This document shows positions 1-64,000 of a stretch of 64,000 nucleotides of DNA, in pieces. Position 1 is the stretch's first letter; every line of letters begins with the position of its first letter. Source of the DNA: Bradyrhizobium sp. ISRA430 (lineage in GTDB: Bacteria; Pseudomonadota; Alphaproteobacteria; Rhizobiales; Xanthobacteraceae); the NCBI RefSeq assembly GCF_029909975.1, contig NZ_CP094516.1:5642001-5706000 (forward strand), read 5' to 3'. The notes beneath the pieces are model-generated. The model did not search any database. It saw nothing but the letters and a program-made list of their open reading frames with translations, and was not told where the DNA came from. Made by a program: the position numbers and the translations under genes.

Positions 1-125
1 CGCGAGGGATCGCCGCTGCCGAGCCGGAACCAGAACAGCAGCGCCAGGGCGAGGAAGACGAGCAGCGGCAGCACCATCAGGAAGGTACGGCGCGGCCGCG
101 CGGTGGAGGTCGATGGCTCGCTCAT
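1..125 (-). CDS. ccmG: Thiol:disulfide interchange protein CcmG/DsbE, N-terminal part (runs off window)
   Basis: Only the first 41 codons are present; the gene continues beyond base 1. The visible part has a short polar N-terminus ([13 protein letters not shown]), one strong hydrophobic segment of about 20 residues, then FRLGSGDPS, which looks like the membrane anchor and start of the mature part of CcmG. In the family this is a membrane-tethered periplasmic thioredoxin that reduces the apocytochrome c CXXCH cysteines before haem attachment. The CXXC active site is outside the window. The ATG at 125 overlaps the end of ccmD (stop at 122-124), so the two are translationally coupled. The name rests mainly on position after ccmC-ccmD. 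Confidence 0.8.
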
Positions 126-307
126 GGCCTGTCCGTTGCGCTGCGCCCCGAGCGACGGGTGATGCCGCTGCGATCGAGCTCGCGCAGGCGCTGGGTCTGG
201 TTGCGATGGTCGATGATCACCCAGCCGATCAGCATCGCGACCACGATGGCGGCTGCGGCATAGGATATCACGATGAAGGACGCGTAGGGGCCGAGCGACA
301 TCGTCAT
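122..307 (-). CDS. ccmD: Haem exporter protein CcmD
   Basis: A 61-residue protein with one central membrane helix and a basic cytoplasmic tail ([16 protein letters not shown]), the usual shape of CcmD. In the family it is a small membrane subunit that helps release holo-CcmE from the CcmABC complex. The ATG at 307 overlaps the ccmC TGA (304-306), an ATGA junction that favours this start; a second ATG at 301 would give 59 residues. Its end overlaps the start of ccmG. Small size and low conservation mean the call depends on context and topology. Confidence 0.85.
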
Positions 308-1035
308 GCAGCCTTCTGGCTTGCCTGCATCATCTGCAGCGAGCGCACGCGCCGGCGCAAAATCTCGTTGCGCATCGCCGCCAGATGCAGCGTGACGAAC
401 AGCAGCGTGAAGGCGACCGCCATCACCAGCAGCGGAATGAGGAACGCGCGATCGAGCGTCGAGCCGCCCATGCGCATCACGGACGCGGGCTGATGCAGCG
501 TATTCCACCAGTCGACCGAGAACTTGATGATGGGAAGGTTGATCGCGCCGACCAGCGTCAGCACGGCGGCGGCGCGCGCCGCGCGCGAGGGATCCTCGAC
601 CGCGCGCCACAGCGCCATCAGGCCGAGATACATCAGGAACAGGATCAGCACCGAGGTCAGCCGCGCGTCCCATTCCCAATAGGTGCCCCACATCGGCCGG
701 CCCCACAGCGATCCGGTGACGAGCGCGAGGAAGGTGAAGGCGGCGCCGATGGGAGCTGCCGCTTTCGCGGCGACGTCGGCGAGCGGATGCCGCCACACCA
801 GCGTGCCGAGCGAGGCCACGCTCATGACGCCCCACACGAACATCGACAGCCAGGCATTGGGCACGTGGATGAACATGATCTTCACGGTCGCGCCCTGCTG
901 ATAGTCGTCGGGCGCGAAGGCGGATTGATAGAGACCGAGCGTGAGCAGGACGACGGTTGCAGCCGCAAGCCATGGCAGCACGCGCGCTGTCAGCGCGAGG
1001 AACCGCGTCGGATTGGCGAGGTCGATCAGCGTCAT
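304..1035 (-). CDS. ccmC: Haem ABC transporter permease CcmC
   Basis: A 243-residue polytopic membrane protein, normal length for CcmC. It carries the tryptophan-rich haem-binding motif of the haem handling protein family, [18 protein letters not shown], in the periplasmic loop near residues 111-128. Conserved histidines flank it (FIHVP near residue 56 and NTLHQP near 183). In the family CcmC loads haem covalently onto CcmE in the periplasm. It lies downstream of ccmB with a 90-bp gap and overlaps ccmD at the stop codon. Nothing looks degraded. Confidence 0.96.
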
Positions 1036-1125
1036 GATGTCCTGATAATCACAGGTGGCCGCTCAGGCAATGAGCACGAAAGGGGGCAGCGAAAGTTGAT
1101 CGGGGTCAAGATCAGTCGAGCCCAA

Positions 1126-1794
1126 TCAATCGAGGCCATGTCTGAGGCTCGCGGCCGCGGCGAAGGGGCCGACCACGAGACTGACCAGCGACAGCGCGCA
1201 GAGGATCGAGAACGGCGCGCCGAACGACAGCGGCCCGGTGATGGCGGCTTGCGAGGCCGCGACCCCGAAGATCAGCACCGGGATCGAGAGCGGCAGCACC
1301 AGCACCGCCATGAGCAGCCCGCCGCGATGCAGCGTCACCGCCAGTGCGGCGCCGATCATGCCGGTGAAGGTCAGTGCCGGCGTGCCGGCGAGTAATGTCA
1401 GCGCCACTGCGCCGGTCGCGACCATGTCGAGGTTGAGCAGCAGCCCGAGCACGGGGGTTGCGACAATCAGCGGCAGGCCCGCCGCCAGCCAGTGCGCCAG
1501 TGCCTTGGTGGCGCAGGCGAGTTCCAGCGGCGTCCGGCTCATCGTGATCAGGTCCAGCGAGCCGTCCTCATGGTCGGCCATGAACAGCCGGTCCAGGGTG
1601 AGCAGGCTTGCCAGCAGCGCGCCGAGCCAGAGGATCGCCGGCCCGAGCCGCGACAACAGCGCCAGATCCGGCCCCACCGCGAACGGCATCAGCACCACGA
1701 CGGTCAGGAAGAACAGCACGCCGATCAGCGCCCCGCCGCCGACGCGCAGTGCGATCCGGATGTCCCGGCGAATGAGGGCGGAGAGGGCGGTCAT
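1126..1794 (-). CDS. ccmB: Haem exporter protein CcmB
   Basis: A 222-residue membrane protein with six predicted helices and the CcmB signature region FMADHEDGSLDLITMSRTPL near residues 71-90. In the family it forms the membrane part of the CcmAB ATPase that drives release of holo-CcmE. The ATG at 1794 is chosen because the family normally begins with a short MTALSALIRRDIRIALR-type segment; the frame is open further upstream only into repeat sequence. A 325-bp repeat-bearing gap separates it from ccmA, which is odd for subunits that are usually adjacent. Confidence 0.95.
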   Translation of the reverse strand: MTALSALIRRDIRIALRVGGGALIGVLFFLTVVVLMPFAVGPDLALLSRLGPAILWLGALLASLLTLDRLFMADHEDGSLDLITMSRTPLELACATKALAHWLAAGLPLIVATPVLGLLLNLDMVATGAVALTLLAGTPALTFTGMIGAALAVTLHRGGLLMAVLVLPLSIPVLIFGVAASQAAITGPLSFGAPFSILCALSLVSLVVGPFAAAASLRHGLD

Positions 1795-1856
1795 GGGGTG
1801 GCTCGTCCCGCGAAATAGCGCTGTGTCGCCGCCTCGAGCCCCACGCACACTGCGCT

Positions 1857-2021
1857 CCCTCCCCCCTTGCGGGGGAGGGCGGGGGAGGGGGGTAGCCCCG
1901 GGCAGGATGCTTCCGGTGTGGAGACCGCCAGCAACAGCGCGCCCACGTCCCGAGCTCTTACGCCGAGAGATTGTACCGTGCGGCACCCCCCTCCCTGACC
2001 CTCCCCCGCAAGGGGGGAGGG
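1857..2021. repeat. Inverted pair of GC-rich palindromic repeats between ccmA and ccmB
   Basis: A 23-bp unit at 1857-1879 occurs again as its exact reverse complement at 1999-2021. Each unit is itself a near-palindrome (CCCTCCCCC stem, TTGC or GCAA loop, GGGGGAGGG). The unit is followed or preceded by GGGGGAGGGG runs. About 119 bp lie between the units with no coding signal. The pair fills most of the 1795-2119 gap inside the ccmAB operon. Confidence 0.85.
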
Positions 2022-2119
2022 GGCGGTGAGAGCGGAGTCCCGCCGCCAGGAATGCCGCGGCAAGGAGCGTCGAGTGAACGCAAGTTGCACGCCCGAGAAA
2101 AGCTGAGGGTGGCTCGATC

Positions 2120-2722
2120 TCACGCCGCGTCTCCGATCCGCAGCTCCCGCGCGGCGATCCCGAGCGGGGCGTGGGTCGCCGCGATGATCAGGCCGCCGCA
2201 GGCGAGGTGGTCGCGCATCAGACCGCCGAACATGTCCTGGCCGGACGCATCCAGCGCCGTGGTCGGTTCGTCGAGCAGCCAGACCGGGCGGCGGACCGTG
2301 AGCAGCCGGGCCAGTGAGAGCCGGCGGCGCTGGCCGGCCGACAGGAACGCCGCAGGCAGATGGGTGGCGTGGTCGAGGCCGACGGTCGTGAGGCTGCGCG
2401 CGACGTCGAGCCGCTCTCCACCGAGGAAATCAGCCCAGAATGCCAGGTTTTCGTTGACGCTCAGCGCCGGCTTCAGGGCATCGCGATGACCGAGATAATG
2501 GCACTGCTCGGGGAGCGTCAGCTCGGCATCGCCGCCTTCCAGCGCGATCGTGCCGCCGGCCGGAACAAGCAGGCCCGCGATCAACCGCAGCAGCGATGTC
2601 TTGCCCGATCCGTTGCGGCCCACCACCGCCACCGCCTCGCCGGAAGCCGCCTCCAAATCGAGTCCGGCAAACACTTCGCGGCCGCCGCGCACGCATGTCA
2701 GTCCGCGTCCGGAGAGCCGCAT
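2120..2722 (-). CDS. ccmA: Haem exporter ATP-binding protein CcmA
   Basis: A 200-residue ABC ATPase, typical CcmA length. Walker A is GRNGSGKTS, the signature is [15 protein letters not shown], and Walker B is [12 protein letters not shown]. In the family it powers the CcmABC complex in cytochrome c maturation at the inner membrane. I chose the ATG at 2722 ([10 protein letters not shown]) because the ABC domain starts there; an upstream in-frame start would add 26 residues unlike the family. It is divergent from acnA across a 265-bp intergenic region. Confidence 0.95.
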
Positions 2723-2951
2723 CTCGCCGCTTGTCGAAGCCCTCAACGGAGCCCCCAGAACGGCCCGAGAGAAAACCCTAAGAAAATCTTGGGGTAGCAC
2801 ATCAGAATTTTTGGCTCGCGAATTGCTGCGGTACGATTGTGGCTGTGGCGGCGCGGTTAGAAAGCTTCTATAAGCCCGGAACTACTTGATGCAGCAACTC
2901 AACCTGCCCCTGCAAGCGACCCAGCCGGATTCGCTGACGGTGTTAAAATAC

Positions 2952-2968
2952 CCTGATCGGGTATAACT
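2952..2968 (+). promoter_or_regulatory. Inverted repeat in the acnA upstream region (possible operator)
   Basis: ATACCC-TGATC-GGGTAT is a perfect 6-bp-arm inverted repeat centred about 28 bp before the acnA ATG. Its position suits an operator overlapping a promoter or leader. The cognate regulator is unknown; iron-responsive control of aconitase is common, but no family consensus was matched. Confidence 0.4.
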
Positions 2969-2987
2969 AACAATTGGGATTTCCTAC

Positions 2988-5708
<2,721 letters not shown>

Positions 5709-5759
5709 ACGCGGATTTGTGAACGGTGGCTCACTGCGAAGTGAGTAGAAGGTTAAACG

Positions 5760-5785
5760 AAGGCGGCCTATCAAAAGGCCGCCTT
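5760..5785 (+). terminator. Hairpin terminator after acnA
   Basis: AAGGCGGCCT / AGGCCGCCTT form a perfect 10-bp stem with loop ATCAAA, 52 bp after the acnA stop. There is no long T-run after the stem, but it is the only strong hairpin in the gap. Confidence 0.7.
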
Positions 5786-5928
5786 CGCGCGTTGCGGCAC
5801 GCTTCAGATGGGCCCGCCCGGCGGAAATTTCCGCCTTGGTCGGATGAATGTGCCGCGCCCCGTAAGACTACGGTGACCATCAAGCGATATGATCTTTCCC
5901 CCACGAGCTAGGATGTGCGACGTTCGAC

Positions 5929-6705
5929 ATGACTGACATGATGGCGAGTAATCTGATTTCGCGCTGGTCCGGTGCATTCTGGTCGGGAGCGCTCAGCGTC
6001 TGTGCCATCATCGCCATCGTTCGTCCCGCCCACGCCGATCCCCGCGCCGTGGTCGAGCTCTTCACCTCGCAGGGCTGCTCCTCCTGTCCACCCGCCGACA
6101 AGATCATTGGCGAGCTGTCCAAGGATCCCTCGATCATCGCGCTCAGCATGCCGATCGACTATTGGGATTATCTCGGCTGGAAGGACACGCTGGCGGACTC
6201 GCGCTTCTCTGCGCGGCAACGCGCTTATTCGCGCATGCGCGGCGACCGCGAGGTCTATACGCCGCAAGTCGTGGTCAATGGCTCAACGCATGTCATCGGC
6301 AGCGATCGCGCCGGCATCGAAAGCGCGATCGGCAACACCATCAAGAATGAATCGGTGATGAGCGTGCCGGTGACGATGTCGCTCGCCGGCAAGCAGATCA
6401 GCGTGTCGGTGGCCGCGAGCCGGGAGCCGGCGGTCTCGCACGGCGAGGTCTGGATCTGCTCGATCGCGAAATCGGTGCCGATCTCGATCGGCCGCGGCGA
6501 AAACCGGGGACAGCAGATCACCTATCACAACGTCGTACGCAACGTGCTCAAGGTCGGCGATTGGAACGGCCGTCCGGAAAGCTGGACGGTGCCACTGGAG
6601 AATCTAACGCGCGAGGGCGTCGACGGCGCGGTGGTGTACGTCCAGGACGGCAGCCGCGAGAAGCCCGGCCCGATGCTGGGCGCGGCGTACACGTCGCTGC
6701 ACTGA
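5929..6705 (+). CDS. DUF1223 family exported thioredoxin-like protein
   Basis: A 258-residue protein with an N-terminal signal peptide (hydrophobic stretch about residues 14-32, likely cleavage after PAHA at 36). The mature protein opens with VVELFTSQGCSSCPPAD, the DUF1223 hallmark: a CxxC-like pair in a thioredoxin-like fold. YTPQVVVNG and VIGSDR further in are also typical. The biochemical role of DUF1223 is not established; a periplasmic redox or thiol role is a guess from the CSSC motif. The gene stands alone between acnA and a long intergenic region. Confidence 0.85.
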   Translation: MTDMMASNLISRWSGAFWSGALSVCAIIAIVRPAHADPRAVVELFTSQGCSSCPPADKIIGELSKDPSIIALSMPIDYWDYLGWKDTLADSRFSARQRAYSRMRGDREVYTPQVVVNGSTHVIGSDRAGIESAIGNTIKNESVMSVPVTMSLAGKQISVSVAASREPAVSHGEVWICSIAKSVPISIGRGENRGQQITYHNVVRNVLKVGDWNGRPESWTVPLENLTREGVDGAVVYVQDGSREKPGPMLGAAYTSLH

Positions 6706-6747
6706 AGCTGCGCTCGAATTCCCCTCGCACCAGATCGATCTAACCGC

Positions 6748-6850
6748 TCATGGTGAGGAGCGCGCTCTGGCGCGTCTCGAACCATGCAGGCCCGGCTGCT
6801 GCATCTCGTCGAGACGCCTGCTACGCAGGCTCCTCAGGATGAGGTCAGAG
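6748..6850. repeat. Intergenic palindromic repeat
   Basis: Imperfect inverted sequences (TGGTGAGGAGC ... GCTCCTCAGGATGAGG, with GCGTCTCGA / TCGAGACGC inside) make a long fold-back. It lies in the 6706-7274 gap, which has no convincing gene. The rest of that gap holds the structured segment at 6905-7027 and the upstream region of the DUF2794 gene. Confidence 0.6.
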
Positions 6851-6904
6851 TACGAAGGATGAGGGGAGAAGCATCAGGTCGGAAGATACACCCGACCTAA
6901 ACAA

Positions 6905-7027
6905 AAAAGGACCAACTCGCGTTGGCCCTCCTTGTCGCGCGTACAGACCCGATCCTGACGACCCCGGGGGGCTGGGGGCTGAGGAATCCGGAACCGAAAG
7001 GACCGGGCCAACGCACATCAACCTTTT
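6905..7027 (+). ncRNA. Candidate structured non-coding RNA (unidentified)
   Basis: The segment can fold as follows. AAAAGG 6905-6910 pairs with CCTTTT 7022-7027. GCGTTGGCCC 6919-6928 pairs perfectly with GGGCCAACGC 7005-7014. TCCTT 6929-6933 then pairs with AAGGA 6998-7002, leaving a 2-nt bulge. An inner hairpin forms between about 6949 and 6991. A competing local hairpin, GGACCAAC / GTTGGCCC (6909-6928, one mismatch), would exclude the long helix. I cannot match it to SRP, 6S or RNase P RNA. The strand is assumed. Confidence 0.3.
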
Positions 7028-7274
7028 CGCAGTGCAGGGCGGCAGTCGCTAGGCGGAAAAGAGGCGAGACTATGATTTCCTGCTAACGATCCCGTGACGG
7101 TTTGCCGCTGAAAAGTTCCACCGCTGCGTGTGCTGATTCGCTCACGATCTGACGGGTTTGGCCGTCTGCCCCTTGCGGTGAGGGGCGGTTGGCGCAATCA
7201 TGCAATTGTCATGATCCGCGGGGTCCTGCGATGGTTTCGCGGAGGCGGGCATGCTGTGCGACAGGAGGCGCTCC

Positions 7275-7646
7275 ATGAGTCTGATGTCGGAGGATGTCGA
7301 TCCGAGCGAGCAGCGCGCAGTGGCGCGTGTCGCCGCTGCGAACTCCCAGGGGAGCCGGGTGACGTTCAACCGGCTTGAACTGCATCGCATCCTCAATCTC
7401 TACGGCCGCATGGTCGCCGACGGCGAGTGGCGCGACTATGCCATCGACTTTCTCAAAGACCGCGCTGTGTTCTCGGTCTACCGCCGCGCCTCCGAAGTGC
7501 CGATCTATCGCATCGAGAAAGATCCGCGGCTGGCGCGCAAGCAGGGCATGTACAGCGTGATCTCGGCGACAGGCCTGATCCTGCGCCGTGGCCACGAACT
7601 CGAGCGCGTGCTGCTGGTGATCGATCGCAAGCTGGCGGTGGTCTGA
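7275..7646 (+). CDS. DUF2794 domain-containing protein
   Basis: A 123-residue soluble protein matching the DUF2794 family as I recall it, with conserved segments VTFNRLELHRILNLYGRMV and GEWRDYAIDFLKDRAVFSVYRR. The family is common in Rhizobiales and has no known function. I start it at the ATG at 7275 (MSLMSEDVD); an in-frame upstream start at 7251 would add eight non-conserved residues. It is followed at once by half of a palindromic repeat (about 7658-7697), then by the convergent GNAT gene. Confidence 0.85.
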   Translation: MSLMSEDVDPSEQRAVARVAAANSQGSRVTFNRLELHRILNLYGRMVADGEWRDYAIDFLKDRAVFSVYRRASEVPIYRIEKDPRLARKQGMYSVISATGLILRRGHELERVLLVIDRKLAVV

Positions 7647-7717
7647 CAATCTCGCCTCGTCATGCCGGGCTCGCGACTTCGTCGGGCCCCGGAATGACGC
7701 GGCGTTGGATGTTCGTC

Positions 7718-8248
7718 TTACTTCCCCGGGACCGTGCTTGCGCCCTCGCCGAGGTCGCGCTGCATCATCACGGTGTCCAGCCAGCGGCCGAATTTCAGCC
7801 CGACGTTCGGATGCGTGCCGATCATCTTGAAGCCGCATCTGGTGTGGACGCCGATCGAGCCGGCATTGGCGGAATCGCCGATGACGGCGATCATCTGGCG
7901 GAAGCCACGCGCCTCGCATTCGGTGATCAGCCGCTCCAGCAGCAGCAGGCCGATGCCGCGGCGGTGGAAGGACGGATCGAGATAGATCGAGTTCTCGACC
8001 GTGAAGCGGTAAGCCGGCCGCGGCCGGTAGGCGCCGGCATAGGCATAGCCCGCCACGCGCCCGTCGAGCATGGCGACGAAGTACGGATAGCCCCCGTCGG
8101 TCAGCGCGCGATAGCGCCGCGTCATCTCGGCAAGGTCGGGCGGTTCCAGCTCGAACGTCGCGGTGCCCTCGCGGACGGCCTGCTGGTAGATGGCGGTGAT
8201 GGCGGGAAGGTCGGCCTCGGTCGTAGGCCTGATCTCAGGTGCGGACAT
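7718..8248 (-). CDS. GNAT family N-acetyltransferase, phosphinothricin-acetyltransferase-like
   Basis: A 176-residue GNAT enzyme. It begins EIRPTTEADLPAITAIYQQAV and has ENSIYLDPSFHRRGIGLLLL, the motif A acetyl-CoA loop (R/Q-x-x-G-x-G/A), then SIGVHTRCGFKMIGT in motif B. GYAYAGAYRPRPAYRFTVENSIYL is the arrangement seen in the Pat/Bar/MddA subgroup, which acetylates phosphinothricin or methionine analogues. Its true substrate cannot be read from sequence. It is convergent with the DUF2794 gene. Confidence 0.88.
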   Translation of the reverse strand: MSAPEIRPTTEADLPAITAIYQQAVREGTATFELEPPDLAEMTRRYRALTDGGYPYFVAMLDGRVAGYAYAGAYRPRPAYRFTVENSIYLDPSFHRRGIGLLLLERLITECEARGFRQMIAVIGDSANAGSIGVHTRCGFKMIGTHPNVGLKFGRWLDTVMMQRDLGEGASTVPGK

Positions 8249-8305
8249 GCGGAGAGATTAGAGCCACCCTGCAGCCGCTGGAAGGGGGCAGCGGCCTCTC
8301 CCGGC

Positions 8306-8426
8306 GTCATTGCGAGCGCAGCGGAGCAATCCAGAAATGCATCCGCGGCATGACTCCGGATTGCGTCGTCGCGGAGCCTGTCATCCGGCCCGCCGAAGGC
8401 GGGACTGGGTGGCTCCTCACAATGAC
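8306..8426. repeat. GTCATTGCGAG-type intergenic palindromic element
   Basis: Starts GTCATTGCGAGCGCAGCGG and ends CTCCTCACAATGAC, with CAATCCAG and CCGGATTG inside. It shares its termini and internal words with the elements at 31148-31231 and 52715-52799. It lies between the GNAT gene and the YbhL terminator. Confidence 0.8.
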
Positions 8427-8457
8427 GGCGCTTGTGGGGAGAGCCGGGCCAAACAAA

Positions 8458-8481
8458 AACCCCGGCCTTGCGGCCGGGGTT
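8458..8481 (-). terminator. Rho-independent terminator of the YbhL-family gene
   Basis: AACCCCGGCC / GGCCGGGGTT is a perfect 10-bp stem with a 4-nt loop. Read on the minus strand it is followed by TTTGTTT, 25 bp after the gene's stop. It is a textbook intrinsic terminator for the minus-strand gene. Confidence 0.9.
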
Positions 8482-8506
8482 GGTGTCGTTCGCTCGGGCC
8501 TGTCGC

Positions 8507-9298
8507 TCAGTCGCGCTGGCCGAGGAGCTGCAGCAGCAGCGTGAACAGGTTGATGAAGTTCAAGTATAGCGACAGCGCACCGGTGATCGCCGCACGCTCT
8601 GCGATGTCACCGCCGGCCGACGCATAGCCGTAGATGTAGTCGTTCTTCAGCCGCTGCGTATCCCAGGCGGTCAGGCCCGCGAACACCAGCACGCCCACCA
8701 CGGATACGATGAACTGCAGCGCCGAGCTGGCGAGGAACAGGTTCACCAGGCTCGCGATGATGATGCCGATCAGGCCCATGAACAGGAACGAGCCCATTCC
8801 GCTCATGTCACGCTTGGTGGTGTAGCCATAGAGGCTCAGCGCGCCGAAGGTGGCCGCGGTGATGAAGAACACCCGCACGATCGAGGTGTGCGTGAACACC
8901 AGGAAGATCGAGGACAGCGAGATGCCCATCAGCGCCGAGAACACCCAGAACAGGATCTGGGCGGTCGATGGAGCAAGACGGTTGATGCCGGCCGAAATCA
9001 CGAACACCATGGCAAGGGGCGCCAGCATGAACAGCCATTTCAGCGGGCTCACGAACATCGCATAGCCGAACGGCGTCAGGAACAGCTTACCGACACGGAC
9101 GGCTTCCGGGGTCGGAACGTCCGTCACGGCGGCCATGTAGACACCGAGCGCAGCCAGGCCGGTGATGGCCAGGCCAATGCTCATGTAGTTGTAGATGCGC
9201 AGCATGTAGGCGCGCAGACCGGCGTCGACCGTCGCGGCGTCAACACGCCCGGCGGCCCTGCCGAAAGGAGAAGCGTAGTTACGGTCTAGGTCCGACAT
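8507..9298 (-). CDS. Bax inhibitor-1/YccA family membrane protein (YbhL-like)
   Basis: A 263-residue protein with seven predicted membrane helices and the family signatures (YNYMSIGLAITGLAALGVY; the C-terminal GALSLYLNFINLFTLLLQLLG). Such proteins are TMBIM-type channels or ion-leak proteins; their bacterial role is uncertain. I start at the ATG at 9298 (MSDLDRNYASPF); the frame is open 15 residues further up, but that part lies in what is probably the leader. A terminator follows at 8458-8481. Confidence 0.92.
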   Translation of the reverse strand: MSDLDRNYASPFGRAAGRVDAATVDAGLRAYMLRIYNYMSIGLAITGLAALGVYMAAVTDVPTPEAVRVGKLFLTPFGYAMFVSPLKWLFMLAPLAMVFVISAGINRLAPSTAQILFWVFSALMGISLSSIFLVFTHTSIVRVFFITAATFGALSLYGYTTKRDMSGMGSFLFMGLIGIIIASLVNLFLASSALQFIVSVVGVLVFAGLTAWDTQRLKNDYIYGYASAGGDIAERAAITGALSLYLNFINLFTLLLQLLGQRD

Positions 9299-9420
9299 GG
9301 TCGAATTCCCGTTGGTTGTCCGGTCCGGCACGAGGGTTTCCATGCCGCCGGTTCGTCAAATTCTATCTCGGATACCGATGCCTGCCGACATTAAATTTGG
9401 CTAACAATCGGGGCTCCGAA
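9299..9420 (-). promoter_or_regulatory. Leader region of the YbhL-family gene (possible ybhL leader RNA)
   Basis: Genes of this family in Rhizobiales are reported to be preceded by a conserved structured RNA, the ybhL leader. The segment just upstream here contains paired GC-rich words (CCGGCGGCA ... TGCCGG on the minus strand, about 9325-9352). I cannot align it to the consensus, so this rests on gene family and position. Confidence 0.3.
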
Positions 9421-9569
9421 CCCGTTGGATATGTGGGAAACTAACACATTCGCTGCAACCGTCCACGCGCGGCTGAATGTCGCCCTCGGCGCGCAATCCC
9501 GACGAGCGGACGTGGTTAATCGCGGGATTCGCGCGATTTGGCGACCGCGCAGCCGCCCGCTACATTTTG

Positions 9570-12140
9570 TCACAAATTCCGCAACACCGTGGCGGGCTTT
9601 TTGTTCAACGCCAACAGCGTGCCGGCAAGCCCAAGTCCGACGGTAACAATGAGGGCGGCCGCGACCACAGCGGCGGCGCTGCCGGCCTGCCAGACGAAGC
9701 TCAGCGTCATCAGCCGCGTCACGATCATCCAGGCTGCGATGCTGCCGGCGATCACGCCGAACACTGCGGTGGCGAGCCCGATCAGCAGGTATTCGAGTGC
9801 ATAGGCGCCGAGCAGTCGCAGCCGCGTCGCACCCAGCGTCTTCAGGATCACCGCATCGTAGACGCGGTGGCGGTGGCCGGCGGCGAGCGCCCCGCCCAGG
9901 ACCAGGATCGCCGAGATCAGGGTCACGGCGCTGGCGCCGCGGATCGCCAGCGCGAGATTGGTCACGACCGAGCCGACCGTCTCCATCACCTCGCGCACGC
10001 GCACGCTCGTCACCATCGGATAGGCATCCGCAACCTGCTTGATGATCTTGCCGTCGCCGGTCGCGTCGCCTCCGGTTTCCGTCAGCGTTGCGATATGGGT
10101 ATGCGGCGCGCCCTTGAAGGCGTTCGGCGAGAACACGAGAACGAAATTGATGCCGAGCCCCTGCCAGTCGATGTTGCGCAGATTGCTGATTCTGGCCGGG
10201 ATGTCGCGGCCGAGCACGTTGACCACGACCTCATCGCCGATCTTCAAGGACAGCCCGTCGGCGATCTTCTTCTCCATCGAGACCAGCGGCGGTCCGGAAT
10301 AGCCGGCGCCCCACCACTCGCCCTCGACCACCTTGGATCCCTTCGGCAGCTCGCCGGTATAGGTCAGGCCGCGGTCGCTTTGCAGCACCCATTCGGAATC
10401 GGTCGTGGGCTTCAGGTCCTCGGCGCGGACACCGCGCGCGGCGACGATGCGCCCGCGCAGCATCGGCACGTCCTCGATCCTCGCACCCGGCACGATCTGG
10501 TGGAGATAGTCGTCGAATTGCGCAGCCTGCGTGCTCGGGATGTCGATGAAGTAGAACGATGGCGCACGGTCAGGCAAAGCCGCCAGGAACTGCCGGCGCA
10601 GATTGCCGTCGATCTGGGTGATGGTGACGAGCACGGCGAGCCCGAGTCCCAGCGACAGCACCACGGAGGGCGTCAGCGCGCCCGGCCGGTGGATGTTGGC
10701 GATCGCAAGCCGCAGCATCGGCAGCCGCGTGCGCGGCAATCGCCGCGCGATCGCCATCAAGAGGGCGGCGATGCCGCGGAGCAGCGCGAACACGACAACG
10801 GAGGAGAGCACGAACACCGCGGCGATGCGCTTGTCGAAGGACAGGCCGATCACGACTGCGACGAGCAGGGCGATCACCGCGCTCATGAAGGCGAGATAGC
10901 GCCAGCGCGGCCGGTGCCATTCGGCGCTGATGGTGTCGCGGAACAGTGCCGCGACCGGCACGTCATGCACACGGCCGAGCGGCCACAGGCCGAAGGCGAG
11001 CGCGGTCAGGAGGCCATAGACGAACGACAGCGCCAGCTCGTCGGCATGCACGGACGGCACTACCGGCAGCGGCAGCAGCTTGCCGAACAGGCCGACGATG
11101 GCGAAGGGCATCGCAGCGCCCAGCGCAAGCCCGATCACCGAGCCGATCCCGGCGAGCAGGATCACCTGCACGAGATAGATGCCGAACACGTCGCGCCCCG
11201 TCGCGCCGATGGCCTTGAAGGCGGCGATCACCTCGAGCCTGCGGTCGATATGGCTCTTCACGGCATTGGCAACGCCGACGCCGCCGACCAGCAGCGCGGC
11301 AAGGCCCACCAGGGTGAGGAACTGCGTGAACCGGTTGATGTTGCGCTCGAGCTGCGGCGAGGCATTCGAGCGGCTGCGGATCTCCCAACCGGCTTGCGGC
11401 GCTGCGTTGCGCGCCTCGTCTATGAAGGCCTCGGTGGCGCGCTCGCTGTTGGCATTGTCAGGCAGCTTCACCCGATAGACCCAGCGCACCAGGCTGCCGG
11501 GCTGGATCAGGCCGGTGGCGCGCAAGGCCGCCTCGCTGATCAGGAAGCGCGGGCCGAAGCCGATGCCGCCGGCGAGCTTGTCGGGCTCGGCCTCGACCGT
11601 GCTGCGGATCTGGAAGGTCGATGCCCCAATGGTGACGCGGTCGCCGGTCTTCAGGGAGAGCCGCGCCAGCAGCGTCGGATCTGCGGCCGCGCCAAACGCG
11701 CCGTCGCGCTCCGCGAGCAGATCGGGCAGCGCCATTTGCGGCGCCAGCGTCAACTGGCCGAGCATAGGATAGGTGTCGTCGACCGCCTTCATCTCGACCA
11801 GCGCGAGCTTGCCGTCAGCCGAGCGCGCCATGCCGCGCAGGGTGGCCGCGATGGAGACGGTGCCGCGCGAGCGCAGGAAGGCGACCTCGTCTAGCTTGGC
11901 CTCGCGCTGAAACAGCACGAAGGAGGCGTCGCCGCCGAGCAGCGTGCGGCCCTCGCGGGCAAGACCGTCGCTGAGGCTTGCCGAAACCGAGCCGACGCCG
12001 GCGATCGCCATCACGCCGAGGGCGATGCAGGCAATAAAGACGTAGAAGCCGCGCAGGCCCCCGCGCAATTCGCGCAGCGCGTAGCGCAGCGACAGCGCGG
12101 CGCCGCTGCCCCGCGCAAACGATTCGGCTGTAGCGCTCAT
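9570..12140 (-). CDS. ABC transporter permease, FtsX-like (YbbP type)
   Basis: An 856-residue permease with an N-terminal helix, a large periplasmic domain, and two FtsX-type four-helix regions (about residues 265-440 and 730-850), the usual YbbP architecture. It pairs with the ATPase upstream: the ATG (12138-12140) overlaps that gene's TGA (12137-12139), so the two are co-translated. In E. coli the same trio, ybbA-ybbP divergent from tesA, is conserved. The transported substrate is unknown; export or extraction of lipids or lipoproteins is suspected for related systems. Confidence 0.9.
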   Translation of the reverse strand: MSATAESFARGSGAALSLRYALRELRGGLRGFYVFIACIALGVMAIAGVGSVSASLSDGLAREGRTLLGGDASFVLFQREAKLDEVAFLRSRGTVSIAATLRGMARSADGKLALVEMKAVDDTYPMLGQLTLAPQMALPDLLAERDGAFGAAADPTLLARLSLKTGDRVTIGASTFQIRSTVEAEPDKLAGGIGFGPRFLISEAALRATGLIQPGSLVRWVYRVKLPDNANSERATEAFIDEARNAAPQAGWEIRSRSNASPQLERNINRFTQFLTLVGLAALLVGGVGVANAVKSHIDRRLEVIAAFKAIGATGRDVFGIYLVQVILLAGIGSVIGLALGAAMPFAIVGLFGKLLPLPVVPSVHADELALSFVYGLLTALAFGLWPLGRVHDVPVAALFRDTISAEWHRPRWRYLAFMSAVIALLVAVVIGLSFDKRIAAVFVLSSVVVFALLRGIAALLMAIARRLPRTRLPMLRLAIANIHRPGALTPSVVLSLGLGLAVLVTITQIDGNLRRQFLAALPDRAPSFYFIDIPSTQAAQFDDYLHQIVPGARIEDVPMLRGRIVAARGVRAEDLKPTTDSEWVLQSDRGLTYTGELPKGSKVVEGEWWGAGYSGPPLVSMEKKIADGLSLKIGDEVVVNVLGRDIPARISNLRNIDWQGLGINFVLVFSPNAFKGAPHTHIATLTETGGDATGDGKIIKQVADAYPMVTSVRVREVMETVGSVVTNLALAIRGASAVTLISAILVLGGALAAGHRHRVYDAVILKTLGATRLRLLGAYALEYLLIGLATAVFGVIAGSIAAWMIVTRLMTLSFVWQAGSAAAVVAAALIVTVGLGLAGTLLALNKKPATVLRNL

Positions 12141-12859
12141 GCTTGCGAATGCTGCGTATCGATGCGCCCGGAGCGCAAACGGATCACGCGATCGCAGCGA
12201 TGCGCGAGCGAGGAATCGTGCGTGACCAGCACCAGCGTCATGCCGCGCTCGGCATGCTTGGTGAAGAGCAGATCGACGATCTGCTTTCCGGTCGCCTCGT
12301 CGAGATTGCCGGTCGGCTCGTCGGCAACGAGGATCGCGGGATCGGGCGCCAGCGCCCGGGCGAGCGCGACGCGCTGCTGCTCGCCGCCCGAGAGCTGCGT
12401 CGGATAGTGATGCAGGCGGTCGCCGAGCCCGACCGATTGCAGCTCTTGTGCCGCGCGTGTCGCAGCATCCGGATTTCCGGCGAGCTCGAGCGGCACGGCG
12501 ACGTTCTCCAGTGCGGTCATTGTCGGGATCAGGTGAAAGGATTGGAAGACGATGCCGACCTGGCGACCGCGGAAGCGGGCGAGCGCGTCTTCATCGAGGG
12601 CATTGAAAGGCGTGCCATTGACCACCACCTCTCCACTATCAGGTCGCTCCAACCCCGCCATCACCATCAGCAGCGTGGATTTGCCCGAGCCTGACGGGCC
12701 GATCAGGCCGATCGTCTCGCCCGAGGCGACTCGCAGGCTGATGTCCTTGAGGATGTGAACGCGTGCCGCGCCCGTACCCAATGAGAGATTGACGTTGGAG
12801 ATGGCGATGGTGTCCGGCACGGTGCCGGTGAGCGAAGAGGATTCGATGCGACTGTCCAT
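12137..12859 (-). CDS. ABC transporter ATP-binding protein, LolD/YbbA type
   Basis: A 240-residue ATPase with Walker A GPSGSGKST, Q-loop IVFQSFHL, signature LSGGEQQRVALARAL, Walker B ILVADEPTGNLDE and switch histidine LVTHD. These place it in the MacB/LolD/YbbA group that drives FtsX-like permeases. I use the ATG at 12859; a TTG six codons upstream is less likely. It overlaps the permease by 4 bp. Its start codon lies on a CCATGG word shared with a possible start of the divergent esterase. Confidence 0.92.
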   Translation of the reverse strand: MDSRIESSSLTGTVPDTIAISNVNLSLGTGAARVHILKDISLRVASGETIGLIGPSGSGKSTLLMVMAGLERPDSGEVVVNGTPFNALDEDALARFRGRQVGIVFQSFHLIPTMTALENVAVPLELAGNPDAATRAAQELQSVGLGDRLHHYPTQLSGGEQQRVALARALAPDPAILVADEPTGNLDEATGKQIVDLLFTKHAERGMTLVLVTHDSSLAHRCDRVIRLRSGRIDTQHSQA

Positions 12860-13559
12860 GGTCCGGTCATATGGCAACTCCGCGGGCGCGGTCGAGAGGC
12901 GTTACGGATTGTTCATGCACATAGCCGTGTTGATGTTCGCTTTGATGACGGCGGCGGCTCCGGCAGTGGCCGAGGGGCAGTCCGCGGCGAAGCCGATCAG
13001 GCTCGTCGTGCTCGGCGATTCCTTGAGTGCGGGGCTTGGCCTTCCAGGTCAGGAAGCGTTCCCGGCAAGGCTCCAAAAAGCCTTGCAAGACAAAGGCGTA
13101 GCCGTCGATATGACGAATGCCGGGGTGTCCGGCGATACCTCGTCGGGAGGGCGCGACCGGCTCGACTGGTCGGTGCCCGATGGAACCGAGGGCGTGATCG
13201 TCGAGCTCGGGGCAAACGACGCGCTGCGCGGCATAGACCCGGACCTGACACGGGCGGCGCTGAGCGATATCGTTGCGCGGTTGAAGGCGCGCAAGATCGC
13301 GGTGATGCTCTGCGGCATGCTGGCGCCGCCGAATTACGGCGCCGATTATGCCGCGCGCTTCAATTCGATTTATCCGGATCTGGCGAAAAAATTCGACGTG
13401 CCGCTCTATCCGTTCTTTCTCGACGGCGTCGCGGCCGACGCCAAGCTCAACCAGGCCGACGGCATTCATCCGACGGCGGCCGGCGTCGACATCATCGTCA
13501 ACAACATCATGCCCACCATGGAGGCATTCCTTGGCACGATAAGCGAGCAACGCCGTTGA
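12858..13559 (+). CDS. SGNH-family arylesterase / lysophospholipase, TesA-like
   Basis: A GDSL hydrolase of about 233 residues. Block I is VVLGDSLSAGLGLPG, block III GANDALRG, and block V DGIHPTAAG, giving the Ser-Asp-His set. A signal peptide (HIAVLMFALMTAAAPAVA) precedes the domain, so it acts in the periplasm on esters, thioesters or lysophospholipids. The start is uncertain: ATG 12858, ATG 12846 and ATG 12915 are all in frame. The last leaves a 55-bp gap to ybbA but a signal peptide with almost no basic n-region. The divergent tesA/ybbAP layout matches that of E. coli. Confidence 0.88.
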   Translation: MVRSYGNSAGAVERRYGLFMHIAVLMFALMTAAAPAVAEGQSAAKPIRLVVLGDSLSAGLGLPGQEAFPARLQKALQDKGVAVDMTNAGVSGDTSSGGRDRLDWSVPDGTEGVIVELGANDALRGIDPDLTRAALSDIVARLKARKIAVMLCGMLAPPNYGADYAARFNSIYPDLAKKFDVPLYPFFLDGVAADAKLNQADGIHPTAAGVDIIVNNIMPTMEAFLGTISEQRR

Positions 13560-13729
13560 AAAGAAGGCAGCGTCAACCCTAATTCCCAGGGTTTTCCCGG
13601 GGTGGCGCGCAGCAAGCTTCGCAGAGTCACATAACTGCGATAGGAATCAGGTTACCGGTGATTCGTCGCCGGCTCTAATTCGGATATGGTCCTGCTCAGG
13701 GGCCGTACCCAAGCATCGGGAGATGAACG

Positions 13730-14266
13730 ATGCCGCGTTTGTTCACGGGTCTGGAAATCCCGGCCGAGGTCGGCCAAACGCTTTCCAACTTGCGGGGTGG
13801 CCTTCCCGGCGCACGCTGGATCGATCCCGAAAATTATCACGTCACCTTGCGCTTCATCGGCGACATCGACGGCGCCTCCGCAAACGAGATCGCCTCGATG
13901 CTGTTTCGCGTCAACCGCAAGCCATTCGAGGTGAAGGTGCAGGGACTGACGAGCTTCGGCGGCCGCAAGCCGCGCGCGGTCGTCGCGGCCATCGAGCCGA
14001 GCAGGCCGTTAATCGAGCTGCAGGCCGAGCTCGAGCGGATGATGCAGCGGATCGGCCTCGATCCCGAGGGCCGCAAATTCATCCCGCATGTCACGCTGGC
14101 GCGGCTGCACGACGCCTCGAATCAGGATGTCGCCGACTATCTCTCGGTGCGCGGCTACTTCCCGAGCAAGGTCTTCACCGCCGAACGCTTCGTGCTGTTC
14201 TCCTCGCGCGCTTCGACCGGCGGCGGCCCGTATGTGGTCGAGGATTCCTACGACCTTTGCGCATAG
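13730..14266 (+). CDS. thpR: RNA 2',3'-cyclic phosphodiesterase ThpR
   Basis: A 178-residue 2H phosphoesterase with both HxTx motifs: HVTLRF near residue 42 and HVTLAR near residue 122. The N-terminus MPRLFTGLEIP and the GGRKPRAVVAAIEP segment are usual for ThpR (formerly LigT). In vitro the family opens 2',3'-cyclic phosphates and ligates tRNA halves; its cellular role is unclear. It is followed by a short repeat and zapE in the same direction. Confidence 0.92.
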   Translation: MPRLFTGLEIPAEVGQTLSNLRGGLPGARWIDPENYHVTLRFIGDIDGASANEIASMLFRVNRKPFEVKVQGLTSFGGRKPRAVVAAIEPSRPLIELQAELERMMQRIGLDPEGRKFIPHVTLARLHDASNQDVADYLSVRGYFPSKVFTAERFVLFSSRASTGGGPYVVEDSYDLCA

Positions 14267-14272
14267 GTCACT

Positions 14273-14302
14273 TCCCTCTCCCCGCAAGAACGGGGAGAGG
14301 AG
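14273..14302. repeat. CTCTCCCCGC-type palindromic repeat
   Basis: CCTCTCCCCG / CGGGGAGAGG fold-back with loop CAAGAA in the thpR-zapE gap. The same unit type occurs twice at 49079-49224. Confidence 0.6.
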
Positions 14303-14370
14303 AAAAAGCGCATACCTCTCGCACCAATTCTCGGCTTGCAATTTGCCGCCGTCTCTGGCCGTAAGGGGCC

Positions 14371-15558
14371 ATGCTCTCCACCACAAATTCATCGTTCCAC
14401 GCGGAATACCAGGCCGAGATCGCTTCCGGCGAGATCGAACCTGATGCGGCGCAGGCCGAGGTCGCCGAGGCCTATGCGGCACTCGACGCGCGGCTTGCGA
14501 ACTACAAGCCGCCGCGCAAGCAGGGCCTGCTCGGCCGTCTCTTCAAAAACGGCGACAAGGACGAGGCGCCGCGCGGTCTCTACGTCCATGGCGAGGTCGG
14601 TCGCGGCAAGACCATGCTGATGGATCTGTTCTTCCAGCACGCCTCGGTCGAGCACAAGCGGCGCGCGCATTTCCACGAGTTCATGGCCGACGTGCATGAG
14701 CGCATCTACGACTATCGCCAGAGTATCGCGCGCGGCGAGATCGCGGATGCCGATGTCATCGCGCTGACGGCGAATGCGATCTTCGAGGAGAGCTGGCTGC
14801 TCTGCTTCGACGAATTCCACGTCACCGACATCGCGGATGCGATGATCCTCGGCCGCCTGTTCGCAAAGCTGTTCGAGCTCGGCACGGTCGTTGTCGCGAC
14901 CTCCAACGTCGCGCCGGACGATCTCTACAAGGGTGGCTTGAACCGCGCGCTGTTCCTGCCGTTCATCGCGCAGATCACCGATCACATGGACGTGCTGCGG
15001 CTGGATGCGCGCACCGATTTCCGGCTGGAGAAGCTCCAGGGCGTGCCGATGTGGTTGACGCCGGCGGACGCCGACGCCGACGCGGCGCTGGATCGCGCCT
15101 GGATCAAATTGACCGGCGGCGCCAAATGCAAGTCGCACGATATTTCGATCAAAGGCCGCACCCTGCACGTGCCGTGCTCGGCGCACGGCGTGGCGCGGTT
15201 CTCGTTCGCGGATCTCTGCGAGAAGCCGCTCGGCGCGTCCGACTACCTAAGGCTCGCGCACGACTATCACACCATCCTGGTCGACCATATTCCAGTGATG
15301 GACTTTGCCCACCGCAACGCCGCCAAGCGTTTCATCACGCTGATCGATACGCTCTATGACAATGCCGTGAAGCTGATGGCCTCGGCCGAAGCCAATCCGG
15401 TGTCGCTCTATCTCGCAAGCGAAGGCAACGAGGCCAACGAGTTCAAGCGGACCTCATCGCGCCTGATCGAAATGAGTTCGGAATCCTATCTGGCGCTGCC
15501 TCACGGCCGCAAGGATTCCGCCGCCAGCGGCTCCACCAAGGGGCTGGTGGAGACTTAA
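14371..15558 (+). CDS. zapE: Cell division protein ZapE (AFG1-like ATPase)
   Basis: A 395-residue AFG1-family P-loop ATPase. Walker A is GEVGRGKT (residues 74-81), Walker B is LLCFDEFHVTDIADAM, and HFHEFMADVHERI is a family signature. In E. coli ZapE binds the constricting FtsZ ring and is needed under low oxygen or high temperature; the mitochondrial homologue aids respiratory complex turnover. Its place upstream of mdh and sucCD is common in Rhizobiales. The length is full and no key residue is missing. Confidence 0.94.
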   Translation: MLSTTNSSFHAEYQAEIASGEIEPDAAQAEVAEAYAALDARLANYKPPRKQGLLGRLFKNGDKDEAPRGLYVHGEVGRGKTMLMDLFFQHASVEHKRRAHFHEFMADVHERIYDYRQSIARGEIADADVIALTANAIFEESWLLCFDEFHVTDIADAMILGRLFAKLFELGTVVVATSNVAPDDLYKGGLNRALFLPFIAQITDHMDVLRLDARTDFRLEKLQGVPMWLTPADADADAALDRAWIKLTGGAKCKSHDISIKGRTLHVPCSAHGVARFSFADLCEKPLGASDYLRLAHDYHTILVDHIPVMDFAHRNAAKRFITLIDTLYDNAVKLMASAEANPVSLYLASEGNEANEFKRTSSRLIEMSSESYLALPHGRKDSAASGSTKGLVET

Positions 15559-15581
15559 GTCCTATCTCACCATCCACCGCC

Positions 15582-15710
15582 GTCATTCCGGGGCGCGACC
15601 AACGGGTCCGCGCGAAGCGCGGCCCGATGACAGGCTCCGAGCCCGAAATCCATAACCACTGTCGGGAGTATGGATTCCGGTCTCGTCGCTCGCGGCGCCC
15701 CCGGAATGAC
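15582..15710. repeat. GTCATTCCGGGG-type intergenic palindromic element
   Basis: About 129 bp bounded by GTCATTCCGGGGCGC and GCCCCCGGAATGAC, near-perfect inverted termini. Internal words are ATCCATAACCAC and TATGGATTCC. It lies between zapE and mdh. The element at 38571-38721 has the same left end and the same ATCCATAACCAC word. Confidence 0.85.
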
Positions 15711-15785
15711 GGGTGCTGGCCGGAATCTCGGCAAGCCCGACAATTGAGCATCCGGCGACTTGAACGGGGGAGGCGAAAGGGATAA

Positions 15786-16805
<1,020 letters not shown>

Positions 16806-16817
16806 ACGCGACAATCC

Positions 16818-16849
16818 CCGCCGAAGATCGAAAAGCCGGTCTTCGGCGG
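16818..16849 (+). terminator. Terminator hairpin after mdh
   Basis: CCGCCGAAGA / TCTTCGGCGG perfect 10-bp stem, 12-nt loop, followed by TTTCATTTT, 12 bp after the mdh stop. It probably separates mdh from the sucCD unit. Confidence 0.85.
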
Positions 16850-17021
16850 TTTCATTTTCCGGGCCCCGGCGGCAGCCGCCGGCGGGTTCCGGATCCGGTA
16901 GTCCAGAGATCTCGAACGGATTGAAGAATCCGGGTTGCAGTTCCTGTGGTATATGGTATGCCAGCCACAAGACTGAGGTGGGCCCATGGGGTCACCGCCC
17001 GCGGGTTCAGGGAGCGACGAT

Positions 17022-18218
<1,197 letters not shown>

Positions 18219-18222
18219 GGCC

Positions 18223-18702
18223 ATGACCCAAGACCATCTCGCCGCATCATCCCCGTTGCCGGAGCACGCACGCCTTGCCGCGTTCGCCGGCGAATGGAAT
18301 GGCGAGGAGATGGTCTACCCGTCGCGCTGGACTGCCGGCGGGCCGGCTACCTCGCGCACCGTGGCGCGCATGGATCTCAACGGCTTCTATCTGATCCAGG
18401 ACGGCGTCCAGATGCGCGACGGCAAGGAGATCTTCGCCACCCACGGCATCTTCACATACGACCGCGACGACCGGACCTACAAATTGTTCTGGTACGACTC
18501 GCTTGGCTACACGCCGCCCTCGCCCGCCTCCGGCGGGTGGGTCGGCAAGACCCTGACGCTGGTGCGCGGCTCGCTGCGCGGCAATGCGCGCCACGTCTAC
18601 GAGATCATCGACGACAATTCCTACGCATTGAAGATCCAGTTCTCGCCGGACGCGGAAGGTTGGGCCGACGTGCTCACCGGCGTCTATCGTCGCATCCACT
18701 GA
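18223..18702 (+). CDS. DUF1579-like protein inside the suc operon
   Basis: A 159-residue soluble protein starting 4 bp after sucC and ending 33 bp before sucD. It resembles DUF1579-type beta-barrel proteins (RLAAFAGEWNGEEMVYPSRW near the start; DGKEIFATHGIFTYDRDDRTYKLFWYDS in the middle), but the match is from memory and moderate. No signal peptide or membrane segment is visible. Its position makes co-expression with succinyl-CoA synthetase nearly certain; function unknown. The lipocalin-like look could mean it binds a small ligand. Confidence 0.7.
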   Translation: MTQDHLAASSPLPEHARLAAFAGEWNGEEMVYPSRWTAGGPATSRTVARMDLNGFYLIQDGVQMRDGKEIFATHGIFTYDRDDRTYKLFWYDSLGYTPPSPASGGWVGKTLTLVRGSLRGNARHVYEIIDDNSYALKIQFSPDAEGWADVLTGVYRRIH

Positions 18703-18735
18703 CCTCTCACTGTTAGTTTCGCGAAAGCAGACCTC

Positions 18736-19620
18736 ATGTCCATCCTGATCGACAAGAACACCAAGGTCATCTGCCAGGGCTTCACCGGCAAGAACGGCAC
18801 CTTCCATTCCGAAGCTGCGCTCGCCTATGGCACCAAGATGGTCGGCGGCACCTCGCCTGGCAAAGGCGGCTCGACGCATCTGGGTCTGCCGGTGTTCGAC
18901 ACCGTGCGCGAGGCACGTGAGAAGACGGGCGCGGATGCGTCCGTGATCTACGTGCCGCCGCCGGGCGCAGCCGACGCGATCTGCGAAGCCATCGATGCCG
19001 AGATCCCCTTGATCGTATGCATCACCGAAGGCATTCCGGTCGTCGACATGGTGCGCGTGAAGCGCTCGCTCGCCGGTTCCAAGTCGCGCCTGATCGGGCC
19101 CAACTGCCCGGGTGTCATGACCGCCGGCGAGTGCAAGATCGGCATCATGCCGGCCAACATCTTCAAGACCGGCAGCGTCGGCATCGTCTCGCGCTCCGGC
19201 ACGCTGACCTATGAGGCGGTGTTCCAGACCTCGCAGGAAGGCCTCGGCCAGACCACCGCAGTCGGCATCGGCGGCGACCCGGTCAAGGGCACCGAGTTCA
19301 TCGACGTGCTGGAGATGCTGCTCGCCGACCCCAAGACCGAATCGATCATCATGATCGGCGAGATTGGCGGTTCCGCCGAGGAGGACGCCGCTCAGTTCAT
19401 CAAGGACGAGGCTAAGCGCGGTCGCAAGAAGCCGATGGTCGGCTTCATTGCTGGTGTCACCGCACCTCCCGGCCGCCGTATGGGCCACGCCGGCGCGATC
19501 ATCTCCGGCGGCAAGGGCGACGCCAATTCCAAGACCGAAGCAATGAAATCGGCCGGAATCACGGTCTCTCCGTCCCCCGCCCGCCTCGGTCATACGCTTG
19601 CCGAAAAGTTGAAAAGCTAA
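18736..19620 (+). CDS. sucD: Succinyl-CoA synthetase (ADP-forming), alpha subunit
   Basis: A 294-residue SucD. It has the CoA-binding fold ([20 protein letters not shown]) and the phosphohistidine region [16 protein letters not shown], in which the histidine is the transient phosphate carrier. [20 protein letters not shown] is also typical. It partners SucC upstream. The next gene, sucA, begins 137 bp downstream, so a separate sucA promoter is possible. Confidence 0.98.
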
Positions 19621-19757
19621 TTCAGTTCTTCGTACTTTTCCGGGCGAAGTTTCGTAGCAAATAGGATAAACGGTGCCTGTCGCGTCGAGCCCCTGCCGGG
19701 GAGCTCGGCGCCAGCGCCGTTTGTTATGCGCGAACCGAAATCGCCAGGAACTCAAGT

Positions 19758-22715
19758 ATGTCTCGCCAGGACGCGAACGCAGCCTTTGCCCTGTCATCAT
19801 TTTTGCAGGGCACCAACGCCAGCTACATCGACGAAATCTACGCCCGCTACGAGAAGGACCCATCCTCGGTCGACGCCGAGTGGCAAGAGTTCTTCAAGAG
19901 CCTGAAGGACCAGCCCGACGACGTCCGCAAGAACGCCGAAGGCCCGTCCTGGGAGCGCGCCAACTGGCCGCTGACGCCGCAGGACGACCTCACTTCCGCG
20001 CTGGACGGCAACTGGGTGGAAGTCGAGAAGGCGGTCGGCGGCAAGATCGCCGCCAAGGCGCAGGCCAAGGGCGCGGACATCTCTTCAGCCGACGTGCTTC
20101 AGGCGACGCGCGACTCCGTCCGCGCCTTGATGCTGATCCGCGCCTATCGCATGCGCGGCCACTTCCACGCCAAGCTCGATCCGCTGGGCATCGAGGCGCC
20201 GCGCAACCGCGAAGAGCTCGACCCGCGCACCTACGGCTTCAGCGAAGCCGACTTCGACCGCAAGATCTTCCTCGATCACGTGCTCGGCCTCGAGTACGGC
20301 AGCTTGCGCGAGATCGTCGCGATCTGCGAGCGCACCTACTGCCAGACGCTCGGCGTCGAGTTCATGCATATCAGCAATGCCGCGCAGAAGGCCTGGATCC
20401 AGGAGCGCATCGAGGGGCCGGACAAGGAGATCTCGTTCACCCGCGAGGGTCGTCGCGCCATCCTGATGAAGCTGATCGAAACCGAAGGCTTCGAGAAATT
20501 CTGCGACACCAAGTTCACCGGCACCAAGCGTTTCGGCCTGGACGGCGGTGAGTCGCTGATCCCCGCGCTCGAGCAGATCATCAAGCGCGGCGGCAATCTC
20601 GGCGTGAAGGAGATCGTGCTGGGCATGCCGCATCGCGGCCGCCTCAACGTGCTCACCCAGGTGATGGCCAAGCCGCACCGCGCCCTGTTCCACGAGTTCA
20701 AGGGTGGTTCGGCCAACCCCGAAGACGTCGAAGGCTCCGGCGACGTCAAATATCACCTCGGTGCGTCCTCGGACCGCGAATTCGACGGCAACCGCATCCA
20801 TCTGTCGCTGACTGCGAACCCCTCGCACCTCGAGATCGTCGACCCCGTCGTACTCGGCAAGGTCCGCGCCAAGCAGGACCAGCACGGCGATCCGCCGGAC
20901 ATGCGCATCTCGGTGATGCCGCTTCTGATGCACGGCGACGCGGCGTTCGCGGGCCAGGGCGTGGTCGCGGAGTGCTTCGGCCTGTCGGATCTGAAGGGCT
21001 ACCGCACCGGCGGCTCCGTGCACTTCATCGTCAACAACCAGATCGGCTTCACCACCTATCCGCGTTACTCGCGCTCCTCGCCCTATCCGTCGGATGTGGC
21101 GAAGATGATCGACGCGCCGATCTTCCACGTGAACGGCGACGATCCGGAAGCCGTCGTGTTCGCAGCCAAGGTCGCGACCGAGTTCCGGCAGAAGTTCCAC
21201 AAGCCCGTCGTCATCGACATGTTCTGTTACCGCAGGCATGGTCACAACGAGGGTGACGAGCCGGCCTTCACCCAGCCGGTAATGTACAAGAGGATCGCAG
21301 CGCATCCCTCGACGCTCGAGCTCTACGCCCGCCGCCTTATCAGCGAAGGCGTGATCACCGAGGGCGAGGTCGACAAGGCCAAGGCCGACTGGCGCGCGCG
21401 GCTCGATGCCGAGTTCGAGGCCGGCACCAGCTACAAGCCGAACAAGGCCGACTGGCTCGACGGCAAGTGGGCGGGCTTCAAGATCGCCGACCAGGAAGAG
21501 GATGCGCGTCGCGGCGTCACCGGCGTTGATCTGTCCGTCCTGAAGGACATCGGCCGCAAGATCACCAAGGTTCCCGACGGCTTCCGCGTTCACCGCACCA
21601 TCCAGCGCTTTCTCGAGAACCGCTCGAAGGCGATCGACGGAGGCAACGGCATCGACTGGGCGACCGGCGAGGCCCTGGCCTTCTGCTCGCTGCTGCTGGA
21701 AAACCACCACGTGCGCTTGTCCGGACAGGACTCCGAGCGCGGCACTTTCTCGCAGCGCCATTCGGTCCTGATCGACCAGGAGGACGAGAGCCGCTACACG
21801 CCGTTCAACCATCTCGGCACTGACCAGGGCCATTACGAGGTCATCAACTCGCTGCTCTCGGAAGAGGCGGTGCTCGGCTTCGAATACGGCTATTCGCTGG
21901 CCGAGCCGAATACGCTGACGCTGTGGGAAGCGCAGTTCGGCGACTTCGCCAATGGCGCGCAGGTTGTGTTCGACCAGTTCATCTCCTCCGGCGAACGCAA
22001 ATGGCTGCGCATGTCCGGCCTCGTCTGCATGCTGCCGCACGGCTATGAGGGCCAGGGCCCCGAGCACTCCTCGGCGCGTCTCGAGCGTTACTTGCAAATG
22101 TGCGCCGAAGACAACATGCAGGTGGTCTATCCGACGACGCCGGCGAACTACTTCCACGTGCTGCGGCGCCAGCTCCATCGCGAGATCCGCAAGCCCCTGA
22201 TCCTGATGACGCCGAAGTCGCTGCTGCGTCACAAGCGTGCGACCTCGCGGCTCGAGGAACTCGCGAAGGGAACGAGCTTCCACCGCATCCTTTATGATGA
22301 CGCCCAGATGCTGCCGAACGAGGCGATCAAGCTCGTTCCGGACGAGAAGATCCGCCGCATCGTGCTCTGCTCCGGCAAGGTCTATTACGACCTCTACGAG
22401 GAGCGCGAGAAGCGTGGCATCGACGACATCTACCTGATGCGCGTCGAGCAGCTTTACCCGGTGCCGCTGAAGGCGCTGGTGGTCGAGCTGTCGCGTTTCA
22501 AGAAGGCGGAAGTGATCTGGTGCCAGGAGGAGCCGCGCAACATGGGTGCGTGGCACTTCATCGAGCCTTATCTGGAATGGGTGCTGAACCAGGTGAACGG
22601 GGTGAGCCGGCGTCCGCGCTATGTCGGCCGCGCCGCCTCCGCCGCGACCGCCACTGGCCTGATGTCGAAGCATCAGGCGCAGTTGAAGGCGTTCCTGGAT
22701 GAAGCATTGAGCTGA
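19758..22715 (+). CDS. sucA: 2-Oxoglutarate dehydrogenase E1 component
   Basis: A 985-residue thiamine-diphosphate enzyme, full length. The N-terminal segment [20 protein letters not shown] is the E1o-specific start. The substrate and ThDP regions include [24 protein letters not shown] and [11 protein letters not shown]. It decarboxylates 2-oxoglutarate and passes the succinyl group to SucB. A 160-bp gap with a palindromic repeat separates it from sucB, but the order sucCD-sucAB-lpd is the expected one. Confidence 0.98.
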
Positions 22716-22730
22716 GCTTTTTCGAACTGA

Positions 22731-22829
22731 GTCATGCCCCGCGCAAGCGGGGCATCCAGTACGCCGTGGCGTCCGTCGTCGATGCGAACGTCCGGTTTGC
22801 TGGATCGCCCGCTTTTCGCGGGTGATGAC
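22731..22829. repeat. GTCATGCCC-type palindromic element between sucA and sucB
   Basis: Bounded by GTCATGCCCCGCGCAAGCGG and CCGCTTTTCGCGGGTGATGAC-like sequence, about 99 bp. It has the shared GTCAT...ATGAC termini and internal words CATCCAGTACGCC and GCTGGATCG. It fills most of the sucA-sucB gap. Confidence 0.8.
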
Positions 22830-22875
22830 ATCTCAAATTCACGACCGCATTGGCGATCTCCTTAAGGAAAAGACC

Positions 22876-24126
22876 ATGACTGAAATTCGTGTGCCGACGC
22901 TCGGCGAATCCGTCACCGAGGCCACCATCGGCCGCTGGTTCAAGAAGGCCGGCGATCCCGTCGCCGTCGACGAGCCCTTGGTGGAGCTCGAGACCGACAA
23001 GGTCACCATCGAAGTCCCCGCGCCGTCCGCCGGCACGCTGAGCGAGATCATCGCCGCTGATGGCGCTACCGTTGCGGTCGGCGCGCTGCTCGGACAAATC
23101 ACCGACGGTGCCGGCGCCGCGAAGCCGGCAGCCGCGCCCGCCAAGCCCGCGGCTGCTGCGGCGGCCGCCGCGGCGGCGCCTGCTGCTGCGCCGGCCCCAA
23201 GCGCGCCCAAGGCGCCGCCGGCCGATGCCCCACTCGCGCCGTCCGTGCGCAAGCTCTCTGCCGAGACCGGTATCGACGCCTCGACCGTTCCGGGCTCCGG
23301 CAAGGACGGCCGCGTTACCAAGGGCGACATGCTTGCCGCAATCGAGCGTGCAGCTTCCGCGCCGACCCCGGTCAACCAGCCGGCCGCCGCCGTCCAGGTG
23401 CGCGCACCGTCGCCGGCCGATGACGCCGCCCGCGAAGAGCGCGTCAAGATGACCCGGCTGCGCCAGACCATCGCGCGCCGCCTGAAGGACGTGCAGAACA
23501 CGGCCGCCATGCTCACGACCTTCAACGAGGTCGACATGACCAACGTCATGGCGCTGCGTGCACACTACAAGGACGCGTTCGAGAAGAAGCACGGTGCCAA
23601 GCTCGGCTTCATGGGCTTCTTCACCAAGGCCGTCGTGCAGGCCCTGAAGGACATTCCGGCCGTCAACGCCGAGATCGACGGAAGCGACCTGATCTACAAG
23701 AACTACTACCACATCGGCGTCGCCGTCGGCACCGACAAGGGTCTCGTCGTGCCCGTGGTGCGCGACTGCGACCACAAGTCGATCTCCGACATCGAGAAGA
23801 GCATCGCCGATTACGGCCGCCGCGCCCGCGACGGCCAGCTCAAGATCGACGAGATGCAGGGCGGCACCTTCACCATCACCAATGGTGGCATCTACGGTTC
23901 GCTGATGTCGACGCCGATCCTGAACGCACCGCAATCCGGCATCCTCGGCATGCACAAGATTCAGGAGCGGCCGATGGTCGTCGGCGGCAAGATCGAGGTC
24001 CGCCCGATGATGTATCTGGCGCTGTCCTACGATCACCGCGTGATCGACGGCAAGGAAGCCGTCACCTTCCTGGTTCGCGTCAAGGAGAGCCTGGAAGATC
24101 CGGCACGCCTGGTACTGGACCTCTGA
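22876..24126 (+). CDS. sucB: 2-Oxoglutarate dehydrogenase E2, dihydrolipoyl succinyltransferase
   Basis: A 416-residue E2. Order: lipoyl domain with the modified lysine in [15 protein letters not shown] (K42), a low-complexity Ala/Pro linker (about residues 77-115), the E3-binding domain ([22 protein letters not shown]), and the acyltransferase core ending in [13 protein letters not shown] with the catalytic histidine. It transfers succinyl from lipoamide to CoA. The ATG at 22876 with an AAGGAAAAG site upstream gives the standard [13 protein letters not shown] start. Confidence 0.98.
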
Positions 24127-24144
24127 TTCCTGATGCCTTGAATG

Positions 24145-24170
24145 CGCCGTCGCCTGCGCAGGCGACGGCG
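24145..24170. terminator. 26-bp perfect palindrome after sucB
   Basis: CGCCGTCGCCTGC / GCAGGCGACGGCG, perfect arms with no spacer, 18 bp after the sucB stop and 11 bp before the SDR start. There is no T-run; it may act as a transcript-end stabiliser or attenuate read-through to the SDR gene and lpdA. Confidence 0.55.
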
Positions 24171-24181
24171 TATGTGCAAAG

Positions 24182-24943
24182 ATGGAGGCGAATGTGACGG
24201 ATAAGGTTGCGATCATCACCGGCGGTAGCCGCGGCATCGGGCGGGCGACTGCGATCGCTGCGGCGGCGCGCGGCTTTCGCGTCGTCGTTGGCTATGCCAG
24301 CAATAAGCAGGCCGCGGACGAGGTCGTGGCCCGGATCGAGGCCAGCAACGGCAAGGCGATCGCGGTGAAATGCGATGTCGCCGAGGAAAGCGATATTCTC
24401 GCGCTGTTCAAGGCCGCCGATCAGTTCGGCACGTTGGGCGCCCTCGTCAACAATGGCGGTATTGTCGGCAAGAGTGGCGTGCGTGTCGACGAAATGTCGG
24501 CCGAGCGCATCCAACGTGTGATGGCGGTGAACGTCACCGGCTCGATCCTCTGCGCGCGCGAGGCGGTGAAGCGGATGTCGACCAAGCATGGTGGCAAGGG
24601 CGGCGTGATCGTCAACCTGTCGTCGGTCGCTGCCAAGCTCGGCTCGCCCAACACCTATGTCGACTATGCCGCCTCCAAGGGCGCGATCGATTCCTTCACC
24701 ATCGGCCTCGGCTATGAGGTCGCCGGCGAAGGCATCCGCGTCGCGGGCATCCGCCCCGGTCTGATCGACACCGACATCCACGCCTCAGGCGGCGAGCCCG
24801 ACCGCGCCCATCGTCTGGCCCATATGGTGCCGATGAAGCGCGTCGGCACCGCCGAGGAAATCGCCAACGCCATCGTCTGGCTGATGTCGGACGATGCCTC
24901 CTACGTCACCTCAGCCATTCTCGACGTGTCCGGCGGACGCTGA
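24182..24943 (+). CDS. Short-chain dehydrogenase/reductase between sucB and lpdA
   Basis: A 253-residue classical SDR. The cofactor glycine motif is TGGSRGIG (residues 13-20), followed by NNGGIV, catalytic serine in NLSSVAAK, and the YxxxK pair in YVDYAASKG. The C-terminal ILDVSGGR is usual. The glycine motif and following VVGYASN suggest NADP preference, but substrate is not readable. It is inserted between the E2 and E3 genes of 2-oxoglutarate dehydrogenase. A GTG at 24194 is an alternative start. Confidence 0.9.
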   Translation: MEANVTDKVAIITGGSRGIGRATAIAAAARGFRVVVGYASNKQAADEVVARIEASNGKAIAVKCDVAEESDILALFKAADQFGTLGALVNNGGIVGKSGVRVDEMSAERIQRVMAVNVTGSILCAREAVKRMSTKHGGKGGVIVNLSSVAAKLGSPNTYVDYAASKGAIDSFTIGLGYEVAGEGIRVAGIRPGLIDTDIHASGGEPDRAHRLAHMVPMKRVGTAEEIANAIVWLMSDDASYVTSAILDVSGGR

Positions 24944-24980
24944 CACGTCTTCTCACGCTTAACTTACGGGACTTCCTCTC

Positions 24981-26381
24981 ATGGCTACCTACGATCTCGT
25001 CGTCATCGGCACCGGACCGGGCGGTTATGTCTGCGCGGTGCGCGCAAGCCAGCTCGGCATGAAAGTCGCCGTGGTGGAAAAGAACCCCACCCTCGGCGGC
25101 ACCTGCCTCAATGTCGGCTGCATGCCCTCCAAGGCGCTGCTGCACGCCTCCGAGATGTTTGAGGAAGCCGGGCATTCCTTTGCCAAGATGGGCGTGTCGG
25201 TCCCGGCGCCGAAGCTCGACCTGCCGTCGATGATGAACTTCAAGCAGCAGGGCATCGACGGCAACGTCAAGGGCGTCGAATTCCTGATGAAGAAAAACAA
25301 GATCGACGTCTTGAAGGGCACCGGCAAGATCCTCGGCACCGGCAAGGTGGAAGTATCCGCCGACGGCAAGTCGCAGGTGATCGAGACCAAGAACATCGTC
25401 ATCGCCACCGGGTCCGACATCGCGCGGCTGAAGGGCATCGAGATCGACGAGAAGCGCATCGTGTCGTCGACCGGCGCGCTGTCGCTGGAGAAGGTGCCGG
25501 GTAGGCTGCTGGTCATCGGCGCCGGCGTGATCGGGCTTGAGCTCGGCTCGGTGTGGCGCAGACTCGGGTCCGAAGTCATGGTCGTCGAATTCCTCGATCG
25601 CATCCTGCCCGGCATGGACGGCGAGGTCGCGAAGCAGTTTCAGCGCATGCTGGAGAAGCAGGGATTTGCATTCAAGCTCGGTTCGAAGGTCACCGGCGTC
25701 GAAGCGAACGGCAAGGCGCTGCTTGCGAAGATCGAGCCCGCTGCAGGCGGCGCGGCCGAGACCATCGAGGCCGATGTCGTTCTCGTCTGCATTGGCCGCG
25801 TGCCCTACACGGATGGGCTGGGCCTGAAGGAGGCCGGCGTCGCGCTCGACAATCGTGGCCGCGTGCAGATCGACCCGCATTTCGCCACCAGCCTCAAGGG
25901 CGTCTACGCCATCGGCGACGTTGTCGCCGGTCCGATGCTCGCGCACAAGGCCGAGGATGAAGGCGTTGCTGTCGCGGAGATACTCGCGGGCCAGGCCGGC
26001 CACGTGAACTACGACGTTATCCCGGGCGTCGTGTATACCACGCCGGAAGTGTCCGCCGTCGGCAAGACCGAGGAGGAGCTGAAGCAGGCGGGCGTCGCTT
26101 ATACCGTCGGGAAGTTTCCCTTTACCGCCAACGGCCGCTCCAAGGTCAACCAGACCACGGACGGCTTTGTGAAGATTCTCGCAGATGCGAGGACCGATCG
26201 TGTGCTCGGCGTGCACATTGTCGGCCGCGAAGCCGGCGAAATGATCCATGAAGCGGCCGTTCTCATGGAGTTCGGCGGTAGCGCGGAAGATCTTGCCCGC
26301 ACCTGCCATGCACATCCGACCCGGTCGGAAGCCATCAAGGAAGCCGCGCTTGCGGTCGGCAAGCGGGCCATCCATATGTAG
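24981..26381 (+). CDS. lpdA: Dihydrolipoyl dehydrogenase (E3)
   Basis: A 466-residue flavoprotein. It has the FAD fold [20 protein letters not shown], the redox-active disulfide [13 protein letters not shown] (C42, C47), the NAD-binding [13 protein letters not shown], and the C-terminal [15 protein letters not shown] with the catalytic histidine and glutamate. It reoxidises dihydrolipoamide on SucB. It lies 37 bp after the SDR gene and is probably co-transcribed with the suc genes. Full length. Confidence 0.97.
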
Positions 26382-26415
26382 GCAACGCCCCGAGCTGAAT
26401 CGGGCGGGACAACAC

Positions 26416-26946
26416 ATGCTGCGCCGCCTCCTTCAACCGGTCTGGGTCCTGCTGGCGATCATCTTCCTGATCGAAGCCTGGCTATGGGACCATCTCGAGC
26501 CGATTGTTGCGCGGGTTGTCGCAGCCATCCCGCTCGCCCGGTTCAAGCAATGGCTGACGGAGCGCGTTGATGCGCTGTCGCCGGCCATGACGCTGATCGT
26601 GTTCGCCGTGCCGATCATTCCGCTGTTTCCGCTCAAGCTGGTCGGGCTGTGGCTGCTCACGCACGAATATTGGTTCAGTGCTGCCTTCACCATCCTGTTC
26701 GCGAAGATGCTCGGCGTCGGTGTCACGGCCTTCGTCTTCGATGTGACGCGCGACAAGCTTCTGGAGATGCCGTGGTTCGAGCGGCTCTATGAGCTCGTCT
26801 TGAAACTGCGCGCCAAGGCCGCCGAGCTCGTCAATCCGATCAAGCAGCGCATCAAGGACGTCATCACCGGCAACGGCGAAGGCTGGTCCTCCCGCACGCT
26901 CCGCCTGATCCAGCGTTTCCGCAAGAGCGTTCACGAAGCGCGCTGA
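26416..26946 (+). CDS. Conserved membrane protein of unknown function, downstream of lpdA
   Basis: A 176-residue protein with two to three predicted membrane helices: an N-terminal one (VWVLLAIIFLIEAWLW), a second around MTLIVFAVPIIPLFPLKLVGLWLL, and a third in FTILFAKMLGVGVTAFVF. A basic, helical C-terminal tail follows. I do not recognise a named domain. Its ATG lies 34 bp after lpdA in the same direction, suggesting it ends that operon. A palindromic repeat follows. Confidence 0.8.
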   Translation: MLRRLLQPVWVLLAIIFLIEAWLWDHLEPIVARVVAAIPLARFKQWLTERVDALSPAMTLIVFAVPIIPLFPLKLVGLWLLTHEYWFSAAFTILFAKMLGVGVTAFVFDVTRDKLLEMPWFERLYELVLKLRAKAAELVNPIKQRIKDVITGNGEGWSSRTLRLIQRFRKSVHEAR

Positions 26947-26969
26947 GCGCAGCGACGATCAACATCGCG

Positions 26970-27089
26970 GTCATTGCCCGCCTTGTGCGCAATTGCGCAC
27001 TGGGGCGGGCAATCCAGTATTCCAGAGGCAGCGAGGATTGAATCGAGAAGCCGCGGCGTACTGGATGCCCCGCCTTCGCGGGGCATGAC
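26970..27089. repeat. GTCATTGCCC-type palindromic element with inner TGCGCAATTGCGCA
   Basis: About 120 bp bounded by GTCATTGCCCGCC and GGGGCATGAC. It contains the 14-bp perfect palindrome TGCGCAATTGCGCA at 26986-26999, also found in the elements at 37862 and 38571. It lies between the membrane protein gene and the convergent DUF4337 gene. Confidence 0.85.
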
Positions 27090-27127
27090 ATCGTCGATGT
27101 GACGGCTTTACGCGCCGCCTCAACCCA

Positions 27128-27718
27128 TCAATGCAAATGCAACAGATGCGGCCACCACAGGCCGAGCCCGGTCATGACGAGGCCGGCGAGCGTCAGAATG
27201 CCGCTGACATAGGCGAGCGCGAGCATGCCGGTGATGATGGTGGCCGAGGCCAGCACGATGCCGATCTGGAAAGCGGCGGACGCAAGCTCGAAGTGGTGGT
27301 ATTTCGCCGTGGCCTCGTCGCGCTCATGCTCGGCGTGCTTGGCCTTCTCGGCGAGCTGTTCGGTGCCTTCGCCGGTCTCGGGCTCGGAGCGGTAGCGCGC
27401 CGCAGTCTTCTGCCAGTCGTCGATCTGCTTCTGGATCGCGGCCTTGATGCCGTCGTCGGTCGCAGATCCCAGCGCGAGCTTGCCCTGCTCGGCCGCGGTC
27501 TGCACGACGGTGCGTCGAATGCTCTTGGCCTGGAAGAAGGCCCAGAGGTTGGCCGCTTCGACGTTCTTGCTGATCGCTTCGGTCTGCGCACCCTTGCCGA
27601 GCGTCTCCGAGATCGCCAGGAACAGCGCCAGCACGGCAATCAGCAGAGCGATCTTCCGGTTCTCGCCGGACGCGTGTTCGGCGTGCTCGGCATGCTCCAT
27701 GCTTTCATGTGCGCTCAT
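27128..27718 (-). CDS. DUF4337 family membrane protein
   Basis: A 196-residue protein matching DUF4337 as I know it. After a His/Glu-rich start (SAHESMEHAEHAEHA) comes helix 1 (IALLIAVLALFLAISETLG), a charged coiled region (about residues 45-135), and two C-terminal helices. NVEAANLWAFFQAKSIRRT is a family signature. No function is known for the family. I chose the ATG at 27718 (MSAHES); the frame stays open upstream without family similarity. It lies downstream of xerC in the same direction. Confidence 0.85.
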   Translation of the reverse strand: MSAHESMEHAEHAEHASGENRKIALLIAVLALFLAISETLGKGAQTEAISKNVEAANLWAFFQAKSIRRTVVQTAAEQGKLALGSATDDGIKAAIQKQIDDWQKTAARYRSEPETGEGTEQLAEKAKHAEHERDEATAKYHHFELASAAFQIGIVLASATIITGMLALAYVSGILTLAGLVMTGLGLWWPHLLHLH

Positions 27719-27807
27719 ATTTCCCTCCTGGTGTCGCCCGCTACGATTGACCGAACAGCGAGAACCGCGCAAGGGGCAAGCGCGTTATGACAGCCTCGTG
27801 TCAGCTT

Positions 27808-28773
27808 TCATCGCCGCGGATGCGCGCTGGCATAGACTTCGAGCAGACGCTCGGAATCGATGCCGGTATAGACCTGCGTGGTCGAGAGCGAGGAATGGCC
27901 GAGCAATTCCTGGATTGCGCGCAGGTCACCGCCGCGTGACAGAAGATGCGTGGCGAAGGAATGTCTGAGTGCGTGCGGCGTCGCGCTGTCAGGCAGACCG
28001 AGCGCGCCGCGCAGCCGCTCCATCGCGAGCTGGATGATGCGTGGGCTCAGCGGGCCGCCGCGCGCGCCGACGAAGATCGGGCCTTCGGGGGGCAGCGGAT
28101 GCGGGCACATCGCGACGTATTCGTCGATCAGCGCCAGCACGTTTTGTAGCACCGGCACCATGCGTGTCTTGTTGCCCTTGCCGGTGACGACCAGCACGTC
28201 GCCTTCGCCGGGCCGCGGTACCTCGCGGCGCTTCAGGCCCAGCGCCTCGGAGATGCGCAGGCCGGAGCCGTAGAGCAGCGCCATCACCGCGGCGTCGCGG
28301 ACCAGGATCCAGGTCTCGCGCTCCTCGCCGGCGCGCTCGTCGGCATCCGCGAGGCGTTTTGCCGACGCCATCGGCAGCGGCTTGGGCAGGCTTTTCGCCA
28401 CCTTCGGCGCACGGATCGCCGATAGTGCTCCGACCTTGCCCTTGCCTTCGCGCTCGAGGAAGCGGCCAAAGGAGCGCAGGCCCGCCAGCGCCCGCATCAG
28501 CGATCGGCCGGACACATCGTCAGCGCGGCGCATCGCCATAAAGGCGCGCACGTCGGTTGCCTCTAACGCGGCAAAGCGTGCCAGCGTCACGCGTTCGCCC
28601 CAATGGGTGCAGAGGAAATCCAGGCACTGACGCAAGTCGCGGGCATAGGCCTCCAGCGTCTTCGGCGATAGCCGCCGCTCGGCGCCGAGATGCGACAGCC
28701 AGCGGGTCATCTCCCGTGTGACCGTCGCATCGGCGCTCGGCAGCTCGATCTGTGGTGCGGCGGCTTTGCTCAT
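27808..28773 (-). CDS. xerC: Tyrosine recombinase XerC
   Basis: A 321-residue tyrosine recombinase with an N-terminal SAM-like DNA-binding domain and the full catalytic set: R173 in GSGLRISEAL, H267 and R270 in HALRHSFATHLL, H293 in LLGHSSLSTTQ and Y302 in VYTGID. With XerD it resolves chromosome dimers at dif. XerC is preferred over XerD from its place beside priA and the LLGHSSLSTTQVYT motif, but the two are hard to separate by eye. It is divergent from priA. Confidence 0.93.
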   Translation of the reverse strand: MSKAAAPQIELPSADATVTREMTRWLSHLGAERRLSPKTLEAYARDLRQCLDFLCTHWGERVTLARFAALEATDVRAFMAMRRADDVSGRSLMRALAGLRSFGRFLEREGKGKVGALSAIRAPKVAKSLPKPLPMASAKRLADADERAGEERETWILVRDAAVMALLYGSGLRISEALGLKRREVPRPGEGDVLVVTGKGNKTRMVPVLQNVLALIDEYVAMCPHPLPPEGPIFVGARGGPLSPRIIQLAMERLRGALGLPDSATPHALRHSFATHLLSRGGDLRAIQELLGHSSLSTTQVYTGIDSERLLEVYASAHPRR

Positions 28774-28919
28774 GGCTCTGGACGTGATGATTCCGCACAG
28801 TATATCGCATCACACCCGTTTATCGTTCGCTAAGGACGCCCGGCGGCGCTAGCCTGACGATCCAGAGTTCCGATTCTCCACCCAAGATCTCCGTCCAAGA
28901 TCTCCATTCAAGACCATTC

Positions 28920-31130
28920 ATGGATCATTCGCCGCGCAACAGCACCGCCTCAGCCAGCGCGACCCGCATGGTCGACGTGCTGGTGCCAGTTGCGCTCGAC
29001 CAGACCTATTCCTACCGCGTGCCGCGCGGCATGGAGCTGAAGGCGGGCGATCTCGTCGGCGTGCCGCTCGGCCCGCGCGAGGTGCTTGCGGTGGTCTGGG
29101 CGGAAAATGCCAATCCCGATCCGCGCCTGCACAACCGCCTGAAGGACGTCAGCGAGAAGCTCGATCTGCCGCCGCTCAGGAGCGAGTTGCGTTCGGTGGT
29201 CGACTGGGTCGCCAACTACACGCTGAGCCCGCGCGGCATGGTGCTGCGCATGTGCCTGCGCATGGGCGAGAACCTCGGACCTGAGCGCGTGCGTGCCGGC
29301 GTGCGCCTGATCGGCGACCCGCCGAAGCGGCTGACGCCGGCGCGGCGACGGGTGATCGAGGTGCTGTCGGACGGGCTGCTGCACGGCAAGTCCGAGGCCG
29401 CCAAGGAGGCGGGCGTCTCGGCCGGCGTGATCGACGGTCTGGTCGATGAAGGCACATTGGTGGTCGAGCCAATGCCGCCGCCTCCGCCGCCGCCTGCACC
29501 CGATCCGGCCTATGGCCGGCCGGATTTTTCGCCGCTGCAGCGTGCCGCAGTGGATGCGATGCGCGCACTCGCCGCGAACGGCACGTTTCATGTCGCGCTC
29601 ATCGACGGCGTTACCGGCTCCGGCAAGACCGAGGTCTATTTCGAGGCGGTTGCGGAGACCATCCGGCGCGGCAAGCAATCGCTGATCTTGATGCCGGAGA
29701 TCGCGCTGACCGGCCAGTTCCTCGATCGTTTTGCGCAGCGTTTTGGCGTGCGCCCGCTGGAATGGCATTCCGAGCTCACCCCCCGCACCCGCGCGCGCAA
29801 CTGGGCGGCGATCTCCGAAGGAAGTGCGCCGGTGGTGGTCGGCGCGCGCTCGGCGCTGTTTCTCCCTTACGCCAATCTCGGGCTGATCGTGGTCGATGAA
29901 GAGCACGACCAGGCCTACAAGCAGGATGACGGCGTGCACTATCACGCTCGCGACATGGCGGTGGTACGGGCGCATATCGCAAAGATTCCGATCGTGCTGG
30001 CCTCCGCGACACCCTCGGTCGAGTCCGAGGTCAACGCCCGCAAGAATCGCTATCAGCGCGTCGCGCTGCCCTCGCGCTTCGGCGGCCAGCACATGCCGCA
30101 CATCGAGGCGATCGATCTACGCCGCGAGCCGCCCGCGCGCGGCCGCTTCATCTCGCCGCGGCTCGCCGGCGAGATCAGGACCGCGATCGAGCGGCGCGAG
30201 CAGGCGCTTCTGTTCCTCAATCGCCGCGGTTATGCGCCGCTGACCCTGTGCCGCACCTGCGGCCACCGCTTCGCCTGCACCATCTGCGACGCCTGGCTGG
30301 TCGATCATCGCTTCCGCCAGCGGCTCGTCTGTCATCACTGCGGCTTCTCGATGCCGCGCCCGCATATCTGTCCGAACTGTTCGGCGGAAGAATCGCTGGT
30401 CGCAGTTGGGCCCGGCGTCGAGCGCTTGCAGGAGGAGGCGGCCGCGCTGTTCCCGGAGGCGCGCACCATGGTGCTGTCGAGCGATCTCATCACCTCGATC
30501 GAGACGATGCGATCCGAACTTGCCGAGATCGCGGAGGGGCGTGTCGACATCATCATCGGGACGCAGCTCGTCGCCAAGGGTCATAATTTCCCGCGGCTCA
30601 ATCTGGTCGGCGTGGTCGATGCGGATCTGGGCCTCAGCAATGGCGATCCGCGCGCGGCGGAGCGCACCTGGCAATTGCTCAACCAGGTGATCGGCCGCGC
30701 CGGGCGCGAGCAGGGCCGCGGCGTCGGCTATCTCCAGACCCACCAGCCCGACCATCCCGTGATGAAGGCGCTGATCGCCTGCGACCGCGAGGCCTTCTAC
30801 GATAGCGAGATCGAGCTGCGCGAGCGCACGCTCTATCCGCCGTTCGGACGGCTCGCGAGCCTGATCATTTCCGCAGGCGATCGCCCGAGCGCCGAAGGCT
30901 TTGGGCGCAGGCTGGTTGCGCTCGCGCCGCGCGACGAGCGCGTGCAGGTCTTGGGGCCTGCGGAAGCCCCGCTCGCCGTGATCAAGGGCCGCTACCGCTT
31001 CCGCATCCTGGTGAAGTCGGCGCGCGGTTTCGACCTGTCCGACTATTTGCGCAACTGGCTCGCCGTCAGCCCGAAGCCGAAGGGCAATTTGAAGCTCGAG
31101 GTCGACGTCGATCCGCAGAGCTTTTTGTAG
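28920..31130 (+). CDS. priA: Primosomal protein N' (replication restart helicase PriA)
   Basis: A 736-residue PriA, full length. The N-terminal 3'-end-binding domain is followed by the helicase core with Walker A GVTGSGKTE and Walker B VVDEEHD. The zinc-binding insertion has paired cysteines CRTCGHRFACTICDAW and CHHCGFSMPRPHICPNCS. Motif V/VI includes IIGTQLVAKGHNFP and QVIGRAGRE. It restarts stalled replication forks. A proline-rich linker (PPPPPPPAPDP) precedes the helicase domain. It is divergent from xerC over 146 bp. Confidence 0.97.
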   Translation: MDHSPRNSTASASATRMVDVLVPVALDQTYSYRVPRGMELKAGDLVGVPLGPREVLAVVWAENANPDPRLHNRLKDVSEKLDLPPLRSELRSVVDWVANYTLSPRGMVLRMCLRMGENLGPERVRAGVRLIGDPPKRLTPARRRVIEVLSDGLLHGKSEAAKEAGVSAGVIDGLVDEGTLVVEPMPPPPPPPAPDPAYGRPDFSPLQRAAVDAMRALAANGTFHVALIDGVTGSGKTEVYFEAVAETIRRGKQSLILMPEIALTGQFLDRFAQRFGVRPLEWHSELTPRTRARNWAAISEGSAPVVVGARSALFLPYANLGLIVVDEEHDQAYKQDDGVHYHARDMAVVRAHIAKIPIVLASATPSVESEVNARKNRYQRVALPSRFGGQHMPHIEAIDLRREPPARGRFISPRLAGEIRTAIERREQALLFLNRRGYAPLTLCRTCGHRFACTICDAWLVDHRFRQRLVCHHCGFSMPRPHICPNCSAEESLVAVGPGVERLQEEAAALFPEARTMVLSSDLITSIETMRSELAEIAEGRVDIIIGTQLVAKGHNFPRLNLVGVVDADLGLSNGDPRAAERTWQLLNQVIGRAGREQGRGVGYLQTHQPDHPVMKALIACDREAFYDSEIELRERTLYPPFGRLASLIISAGDRPSAEGFGRRLVALAPRDERVQVLGPAEAPLAVIKGRYRFRILVKSARGFDLSDYLRNWLAVSPKPKGNLKLEVDVDPQSFL

Positions 31131-31147
31131 AGACAGGCCCTATCCCC

Positions 31148-31231
31148 GTCATTGCGAGCGAAGCGAAGCAATCCAGAATCTTTCCGCGGTGACAGTCTGG
31201 ATAGCCTCGTCGCTGCGTTCCTCGCAATGAC
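31148..31231. repeat. GTCATTGCGAG-type palindromic element
   Basis: About 84 bp, GTCATTGCGAGCGAAGCGAA ... CTCGCAATGAC, with CAATCCAGA and TCTGGATAG inside. Same family as 8306-8426 and 52715-52799. It lies just after priA. Confidence 0.85.
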
Positions 31232-31243
31232 GGGCGCAATAAA

Positions 31244-31273
31244 AAGCCCGCCGTCCCCCAAGGCGGCGGGCTT
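31244..31273 (-). terminator. Intrinsic terminator of rlpA
   Basis: AAGCCCGCCG / CGGCGGGCTT perfect 10-bp stem with a 10-nt loop. On the minus strand it runs into TTTATTG, so it terminates the minus-strand rlpA. It could also stop read-through from priA. Confidence 0.85.
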
Positions 31274-31357
31274 GTTCACGAGCGCATCAAGCGGCTCACG
31301 TCCTTGCGAACGGTGACGAGTGTTGCGCTTGTGATGAGAGGCGCTGGTCGTGCGCCT

Positions 31358-31855
31358 TTAGGAGACGACTTCAGCGGTGACGCGGCCGACGCCGGCACCC
31401 GTGAGGCCGATGGCGCGGGCGGCGCCCGTGGAGAGGTCGAGGACACGGCCGCGAATGAACGGGCCGCGGTCATTGATGGTGACGATGACGCTGCGGCCGC
31501 CATGGGTCACGCGCAGCTTGGTGCCGAACGGCAGCGAACGGTGCGCCGCGGTCATGGCGTTCTGGTTGAAGCGCTGGCCCGAGGCGGTCCGGCTGCCGGA
31601 CTCGTTGCCGTAGAACGAAGCCATGCCGGCGAAGCTGTGCCCCGTGCCGGACGTCGGGTTCATCGACGCGTTGGCATTGCGCCACTCCGAATTGGTCTCG
31701 GCCTGAGCGTCGTGGCGATGATGGTGGTGGTAGCGGTGATGCCTGGATTTGGCGGATGCCTCGGTGGCAGTTCCACCGATGAGGAGAGTTGCGGCGACGA
31801 AAGCAATCGCCGTGTTCGGCCGGGTTACGTACCCCAGCGTCTTCAATGACAGCAT
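31358..31855 (-). CDS. Septal ring lytic transglycosylase RlpA-family protein
   Basis: A 165-residue exported protein with a double-psi beta-barrel domain (GMASFYGNESGSRTASGQRF, TAAHRSLPFGTKLRVT, VTINDRGPFIRGRVLDLS). These include the catalytic-type aspartates of RlpA. The signal peptide ends near ATEASA (about residue 35). A natural His-rich stretch, KSRHHRYHHHHRHD, follows cleavage. No SPOR domain is present, unlike E. coli RlpA, so septal targeting is not assured. A CtrA-type box lies about 180 bp upstream. Confidence 0.9.
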   Translation of the reverse strand: MLSLKTLGYVTRPNTAIAFVAATLLIGGTATEASAKSRHHRYHHHHRHDAQAETNSEWRNANASMNPTSGTGHSFAGMASFYGNESGSRTASGQRFNQNAMTAAHRSLPFGTKLRVTHGGRSVIVTINDRGPFIRGRVLDLSTGAARAIGLTGAGVGRVTAEVVS

Positions 31856-31878
31856 TTAGTGATCCCTGCGCTAGTATT

Positions 31879-31892
31879 GCCACATATGTGGC
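31879..31892. promoter_or_regulatory. 14-bp perfect palindrome upstream of rlpA
   Basis: GCCACATATGTGGC, centred 31 bp upstream of the rlpA start codon. It suits an operator or an early-leader hairpin. No regulator is assigned. Confidence 0.4.
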
Positions 31893-32036
31893 CAGTGGAG
31901 CCCCCGTCACTCTGTGAGCGGTTTGGCGTTTCGTTTCGCAATGCGGCGTGAATTGGGCAGTAGTTCCGCTATACGTGCGATTGAAACATCTTGTTACTCG
32001 AACCGATATTCGAGGAATGTTCCGTAATCTTCGGCT

Positions 32037-32052
32037 TTAACGATTAATTAAC
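32037..32052. promoter_or_regulatory. CtrA-type box (TTAA-N7-TTAAC)
   Basis: TTAACGATTAATTAAC matches the full CtrA consensus exactly. It lies in the 636-bp gap between divergent rlpA and atpH, 182 bp from rlpA and 440 bp from atpH. Control of the cell-wall gene is more plausible. The gap is AT-rich between about 31960 and 32110. It also has a 7-bp-stem hairpin at 32149-32167 and no convincing gene. Confidence 0.55.
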
Positions 32053-32491
32053 CTCATCAATACTTACAAATACTGTAAAACGAAGTCATTGCTCCCGACG
32101 TTTAGAATTGGATAAGTATTCGGCGAGTGAAGCGAGGAACCGTAGATTCACGGCTCTGCGAGCCGTGTTCATGGCGGCTATGCGCTGAGGGCAGGAACGA
32201 AACGGGCTGTGGCTGCGCCAGGGCCGTCATCGATTCCGTGCTGTGGCAGGTCGGGGTCGCGGCATCGTGACGTGCGACGAACTGGCGAAGGAAGGCAGTG
32301 CCTTTAATTTGGCGTCATGTTGCACCTGCGCGCCTGCCATGCTAGCAAAGCCGCGATTTTACCGAACCCGGCACTTCCTGTGCCGGTCGAAAATCGAAGT
32401 CCCGCTTGAATTCCAAGGGCTTGGATCGCTAGGCGCCGCTTCGTGGCGACGGTTTTTCCCTTGCGAATTTGACAGCTAAAAGAGCGCGTCT

Positions 32492-34581
<2,090 letters not shown>

Positions 34582-34588
34582 CAGGGCC

Positions 34589-34700
34589 GTCATGGCCGGG
34601 CGAAAGCGCGAAGCGCGTCTTCGCACTTGATGTCCCGGCCATCCACGCAGCACTGCGTGGAAGACGAGACGTGGATGCCCGGCACAAGGCCGGGCATGAC
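34589..34700. repeat. GTCATGGCCGGGC-type palindromic element between atpA and atpG
   Basis: Bounded by GTCATGGCCGGGCG and GGCCGGGCATGAC, with inner fold-backs (TCCACGCAGCACTGCGTGGA). It fills most of the 174-bp atpA-atpG gap. Its RNA would form a long hairpin within the operon transcript. Confidence 0.85.
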
Positions 34701-34755
34701 GAATGGATAGGGTTGCGGTCGGGTCAAAAGACCAGATCGCCGGGGTGAACGAAGA

Positions 34756-35628
34756 ATGGCGTCACTTAAAGACATGCGGGTCCGCATCGCCTCCACCAAG
34801 GCGACGCAAAAGATCACCAAGGCGATGCAGATGGTCGCGGCCTCGAAACTGCGCCGCGCGCAGAGCGCCGCCGAAGCTGCTCGTCCCTATGCCGACAAGA
34901 TGAGCGCGGTGATCGGCAATATTGCGAGCGCGGCCGTGGGTTCGCCCGGCGCGCCGGCGCTTCTGGCCGGCACCGGCAGGGATCAGGTGCATCTGCTGCT
35001 GGTCTGCACCGGCGAGCGCGGCCTGTCCGGCGCCTTCAACTCCTCGATCGTTCGTCTGGCGCGCGAGCGCGCGCTGGCGCTGATGAACGAGGGCAAGGAG
35101 GTCAAATTCTTCTGCGTCGGCCGCAAGGGCTATGAGCAGCTCCGCCGCCAGTTCGAAAAGCAGATCGTCGAGCACATCGATCTGCGCAGCGTCCGCCAGC
35201 TCGGCTTCGTCAACGCCGAGGACATCGCCAAGAAGGTACTGGCCCGATTCGATGCCGGCGAGTTCGACGTCTGCACGCTGTTCTATTCGCGCTTCCGCTC
35301 GGTGATCGCGCAGATCCCGACCGCCCAGCAGATCATTCCGCTGGTCGTCGAGGAGGGCGCTGTCGCCAGCACGACGTCTTACGAATACGAGCCGGAGGAG
35401 GACGAGATCCTCACCCGCCTCTTGCCGCGCAACCTCGCGGTCCAGATCTTCCGCGCGCTGCTGGAGAACAATGCCTCGTTCTACGGTGCGCAGATGAGCG
35501 CGATGGACAACGCGACGCGCAACGCCGGTGAAATGATCCGCAAGCAGACGCTGGTCTACAACCGCACGCGTCAGGCCCAGATCACCAAGGAACTCATCGA
35601 AATCATCTCCGGCGCAGAAGCAGTCTGA
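34756..35628 (+). CDS. atpG: ATP synthase F1 subunit gamma
   Basis: A 290-residue central-stalk subunit. The N-terminal helix [35 protein letters not shown] and the C-terminal helix with [31 protein letters not shown] form the rotor coiled coil. It turns inside the alpha-beta hexamer to couple proton flow to ATP synthesis. It lies 34 bp before atpD. Confidence 0.98.
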
Positions 35629-35662
35629 CCGGAAGCGAAATTCGGATCGAAGGAGACAGTAA

Positions 35663-37105
<1,443 letters not shown>

Positions 37106-37107
37106 GG

Positions 37108-37181
37108 GCGAATGGCGAGCAGGGAGTAGCGAGTAGTCTCGCTGCTCCAGCTCCATTCGCTATTCGCTACTCACCATTCGC
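37108..37181. repeat. Imperfect palindrome between atpD and atpC
   Basis: GCGAATGG (37108) pairs with CCATTCGC (37174), and GAGTAGCGA with TCGCTACTC further in. The composition is less GC-rich than the coding DNA and unlike the GTCAT-type elements, so it is a different repeat family. It occupies almost the whole 85-bp gap and ends 9 bp before the atpC start. Confidence 0.75.
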
Positions 37182-37190
37182 AGGTTTCTT

Positions 37191-37598
37191 ATGGCCACCT
37201 TCCACTTCGATCTCGTCTCTCCGGAAAAGCTCGCATTCTCGGGCGAGGTCGATCAGGTCGACATCCCCGGCGTCGAGGGTGACTTTGGCGTGCTGGCGGG
37301 TCATGCGCCGGTCGTGGCTGCGATCCGTCCAGGCATTCTCACCGTGACCACCGGCGGCAAGCACGAGAAGATCATCGTGCTCGGCGGTCTCGCCGAAATC
37401 TCCGAGAACCGCCTGACCGTGCTCGCCGACGTCGCGACCTCGCTGGCCGAGCTCGACCGCGCCCAGTTCGCCGAGACCATCTCGGAGATGGAAGAGGGCC
37501 TGAAGGAGAAGGAGGGCTCCGAACTGGACCAGGCGATCGAACGCCTCGACCACTTCAAGAGCATCCAGCACGAGCTCAACACGACGGCTATGCACTAA
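37191..37598 (+). CDS. atpC: ATP synthase F1 subunit epsilon
   Basis: A 135-residue epsilon subunit with the N-terminal beta-sandwich ([37 protein letters not shown]) and a C-terminal helical arm. It belongs to the central stalk and restrains ATP hydrolysis. It is the last gene of the operon. The repeat just upstream may affect its ribosome site, since no strong Shine-Dalgarno sequence is visible. Confidence 0.97.
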
Positions 37599-37648
37599 GC
37601 CCCGGGGCACCGCGCTCCGGGGCCGAACAAGAGATTTCTGAACAGAAT

Positions 37649-37678
37649 CAGCGCTCGTCACTACCGTGGCGGGCGCTG
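37649..37678 (+). terminator. Probable terminator of the atp operon
   Basis: CAGCGCTCG / CGGGCGCTG, 9-bp stem with one G-T pair, 12-nt loop, followed by AAACTTTGTT. A shorter GCCCCGG / CCGGGGC hairpin lies at 37599-37623 next to the atpC stop. Confidence 0.7.
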
Positions 37679-37681
37679 AAA

Positions 37682-37844
37682 CTTTGTTGCACCCTGCCGG
37701 CCGGGCCTCGGCCTGAAGGCCGCCGACGAGCAGACCGCCGTCAATGCGGCACTGGCTGACTGCGCCAAGCGCGCCAGCGATTGCCACGTCATCGCGATCG
37801 GCCCCTTCATGATGGGGCCGACGAACTATCGGCTAGCGTTGTGA
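37682..37844 (+). pseudogene. Remnant of an unidentified coding sequence after atpC
   Basis: One frame stays open to TGA at 37842-37844 without an acceptable start. It reads like a C-terminal protein end: AADEQTAVNAALADCAKRAS followed by DCHVIAIGPFMMGP. The segment resembles tails of exported Bradyrhizobium proteins with a paired-Cys repeat, but I cannot name the parent. It is best read as a decayed fragment. The rest of the 37599-38053 gap holds the atp terminator and one palindromic element. Confidence 0.35.
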
Positions 37845-37861
37845 CTCCGACCGTCCATTCC

Positions 37862-37989
37862 GTCATTCCGGGGCCCGAGCGGAGCGAGGGAGCCGGAATC
37901 CATCGGGCCGTAGAGTACGTGGATGAATGGATTTCTCTGATGCGCAATTGCGCATCATAGCTCGCGACTTCGTCGCGCCCCGGAATGAC
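37862..37989. repeat. GTCATTCCGGGG-type element with inner TGCGCAATTGCGCA
   Basis: Bounded by GTCATTCCGGGGCCCG and CGCCCCGGAATGAC, about 128 bp. It has the inner 14-bp palindrome TGCGCAATTGCGCA at 37941-37954. Confidence 0.88.
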
Positions 37990-38053
37990 ATCGAGTCAAT
38001 CAGAAGTCCCCGCAAGCGGGGGAGGTGAAGTGGCACCGGCGGACTCGCCGGTC

Positions 38054-38554
38054 TTATCTTGCGAACGCTGCGAACTGCTCCGCGACCGCGCGATACACCT
38101 CGCGCCGGAACGGCACGACGAGATCGGCGACGCGATCCAGAGCCTCCCAGCGCCACGCGTCGAACTCGGCGGGCTGGCCGTTGCGCGGCGTCAGCGGATC
38201 GATCTCCTCCTCGCGTCCGGTGAAGCGCAACGCGAACCATTTCTGGCGCTGGCCACGGAATTTCGCCAGCCGGTGGGTGTGAGGCCCGTCATAGGGCGGG
38301 AATTCGTAGGTGAACCAATCGGTCTCGCCGAGATAGTCGGCGCTGGTAACGCTGGTCTCTTCCCAGAGCTCGCGCAGCGCCGCGTCGCGCAGGTTCTCGC
38401 CTTCGTCGACGCCGCCCTGCGGCATCTGCCAGTCAAGGCCGGGCAAGATGATCTCGGGGCCATCGCCCTTGAACCGATGGCCGATCAGCACGCGGCCATC
38501 GGCGTTGAAGAGGGCGATCCCGACGTTGGGACGGTAGGGCTTTTGATTGGTCAC
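38054..38554 (-). CDS. rppH: RNA pyrophosphohydrolase RppH-type Nudix hydrolase (copy 1)
   Basis: A 166-residue Nudix enzyme with the box GGVDEGENLRDAALRELWEET, complete in its glycine and REXXEE positions. YRPNVGIALFNADGRVLIGHR and GQRQKWFALRFTGREEEID are RppH/dinucleoside-polyphosphatase signatures. RppH removes pyrophosphate from 5'-triphosphate RNA to start decay; relatives cleave ApnA. The start is GTG at 38554 (VTNQKPYRPNV). It follows a second, similar gene on the same strand, with a repeat between them. Confidence 0.88.
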   Translation of the reverse strand: MTNQKPYRPNVGIALFNADGRVLIGHRFKGDGPEIILPGLDWQMPQGGVDEGENLRDAALRELWEETSVTSADYLGETDWFTYEFPPYDGPHTHRLAKFRGQRQKWFALRFTGREEEIDPLTPRNGQPAEFDAWRWEALDRVADLVVPFRREVYRAVAEQFAAFAR

Positions 38555-38570
38555 TTGCAGATCCCTTGTC

Positions 38571-38721
38571 GTCATTCCGGGGCGCGCGGAGCGCGAGCTC
38601 GGAATCCATAACCACAGGCGGTCGTTGGTTGAAACCTCGTGGTCGATACCTGCCGCACGACTTCGCCCTGGGGTTATGGATCCCCGTGCCAGTGCGCAAT
38701 TGCGCACAAGGCGGGGATGAC
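38571..38721. repeat. GTCATTCCGGGG-type element with inner TGCGCAATTGCGCA, between the two Nudix genes
   Basis: Left end GTCATTCCGGGGCGCGCGG, right end GGCGGGGATGAC, so the two ends have diverged. It contains ATCCATAACCAC and, at 38693-38706, TGCGCAATTGCGCA. It separates the tandem rppH-type genes. Confidence 0.8.
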
Positions 38722-38750
38722 AAGCGAGAGCGCGGCGACCGGTAAGCCGA

Positions 38751-39257
38751 TCACTCATCCGCCAGCGCGGAAAATTCCTTCACCACGCGCTCGTAGACCG
38801 GGCGCTTGAACGGGATGATCAGCCCGGGAAGGTTCTTCATCGGCTCCCAGCGCCAGGTCACGAACTCCGCCTTGTGGCCGCCACCGCCGGGATGTTCGAC
38901 GTTGATCTCGCTGTCCTTGCCGGTGAAGCGCACCGCGTACCATTTCTGGCGCTGGCCGCGGTAGCGTCCCTTCCAGGCGCGGCCGGCGACCGTGCGCGGA
39001 ATATCGTAGATCAGCCAGTCCGGAACCTCGCCGAGCCGCTCCACCGAGCGCACGCTGGTCTCCTCATAGAGCTCGCGCTTGGCGGCTTCCCAGGTGTCCT
39101 CGCCGGGATCGACGCCGCCTTGCGGCATCTGCCAGACATGTCCCTCGTCGACATGCTCGATGCCGCCTGCGCGGCGGCCGATGAAAACCAGCCCATTCTT
39201 GTTGATCAACATCACACCGACGCAGGTTCGGTAGGGCAGATCCTCGTAACGTGCCAT
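38751..39257 (-). CDS. RNA pyrophosphohydrolase RppH-type Nudix hydrolase (copy 2)
   Basis: A 168-residue paralogue of the preceding Nudix protein, with box [21 protein letters not shown] and the shared [18 protein letters not shown] and [13 protein letters not shown] regions. [20 protein letters not shown] is a standard RppH start. By length and opening residues either copy could be the main RppH; the pair may have split RNA decapping from nucleotide hydrolysis. It lies downstream of the polysaccharide deacetylase gene with a 73-bp gap. Confidence 0.88.
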
Positions 39258-39330
39258 TCCGCCAAACCTCTCGCATTCTGCCGGCAGGCATGCCGGACCG
39301 CCAAGACCCGCGCCGAACCAATTGATTGAT

Positions 39331-40551
39331 TTAGCTGGATTTTGATTTCAGCATCGCGGTTGTCAATGGCACCAAAAGGATACCCCGGTCGCCCAGCGTC
39401 TTGATCCAGGCGCCGATCCGCTCGATCGAGACCGGAAGCGCCGAGGCGGTGCCGACGGCGATGCCGCGCTCGCGCGCGACCGATTCGAGCTTGTTCAGGG
39501 CGCGGTCGATCTCGGTCGGGGTCGGCACCGCGTCGAGGGCGATATCGCCCTTGCCGAACGGCATCGACTGGCCGGCTGCAGCCTGGGGCGCGATGCTGCG
39601 CGGCGAGGAGCCGTCGTCGAAGAACCCGAGCCCGCGCTTGGCCGCCTCGCGGATGATCGGCTGCATCGCCGCGTCCGTCGCGACGAATCGCGCGCCCATG
39701 AAATTGGTGATGCCGGCATAGCCCTGCATCCGGCTCAGATGCCAATACAGGCGGTCGAGATTCTGGTCCTGGCTAAGCGAAGTCAGCAGGGTCTGCGGCC
39801 CCGGGTCATTGTCGGGAAAGTCGTAGGGCTCCATCGGGATCTGCAGGAATATCTCGTGGCGCTGCGCGCGCGCGCGTTCGGCGAGCTTGCCGGGATCTGA
39901 ACCATAGGGCGTGAAAGCCAACGTCACCGCCGACGGCAGCTTCATGATCGCATCGGTGGTCTTGGCCGCGCCGACGCCGAGGCCACCGATCACGATCGCG
40001 ACCACCGGCATCTTGGCGGCCTTGGCGCGGTCGGCATCCGCCGCATAGACGTTGAACGGTTTCACTCCGTCAGCAACGACCGGAATCATGCCGTAGCGCG
40101 ATTTCTCCAAGAGCTTCTGGTCGATCCCGGCCATGACGGGCGGCGGGGCGGACGCCGCGCCCTTGTCGCCCGCGTCGTCGCCACCGCCGATCACCACGTC
40201 GTGGCGTGTGCCGGTGGAGCCGTCGATCATGGTGACGGTCTTCTGCTCGCCCGGGGCCTGCTTCGGTGCCTCCTTGGTCTCGTGCTTGCTCTCGTGTTTG
40301 TTTTCTTGGCTAGCGGTGGCCGGCGCAGGCTTGTCGTCGCTGGCTTTCGGATCGCGGATCGCGATCCGCGTCATCGGCTCGCCGCCGAGCGGATCCTTGT
40401 TGAAGATGGCGAAGCCGGCAAAGGTCACCAGGAACAGGCCGAGCAGGACGGCCAAGGCCTGCATGAAGGTGAACGGCAGCCGCAGCCGGCGTTTCCGGCG
40501 CGGCGTATCCTGTCCGAGCGGGGCGCTCAGATCATCGGCCGTCTCAGTCAT
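39331..40551 (-). CDS. Divergent polysaccharide deacetylase family protein
   Basis: A 406-residue protein: a basic cytoplasmic start (RRKRRLRLP), one membrane anchor ([18 protein letters not shown]), a charged low-complexity linker (about residues 65-130), then a NodB-like fold typical of the divergent polysaccharide deacetylase group ([61 protein letters not shown]). In the genomes I know it follows envC and ctpA, pointing to an envelope role. The zinc-binding residues of classical deacetylases are not obvious, so enzyme activity is unproven. Confidence 0.88.
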
Positions 40552-40646
40552 GCGCGATCCCGAATCACTCAAGCCGACGATACCACGCCGCGGTCAAGCG
40601 GCGGCAGGCCGGGATTGGCCGGGGGACGCGGTGAGGAAGTCCAAGC

Positions 40647-40676
40647 AAAAAGGGCAGCTCCAGGAGCCGCCCTTTT
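40647..40676 (-). terminator. Terminator after ctpA
   Basis: AAAAAGGGC and GCTCC pair with GGAGC and GCCCTTTT around a short loop with one mismatch. Read on the minus strand the stem ends in TTTTTGC, 34 bp after the ctpA stop. It may separate ctpA from the deacetylase gene. Confidence 0.8.
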
Positions 40677-40709
40677 CGACAGTTATCGTGGTTGCCTTAG
40701 TTTGCCGGC

Positions 40710-42065
40710 TCAGTTCGCCGCTTTGGGCTTGTCGGCCGCGGCCTTGTCGCCGCCCGGAGCCGGCGCCGCCGAAGCGCTGTTCTTGATGCCGTGCAGGAGG
40801 TCGTCGGCCATCTTCAGCGCCTTGTCATCCTTGGCGTCCGGCGGGACGTAGGACTGCGAGCCGGTCTTCTCGTCGCCGTCGTTCTTCAGGTGCCCGCGCA
40901 GCGAGGCCTCGCCCTTGGTGTCGGTGCGCGACTTCAGCTCATCCGGCACGTCCTGCAGCACCTCGATGTCGGGCACGATGCCCTTGGCCTGGATCGACTT
41001 GCCCGACGGCGTGTAGTAGCGCGCCGTGGTCAGCCGCAGCGCGCCGTTGCCCGAGCCGAGCGGGATGATGGTCTGCACCGAGCCCTTGCCGAAGGAGCGC
41101 GTGCCTACGATGGTCGCGCGCTTGTGGTCCTGCAGCGCACCGGCGACGATTTCCGAGGCCGAGGCCGAGCCGCCGTTGATCAGCACGATCACCGGCTTGC
41201 CCTTGGTCAGGTCGCCCGCATGGGCGGTACGGCGCTGGGTCTCCTCGGCATTGCGGCCGCGGGTCGACACGATCTCGCCCTTCTCCAGGAAGGAGTCGGA
41301 GACGGTGACGGCTTCTTCCAAAAGGCCGCCCGGATTGTTGCGCAGGTCGATGATGAAGCCCTTCAGCTTGTCGCCGATCTGGTTGGAGAGGTTCGCAACC
41401 TCCTTCTTCAGACCTTCGGTGGTCTGCTCGTTGAAGGTGGTGATGCGGATATAGGCGATGTCGTCGGCCTCGACGCGCGCACGCACCGAGCGGACGCGAA
41501 TGTTGTCGCGCACCAGCGTGACGTCGATCGGATTGTCCTGGCCCTTGCGGATGATCTTGAGCTTGATCTTGGTGTTGACGGGACCGCGCATCTTCTCGAC
41601 CGCCTGGTTCAGGGTCAGTCCCTGTACCGCCTCGTCGTCGAGATTGGTGATGATGTCGTTGGCCATGATGCCGGCGCGCGAAGCCGGGGTGTCGTCGATC
41701 GGCGAGACCACCTTGATCAGGCCGTCCTCCATGGTGACCTCGATGCCGAGGCCGCCAAACTCGCCACGGGTCTGCACCTGCATGTCGCGGAAGCTCTTGG
41801 CGTCCATGTAGCTCGAATGCGGATCGAGGCCGGTGAGCATGCCGCTGATGGCGGACTCGATCAGCTTGGTGTCGTCGGGCTTCTCGACATAGTCGGAGCG
41901 CACGCGCTCGAAGACGTCACCGAACAAATTGAGCTGGCGATAGGTGTCCGCGGTTGCGGCCCGTGCGCTCGAGCCCATGAACACCGCGCGCGGCTGGGTC
42001 ACGAACAGCGTCAGCGCCGCACCGGTGGCCGCGCTGAGAAGAATTACTGAAGTCTTGCGCATCAT
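40710..42065 (-). CDS. ctpA: Carboxy-terminal processing protease, S41 family
   Basis: A 451-residue exported protease. Signal or anchor segment (residues 5-25), PDZ domain (about residues 95-180, including GGLGIEVTMEDGLIKVVSPI), and S41 catalytic domain with S302 in NGGSASASEI and K327 in SFGKGSVQ. CtpA-type enzymes trim periplasmic proteins, including peptidoglycan hydrolases. Its ATG overlaps the stop of the upstream EnvC-like gene (ATGA), so it is coupled to a hydrolase activator. The Lys/Ala/Pro tail is low complexity. Confidence 0.95.
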   Translation of the reverse strand: MMRKTSVILLSAATGAALTLFVTQPRAVFMGSSARAATADTYRQLNLFGDVFERVRSDYVEKPDDTKLIESAISGMLTGLDPHSSYMDAKSFRDMQVQTRGEFGGLGIEVTMEDGLIKVVSPIDDTPASRAGIMANDIITNLDDEAVQGLTLNQAVEKMRGPVNTKIKLKIIRKGQDNPIDVTLVRDNIRVRSVRARVEADDIAYIRITTFNEQTTEGLKKEVANLSNQIGDKLKGFIIDLRNNPGGLLEEAVTVSDSFLEKGEIVSTRGRNAEETQRRTAHAGDLTKGKPVIVLINGGSASASEIVAGALQDHKRATIVGTRSFGKGSVQTIIPLGSGNGALRLTTARYYTPSGKSIQAKGIVPDIEVLQDVPDELKSRTDTKGEASLRGHLKNDGDEKTGSQSYVPPDAKDDKALKMADDLLHGIKNSASAAPAPGGDKAAADKPKAAN

Positions 42066-43372
42066 CCGCGAACCTTCTCGCCTTCATTTGCGGCCCACCA
42101 TGGGCCTGGATCGATTGGAGTGCCGTCTTTGCGGAACTCGACATACAGCACAGGTTGACTCGCGTTAGTGGCGAGAATGGAGGCGACTTGGGATGTCGAC
42201 CCCATGGTCGCGACCGGCTCCCCCGTGAGCACAAACTGTCCGATGTTGACCGAAATGCGCTCCATCCCGGCGATCAGGACATGATACCCGCCCCCGGCAT
42301 TGAGGATCAAGAGTTGTCCATAGCTGCGGAAGGGGCCGGCATAGACCACCCAGCCGTCACACGGCGTCGTGACCTGGGAGCCGGGCCGGGTCGCCAACGA
42401 AATGCCCTTTTGCACGCCGCCGACACCGTCGGAACCGCCAAAGTCCCTGATCTTGTTACCGTTAACCGGTAAAGGCAGCAGGCCTTTGGCCGAAGCGAAG
42501 GCGATTGCCGGGCTCGTCCGGGAACGGTCCTTGAAAGCGGCCGGACCGGACTTGGCGCTGGCGGCCGCCGCGGCCTGCTTTGCGGCCTCAGCCGCCTTGG
42601 CGGCGCTTTGCAGGTCCTGCTCCATCTTGGCGATGAGGCCCTGGAGATCACCCACCTGCCTGGACAGTGCGATGGCGCGCGTCTTTTCGGCGTCGAAGTC
42701 CTTTTCCCGCGACGCCTGCTGGCGCTGCCGTTCGTCGACCAGGGCCGTGAGCCGGGTCTGGTCGTTGCGGATCTTGTCGCGGTCGACGGCGAGCTGATCG
42801 CGCTCGGTGGCGATGGCCTTGCGCAGATTGACGAGCTCGCCGAGTTCGCCTGCGAGTCTTTCGGCGCGGCCGCGCAATTCCGGCACCACCGCTCCGAGCA
42901 GCATGGCGGTGCGCAGTGATTGCAGCGCATCTTCGGGGCGGACCAAGAGCGCAGGCGGCGTGCGCCGGCCGGCGCGTTGCAGTGCGGCCAATACCTCGAC
43001 GATGTCGGCGCGGCGCGAATCGAGCGAGGCGCGCATCTCCTGCTCGCGGCCGTTCAGGTTTTGCAACCGTGCCTCGGCCTCGTCGATCTTGGTCTCGATC
43101 GTGCGCACATTGGCGGCGGTATCGATCAACTGCTGATTGAGCTGCGTGCGATCCTGGCCAAGGGCGGTGATCTCGGCCTTGAGCTTGGCCTGAGCCTCCT
43201 CGGCACTTTTCTGCTGCGCGCGGGCGGCTTCCAGCTCCTGCTCGCGCTGCTTGATCGTGTCTGACGAGAGGGCCGCGGCCTGCGGTGCCGGCGTCGCCGT
43301 CTGGGCTTGCGCGAGGCTTGCGCCGGCGAAGCTCGCGATCAGCAACACAGTGAGGCTCGGCGCGCGCTGCAT
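42062..43372 (-). CDS. EnvC-like murein hydrolase activator (degenerate LytM/M23 domain)
   Basis: A 436-residue exported protein: signal peptide to about residue 23 (AQAQ), two long coiled-coil segments (about residues 38-120 and 165-270), then an M23/LytM domain (about 300-425). The zinc-ligand positions are lost: the usual HxxxD is QKGIS (Q321, S325) and the HxH near the end is VLY (about 408-410). Loss of catalysis with coiled coils is the EnvC pattern, so it probably activates an amidase rather than cutting peptidoglycan. It is coupled to ctpA. Confidence 0.9.
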   Translation of the reverse strand: MQRAPSLTVLLIASFAGASLAQAQTATPAPQAAALSSDTIKQREQELEAARAQQKSAEEAQAKLKAEITALGQDRTQLNQQLIDTAANVRTIETKIDEAEARLQNLNGREQEMRASLDSRRADIVEVLAALQRAGRRTPPALLVRPEDALQSLRTAMLLGAVVPELRGRAERLAGELGELVNLRKAIATERDQLAVDRDKIRNDQTRLTALVDERQRQQASREKDFDAEKTRAIALSRQVGDLQGLIAKMEQDLQSAAKAAEAAKQAAAAASAKSGPAAFKDRSRTSPAIAFASAKGLLPLPVNGNKIRDFGGSDGVGGVQKGISLATRPGSQVTTPCDGWVVYAGPFRSYGQLLILNAGGGYHVLIAGMERISVNIGQFVLTGEPVATMGSTSQVASILATNASQPVLYVEFRKDGTPIDPGPWWAANEGEKVRG

Positions 43373-43403
43373 CAGTCTAGGAATCGTTTCGTCCGGGCGC
43401 GGA

Positions 43404-43886
43404 TCACGCGCGGTGATAGGGATGGCCGGCCAGGATGGTTGCGGCCCGATAAAGCTGTTCCAGAATCATGATGCGGACCATTTGATGCGGCCAGGTCGCC
43501 GAGCCGAATGCGATCGCGAGCTTGGCCTTACGGCGCAATTCGGGCGAAAGTCCGTCCGCCCCTCCGATCACGAAGACAGTATGAGCGGCGCCCTCGTCGC
43601 GCCAGCGCCCGAGATTCCGCGCGAATACGGTGGACTCGAGATTTTGGCCGCGCTCGTCCAGCGCCACCAGGATCGACTTGTCCGGAATGTGCGCTGCGAT
43701 CGCCGCGGCCTCTTCCGCCATTCGCGTCGCCGCATCGCGCGCGCGGCTTTCGGAAATTTCGTGGACGGTGAGCTCGCGAAAACCGAGCTTGCGGCCGACC
43801 TCGTCGAACCGCTCGAAATAGCGGTCCGCAAGTTCCCGCTCGGGGCCCTGCTTCAACCGGCCCACCGCAATGACAGCAACACGCAT
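43404..43886 (-). CDS. rlmH: 23S rRNA pseudouridine(1915)-N3-methyltransferase RlmH
   Basis: A 160-residue SPOUT methyltransferase, the normal size of RlmH. The C-terminal knot is visible: VFVIGGADGLSPELRRKA for SAM binding and SATWPHQMVRIMILEQLYRA at the end. It methylates pseudouridine 1915 in helix 69 of 23S rRNA on the assembled 70S ribosome. It lies between rsfS and the envC-like gene, all on the minus strand. Confidence 0.97.
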   Translation of the reverse strand: MRVAVIAVGRLKQGPERELADRYFERFDEVGRKLGFRELTVHEISESRARDAATRMAEEAAAIAAHIPDKSILVALDERGQNLESTVFARNLGRWRDEGAAHTVFVIGGADGLSPELRRKAKLAIAFGSATWPHQMVRIMILEQLYRAATILAGHPYHRA

Positions 43887-43986
43887 GACGTCTTCTAGCA
43901 GCCGCGTTTTCAGACCGCGCGCGCACCACGCGCGCGCACGACGCTAGCATGCGCGTCAGCCGATTCGAAATCGGCTCTTTAAGCCT

Positions 43987-44409
43987 CTAGATCGCCTTCG
44001 CCGCCCCAGGGCCCTGCGTGTACAATCTCTCGAGATTGTAGAACTCACGGACCTCGGGTCTGAACACGTGCACGATCACATCGCCGGAATCGATCAGCAC
44101 CCAGTCGCAATTGGGCAAGCCCTCGACATGGATGTTCCTGATGCCGTTTTCCTTGAGGCCCTTCGTGACGTTGTCCGCGATCGCGCCAACGTGCCGGTTG
44201 ACCCGGCCGGTGGTGACGATCATGTAGTCGGAGTACGTCGATTTGCCGCGAAGGTCGATGGTGACCGTCTCTTCCGCCTTCATATCCTCGAGGCGGGAGA
44301 GGATCAGGCTCAGCGTCTTGTCGGCGTCGGGTTGCGCCTTCAAGGCCGCAGCTTTGGTCGATGTTTTACGCGTCGGTTTCGCTACCTTGGGTAAAACAGA
44401 CTTGGACAA
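43987..44409 (-). CDS. rsfS: Ribosomal silencing factor RsfS
   Basis: A 140-residue protein. The RsfS/Iojap domain covers about residues 30-135: LEDMKAEETVTIDLRGKSTYSDYMIVTTGR, HVEGLPNCDWVLIDSGDVIVHVF and REFYNLERLY. In the family it binds L14 and blocks subunit joining when nutrients are scarce. The first 30 residues are a basic extension. The start is a TTG at 44409; no better start is visible, so the extension is uncertain. It lies between nadD and rlmH. Confidence 0.94.
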   Translation of the reverse strand: MSKSVLPKVAKPTRKTSTKAAALKAQPDADKTLSLILSRLEDMKAEETVTIDLRGKSTYSDYMIVTTGRVNRHVGAIADNVTKGLKENGIRNIHVEGLPNCDWVLIDSGDVIVHVFRPEVREFYNLERLYTQGPGAAKAI

Positions 44410-44549
44410 TACAGACGTGGCCAGGGACCATTCCTTTCACTGTATCGCGAACGCCGAATCCGACGCTCACCGGTTACACTACATCATGTGGGGTTAAGGG
44501 TTTCAATATGCCAGAGAGCCCTACCTGCACACTCCGTTCCAACTGTGTC

Positions 44550-45194
44550 TCACTTCGTACCTTTCCAGCTTCCGTCCGGGTTCCGCAGGCCGGTTGAGGA
44601 CAGGCTCAGTTTCAACCCAGTGAGGAAGACCCAGGCCGGCGCCGGCCGATCTGCGAGCAATGCGGCCTCTGCCTCGGGCACGCGATAGCGCGCAAGCGCC
44701 TGGGCGGCGGGCGAAGCGAGGGCGCGAAAGCTCTGCGGCGGGCGATCGATGACTGCCATCGGCACCTGGGCGGCGATGCGCCGCCAGTCCTGCCAACGAT
44801 GGAATTGAGCGAGATTGTCGGCGCCCATGATCCAGACGAAGCGCAAGCCGCTGAGGCGGCGGCGCAAGGTGTTGATCGTGTCGATAGTGTAGCGCGTACG
44901 GATGACGGTTTCGAGACAGCTCACCTCGATCCGCGGATCGCTCGCGACATCGCGTGCCGCCTGCATGCGCGCGCCGAGCTCATGCAGCGTGCCGTTCTCC
45001 TTGAGCGGATTGCCGGGCGTCACCAGCCACCACACGCGATCGAGCTGCAGGCGCTTGATCGCGAATTGGCTGATGGCGCGATGGGCCTGATGCGGCGGAT
45101 TGAACGAGCCGCCGAGCAGGCCGATGCGCATGCCCTGCGTGTGGGGCGGGATCGCTTGCGCCAGGAAACGCGGCACGACGAATTTGTTGCTCAA
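44550..45194 (-). CDS. nadD: Nicotinate-nucleotide adenylyltransferase
   Basis: A 214-residue enzyme with the nucleotidyltransferase motif [14 protein letters not shown] and C-terminal ISSTGLR-like sequence [12 protein letters not shown]. It makes nicotinate adenine dinucleotide in NAD synthesis. The longest frame starts at a TTG (45194), 18 bp after proA; MRIGLLGG at 45131 is an alternative start giving 193 residues. It is followed by rsfS, the standard order. Confidence 0.95.
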
Positions 45195-45212
45195 TGCCCG
45201 CGCCTCGCGACG

Positions 45213-46508
45213 TTACGGCCGCGTCTGCCCGGTGCCGTGGACCCGATATTTGAAGCTCGTCAACTGCTCGGCGCCGACCGGGCCGCGGGCGTGAAAGCGG
45301 CCGGTGGCGATGCCGATCTCTGCGCCGAAGCCGAACTCGCCGCCATCGGCAAACTGTGTCGAGGCGTTGTGCAGCACGATCGCGGAGTCGACCTCGCTCA
45401 AAAATTTCGTCGCGGCCGCCTCATCCTGGCCCACGATCGCATCGGTGTGATGCGAGCCGTGGTTCTGGATGTGCGCGATCGCGCCGTCGACGCCGTCGAC
45501 CACTTTCGCTGCAATGATCGCGTCGAGATATTCGGTGTCCCAATCATCCTCGCTCGCAGGTTTTACGCGCGCGTCGATCTTTTGCACGGTATCGTCGCCG
45601 CGCACTTCGCAGCCGGCGTCGATCAGCATCTCCACCAGCGGCTTCAGGCTCTTTGCGGCGCCCGCGCGGTCGACCAGCAGCGTCTCGGCCGCGCCGCAGA
45701 CGCCGGTGCGCCGCATCTTGGCGTTGAGCACGATCGACTTCGCCATGGCGAGATCGGCGCTGACGTCGATGTAGACGTGATTGACGCCTTCGAGATGCGC
45801 GAACACCGGCACGCGCGCTTCCGCTTCGACGCGCGCGACGAGGCTCTTTCCCCCGCGCGGCACGATCACGTCGATCGCACCGTTCAGTCCGGACAGCATC
45901 ATGCCGACCGCCGCGCGGTCACGCGTCGGCACCAGCGTGATCGCGGCTTCCGGCAGACCCGCTTCGCGCAGGCCCTGCACCATGCATTCATGGATCGCGC
46001 GGCAGGAGCGGAAGCTGTCGGAACCGCCACGCAGGATCACAGCATTGCCCGACTTCAGGCACAGCACGCCGGCATCAGCGGCGACATTGGGCCGGCTCTC
46101 GAAGATCACACCGACGACGCCGAGCGGCACGCGCACACGCTCGATGGTCATGCCGTTCGGCCGCCGCCAGCTTTCGGTGACGACGCCGACCGGATCGGCG
46201 ATGTCGCGCACGATGGCGATGCCGTCGGCCATGCCGTCGACGCGCGACTGCGTCAGCGTCAGGCGGTCGATGAAAGAGGAGGTCATATTGCCGGACGCGC
46301 GGGCCTCCGCGACGTCCTCGGCATTGGCGGCGAGAATGGCCGCCGCGTTGTTGCGGACCGCCCGTTCCATGGCTTCCAGCGCCCGGTTCTTCTGCTCCGG
46401 CGGCGCCAACGCCAGCACGCGCGCGGCCGCACGGGCTTTGGCGGCGAGATCGGACATCAGCGCCTGGAGATCGGCGTTGCCGTCGAGGGCTTTGAGGGGA
46501 GCGGCCAT
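45213..46508 (-). CDS. proA: Glutamate-5-semialdehyde dehydrogenase (gamma-glutamyl phosphate reductase)
   Basis: A 431-residue ProA. The catalytic cysteine lies in [33 protein letters not shown] and [15 protein letters not shown] are family signatures. It reduces gamma-glutamyl phosphate with NADPH, the second step of proline synthesis. It lies downstream of proB but is separated from it by a 278-bp gap with a repeat. Confidence 0.97.
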
Positions 46509-46629
46509 GGCGGTTCAACCTTCTGCTAAGGGCGTGTCCTAGCACGGAAATCCCGCGGCTGCGAAGCGCGAGGAGGGTATGGCTGGGCTCCGATTGGTGG
46601 GCCTGGGCTCGGCCAATGGCCCAGTTCTC

Positions 46630-46774
46630 GTCATGGCCGGGCATGACCCGGCCATCCATGCCTTCCTTGCGACGTCATGCCAGGGCGATGCGAAGCATCG
46701 AACCCGGAATCTCGAGCTTCCCCGAAGCGCAATTGCGCTCGGAGGTCTGGTCCTTCGGACCATCCCGGAATGAC
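46630..46774. repeat. Palindromic element between proA and proB with inner GCGCAATTGCGC
   Basis: About 145 bp, left end GTCATGGCCGGGCATGAC and right end CATCCCGGAATGAC. It looks composite: the first 18 bp form a small fold-back of their own. The inner palindrome AGCGCAATTGCGCT is at 46726-46739. It fills most of the proB-proA gap (46509-46786). Confidence 0.8.
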
Positions 46775-46786
46775 GGAGCTGCGGGC

Positions 46787-47908
46787 CTACCCGCCCACCA
46801 CCAGGTCATCGCGGTGGATCATCTCCGAGCGGCCGCTGATGCCGAGGATCGTCATCACGTCCGGGGACGAGCGCCCCTTGATCCGTTCGGCATCTTCGGC
46901 GTCGTAGGCGATCAGGCCGCGGCCGACTTCGCTGGCGTCGGGGCCGCGCACGATCACCGCGTCGCCGCGGGCGAACTGGCCCTCGACCTTGATCACGCCG
47001 GCCGGCAGCAGGCTGGCGCCGGCGCGCAGCGCCGCGACCGCGCCGGCGTCGATGGTCAGCGTGCCCTTCGGCTCCAGCGAGCCCGCGATCCAGCGCTTGC
47101 GCGAGGTGATGGGGTTGGCTGGGGTCAGGAACCAGGTGCAGCGGCCGCCATCGGCGATCGCCTGCAACGGATGCTCGATCTTGCCCGAGGCGATCAGCAT
47201 GTGCGTGCCGCCTGTGGTCGCGATCTTGGCCGCCTCGACCTTGGTCCGCATGCCACCGCGCGACAATTCCGATTCGGCGTCACCGGCCACCGCCTCGATC
47301 TCCGAGGAGATGCTCTCAACCACGGGGATGAGCTTTGCGTTCGAATTGTTCTTCGGCGGGGCATCGTAAAGCCCATCGATGTCGGAGAGCAGCACGAGCA
47401 GGTCCGCGCTTGCCATGGTGGCGACGCGCGCGGCGAGGCGGTCATTGTCGCCATAGCGGATCTCGTTGGTGGCGACCGTATCGTTCTCGTTGATCACGGG
47501 GATGGCGCGCCACTCCAGGAGCTTACCGATGGTGGAGCGTGCATTGAGATAGCGACGGCGCTCCTCGGTATCCTGCAGTGTCACCAGAATCTGGCCGGCA
47601 CCGATGCCGTGCGCGCCGAGCACCTCGGACCAGATGCGGGCGAGCGCAATCTGGCCAACGGCGGCTGCCGCCTGGCTCTCCTCAAGCTTCAGCGGGCCGC
47701 GCGGCAGTTTCAGCCGGCTGCGGCCGAGCGCGATCGAGCCGGATGAGACGACGAGGACGTCGCGGCCCTCGTGGTGCAGCTTGGCCATGTCGTCGGCGAG
47801 CGCGGCCAGCCAGGTTGCGCGTACCTCGCCCCTGTCGGAATCGACCAGCAGCGCGGAGCCGACCTTGACGACGATGCGGCGGAATTGACTGAGTTGCGGG
47901 CTGGCCAT
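46787..47908 (-). CDS. proB: Glutamate 5-kinase
   Basis: A 373-residue enzyme: an amino-acid kinase domain ([47 protein letters not shown]) plus a C-terminal PUA domain ([25 protein letters not shown]). It phosphorylates glutamate in proline synthesis and is usually feedback-inhibited by proline. The ATG at 47908 gives the family start; the frame continues upstream without similarity. In related genomes obgE usually lies just upstream; here two other genes intervene. Confidence 0.97.
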
Positions 47909-48099
47909 GGCGCGTGCGACGAATAGCTCGGGAATGATAACGGCGGACCAAAAAGCCGGCGCCGATGAGGCCTGCTTTTGCAGCAGGACGATGGCCGGCG
48001 CAAGGCGGCCGGCACGGTCAACGGCACCATTGTCGGCCTTGCCGGGCGCCGGGCAGGCTCTAATGCCGCCAACCACAACGAGCCAAAAGGGGGAAACGA

Positions 48100-49065
48100 A
48101 TGGATCGCCGCAAGTTCATGGCCGGATGTCTCGGACTGCCGCTGCTGGCGCAGGCGGGGGCCACGCAAGCCCAGGCCGGGCTGACCAAGATCATCTTCCC
48201 GTTCGCGGCAGGCGCGGGCGGCGACACGCTGTGCCGGCTGGTTGCGCAGGAAATGGCCCCAGTGCTGCAACGGACCATCGTGGTCGAGAACCGCACCGGC
48301 GGCGACGGCCTGATCGGCATCAAGGCGGTGAAGGGCGCGAGCGCCGACGGCAGCATGGTGCTGGTGACCACCGGCCCCACCATGTACCTGCTGCCGATGG
48401 TGGAGACGACGCCGAGCTTCGACACGGCGAGGGATTTCATGCCGGTGTCGCTGCTGGCCCGGTTCGAATTCGCGCTCGTGATCGGCCCGGCCATCGCCGC
48501 CAAGGATTTTGGGGAATTCGTCGCCTGGCTGAAGGCGCATCCCGACAAAGCGACATTTGGCGTGCCGAGCAACGGCACGATCCCGCATTTCATGGGCTCG
48601 AAGCTCGAGAAGGACCTCGGCATTCCCCTGAGCCGTGTGCCCTATCGCGGCAGCGCGCCGATTCTCAACGATCTCATCGGCGGCCATATGCCGTTCGGCA
48701 TCACGACGCTGGCCGATGCCTTGCCGCAGCACCGCGCCAAGGGCGTGACGATCCTCGCTGTGTCGAGTGCGGCGCGGTCGCCGTTCGCGCCTGATGTCCC
48801 GACGCTGAAGGAGAGCGGCATCGATCTCGTCGCGGACGCCTGGTACGGCATGTGGCTTCCCGCTGGCAGCCCGCCGGAGTTCGCAAGCAAGCTCAGCGCA
48901 GCCGCGGGTGCCGCACTTGCCAAGCCCGAGGTGAAGGAGAGGCTCACTGCGATCGGTCTGATTCCGGTTGGCAGCACGGCGGACGGGTTGGCTCAAGAGC
49001 TCGCCGCGAATACCGCGTTCTGGCAACCGATCGTGAAGGCGACGGGATACAAGATCGAGAATTGA
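48100..49065 (+). CDS. Tripartite tricarboxylate transporter (Bug/TctC family) substrate-binding protein
   Basis: A 321-residue periplasmic binding protein with a signal peptide ([20 protein letters not shown], cleavage near TQAQA). [44 protein letters not shown] and [14 protein letters not shown] are TctC/Bug signatures. Such proteins bind carboxylates or other small organic ligands. No TctA/TctB membrane genes are near, so it is an orphan receptor. It is divergent from proB and convergent with the sulfatase. Confidence 0.92.
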
Positions 49066-49078
49066 GGCGCTGCTCTTT

Positions 49079-49224
49079 CCCTCTCCCCGTTCTTACGGGG
49101 AGAGGGTCGGGGTGAGGGGCTGCTTCCGCAAACACAGTGAGAGTTGGATTCGCGGGGGCTCCCCCTCACCCGGATCGCATCTTTCGATGCGATCCGGCCT
49201 CTCCCCGCAAGCGGGGAGAGGCGA
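49079..49224. repeat. Pair of CTCTCCCCG palindromes
   Basis: Two fold-backs, CTCTCCCCGTTCTTACGGGGAGAG at its left and CTCTCCCCGCAAGCGGGGAGAG at its right, with GGTGAGGGGC / CCCCCTCACC between them also complementary. It lies in the gap of the convergent receptor and sulfatase genes and may act as a two-way terminator. Confidence 0.75.
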
Positions 49225-49232
49225 GGAAAGAC

Positions 49233-50867
49233 TCACATCTTCGCGCGCTGCTCGATTCCGTCGCGGATCGCGGCGAGCTCTTTCTCGTCCCAGATGCCGA
49301 TCAGAATGCCGCCCTTCACCTGGAGCTGGTTGTCGGCGTAGGCCGCGATCTTCTCGCGGGGGGTGGTGATGTGATCGTTGGGATGCAGCGCCCAGTCGAA
49401 CAGCTCCGCCTGGAGCCGCGCGATGATGCCGGCGCATTCGCCATCGTCGCCGCGATCGACGAATTCCTGCGGGTCGGTTTCGAGGTCATACAGCATCGGG
49501 CGGAAGCCGGAGGCGTGGATGTATTTCCAGCGGCCGTCGAAGACCATGAACAGGCGGCAACGCTCGATCGGCTGGTTCAATTTCAGCCGCACATCCTGCA
49601 TGGCATAGTCGTATTCGGAGAATGCCACCTTGCGCCAGTCTGACGGCCTCTCGCCGCGCAGCAGCGGCAGCAGCGAGCGCCCTTCCAGGATATGCGCCGG
49701 CACCTTGCCGCCGAAATAATCGACGAAGGTCGGTGCAAGGTCGATGGCCTCGACCAGCGCATCGCTGCGTGTGCCGCGCGTGGCGTCTGCCTCCTTCGAC
49801 GGATCGATGATGATCAGCGGAATCTTCGCCGACTGTTCATGGAACAGGTCCTTCTCGCCCATCCAGTGATCGCCAAGATAATCGCCATGATCGGAGGTGA
49901 ACACGATCATGGTCGTGTCCAGCAGGCCGTGCTCCTCCAGAAACTTCATCAGCACGCCCATCTGGTCGTCGATCTGGGTGATCATGCCCATATAGGTCGG
50001 GATCACCTTCTCGCGGGCGTCGTCGCGCGCCATGTTGCGGGAGTAGCGCATGTCCATGTAGGCGCCGAACACCGGATGCGGGTTCTGCCGCTCGCGTTCG
50101 GAGCGGATCACCGGAATCATGTCCGCCGTCGAATACATGCTGGCATAGGGTTCGGGCGCGATATAGGGCCAGTGCGGCTTGATGTAGGACAGATGCAGGC
50201 ACCACGGCCGTCCGTCGGTCTCGGCCTCGCTGATGAAATCCATCGCGCGCCGCGTCATATAGGGCGTCTCGGAATGTTCCTCCGGCACGCGCGCGGCCTT
50301 GTCGGCGTGCACCAGCAGCCAGCCATTCTGCAAGGCGCCGTCATCACCCGCGCCGGAATTGGCCCAGTGCTCCCAGGGATTCGTCGCCTCAAATCCCTGC
50401 CGGCGCAGATATTCGTCGTATTTCGGTCTCGGGCGTCCCGTGGGGTGCAGGCCGTCGTCGCGCTCATAGGGCTCGAAGCCGCATTCGGCGACATGGACGC
50501 CGATGATCGACTCCGGGGGGATGCCGAGCATCTTCATGCCTTCGAGGTCGGGCGCCATGTGGGTCTTGCCGACCAGCACGTTGCGCACGCCGATCCTGTT
50601 GAGGTGGTCGCCGAGGGTGGGCTCACCGACGCGCAGCGGCCAGCCGTTCCAGTGCGAGCCGTGCGAGCGCATGTAGCGTCCGGTGTAGAACGACATCCGC
50701 GACGGGCCGCAGATCGGCGACTGCACATAGGCATTGGTGAAGAGCACGCCGCGCTTGGCCATGGCGTCGATGTTGGGCGTCTTCAGCGAGGGATGGCCGG
50801 TGCAGCCGAGATAGTCGTAGCGAAGCTGGTCGCACATGATCCAGAGAACGTTTTTCGCGCGCGCCAT
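49233..50867 (-). CDS. Sulfatase / phosphonate monoester hydrolase family enzyme
   Basis: A 544-residue alkaline-phosphatase-superfamily enzyme. The CXPXR formylglycine motif is CGPSR (C53-R57) in QSPICGPSRMSFYTG. Metal ligands are likely in WIMCDQ at the start and in FTSDHGDYLGDHWMGEK. C53 would need conversion by a formylglycine-generating enzyme. No signal peptide is seen, suggesting a cytoplasmic enzyme, as for phosphonate monoester hydrolases. The substrate is unknown. It is convergent with the transporter receptor gene. Confidence 0.88.
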   Translation of the reverse strand: MARAKNVLWIMCDQLRYDYLGCTGHPSLKTPNIDAMAKRGVLFTNAYVQSPICGPSRMSFYTGRYMRSHGSHWNGWPLRVGEPTLGDHLNRIGVRNVLVGKTHMAPDLEGMKMLGIPPESIIGVHVAECGFEPYERDDGLHPTGRPRPKYDEYLRRQGFEATNPWEHWANSGAGDDGALQNGWLLVHADKAARVPEEHSETPYMTRRAMDFISEAETDGRPWCLHLSYIKPHWPYIAPEPYASMYSTADMIPVIRSERERQNPHPVFGAYMDMRYSRNMARDDAREKVIPTYMGMITQIDDQMGVLMKFLEEHGLLDTTMIVFTSDHGDYLGDHWMGEKDLFHEQSAKIPLIIIDPSKEADATRGTRSDALVEAIDLAPTFVDYFGGKVPAHILEGRSLLPLLRGERPSDWRKVAFSEYDYAMQDVRLKLNQPIERCRLFMVFDGRWKYIHASGFRPMLYDLETDPQEFVDRGDDGECAGIIARLQAELFDWALHPNDHITTPREKIAAYADNQLQVKGGILIGIWDEKELAAIRDGIEQRAKM

Positions 50868-50936
50868 GCTTCGCCCCTGCTTTTCTTGATTGTTTGATGC
50901 TGCGCTATCGCGCCAGCGAAGACAAGCGGGCCGGAC

Positions 50937-51992
<1,056 letters not shown>

Positions 51993-52074
51993 TCATAGGT
52001 AGGCCAGCCGGACACGCCCGGCAACCCGAACTTGCCCGTGAATCGGCCGAAATTCCGCGATTTTCGTCCCGTGC

Positions 52075-52557
52075 TTAACCCGCCGGCCGGCGGCGGATCA
52101 GGAATTTCTGCGTGCCCTCCAGCACCAGCTCCTTGTGCTGGTTGAACACGGTGCTCGTCAGCGTCACCACACCGGTCGTGCGTCGCGGCACGAGTTCGGT
52201 GACCTCGAGCGCGGGATAGATGGTGTCGTCGGCGAACACGGGCTTGAGGAACCGGCTCGACTGCTCGAGGAAGCCGACGAGGGACTCCTCGACCATGAAC
52301 GGAAACAGCCCCGCCCCTGGCGCGGTGTGGATCAGCGTCTGAAAGCCATGCGCGAGCAGATGCGGCATGCCGCGGGCGCGGCAATATTCGACATCGTAAT
52401 GCACCGGGTGGGTGTCGCCGCTCGCGGTCTGGAACGCCGCAAACACCGCTGATGTCTGGGTGCGGCTCGGCAGCACGAAGCGCTCGCCAACCACGAAATC
52501 CTCAAACCAGCGTTGTGTGGGGATCATGCGGTGCTGGGTCGGGTCGAACTCGCTCAT
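52075..52557 (-). CDS. MaoC-like dehydratase domain protein (hot-dog fold)
   Basis: A 160-residue hot-dog protein. DTHPVHYDVEYCRARGMPHLLAHG is the MaoC signature, with the hydratase-type D-x-x-x-x-H pair; RWFEDFVVGERFVLPSRTQT is the usual start. Such proteins hydrate enoyl-CoA or related thioesters. The ATG at 52557 is chosen because the similarity begins there; the frame runs upstream into a repeat. It lies upstream of obgE, 85 bp away. Confidence 0.9.
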   Translation of the reverse strand: MSEFDPTQHRMIPTQRWFEDFVVGERFVLPSRTQTSAVFAAFQTASGDTHPVHYDVEYCRARGMPHLLAHGFQTLIHTAPGAGLFPFMVEESLVGFLEQSSRFLKPVFADDTIYPALEVTELVPRRTTGVVTLTSTVFNQHKELVLEGTQKFLIRRRPAG

Positions 52558-52714
52558 GTCTGGCGCTCTTTCGTCGGTGGACCACCCATCGCTACCGCGA
52601 TGCGAAGGGTGCGACAATCCGTTCAATTCGTTCGCCGCGGGCTTGTCCCGTGCGCCTGCGCCATTAAAACAACCGCAAGCGAGTCCATTCGCCGCTTCCT
52701 GACGCGTCCTCCGC

Positions 52715-52799
52715 GTCATTGCGAGGAGCCCTTGCGACGAAGCAATCCAGTCTGTGTCCGCAGAGACAGACTGGATTGCTCCGCTTCGCGCGCAATGAC
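52715..52799. repeat. GTCATTGCGAG-type palindromic element
   Basis: About 85 bp, GTCATTGCGAGGAGCCC ... GCGCGCAATGAC, with an inner near-perfect fold-back CAATCCAGTCTGTGTC / GACAGACTGGATTG. Third copy of the family seen at 8306 and 31148. It lies between divergent maoC-like and exporter genes, where their promoters should be. Confidence 0.88.
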
Positions 52800-52820
52800 G
52801 GCTTTCCACGAACGACAGCA

Positions 52821-53735
52821 ATGCCCCTCTTCAAGAATCTCTCCGCCTACGACGACCGCTCCGCGCGCTTGGCCGGCATCGCGCTGATGCTGCTGTCGAT
52901 CTTCCTGTTCTCGTTCGGCGACGCCATTGGCAAGTTCATCGTGGCGACCTATTCGGTGGGGCAGCTTCTGTTGCTGCGCGCCTGTGCGGCGCTCTTGGTG
53001 CTGTCGCCGCTGATCTGGCGGCAGCGTCATGATTTCCTGCGCCTGGAGCGGCCGTGGCTACAGCTCTTTCGCGTCACGCTGTCGACGCTGGAGGTGGCGG
53101 CGTTCTTCCTTGCCACCGTTTACCTGCCGCTCGCCGACGTCATCACCTATTATCTCGCAGGTCCCATCTTCGTCACAGCGATGTCGGCGCTCTTCCTGGG
53201 CGAGAAAGTCGGCTGGCGGCGCTGGACGGCGATCCTGGTCGGCTTCTGCGGCGTCTTGATCGCGCTGCGCCCCTCAGCGCAAACGATCAGCCTGCCGGCG
53301 CTGATCGCGCTCGGCGGCAGTCTGTCGTTCGCGACGTTGATGCTGATCACGCGCAGCCTGCGCAAGACGCCCGACATCGTGATGGCGTCCTCGCAATTTG
53401 TCGGCACGTTCCTGTTGGGCGCGGCGCTGTCCGCATTTCACTGGGTGCCGCCGACCAGGGGCAGCCTCGTCATCTTCGCGCTGGCGGGGTGTGTCTCGGT
53501 AACGGCGCTGTTCTGCGTCAACCGTTCGCTCAAGCTGGCGCCGGCCAGCGTCGTCGTGCCCTATCAATATTCGATGATCGTCTGGGCCGTGATCTTCGGC
53601 TTCGCCGTGTTCGGCGACGTGCCGCAGGTCGCCACCATCATCGGCGCCGCCATCATCATCGGCGCCGGCCTCTACATTTATTTGCGCGAGCGCGATTTGG
53701 GGCGGCAGGACGAGCAGGTGAATCCGCCGGTGTAA
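52821..53735 (+). CDS. EamA/DMT-family transporter
   Basis: A 304-residue membrane protein with ten predicted helices and two EamA repeats (about residues 17-150 and 160-295). LLRACAALLVLSPL, GPIFVTAMSALFLGEKVGWRRW and YQYSMIVWAVIFGFAVFGDVP are usual drug/metabolite exporter segments. The substrate is unknown. I take the ATG at 52821, where the helix set begins; the upstream extension is repeat DNA. It is on the opposite strand inside an otherwise minus-strand cluster. Confidence 0.9.
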   Translation: MPLFKNLSAYDDRSARLAGIALMLLSIFLFSFGDAIGKFIVATYSVGQLLLLRACAALLVLSPLIWRQRHDFLRLERPWLQLFRVTLSTLEVAAFFLATVYLPLADVITYYLAGPIFVTAMSALFLGEKVGWRRWTAILVGFCGVLIALRPSAQTISLPALIALGGSLSFATLMLITRSLRKTPDIVMASSQFVGTFLLGAALSAFHWVPPTRGSLVIFALAGCVSVTALFCVNRSLKLAPASVVVPYQYSMIVWAVIFGFAVFGDVPQVATIIGAAIIIGAGLYIYLRERDLGRQDEQVNPPV

Positions 53736-53754
53736 GGCCGCGCCAAATAATTCG

Positions 53755-53885
53755 GTCATCGTCCCGGGCAAGCGCAGCGCAGATCCGGGACCCATACCCA
53801 CAGGGAGAAGTTTGGCGAAGACTCGGAGTGGGAGTCTTCGCGCCACAAGCAGTCGTGGTTGGGTCCCGGCCTTCGCCGGGACGAC
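53755..53885. repeat. GTCATCGTCCCGGG-type palindromic element
   Basis: Left end CGTCCCGGGCAAGCGCAGCG, right end CCTTCGCCGGGACGAC; inner GAAGACTCGGAGTGGGAGTCTTCG and TGGGTCCCGG / CCGGGACCCA-like fold-backs. It lies between convergent exporter and GNAT genes. Confidence 0.75.
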
Positions 53886-53946
53886 GCTAGTAAATGTGGC
53901 GGCGATTCTGCCTGCCTCATCCGTGATTGTCGCGTGGCCTGCGCCC

Positions 53947-54540
53947 TTACCTCACCCTTCTCGCGCTGCTCCAGCTCTTCAGCGAAGACCACACGCCGCG
54001 CGAGAGGCGGAAGCAGTCGACCGGCGTGGAGGAGCCCAGCGCCAGGAAGCGGTGCAGCTCGACGCCGCTCCACTGGAAGCCGCACTTCTCCAGCACGTTG
54101 CGCGAGGCCGGATTGGTGACGCGCGCGCCGGCATAGAGGTGGTCGTCATCGAACTCTTCGAAGAAGAAGTCGATCGCGCCGCGCGCCGCCTCGGTGGCAA
54201 AGCCCCGGCCCCAGTGCTCGACGCCGAGCCAGTAGCCGAGCTCGGCATTGTCTGATGTCGAGCAATCGATGCCGACCATGCCGACCGGCGTGGTGTCGTG
54301 CTCGATCAGGAACACGGTCTCGCTGCCGAGCTCGGCGGTGGCGCGGACGAACTCGACGGCATCGTCAGCCGAATAGGGATGCGGCAGGCGGCGGGTGTTC
54401 TCCGCGATGCGGCGGTCGTTGGCGAGCTGGGCAATGGTCCGGACGTCGGCGAGCGTCGGGCGGCGCAGCGTCAGCCGCTCGGTGGCGACGACGCTCGGTC
54501 TCGCCTCGCGCAAGGTCACGCTCGAAAAATCCTGCAACAT
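53947..54540 (-). CDS. GNAT family N-acetyltransferase (RimJ/RimL type)
   Basis: A 197-residue acetyltransferase. TERLTLRRPTLADVRTIAQLAND is the RimJ/RimL-like opening; GYWLGVEHWGRGFATEAARGAIDFFFEEF is motif A with the CoA loop; NPASRNVLEKCGFQWSGVEL is motif B. Its target may be a ribosomal or other protein N-terminus, but that is not established. Genes of this type often lie between rpmA and obgE in Rhizobiales. The ATG at 54540 is chosen at the start of conservation. Confidence 0.88.
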   Translation of the reverse strand: MLQDFSSVTLREARPSVVATERLTLRRPTLADVRTIAQLANDRRIAENTRRLPHPYSADDAVEFVRATAELGSETVFLIEHDTTPVGMVGIDCSTSDNAELGYWLGVEHWGRGFATEAARGAIDFFFEEFDDDHLYAGARVTNPASRNVLEKCGFQWSGVELHRFLALGSSTPVDCFRLSRGVWSSLKSWSSARRVR

Positions 54541-54575
54541 CTTCGGCTCCGTCAAAGTCACTAAGTCAAAAGATA

Positions 54576-54602
54576 AGGGGAGGCCGGTTTCCCGCCTCCC
54601 CT
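54576..54602 (-). terminator. Terminator hairpin between rpmA and the GNAT gene
   Basis: AGGGGAGGC / GCCTCCCCT perfect 9-bp stem, 9-nt loop, followed on the minus strand by TATCTTTTG. A second hairpin, CCGCCGG / CCGGCGG, lies at 54618-54646 closer to rpmA. Together they probably end the rplU-rpmA transcript. Confidence 0.8.
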
Positions 54603-54666
54603 GGAGCCTATTTGTGGACTCCGCCGGTTTGGTCAGGACCCGGCGGACTCCAATTTGATCCGCCGT

Positions 54667-54936
54667 CTATTCAGCCGCCTCTGCGATCGGAAGCACCGAT
54701 ACGAATGTGCGGCCGTTGGCTTTGGCCTGGAACGCAACACGACCTTCCACCTTGGCGAACAGAGTGTGGTCCGTGCCCATGCCGACATTAAGGCCGGGAT
54801 GCCAGGTGGTGCCGCGCTGACGTGCGATGATGTTGCCGGGAATCACATGCTCCCCGCCGAACACCTTGATGCCAAGGCGCTTGCCCTTTGAATCGCGTCC
54901 GTTGCGCGATGAACCGCCTGCTTTTTTGTGAGCCAT
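54667..54936 (-). CDS. rpmA: 50S ribosomal protein L27
   Basis: An 89-residue L27, starting [20 protein letters not shown], the conserved N-terminal tail that reaches the peptidyl transferase centre. [19 protein letters not shown] is the core motif. No N-terminal presequence is present, as in most Gram-negatives. It follows rplU. Confidence 0.99.
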
Positions 54937-55038
54937 GGCTCGTCTCCGAAATCCTACGTATCTCTAGATCAATTCCTTGACGGAATCATTTCACAATTTC
55001 TCACGCATCAATTCGTGAATTGGCGTGATCACGATTGG

Positions 55039-55413
55039 TTATTCGGCGGCTTCCTTCGCCACCTTTTCCTTCTTCGGACGCGGGCCCTTGGTGGGCTTGG
55101 CGTTGTCCGTCAGGATCTCGGTGACGCGCAGCACCGTGATCTCGTCGCGGTAGCCGCGCTTGCGGCGCGAGTTCTTGCGGCGGCGCTTCTTGAACGCGAT
55201 GACCTTCGGGCCACGCTTGTGGTCGAGCACCTCGGCCGCAACGGATGCACCGGCAACCGTCGGGACGCCCAGGACCGGCGTGTCGCCGCCGACCACCAGA
55301 ACTTCATTCAACTGCACGATCGTGCCGACTTCACCGGCGATCTTGCCAACTTCCAAGACATCATCCGGAACGACACGGTACTGCTTGCCGCCGGTTTTGA
55401 TGACTGCGAACAT
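55039..55413 (-). CDS. rplU: 50S ribosomal protein L21
   Basis: A 124-residue L21: [24 protein letters not shown] at the start and [25 protein letters not shown] near residue 90. It has a C-terminal extension rich in Lys, Ala and Glu (about 20 residues beyond the E. coli length), common in alphaproteobacteria. It lies upstream of rpmA. The 170 bp upstream include a GC-rich hairpin near 55440-55475 that may be a leader. Confidence 0.98.
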
Positions 55414-55750
55414 CGTTTTCTTCCTTCGTGTTCAATCCCGGCCTCGAGACGCGCATGCGTCCGGGTCGGCTTTTTGTCAGTCGCTATGGGTTTACGATTT
55501 TTGCGCGGTGGGGTTATCCCATTGAAAAAACCACGCAAAAGCAAGCGGCGCGAGAACTCCCGCGCCGGATGGCCGGACTTATAGCGGCTTAAGGACGCGA
55601 GTCAAGGAAAACCGGGCCGAAAACGGCCCGAATCTGAGGGATTTGGCCGTCTTTCACGGCTCCGGACCTGGCCAGGGATAATCGGCCTTCGCTGCAACCA
55701 ACGGGTTCCCCCACCGTTGTCCCCGGTATTTCGAGCGGGCAAGGGCTCCC

Positions 55751-56893
55751 ATGGCAACAGACGAGTTGGTCAAGACGACGGGCATCGCCAACCACGGCGC
55801 AAGCCGCTTGCCGTCGGTGGATGTCGACAGCTTCAACATCGAGATGAAGGACGAGGACGGCTTTCTCGGCGACCGCGCCAGCAAGGGCGCATTCCGCGAG
55901 ATCCTCGACCGCTGGCGCAAGCCGCTGCGCAAGACCGGGGAGGACCCGTTCGGCAAGGAGCCGTCGGAGAACATCAGCAAGAAGACGCTGGATGAGATGC
56001 TGGTTGGGGACGACACCGAGGCGTCGGCCGTGGTGCACAGCGCGATCGAGGAATTTGCCCAGGAGCTCGCCCATGTCACGCGCCGGTTCCTCAAGTCGAA
56101 GGCATGGGCCAAGACGGAGCGGATCGTGGTCGGCGGCGGCTTTCGCGATTCCAGGCTCGGCGAACTCGCGATCGCGCGCACCGAGATCATCCTGATCTCC
56201 GAGGGCTTCAAGATCGACATGCGGCCGATCCGGCACCATCCGGACGAGGCCGGCCTGCTCGGCGCGCTGCATCTGGCGCCGTCCTGGATTTTCGAGGGTT
56301 ACGACGCCATTCTCGCCGTCGATATCGGCGGCACCAATATCCGCTGCGGCGTGGTGGAAACCTCCTGGAAGAAGGCGAAGGACCTGTCGAAAGCTTCGGT
56401 CTGGAAGTCCGAGCTGTGGCGTCATGCCGACGATGAGGCCACCCGCGAAGGCACGGTGAAGGGGCTGACGAAGATGCTGAAGGGATTGATCGAAGAGGCC
56501 GACAGCGAGAGGCTGAAGCTTGCGCCGTTTATCGGCATCGCCTGTCCCGGTGTGATCAACGAGGACGGTTCCATCGAGAAGGGCGCGCAGAACCTGCCGG
56601 GCAACTGGCAGAGCAGCAAATTCAACCTGCCGGCGAGTCTGATCGAAGGCATTCCGCAGATCGGCGAGCACGACACCGCGATCCTGATGCACAATGACGG
56701 CGTGGTTCAGGGCCTTTCGGAAGTGCCGTTTATGCAGGATGTCGATCGCTGGGGCGTGCTCACCATCGGCACCGGACTTGGCAACGCGCGCTTCACCAAC
56801 CGCCGCAAGGACGGCGGCAACGGCAAAGACCGGGACTCTACGGAGAACGGCAAGAAAAAGGGCAAAAACGACAACAAGAACGACAAGGAGTAA
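55751..56893 (+). CDS. ROK-type sugar kinase-like protein with apparently permuted motif order
   Basis: A 380-residue actin-fold protein. The N-terminal half carries what is normally the C-terminal end of ROK kinases: IVVGGGFRDS (GGG at 128-130) and DEAGLLGALHL (165-175). The normal N-terminal parts then follow: phosphate-1 DIGGTNIRCG (191-200), GIACPG (262-267), catalytic-type aspartate HNDG (D316) and phosphate-2 GTGLGNA (340-346). A Lys/Asn/Asp-rich tail ends it. The ROK zinc motif is absent. A glucokinase-like role is inferred; substrate unknown. Divergent from rplU; no operon partner. Confidence 0.82.
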   Translation: MATDELVKTTGIANHGASRLPSVDVDSFNIEMKDEDGFLGDRASKGAFREILDRWRKPLRKTGEDPFGKEPSENISKKTLDEMLVGDDTEASAVVHSAIEEFAQELAHVTRRFLKSKAWAKTERIVVGGGFRDSRLGELAIARTEIILISEGFKIDMRPIRHHPDEAGLLGALHLAPSWIFEGYDAILAVDIGGTNIRCGVVETSWKKAKDLSKASVWKSELWRHADDEATREGTVKGLTKMLKGLIEEADSERLKLAPFIGIACPGVINEDGSIEKGAQNLPGNWQSSKFNLPASLIEGIPQIGEHDTAILMHNDGVVQGLSEVPFMQDVDRWGVLTIGTGLGNARFTNRRKDGGNGKDRDSTENGKKKGKNDNKNDKE

Positions 56894-57064
56894 CCTTGAC
56901 TGGTTAGGTTAAGGGACGGATTGCGTTGCGAGGCAGCGGCCGCACGCTAGGGTCGAATCGTCGCTTCACCTGGCCGGCGAAGCCGCCCTTCCCGGCTAGC
57001 ATTTCAATGAGCGGCACGGGACCGCCAGTGTTTACCGCGTCTGGCGGTCCCACCCGTTTTGGGG

Positions 57065-57928
57065 TCAGCGCCAGCCTATCCGCTGAAAGAATGCCGCGAT
57101 CTCCGCCGCCGCGCGGTCCGGATTCTCGCGATGCGGGAAATGTCCGACGTCCGGAAACATCGCAAGGTCGAGATCGCCAAAGGTCTCGCCCAGCCGATCG
57201 GCCCAGGCATAGGGAAACAGTGGATCGTGCTCGGCCCAGCGGACGCAGGTCGGCACGGTGATCGGCGGCAGCGGCAGCGCCTCGCCCTTCATCATCTTGA
57301 TTCGGGCTGCATGCGCGGCACGATAATGCGCAAAGCCACCGGCGAGATTGCCCTCCTTGAAGAAGTTGTCGGCGAAGGCGTCGAGGACGTCATCAAAGGC
57401 CTCCTTGCGGTGGGCCCAATCTTTGAGGAAGTGGCTGATGTAGAGACGGCAGGTCTCGCGGTTCGCGCCGACGAGCCGCGGCGCGATCTCCATCTGGTGG
57501 AAGGACTGGTACCAGATGTGGTTGAGCCGGTCAGGCGCTGCCATGCGCGGTCCGATGCCGGGGTAGACGAAATCGAAGAAGAACAGCCCGCTGAGCCGCT
57601 GCGGCGCCTGCCGCCCCAAGGGCTGCATCACGGCGCCGCCGACGTCATGACCGACGACGCCGAATCGGGTGATGCCGAGCCCATCCATCAGCGCTAGCAT
57701 GTCGGTCGCGTGGCCATCCGGACCATACGGGCCATCCGGCTTGTCGCTGTCGCCGAAGCCGCGCAGATCCGGCGCAATCAGCATGAAGCGGTCTGCCAAC
57801 CGCGTCATCACCGGCTCCCAGGTCAGCCAGAATTCCGGCCAACCATGCAGCAAAAGCAGTGGTTTGCCCCGGCCGGTGTGAACCAGGTGAAAGTTAGCGC
57901 CATTGGCCGTGATCGCGAGATGCTCCAT
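57065..57928 (-). CDS. Alpha/beta hydrolase, epoxide hydrolase / haloacid dehalogenase-like
   Basis: A 287-residue hydrolase. HGWPEFW is the oxyanion HGxP motif, GHDVGG holds an aspartate nucleophile, EHDPLFP the likely acid region, and GHFPHRE the catalytic histidine. An Asp nucleophile points to epoxide hydrolases and fluoroacetate or haloalkane dehalogenases rather than esterases. The cap segment (about residues 130-210) would decide the substrate, which I cannot. The ATG at 57928 is chosen since similarity begins there. It is convergent with the ROK gene. Confidence 0.9.
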   Translation of the reverse strand: MEHLAITANGANFHLVHTGRGKPLLLLHGWPEFWLTWEPVMTRLADRFMLIAPDLRGFGDSDKPDGPYGPDGHATDMLALMDGLGITRFGVVGHDVGGAVMQPLGRQAPQRLSGLFFFDFVYPGIGPRMAAPDRLNHIWYQSFHQMEIAPRLVGANRETCRLYISHFLKDWAHRKEAFDDVLDAFADNFFKEGNLAGGFAHYRAAHAARIKMMKGEALPLPPITVPTCVRWAEHDPLFPYAWADRLGETFGDLDLAMFPDVGHFPHRENPDRAAAEIAAFFQRIGWR

Positions 57929-58062
57929 GGCAGTTCCCCTGGGGATGACGGAGAGGGTGAGACGAGCGGCGGATTTTCGCCTTTCGCGCCTTGTCTGTCC
58001 CGCCATCCTCGCCTATTACACGCCCCGACCACGGGGGTTCCTGCCCCTCATCGGCACCCAAA

Positions 58063-58152
58063 GGAGAGGTGGCAGAGTGGTTGAATGCACCGCACTCGAA
58101 ATGCGGCATAGGTGCAAGCCTATCGGGGGTTCGAATCCCTCCCTCTCCGCCA
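58063..58152 (+). tRNA. tRNA-Ser (anticodon CGA)
   Basis: A 90-nt tRNA with acceptor stem GGAGAGG / CCTCTCC, D-arm GTGGCAGAGTGG, anticodon stem CCGCA / TGCGG around loop CTCGAAA (anticodon CGA, codon UCG), a long variable arm as in serine tRNAs, T-loop GGTTCGAATCC, and an encoded CCA. It marks the change from the housekeeping cluster to sparse accessory DNA, and tRNA genes of this type are frequent integration sites. Confidence 0.97.
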
Positions 58153-58537
58153 TAAATCGCCCCGTGGACGGAGCCTCGGATATTCAGAGCCGAGAGTAGC
58201 CGCTGGACCGGCAAGCATCCGAAAGCAAAGCGCGCTGTTTCGGCCAGGACAGGTCCGATCGAGTCTTCGCGAGTGGTGATCTTCATCATAGATCGCAAAG
58301 GCCTCGTGCCGTTGCCACAAGTTGATCACGCAACAGTACCATCGCCTGTTGAACAGCAGCGGCCCCACAGAGACAGAACAGGCAGCGAAAGAAAATAACG
58401 GCGGATCCCCGAATCTAAAATCTGTCGGTAAGGGGAACGTCCGCCGCGGCGAGCGGTTGGGAGGACAGTGAGCGGTCGATGCGGAAACAAGCCAAACTAA
58501 AAAGAATGGCAAGTGAAAGCAAAGATCAGTTCACAAG

Positions 58538-58568
58538 CCCCGTCGGGTTACTTCGGTAACCGGCGGGG
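58538..58568 (+). terminator. UUCG-capped terminator-like hairpin with no upstream gene
   Basis: CCCCGTCGGGTTAC pairs with GTAACCGGCGGGG (one G-T pair, one bulged G) around loop TTCG, followed by TCGTTGTTTC. It could end a small RNA or tRNA read-through transcript. The strand is inferred from the trailing T's. Confidence 0.6.
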
Positions 58569-58580
58569 TCGTTGTTTCAA

Positions 58581-58618
58581 GGGGCAGTCTGCGAGGGGCA
58601 GTCTGCAGGGGCAATCTG
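58581..58618. repeat. Short tandem repeat, three copies of GGGGCAGTCTG
   Basis: GGGGCAGTCTGC at 58581-58592 and 58595-58606, then GGGGCAATCTG at 58608-58618, with spacers of 2 and 1 nt. Non-coding, just downstream of the UUCG hairpin. Confidence 0.8.
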
Positions 58619-58717
58619 AATGGGTGGCCGCGCGAGACCGCGATTGAGATTCCTGCCGAGGATGGGGAGGCAGGCGGTTGTCGCGCCTGGTCGAACGGGG
58701 ACCTGAACGATTGGGAG

Positions 58718-58957
58718 ATGCCCATGAGCGGAGCGAACCAAAAGCCTCCGATTTCCCAGCGGGATCCGGCGGAGGGATCTCGCGAAGTGATTGATCGCGA
58801 ATTGGCGCGGCAAAAGACCGACGCAAACCAACAAAACGAAAATCGCAGCAATTCAGGCAAGACGACTGAACCAGGTCACCTTCCGCCGCAAAGGATCGAG
58901 AAAGAACAGCCGAAGAAAACAGGCCGGAGCAAGTCGGGCACGGCAAGAACCCAATGA
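58718..58957 (+). CDS. Small hydrophilic hypothetical protein
   Basis: A possible 79-residue protein, very rich in Gln, Lys, Pro, Ser and Asn and with no hydrophobic segment (e.g. SREVIDRELARQKTDANQQN). A GGGAGATG ribosome-like site lies a few bases before ATG 58718/58724. I know no family. It could be an intrinsically disordered stress protein, or a chance frame; it stands alone and converges on the antiporter gene. Confidence 0.4.
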   Translation: MPMSGANQKPPISQRDPAEGSREVIDRELARQKTDANQQNENRSNSGKTTEPGHLPPQRIEKEQPKKTGRSKSGTARTQ

Positions 58958-58997
58958 TCGGAAACACCTTGTTGAGGAAGCCGGGAACAACGAGAGT

Positions 58998-60272
58998 TCA
59001 GGACATCAGCCTGTACTGGATGATGTAGACCGCCGCTCCGGCGAAATATCCGAGCAGCGCGAGGCCGCTGATCTTTCGCAGATACCAGCCGAACCGGATC
59101 TTCTCTATTCCCATCGCCGCCACTCCGGCGGCCGAGCCGATGATCAGGATCGAGCCCCCGGTGCCGGCGCAGTAGGCGATGAACTCCCAGAGGAAGCTGT
59201 CGGCGGGAAACCGCGCCAGATCGTACATGCCCATCGCGGCGGCAACGAGCGGAACGTTGTCGACGATGGCGCTGAGAAGTCCAAGCAGGAGAACGATCAC
59301 GTCCTGCCGGCCGACTGTCTCGTCCAACCAGCCCGCAAGAGCGGCTAGAATCTTCGAGTGCTCCAGCGTCGCGACGGCGAACAGGATCCCGACGAAGAAT
59401 ACGATGGAGCTCATGTCGATCTGCGTGAGCGCATGGGCGACGGTGACTCGATGTTTCGCATCCGGATCCTTCCGCTTGTGAACGAACTCGCCCACCAGCC
59501 AAAGCAGTCCCAGGCCGAACAGGATGCCCATGAACGGCGGCAGGTGCGTCACTTGCTTGAACGCCGGAACCAGCACCAGAACACCCAATCCCAAGCCGAA
59601 CATCAGCTTGCGCTCGAACGCGGGGGTCTCCGAAGCGCCGAAGCCGCCGGCGGGGGCGAAGGGACGCCCCGCGAGCCAGCCTCCGGCGACGAGCAGCGGA
59701 ACGATCAGGTTGACGAGCGAGGGCAGGAGCAGCGCCTGCACAATCCCGACGGCCGTGACCTGGCCGCCGATCCACAGCATCGTCGTGGTGACGTCTCCCA
59801 TCGGCGACCAGGCGCCGCCGGCGTTCGCCGCGATCACGATCATGGACGCGAACAGCAGCCGATCCGATTCGGCGTCGATGATCTTCCGGATGAGCGAGAC
59901 CATGACGATTGTCGTCGTGAGATTGTCGAGGATGGCGCTCAGGACGAACGTGACAGGGCAGATCAGCCATAGCAGCGCGGTCAGGCTGCGTGTCCGGATC
60001 CGCGAGGTGACGATCTCGAAGCCGTCGTGCGCGTCGATGACCTCGACGATCGTCATCGCGCCCATCAGGAAGAACACGATCTGCGCCGTCACGGCCACGG
60101 TTTCGTTCAGCTCATGGCCGACGCGTTCGTGATCTCCGGTCGAAACCGCGTAGATCGTCCACAGCAGACCGGCGCCAAGCAGCGCGGAAGCGGACTTGCT
60201 GACGCCGATCGGATGCTCGAAAGCAATGGCGGCGTATGCGAGGGCGAAAATGACGACGAGTGCGACGAGCAA
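58998..60272 (-). CDS. nhaD: Na+/H+ antiporter, NhaD family
   Basis: A 424-residue membrane protein with about 11-12 helices and the NhaD/ion-transporter signatures LDNLTTTIVMVSLIRKI and AANAGGAWSPMGDVTTTMLW, whose Asp, Thr and Ser residues serve ion exchange. A second DN pair is in LSAIVDNVPLVAAA. It would exchange cytoplasmic Na+ or Li+ for protons at alkaline pH. It starts with TTG (60272). It lies in the accessory region after tRNA-Ser, upstream neighbour a PadR regulator on the same strand. Confidence 0.92.
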   Translation of the reverse strand: MLVALVVIFALAYAAIAFEHPIGVSKSASALLGAGLLWTIYAVSTGDHERVGHELNETVAVTAQIVFFLMGAMTIVEVIDAHDGFEIVTSRIRTRSLTALLWLICPVTFVLSAILDNLTTTIVMVSLIRKIIDAESDRLLFASMIVIAANAGGAWSPMGDVTTTMLWIGGQVTAVGIVQALLLPSLVNLIVPLLVAGGWLAGRPFAPAGGFGASETPAFERKLMFGLGLGVLVLVPAFKQVTHLPPFMGILFGLGLLWLVGEFVHKRKDPDAKHRVTVAHALTQIDMSSIVFFVGILFAVATLEHSKILAALAGWLDETVGRQDVIVLLLGLLSAIVDNVPLVAAAMGMYDLARFPADSFLWEFIAYCAGTGGSILIIGSAAGVAAMGIEKIRFGWYLRKISGLALLGYFAGAAVYIIQYRLMS

Positions 60273-60413
60273 GACAGATCCTCTTATTGTGCCGCCCCTC
60301 TATGCTTCATCGGAGCTCGTGCGGCCATGCGGCCAGTTGCAGCGGCCAAATAGTCGTCCAATAGTTAGCTCAGCTCATCAGGGAAGTTGACCTTCGACGG
60401 GAAGCGCCCGCCG

Positions 60414-60716
60414 CTACTCCTTCATCGCTTCGCCGGTAAACTCCCTCAGGCGGGCTTTCGCCAACGCGAGTCCCTTTTTCCCGAGCGGGGTGGCCCGGTA
60501 GAGCTTTCGGGCGGTGCGGCCAGCGCGCTGCTTGCGGGACTTCAGATATCCCCGCTGCTCCATCGCGTTCAGCAACGGGTACAGCGTGCCGGGACTGAGG
60601 CGGTACCCGTGCCCCGCGAGCTCATCGATGATCCACTGGCCATAGATCTCGTGTTCCGCAGCATGATGCAGAATGTGCAGTCGTATGAAGCCGCTCAGCA
60701 GATCCTTGAACCTCAT
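60414..60716 (-). CDS. PadR family transcriptional regulator
   Basis: A 100-residue winged-helix protein of the short PadR class. HEIYGQWIIDELAGHGYRLSPGTLYPLLNAMEQRGYL is the PadR signature, followed by the basic wing RAGRTARKLYRATPLGKKGL. PadR proteins repress nearby detoxification or efflux genes in response to ligands. Candidates here are the divergent MFS gene (through the remnant gene) and the antiporter on its own strand. The only 25-bp gap to the start of the divergent frame is an obvious operator site. Confidence 0.93.
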   Translation of the reverse strand: MRFKDLLSGFIRLHILHHAAEHEIYGQWIIDELAGHGYRLSPGTLYPLLNAMEQRGYLKSRKQRAGRTARKLYRATPLGKKGLALAKARLREFTGEAMKE

Positions 60717-60939
60717 GGTCCTCCTTTATCGGATTTCGTAATTGGAACGGCCCCGGCGGGCAGCCGTTAACGCCGCAGCTCTCCGGAGCGATCCAATGCG
60801 CCCGGGCGGCGCCGGACATGACAGCAGACAGGAGACCGTGCATGGCGAGCACCGCAGTCCGGGATCCCCGGCATCGGCCGGAAGGCGCAAGACGATGATC
60901 AATCCAGGTCGGCGCGGCCTTGTACTGCTCGGCGCATCG

Positions 60940-61173
60940 ATGCACACCGTCATCGCGATGTATCGGCCCCACGCGGCGCGCGAGGATGCCGAGCTGTTCC
61001 CGAAGCTCAGGGATGTCGTGTCGTCGAACCAATACGATGCCATGGCGAAGGAGTTCGAGAGGAAGGAGCACGAACTGTTCGGGCAGGGCGACTTCGAGAA
61101 GATGGTGGCCCGCGTCGCTCGACTGGAGCAAGAGATGGGAATCCACGAGCTCGACCAGTTCACGCCCCGATGA
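60940..61173 (+). pseudogene. Truncated hemerythrin-domain protein
   Basis: The last 70-odd residues look like the C-terminal half of a hemerythrin HHE protein: MYRPHAAREDAELFPKLRD, then ERKEHELFGQGDFEKMVARV and MGIHELDQFTP. The first two helices with their histidine ligands are absent; the sequence upstream in all frames shows no match. An in-frame start exists at 60742 (143 residues), but that added part is unlike the family. So it is probably a deletion remnant whose stop is kept because its ATGA overlaps the MFS gene start. Confidence 0.65.
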
Positions 61174-62354
61174 CCAGGCCCCGCGCCCCGTCAGGCTTCT
61201 CGTCGCCGGCCTTCGTTTTCGTGCTGACGACGGGTGTCGTCAATCTCTTCGGCGACATCACCTACGAAGGGGGCGCGAGCATCAACGGTCCGTTCATGGC
61301 CTCGCTGGGCGCAAGCGCCGCCATCGTCAGCATCACGGCGGGTCTCGGAGAGTTTCTCGGCTATGCGCTGCGCCTGCCGGCCGGATATGCCGCAGATCGA
61401 ACCGGCAGATATTGGCTGATCACCTTCGTCGGCTATGTCATCAACCTGTTCGCCGTCCCAGCGATGGCGCTCGCCGGAAGCTGGCAGTTCGCGGCGGCTC
61501 TCGTCCTGGCCGAGCGCATCGGGCGCGCGCTGCGCAAGCCCACCGTCGAAGCGATGCTCTCCTACACCACCAACGAACTGGGAAAGGGATGGGTGTACGC
61601 GCTCAACACCGCGCTGGACGAGATCGGCGCGACTCTTGGCCCTCTCCTGATCGCGCTGGTATTGCTTTTGACGGGAGATTACCGGACCGGATACGCGCTC
61701 CTGCTGATTTCGGCGATGGCCGCGCTCATCGCGCTGGTGGTCGCGCGCGTGAACTTTCCGCTTCCATCCCGTCTCGAGCAGGGGCGCACGGCGCCTGCCG
61801 AAGATCTGACGCCGGCATACTGGCTCTATATGCTGGCCGGCGCCCTGTTTGCCGCCGGACTGATGAGCTTCGAGCTGATCTCCTATCATCTGTCCAAGTC
61901 GAAAGTCGCCTCGGAGCAGTGGATCCCGTTGATGCTCGCGATCTCGACAGGATTCGGCGTCCTTGCGAGCCTCGCCTTCGGGAAACTCTACGATCGCTTC
62001 GGTCTGCCCATCGTCATCACGGCGGTCTCCATCTCGGCAGCGTTCGCGCCATTCGTGTTTCTGGGGGGCTTTTACCTGGTGCTGTTCGGCATGCTGCTCT
62101 GGGGCATCGGCTACGCCACCCAGGATACCCTGCTCAAGGCGATCGTCGCCGAAGTTCTCCCGGAGGGGAAACGCAATTTCGCATTCGGGCTTTATTACGC
62201 CGGCTACGGCGTCGGCTGGCTCGTCGGCAGCGCTGCAACGGGAGTCCTCTACGAGCGCTACCGCATCACGATGATCGTGTTCTCGATCGCTGCCCAGCTC
62301 GCCTCCGTGCCGATATTCGTTTGGGCGAGGCGTCGGCAGGAAATTTCGCGGTAA
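61170..62354 (+). CDS. MFS transporter
   Basis: A 394-residue transporter with twelve predicted helices. GFSSPAFVFVLTTGVVNLFGDITYEGGASI opens the first helix, and loop 2-3 has RLPAGYAADRTGRYW, the MFS motif A region. ALNTALDEIGATLGPLL contains the DEIG motif in helix 5 seen in a subgroup of uncharacterised efflux-type transporters. The substrate is unknown. It overlaps the hemerythrin remnant by ATGA, so it is translated from the same message and may be under PadR control. Confidence 0.9.
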   Translation: MTRPRAPSGFSSPAFVFVLTTGVVNLFGDITYEGGASINGPFMASLGASAAIVSITAGLGEFLGYALRLPAGYAADRTGRYWLITFVGYVINLFAVPAMALAGSWQFAAALVLAERIGRALRKPTVEAMLSYTTNELGKGWVYALNTALDEIGATLGPLLIALVLLLTGDYRTGYALLLISAMAALIALVVARVNFPLPSRLEQGRTAPAEDLTPAYWLYMLAGALFAAGLMSFELISYHLSKSKVASEQWIPLMLAISTGFGVLASLAFGKLYDRFGLPIVITAVSISAAFAPFVFLGGFYLVLFGMLLWGIGYATQDTLLKAIVAEVLPEGKRNFAFGLYYAGYGVGWLVGSAATGVLYERYRITMIVFSIAAQLASVPIFVWARRRQEISR

Positions 62355-62456
62355 GGATTGCGCGGGCCAATCCGAAAAGACAGCGGCGCGCCCGGAGGAA
62401 CGGCGCATCGACCTGCTGGTTGGGTTCGCAAGAGTAAAGAATCCAAGGAGGTCATC

Positions 62457-62903
62457 ATGGGTTCCTCCGCCGTCCCCGCATTCGAAAGCACGTTTCAGAC
62501 CACCCATGTCTGGTTGAAGGAAATCGAGCAAGATGCCGGTTTCGATGCCCAACTTTCATGGCATGTGCTTGGAGTGATCCTGCGGGCCATCCGCGATCGC
62601 CTGCCGCTCGGCCTTGCCGCGCACTTGGGGTCCCAATTGCCGCTCCTCGTTCGCGGCATCTACTATGACCAGTTTCGCCCATCGGAACTGCCAGGGCATG
62701 CCCGCACACTCGATGAGTTCCTGAAGACGATGGAGCCCGAAATGCGGTTCACCAAGACAGTCGACTCGAAGGACGCGCTGCGCGCCGTCTTTCACGTTCT
62801 GTCGCGGCATCTGACTTCTGGCCAGGCGGCCAACGTGAGAGAAGCGCTGCCTGAAGAGGTGCGTGCGCTTTGGGATGATCCGGCGCCCGCCGGACGTGCC
62901 TAG
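62457..62903 (+). CDS. DUF2267 domain-containing protein
   Basis: A 148-residue soluble protein matching DUF2267: WLKEIEQDAGF, LSWHVLGVILRAIRDRLPLGLAAHLGSQLPLLVRGIYYD, and a second repeat-like half ALRAVFHVLSRHLTSGQAANVREALPEEVRALWDD. Function is unknown; the family is often found in stress-response islands in Bradyrhizobium. The ATG at 62457 follows a perfect AAGGAGG ribosome site. It lies 102 bp after the MFS gene. Confidence 0.88.
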   Translation: MGSSAVPAFESTFQTTHVWLKEIEQDAGFDAQLSWHVLGVILRAIRDRLPLGLAAHLGSQLPLLVRGIYYDQFRPSELPGHARTLDEFLKTMEPEMRFTKTVDSKDALRAVFHVLSRHLTSGQAANVREALPEEVRALWDDPAPAGRA

Positions 62904-63002
62904 TCGTCGTCGACAACGCCGCCTCGTCCGTCTCCCAGTCGGGACGAGACAGGTTCCTCCGATTGGCCGGGGCCGGATCAGGAGCAATCGTGTGTAGCGG
63001 GC

Positions 63003-63218
63003 ATGCCGAAGAGGAACGAAGTCCGGCTCGCGCGTTGTTACGATATGGTTCGTGAAGGCCCAGCAGAGCCGCCTCCTCCGCCCAAAGAGCCCTATCCGGC
63101 GGAAAAGGCGCGAGGCGGAGAGATCATTCTTCGCACGCCAGCGAGACGCGCAATCTTCTTGGCCGGGTTGATTGGCGCCCTTGTGCTCGGGGTATTGATC
63201 CTCATTCTGGCGCGTTAG
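63003..63218 (+). CDS. Small single-helix membrane protein
   Basis: A 71-residue protein with a proline-rich soluble part (EGPAEPPPPPKEPYPAEKA) and one C-terminal membrane helix (AIFLAGLIGALVLGVLILIL) ending in AR. No family is recognised. Hydrophobic pattern and a positive-inside flank (RTPARR) suggest a real tail-anchored protein. It lies between the DUF2267 gene and nuoB, same direction. Confidence 0.6.
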   Translation: MPKRNEVRLARCYDMVREGPAEPPPPPKEPYPAEKARGGEIILRTPARRAIFLAGLIGALVLGVLILILAR

Positions 63219-63405
63219 GTGCATCGCGGGTACCGGCGAAGGGGCGTCCCGCATAGATCTCTTGCGAATTATACATCCCCTTACATAGGTTAGTGTTGCT
63301 GTCGGAAATCCAGAAAATCGTCGCGCCAACCCGAGAAAAATAGCAACCGCGGTCGGTGATGTTGGTTGGGCCGCAAACAGGCCTCGAACCGATTTATGGG
63401 CCCCG

Positions 63406-63912
63406 ATGATGGATGCGACCACGACATCGTGGAACGACGTGAACGAGAATCTCGGTGACCGCGGCTACTTTGTCGCGCCACTCGATGACCTCGTCACATG
63501 GGCTCGATCCGGGTCGCTGATGTGGATGACGTTCGGGCTGGCCTGTTGTGCCATCGAGCAGATGCAGGTTTCCATGCCTCGCTACGACGTCGAGCGCTTT
63601 GGATGCGCCCCTCGCGCGTCGCCAAGGCAGTCGGACTGCATGATCGTCTCGGGAACGCTCTGCAACAAGATGGCGCCTGCGCTTCGCAAGGTTTACGACC
63701 AAATGCCGGAGCCGCGATACGTCATTTCAATGGGCTCCTGCGCCAATGGCGGCGGCTACTACCACTATTCGTACTCTGTCGTGCGCGGATGCGACCGCAT
63801 CGTTCCCGTCGACGTGTACGTGCCCGGCTGCCCTCCGACCGCAGAAGCTCTGCTTTACGGGATCATGCTGCTTCAGAAGAAGATCAGACGAACGGGCACG
63901 ATAGTGCGATAG
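63406..63912 (+). CDS. nuoB: NADH-quinone oxidoreductase subunit B (second-type NuoB)
   Basis: A 168-residue NuoB. Likely N2 cluster ligands are C47, C48 ([12 protein letters not shown]), C112 ([15 protein letters not shown]) and C142 (VPGCPPT). Extra cysteines at C67, C78 and C86 ([25 protein letters not shown]) are unlike the common NuoB. It passes electrons from the peripheral arm to quinone in complex I. No nuoA precedes it, so this is probably the start of a second nuo cluster. Confidence 0.93.
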
Positions 63913-63997
63913 ACCCCGCGGCCGTGTTGCGTGGCTCCAAATTTGGAGATCGTTTGCGCAGAGCCAGACGAGCCGTGGCTTTGATGGAGAGAGCCGA

Positions 63998-64000
63998 ATG
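63998..64000 (+). other. Possible start codon of the next gene (runs off window)
   Basis: The last three bases are ATG, preceded by GATGGAGAGAGCCGA, which contains a GGAGAG ribosome-like site. It is probably the next nuo gene (nuoC, nuoD or a fusion), 85 bp after nuoB. No coding sequence is visible to test this. Confidence 0.35.

Follow-up and report, generated by a model that had tools for sequence, protein, structure and literature searches.

The window analysed here, a 64,000-nucleotide stretch of Bradyrhizobium sp. ISRA430 (contig NZ_CP094516.1, positions 5,642,001 to 5,706,000), carries on its forward strand a gene at 55751-56893 (window coordinates throughout; ATG start, 380 amino acids plus stop) whose product, judged from its open reading frame, Pfam, a family alignment, profile-profile comparison and a structure model, is a putative kinase with a permuted ROK fold. 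Upstream of it, at 55694-55718 (+), a pattern scan detected GCAAC-N16-CGTT, a suggestive EcfG-like promoter box. Genes judged from their translations to be obgE, rpmA and rplU lie at 50937-55413 on the opposite strand, divergent from the permuted gene, and the sole Rfam match within 53500-59000 of the window is a tRNA gene at 58063-58149 (+).

The motifs of the protein stand in swapped order, all on the plus strand. Residues 12-175 (55784-56275) are equivalent to the C-terminal half of normal ROK proteins and comprise the sugar/zinc region without its motifs, the adenosine-type motif GGG (residues 128-130, 56132-56140) and DEAGLLGALHL (residues 165-175, 56243-56275), which motif position and the model identify as the old C-terminal helix. 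A linker of residues 176-185 (56276-56305) leads from the old C-terminus to the old N-terminus, running in the model from helix 164-175 to the old first strand at 186-192. Residues 186-352 (56306-56806), equivalent to the N-terminal half of ROK kinases, then hold the phosphate-1-type motif DIGGTN (residues 191-196, 56321-56338), N315-D316 with the catalytic-type aspartate (56693-56698) and the phosphate-2-type motif GTGLGNA (residues 340-346, 56768-56788), with the C-terminus close behind. A first-pass annotation had placed these motifs correctly, together with the longer DIGGTNIRCG at 191-200 and GIACPG at 262-267. The Lys/Asn/Asp-rich tail that it described exists in the window protein (residues 353-380, 56807-56890, from alignment and model; residues 355-380 modelled at pLDDT <50), but is variable across the family and confined to part of it. 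The "extra N-terminal 90 residues" of that annotation are not an added domain, and occupy the place of the ROK sugar/zinc region and the helices following it.

Pfam ROK (PF00480) matches the whole protein with an E value of 1.7e-9 and 38.1 bits, above the gathering cut-off of 22.9, and this score is the sum of two stretches in swapped order, the better one aligning residues 188-353 to profile positions 2-144. Searched separately, as had been proposed, residues 1-180 do align to the ROK profile (positions 191-292, from residues 71-177), but weakly and under the cut-off (E 0.033, 14.1 bits). Alignment A2 contains 39 hand-chosen relatives that are 47-80% identical to the window protein, including 5 of 80 previously listed loci. 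Normal-order ROK proteins were drawn from 41 loci, of which 22 ORFs fitted the motif patterns, 15 being placed in a ROK profile and 7 in a polyphosphate-glucokinase-like profile. Profile-profile comparison (hhalign) of the A2 family with the 15-sequence profile gave two matches in natural order, one of family columns 173-339 with template positions 2-144 (score 80.6, E 1e-10), the other of columns 4-170 with positions 158-304 (score 55.1, E 6.1e-7). When the halves were swapped after residue 180, these fused into a single 290-column alignment spanning template 2-304 of 307 (E 3.5e-16, score 117.8), the result expected if one entire ROK chain had been circularly permuted. A profile built from all 22 normal-order proteins gave 96.7 and 46.4 for the separate matches and 126.4 after swapping. 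Scores from 28 cut points ranged from 58.7 to 117.8 with a maximum at cuts 178-185, which agrees with the joint earlier put at about residue 180.

Searches with a single swapped sequence gave no such fusion: against Pfam ROK the swapped window protein scored 37.4 bits versus 38.1 in natural order and the stretches stayed two (two control rotations scored 33.2 and 31.7 bits), and NCBIfam and PDB sequence searches likewise showed no merging; we give these single-sequence results no weight either way and rely on the profile comparison. The 7-sequence polyphosphate-glucokinase-like profile matched the C-terminal half of the chain with E 1.9e-9 and the N-terminal half with E 0.07 and gained nothing from swapping (70.3 both ways), so no kinship with that subfamily is claimed. 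The N-terminal half alone matched Pfam ROK at E<=1 in just 12 of 39 members (best E 2.2e-5), and ROK is the Pfam family that these halves match most often.

The full-length model has a pLDDT of 87.9, and models of the two halves, compared separately, both match ROK structures, consistent with a predicted two-lobed ROK fold. ROK entries are the first 16 structural matches of the N-terminal half, none of the Foldseek matches to that model reaching E<=0.001, and ROK repressors are among the structural matches. The break in the chain falls between the phosphate-2 loop and the sugar/zinc region, with the new ends just past the phosphate-2 loop: the new N-terminus starts near a conserved histidine (H15 in 38/39) and, among the matches listed, the new C-terminus lies a median of 11 residues (range 5-102) beyond GTGLGNA. 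In the normal-order loci inspected, E-x-G-H and the zinc cysteines fall between the points equivalent to the new ends (6/6). The motif order is thus genuinely swapped, and the merging of the profile halves and the ROK-like half models support the circular permutation that had been proposed from it; the chain almost certainly has a permuted ROK fold.

E-x-G-H is typical of the ROK family, and the ROK zinc motif C-x-C-G-x2-G-C is absent from some normal-order members. In alignment A2, neither the E-x-G-H sugar motif nor a zinc-type C-x-C was found in any of the 39 permuted relatives. Invariant in all 39 are D191, G193, G194, N196, R198, N315, D316, residues 340-346 and GGG 128-130, while position 195 is T, S or A. 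A further set of residues, G40, W119, W223, Q280-N281-L282 and W286, is family-specific and equally invariant. Seven comparisons gave dN/dS of 0.14-0.26, with dS up to 1.0. Because the ATP-site and catalytic residues are kept throughout and dN/dS is low, the protein is probably an active ATP-dependent small-molecule kinase. The missing E-x-G-H, taken with the family-specific invariant residues, suggests that the acceptor may be held otherwise than in ordinary ROK kinases, and with E-x-G-H absent in 39/39 a standard hexose substrate is not assured. By motif order and by the lack of E-x-G-H, the window protein is a circularly permuted relative of ROK and not a canonical member.

The order of all 39 relatives in A2 is collinear with the window protein. 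Among the matches listed by three protein searches, 120 for each and window protein included, 335 of 360 pass a strict test for permuted order; the 25 that fail a pattern comprise 18 without DIGG[T/S/A/G]N, 5 other variants and 2 permuted proteins without the last motif. None of the 360 was classed as normal-order, and the 8 of the 25 failures that were inspected are all permuted. Profile searches at E<=0.001 over five overlapping genome sets found family matches in 40/297 genomes of the order (two partial only), 26/398 of the phylum (four being weak normal-order matches), 13/289 of the class (one weak), 5/200 of the order of G680 (two being normal-order) and 15/149 of the G358 family (in one case as two pieces). 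The last is a permuted gene at G1221:C1:3508995-3510009 in two overlapping pieces in different frames, which looks broken or misread. The family is present in Alpha-, Beta- and Gammaproteobacteria, with named proteins from Bradyrhizobium; Pseudoxanthomonas, Luteimonas, Lysobacter and Stenotrophomonas; and Acidovorax, Polaromonas and Bordetella; records titled Rhodopseudomonas and Afipia are also among the matches listed. A record titled Frankia sp. RB7 (L041) holds a gene 86% identical to the Bradyrhizobium protein, and is probably mislabelled or a mixed assembly.

Three full-length permuted copies occur in the ISRA430 genome, the two further ones (C1:4269044-4270123, loci L003 and L195; C1:6709576-6710643, loci L179 and L180) without the long Lys-rich tail. 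The sole normal-order ROK protein detected there by Pfam (L001, C1:2110087-2110668) has the zinc motif and a repressor-like N-terminal part, and the genome also encodes one Glk-type glucokinase. Some Bradyrhizobium genomes encode short, zinc-less normal-order ROK proteins that are polyphosphate-glucokinase-like (L114-L119). The best matches outside the family are normal-order ROK proteins at up to 28.3 bits (L172-L175, L209, L210), and full-length permuted proteins score at least 368 bits. No intermediate between permuted and normal order was seen among the matches inspected from the five profile searches, which also gave a 21.9-bit match in G910 and partial matches in G264, G261, G205 and G1117. 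One ancient permutation would explain this most simply.

Strict EcfG-type boxes (GGAAC-N15-19-GTT, up to 260 nt upstream) precede 16 of the 39 genes, 23 being without, compared with a mean of 0.52 and a maximum of 4 in 200 mononucleotide shuffles; at the same loci, controls gave 6/39 in antisense upstream sequence, 1/39 inside the gene and 2/39 downstream. Both further ISRA430 copies have a strict box upstream, and five loci outside the class (L167-L171) have none (0/5). The window copy has no strict box and carries the GCAAC variant described above. Of 80 loci, 64 have a related form in their upstream sequence, where 100 shuffles gave 0.35 on average and never more than 3. Since these loci are close relatives, the variant pattern was defined after the box of the window copy had been seen, and its excess is weak both in the window (3 sites vs 1.37 expected) and genome-wide (286 sites, about one every 30 kb, vs 251 when the pattern is reversed), this box is suggestive only. 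For the family in Alphaproteobacteria, the promoter pattern makes control by the stress response rather likely.

Neighbouring genes were compared in 31 loci, with a Pfam scan of ten proteins (seven loci-neighbourhood genes and kin). Trehalose-6-phosphate synthase and GH15 trehalase-like genes are neighbours in 4/31 loci from two families of the order, assigned by Pfam in L203 and L205 and by BLAST grouping alone in L181 and L185, and a trehalose phosphatase gene is also found at L205. DUF892 genes are neighbours in 5/31 loci, by Pfam in three and by BLAST grouping alone in L195 and L196. In B. diazoefficiens, expression of otsCB is described as EcfG-dependent in the portion of PMC8092242 consulted. 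Together with the EcfG-type boxes and the trehalose and DUF892 neighbours, this is evidence that some of the family have a function in stress.

We propose that some 10 residues now connect the old C-terminal helix with the old first strand, and that the chain was broken after the phosphate-2 loop (GTGLGNA), ahead of the sugar/zinc region. Both halves, modelled separately, would fold into one ROK-like two-lobed ATPase with the full nucleotide-site set and the catalytic aspartate. Promoters suggest that in Alphaproteobacteria the enzyme may be expressed as part of the EcfG general stress response, and promoters and neighbours together that it may be linked to trehalose turnover. It would phosphorylate glucose, or a sugar or polyol close to it, held differently from the acceptor of ordinary ROK kinases as the E-x-G-H loop is absent. 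Taken whole, this account of a permuted ROK-fold kinase with a complete ATP site, EcfG stress induction, a trehalose link and a glucose-like acceptor is likely; that the substrate itself is glucose or a trehalose-derived sugar is put forward tentatively.

The strongest competing explanation keeps the permuted ROK fold and gives it an acceptor other than an ordinary hexose, a distinct stress metabolite such as a disaccharide, polyol, amino sugar or sugar phosphate, admitted by the opened sugar loop. The loss of E-x-G-H, the invariant residues peculiar to the family (G40, W119, W223, Q280-L282, W286), the stress promoters and neighbours and the Glk glucokinase already in the genome all favour it, against an Asn-Asp catalytic pair and an overall fold like those of hexose kinases, and we hold it possible, short of an even chance. 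A non-catalytic protein with a regulatory or sensory role, binding sugar and ATP and akin to a ROK repressor without its DNA-binding domain, is unlikely: repressors have this fold and are represented in the structural matches, and E-x-G-H is missing, yet D316 and the residues that bind phosphate do not vary in 39/39 and Pfam matches no other domain. Fusion of a ROK N-terminal domain to the second domain of another ASKHA kinase is highly improbable, as the N-terminal half of the chain matches the ROK profile directly after the region of the other half (144, then 158), its leading structural matches are ROK entries and ROK is its most-matched Pfam family. A frameshift, misassembly or chimeric artefact is refuted by the same order in 39/39 aligned relatives from many genomes, the three copies in this genome and the dN/dS values.

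Returning to the permuted ROK-fold kinase, a speculative extension that may well prove wrong is that the permutation took hold in a single event and its descendants spread as a distinct family. Opening of the sugar loop would have taken away the E-x-G-H clamp and created another acceptor site, and the product would now be a kinase induced by stress that serves the trehalose cycle or some other protectant and has a substrate new for ROK enzymes. To our knowledge, natural circular permutations of two-lobed kinases are rare. This one places the chain ends in the loop with which ordinary ROK kinases grip the sugar, and the family is therefore a natural test of whether ROK domain closure and substrate choice need chain continuity at that loop. 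It also draws attention to an enzyme of stress tolerance in Alphaproteobacteria that is so far unstudied. Databases label its members 'ROK family protein', 'glucokinase' or 'NBD/HSP70 family sugar kinase', and annotation as ROK or glucokinase means that function and domain layout are borrowed from an ill-fitting template. No description of the family was found in the literature on sugar-kinase permutation and on an EcfG link, a search whose scope lay outside most subscription journals and bioRxiv preprints.

Compared with the ROK family (PF00480; glucokinases, N-acetylmannosamine kinases and ROK repressors), both halves are alike by profile and structure and the nucleotide-site and catalytic residues are shared, whereas the permuted family differs in its swapped order and in having neither E-x-G-H nor the Cys motif (39/39). 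Polyphosphate-glucokinase-like ROK proteins (1woq; the Bradyrhizobium proteins L114-L119) differ in having normal order with E-L-G-H. In the kinase classification of Cheek et al. (2005, PMC1079889), the text consulted notes that cores inside one fold group can be circular permutants and places ASKHA kinases in the ribonuclease H-like group; the relation is of the same kind here, and that text names no permuted ROK protein. For Sphingomonas melonis, the main text of PMC6599016 gives the EcfG box as GGAAC-N17-20-GTT and contains no occurrence of ROK or glucokinase names. It also reports an EcfG-dependent gene for general stress protein 26 whose box begins GCAACCAAC, and GCAACC-type boxes at EcfG-dependent genes, and the boxes of this regulon, so far as that text presents them, resemble those 5' of the permuted family.
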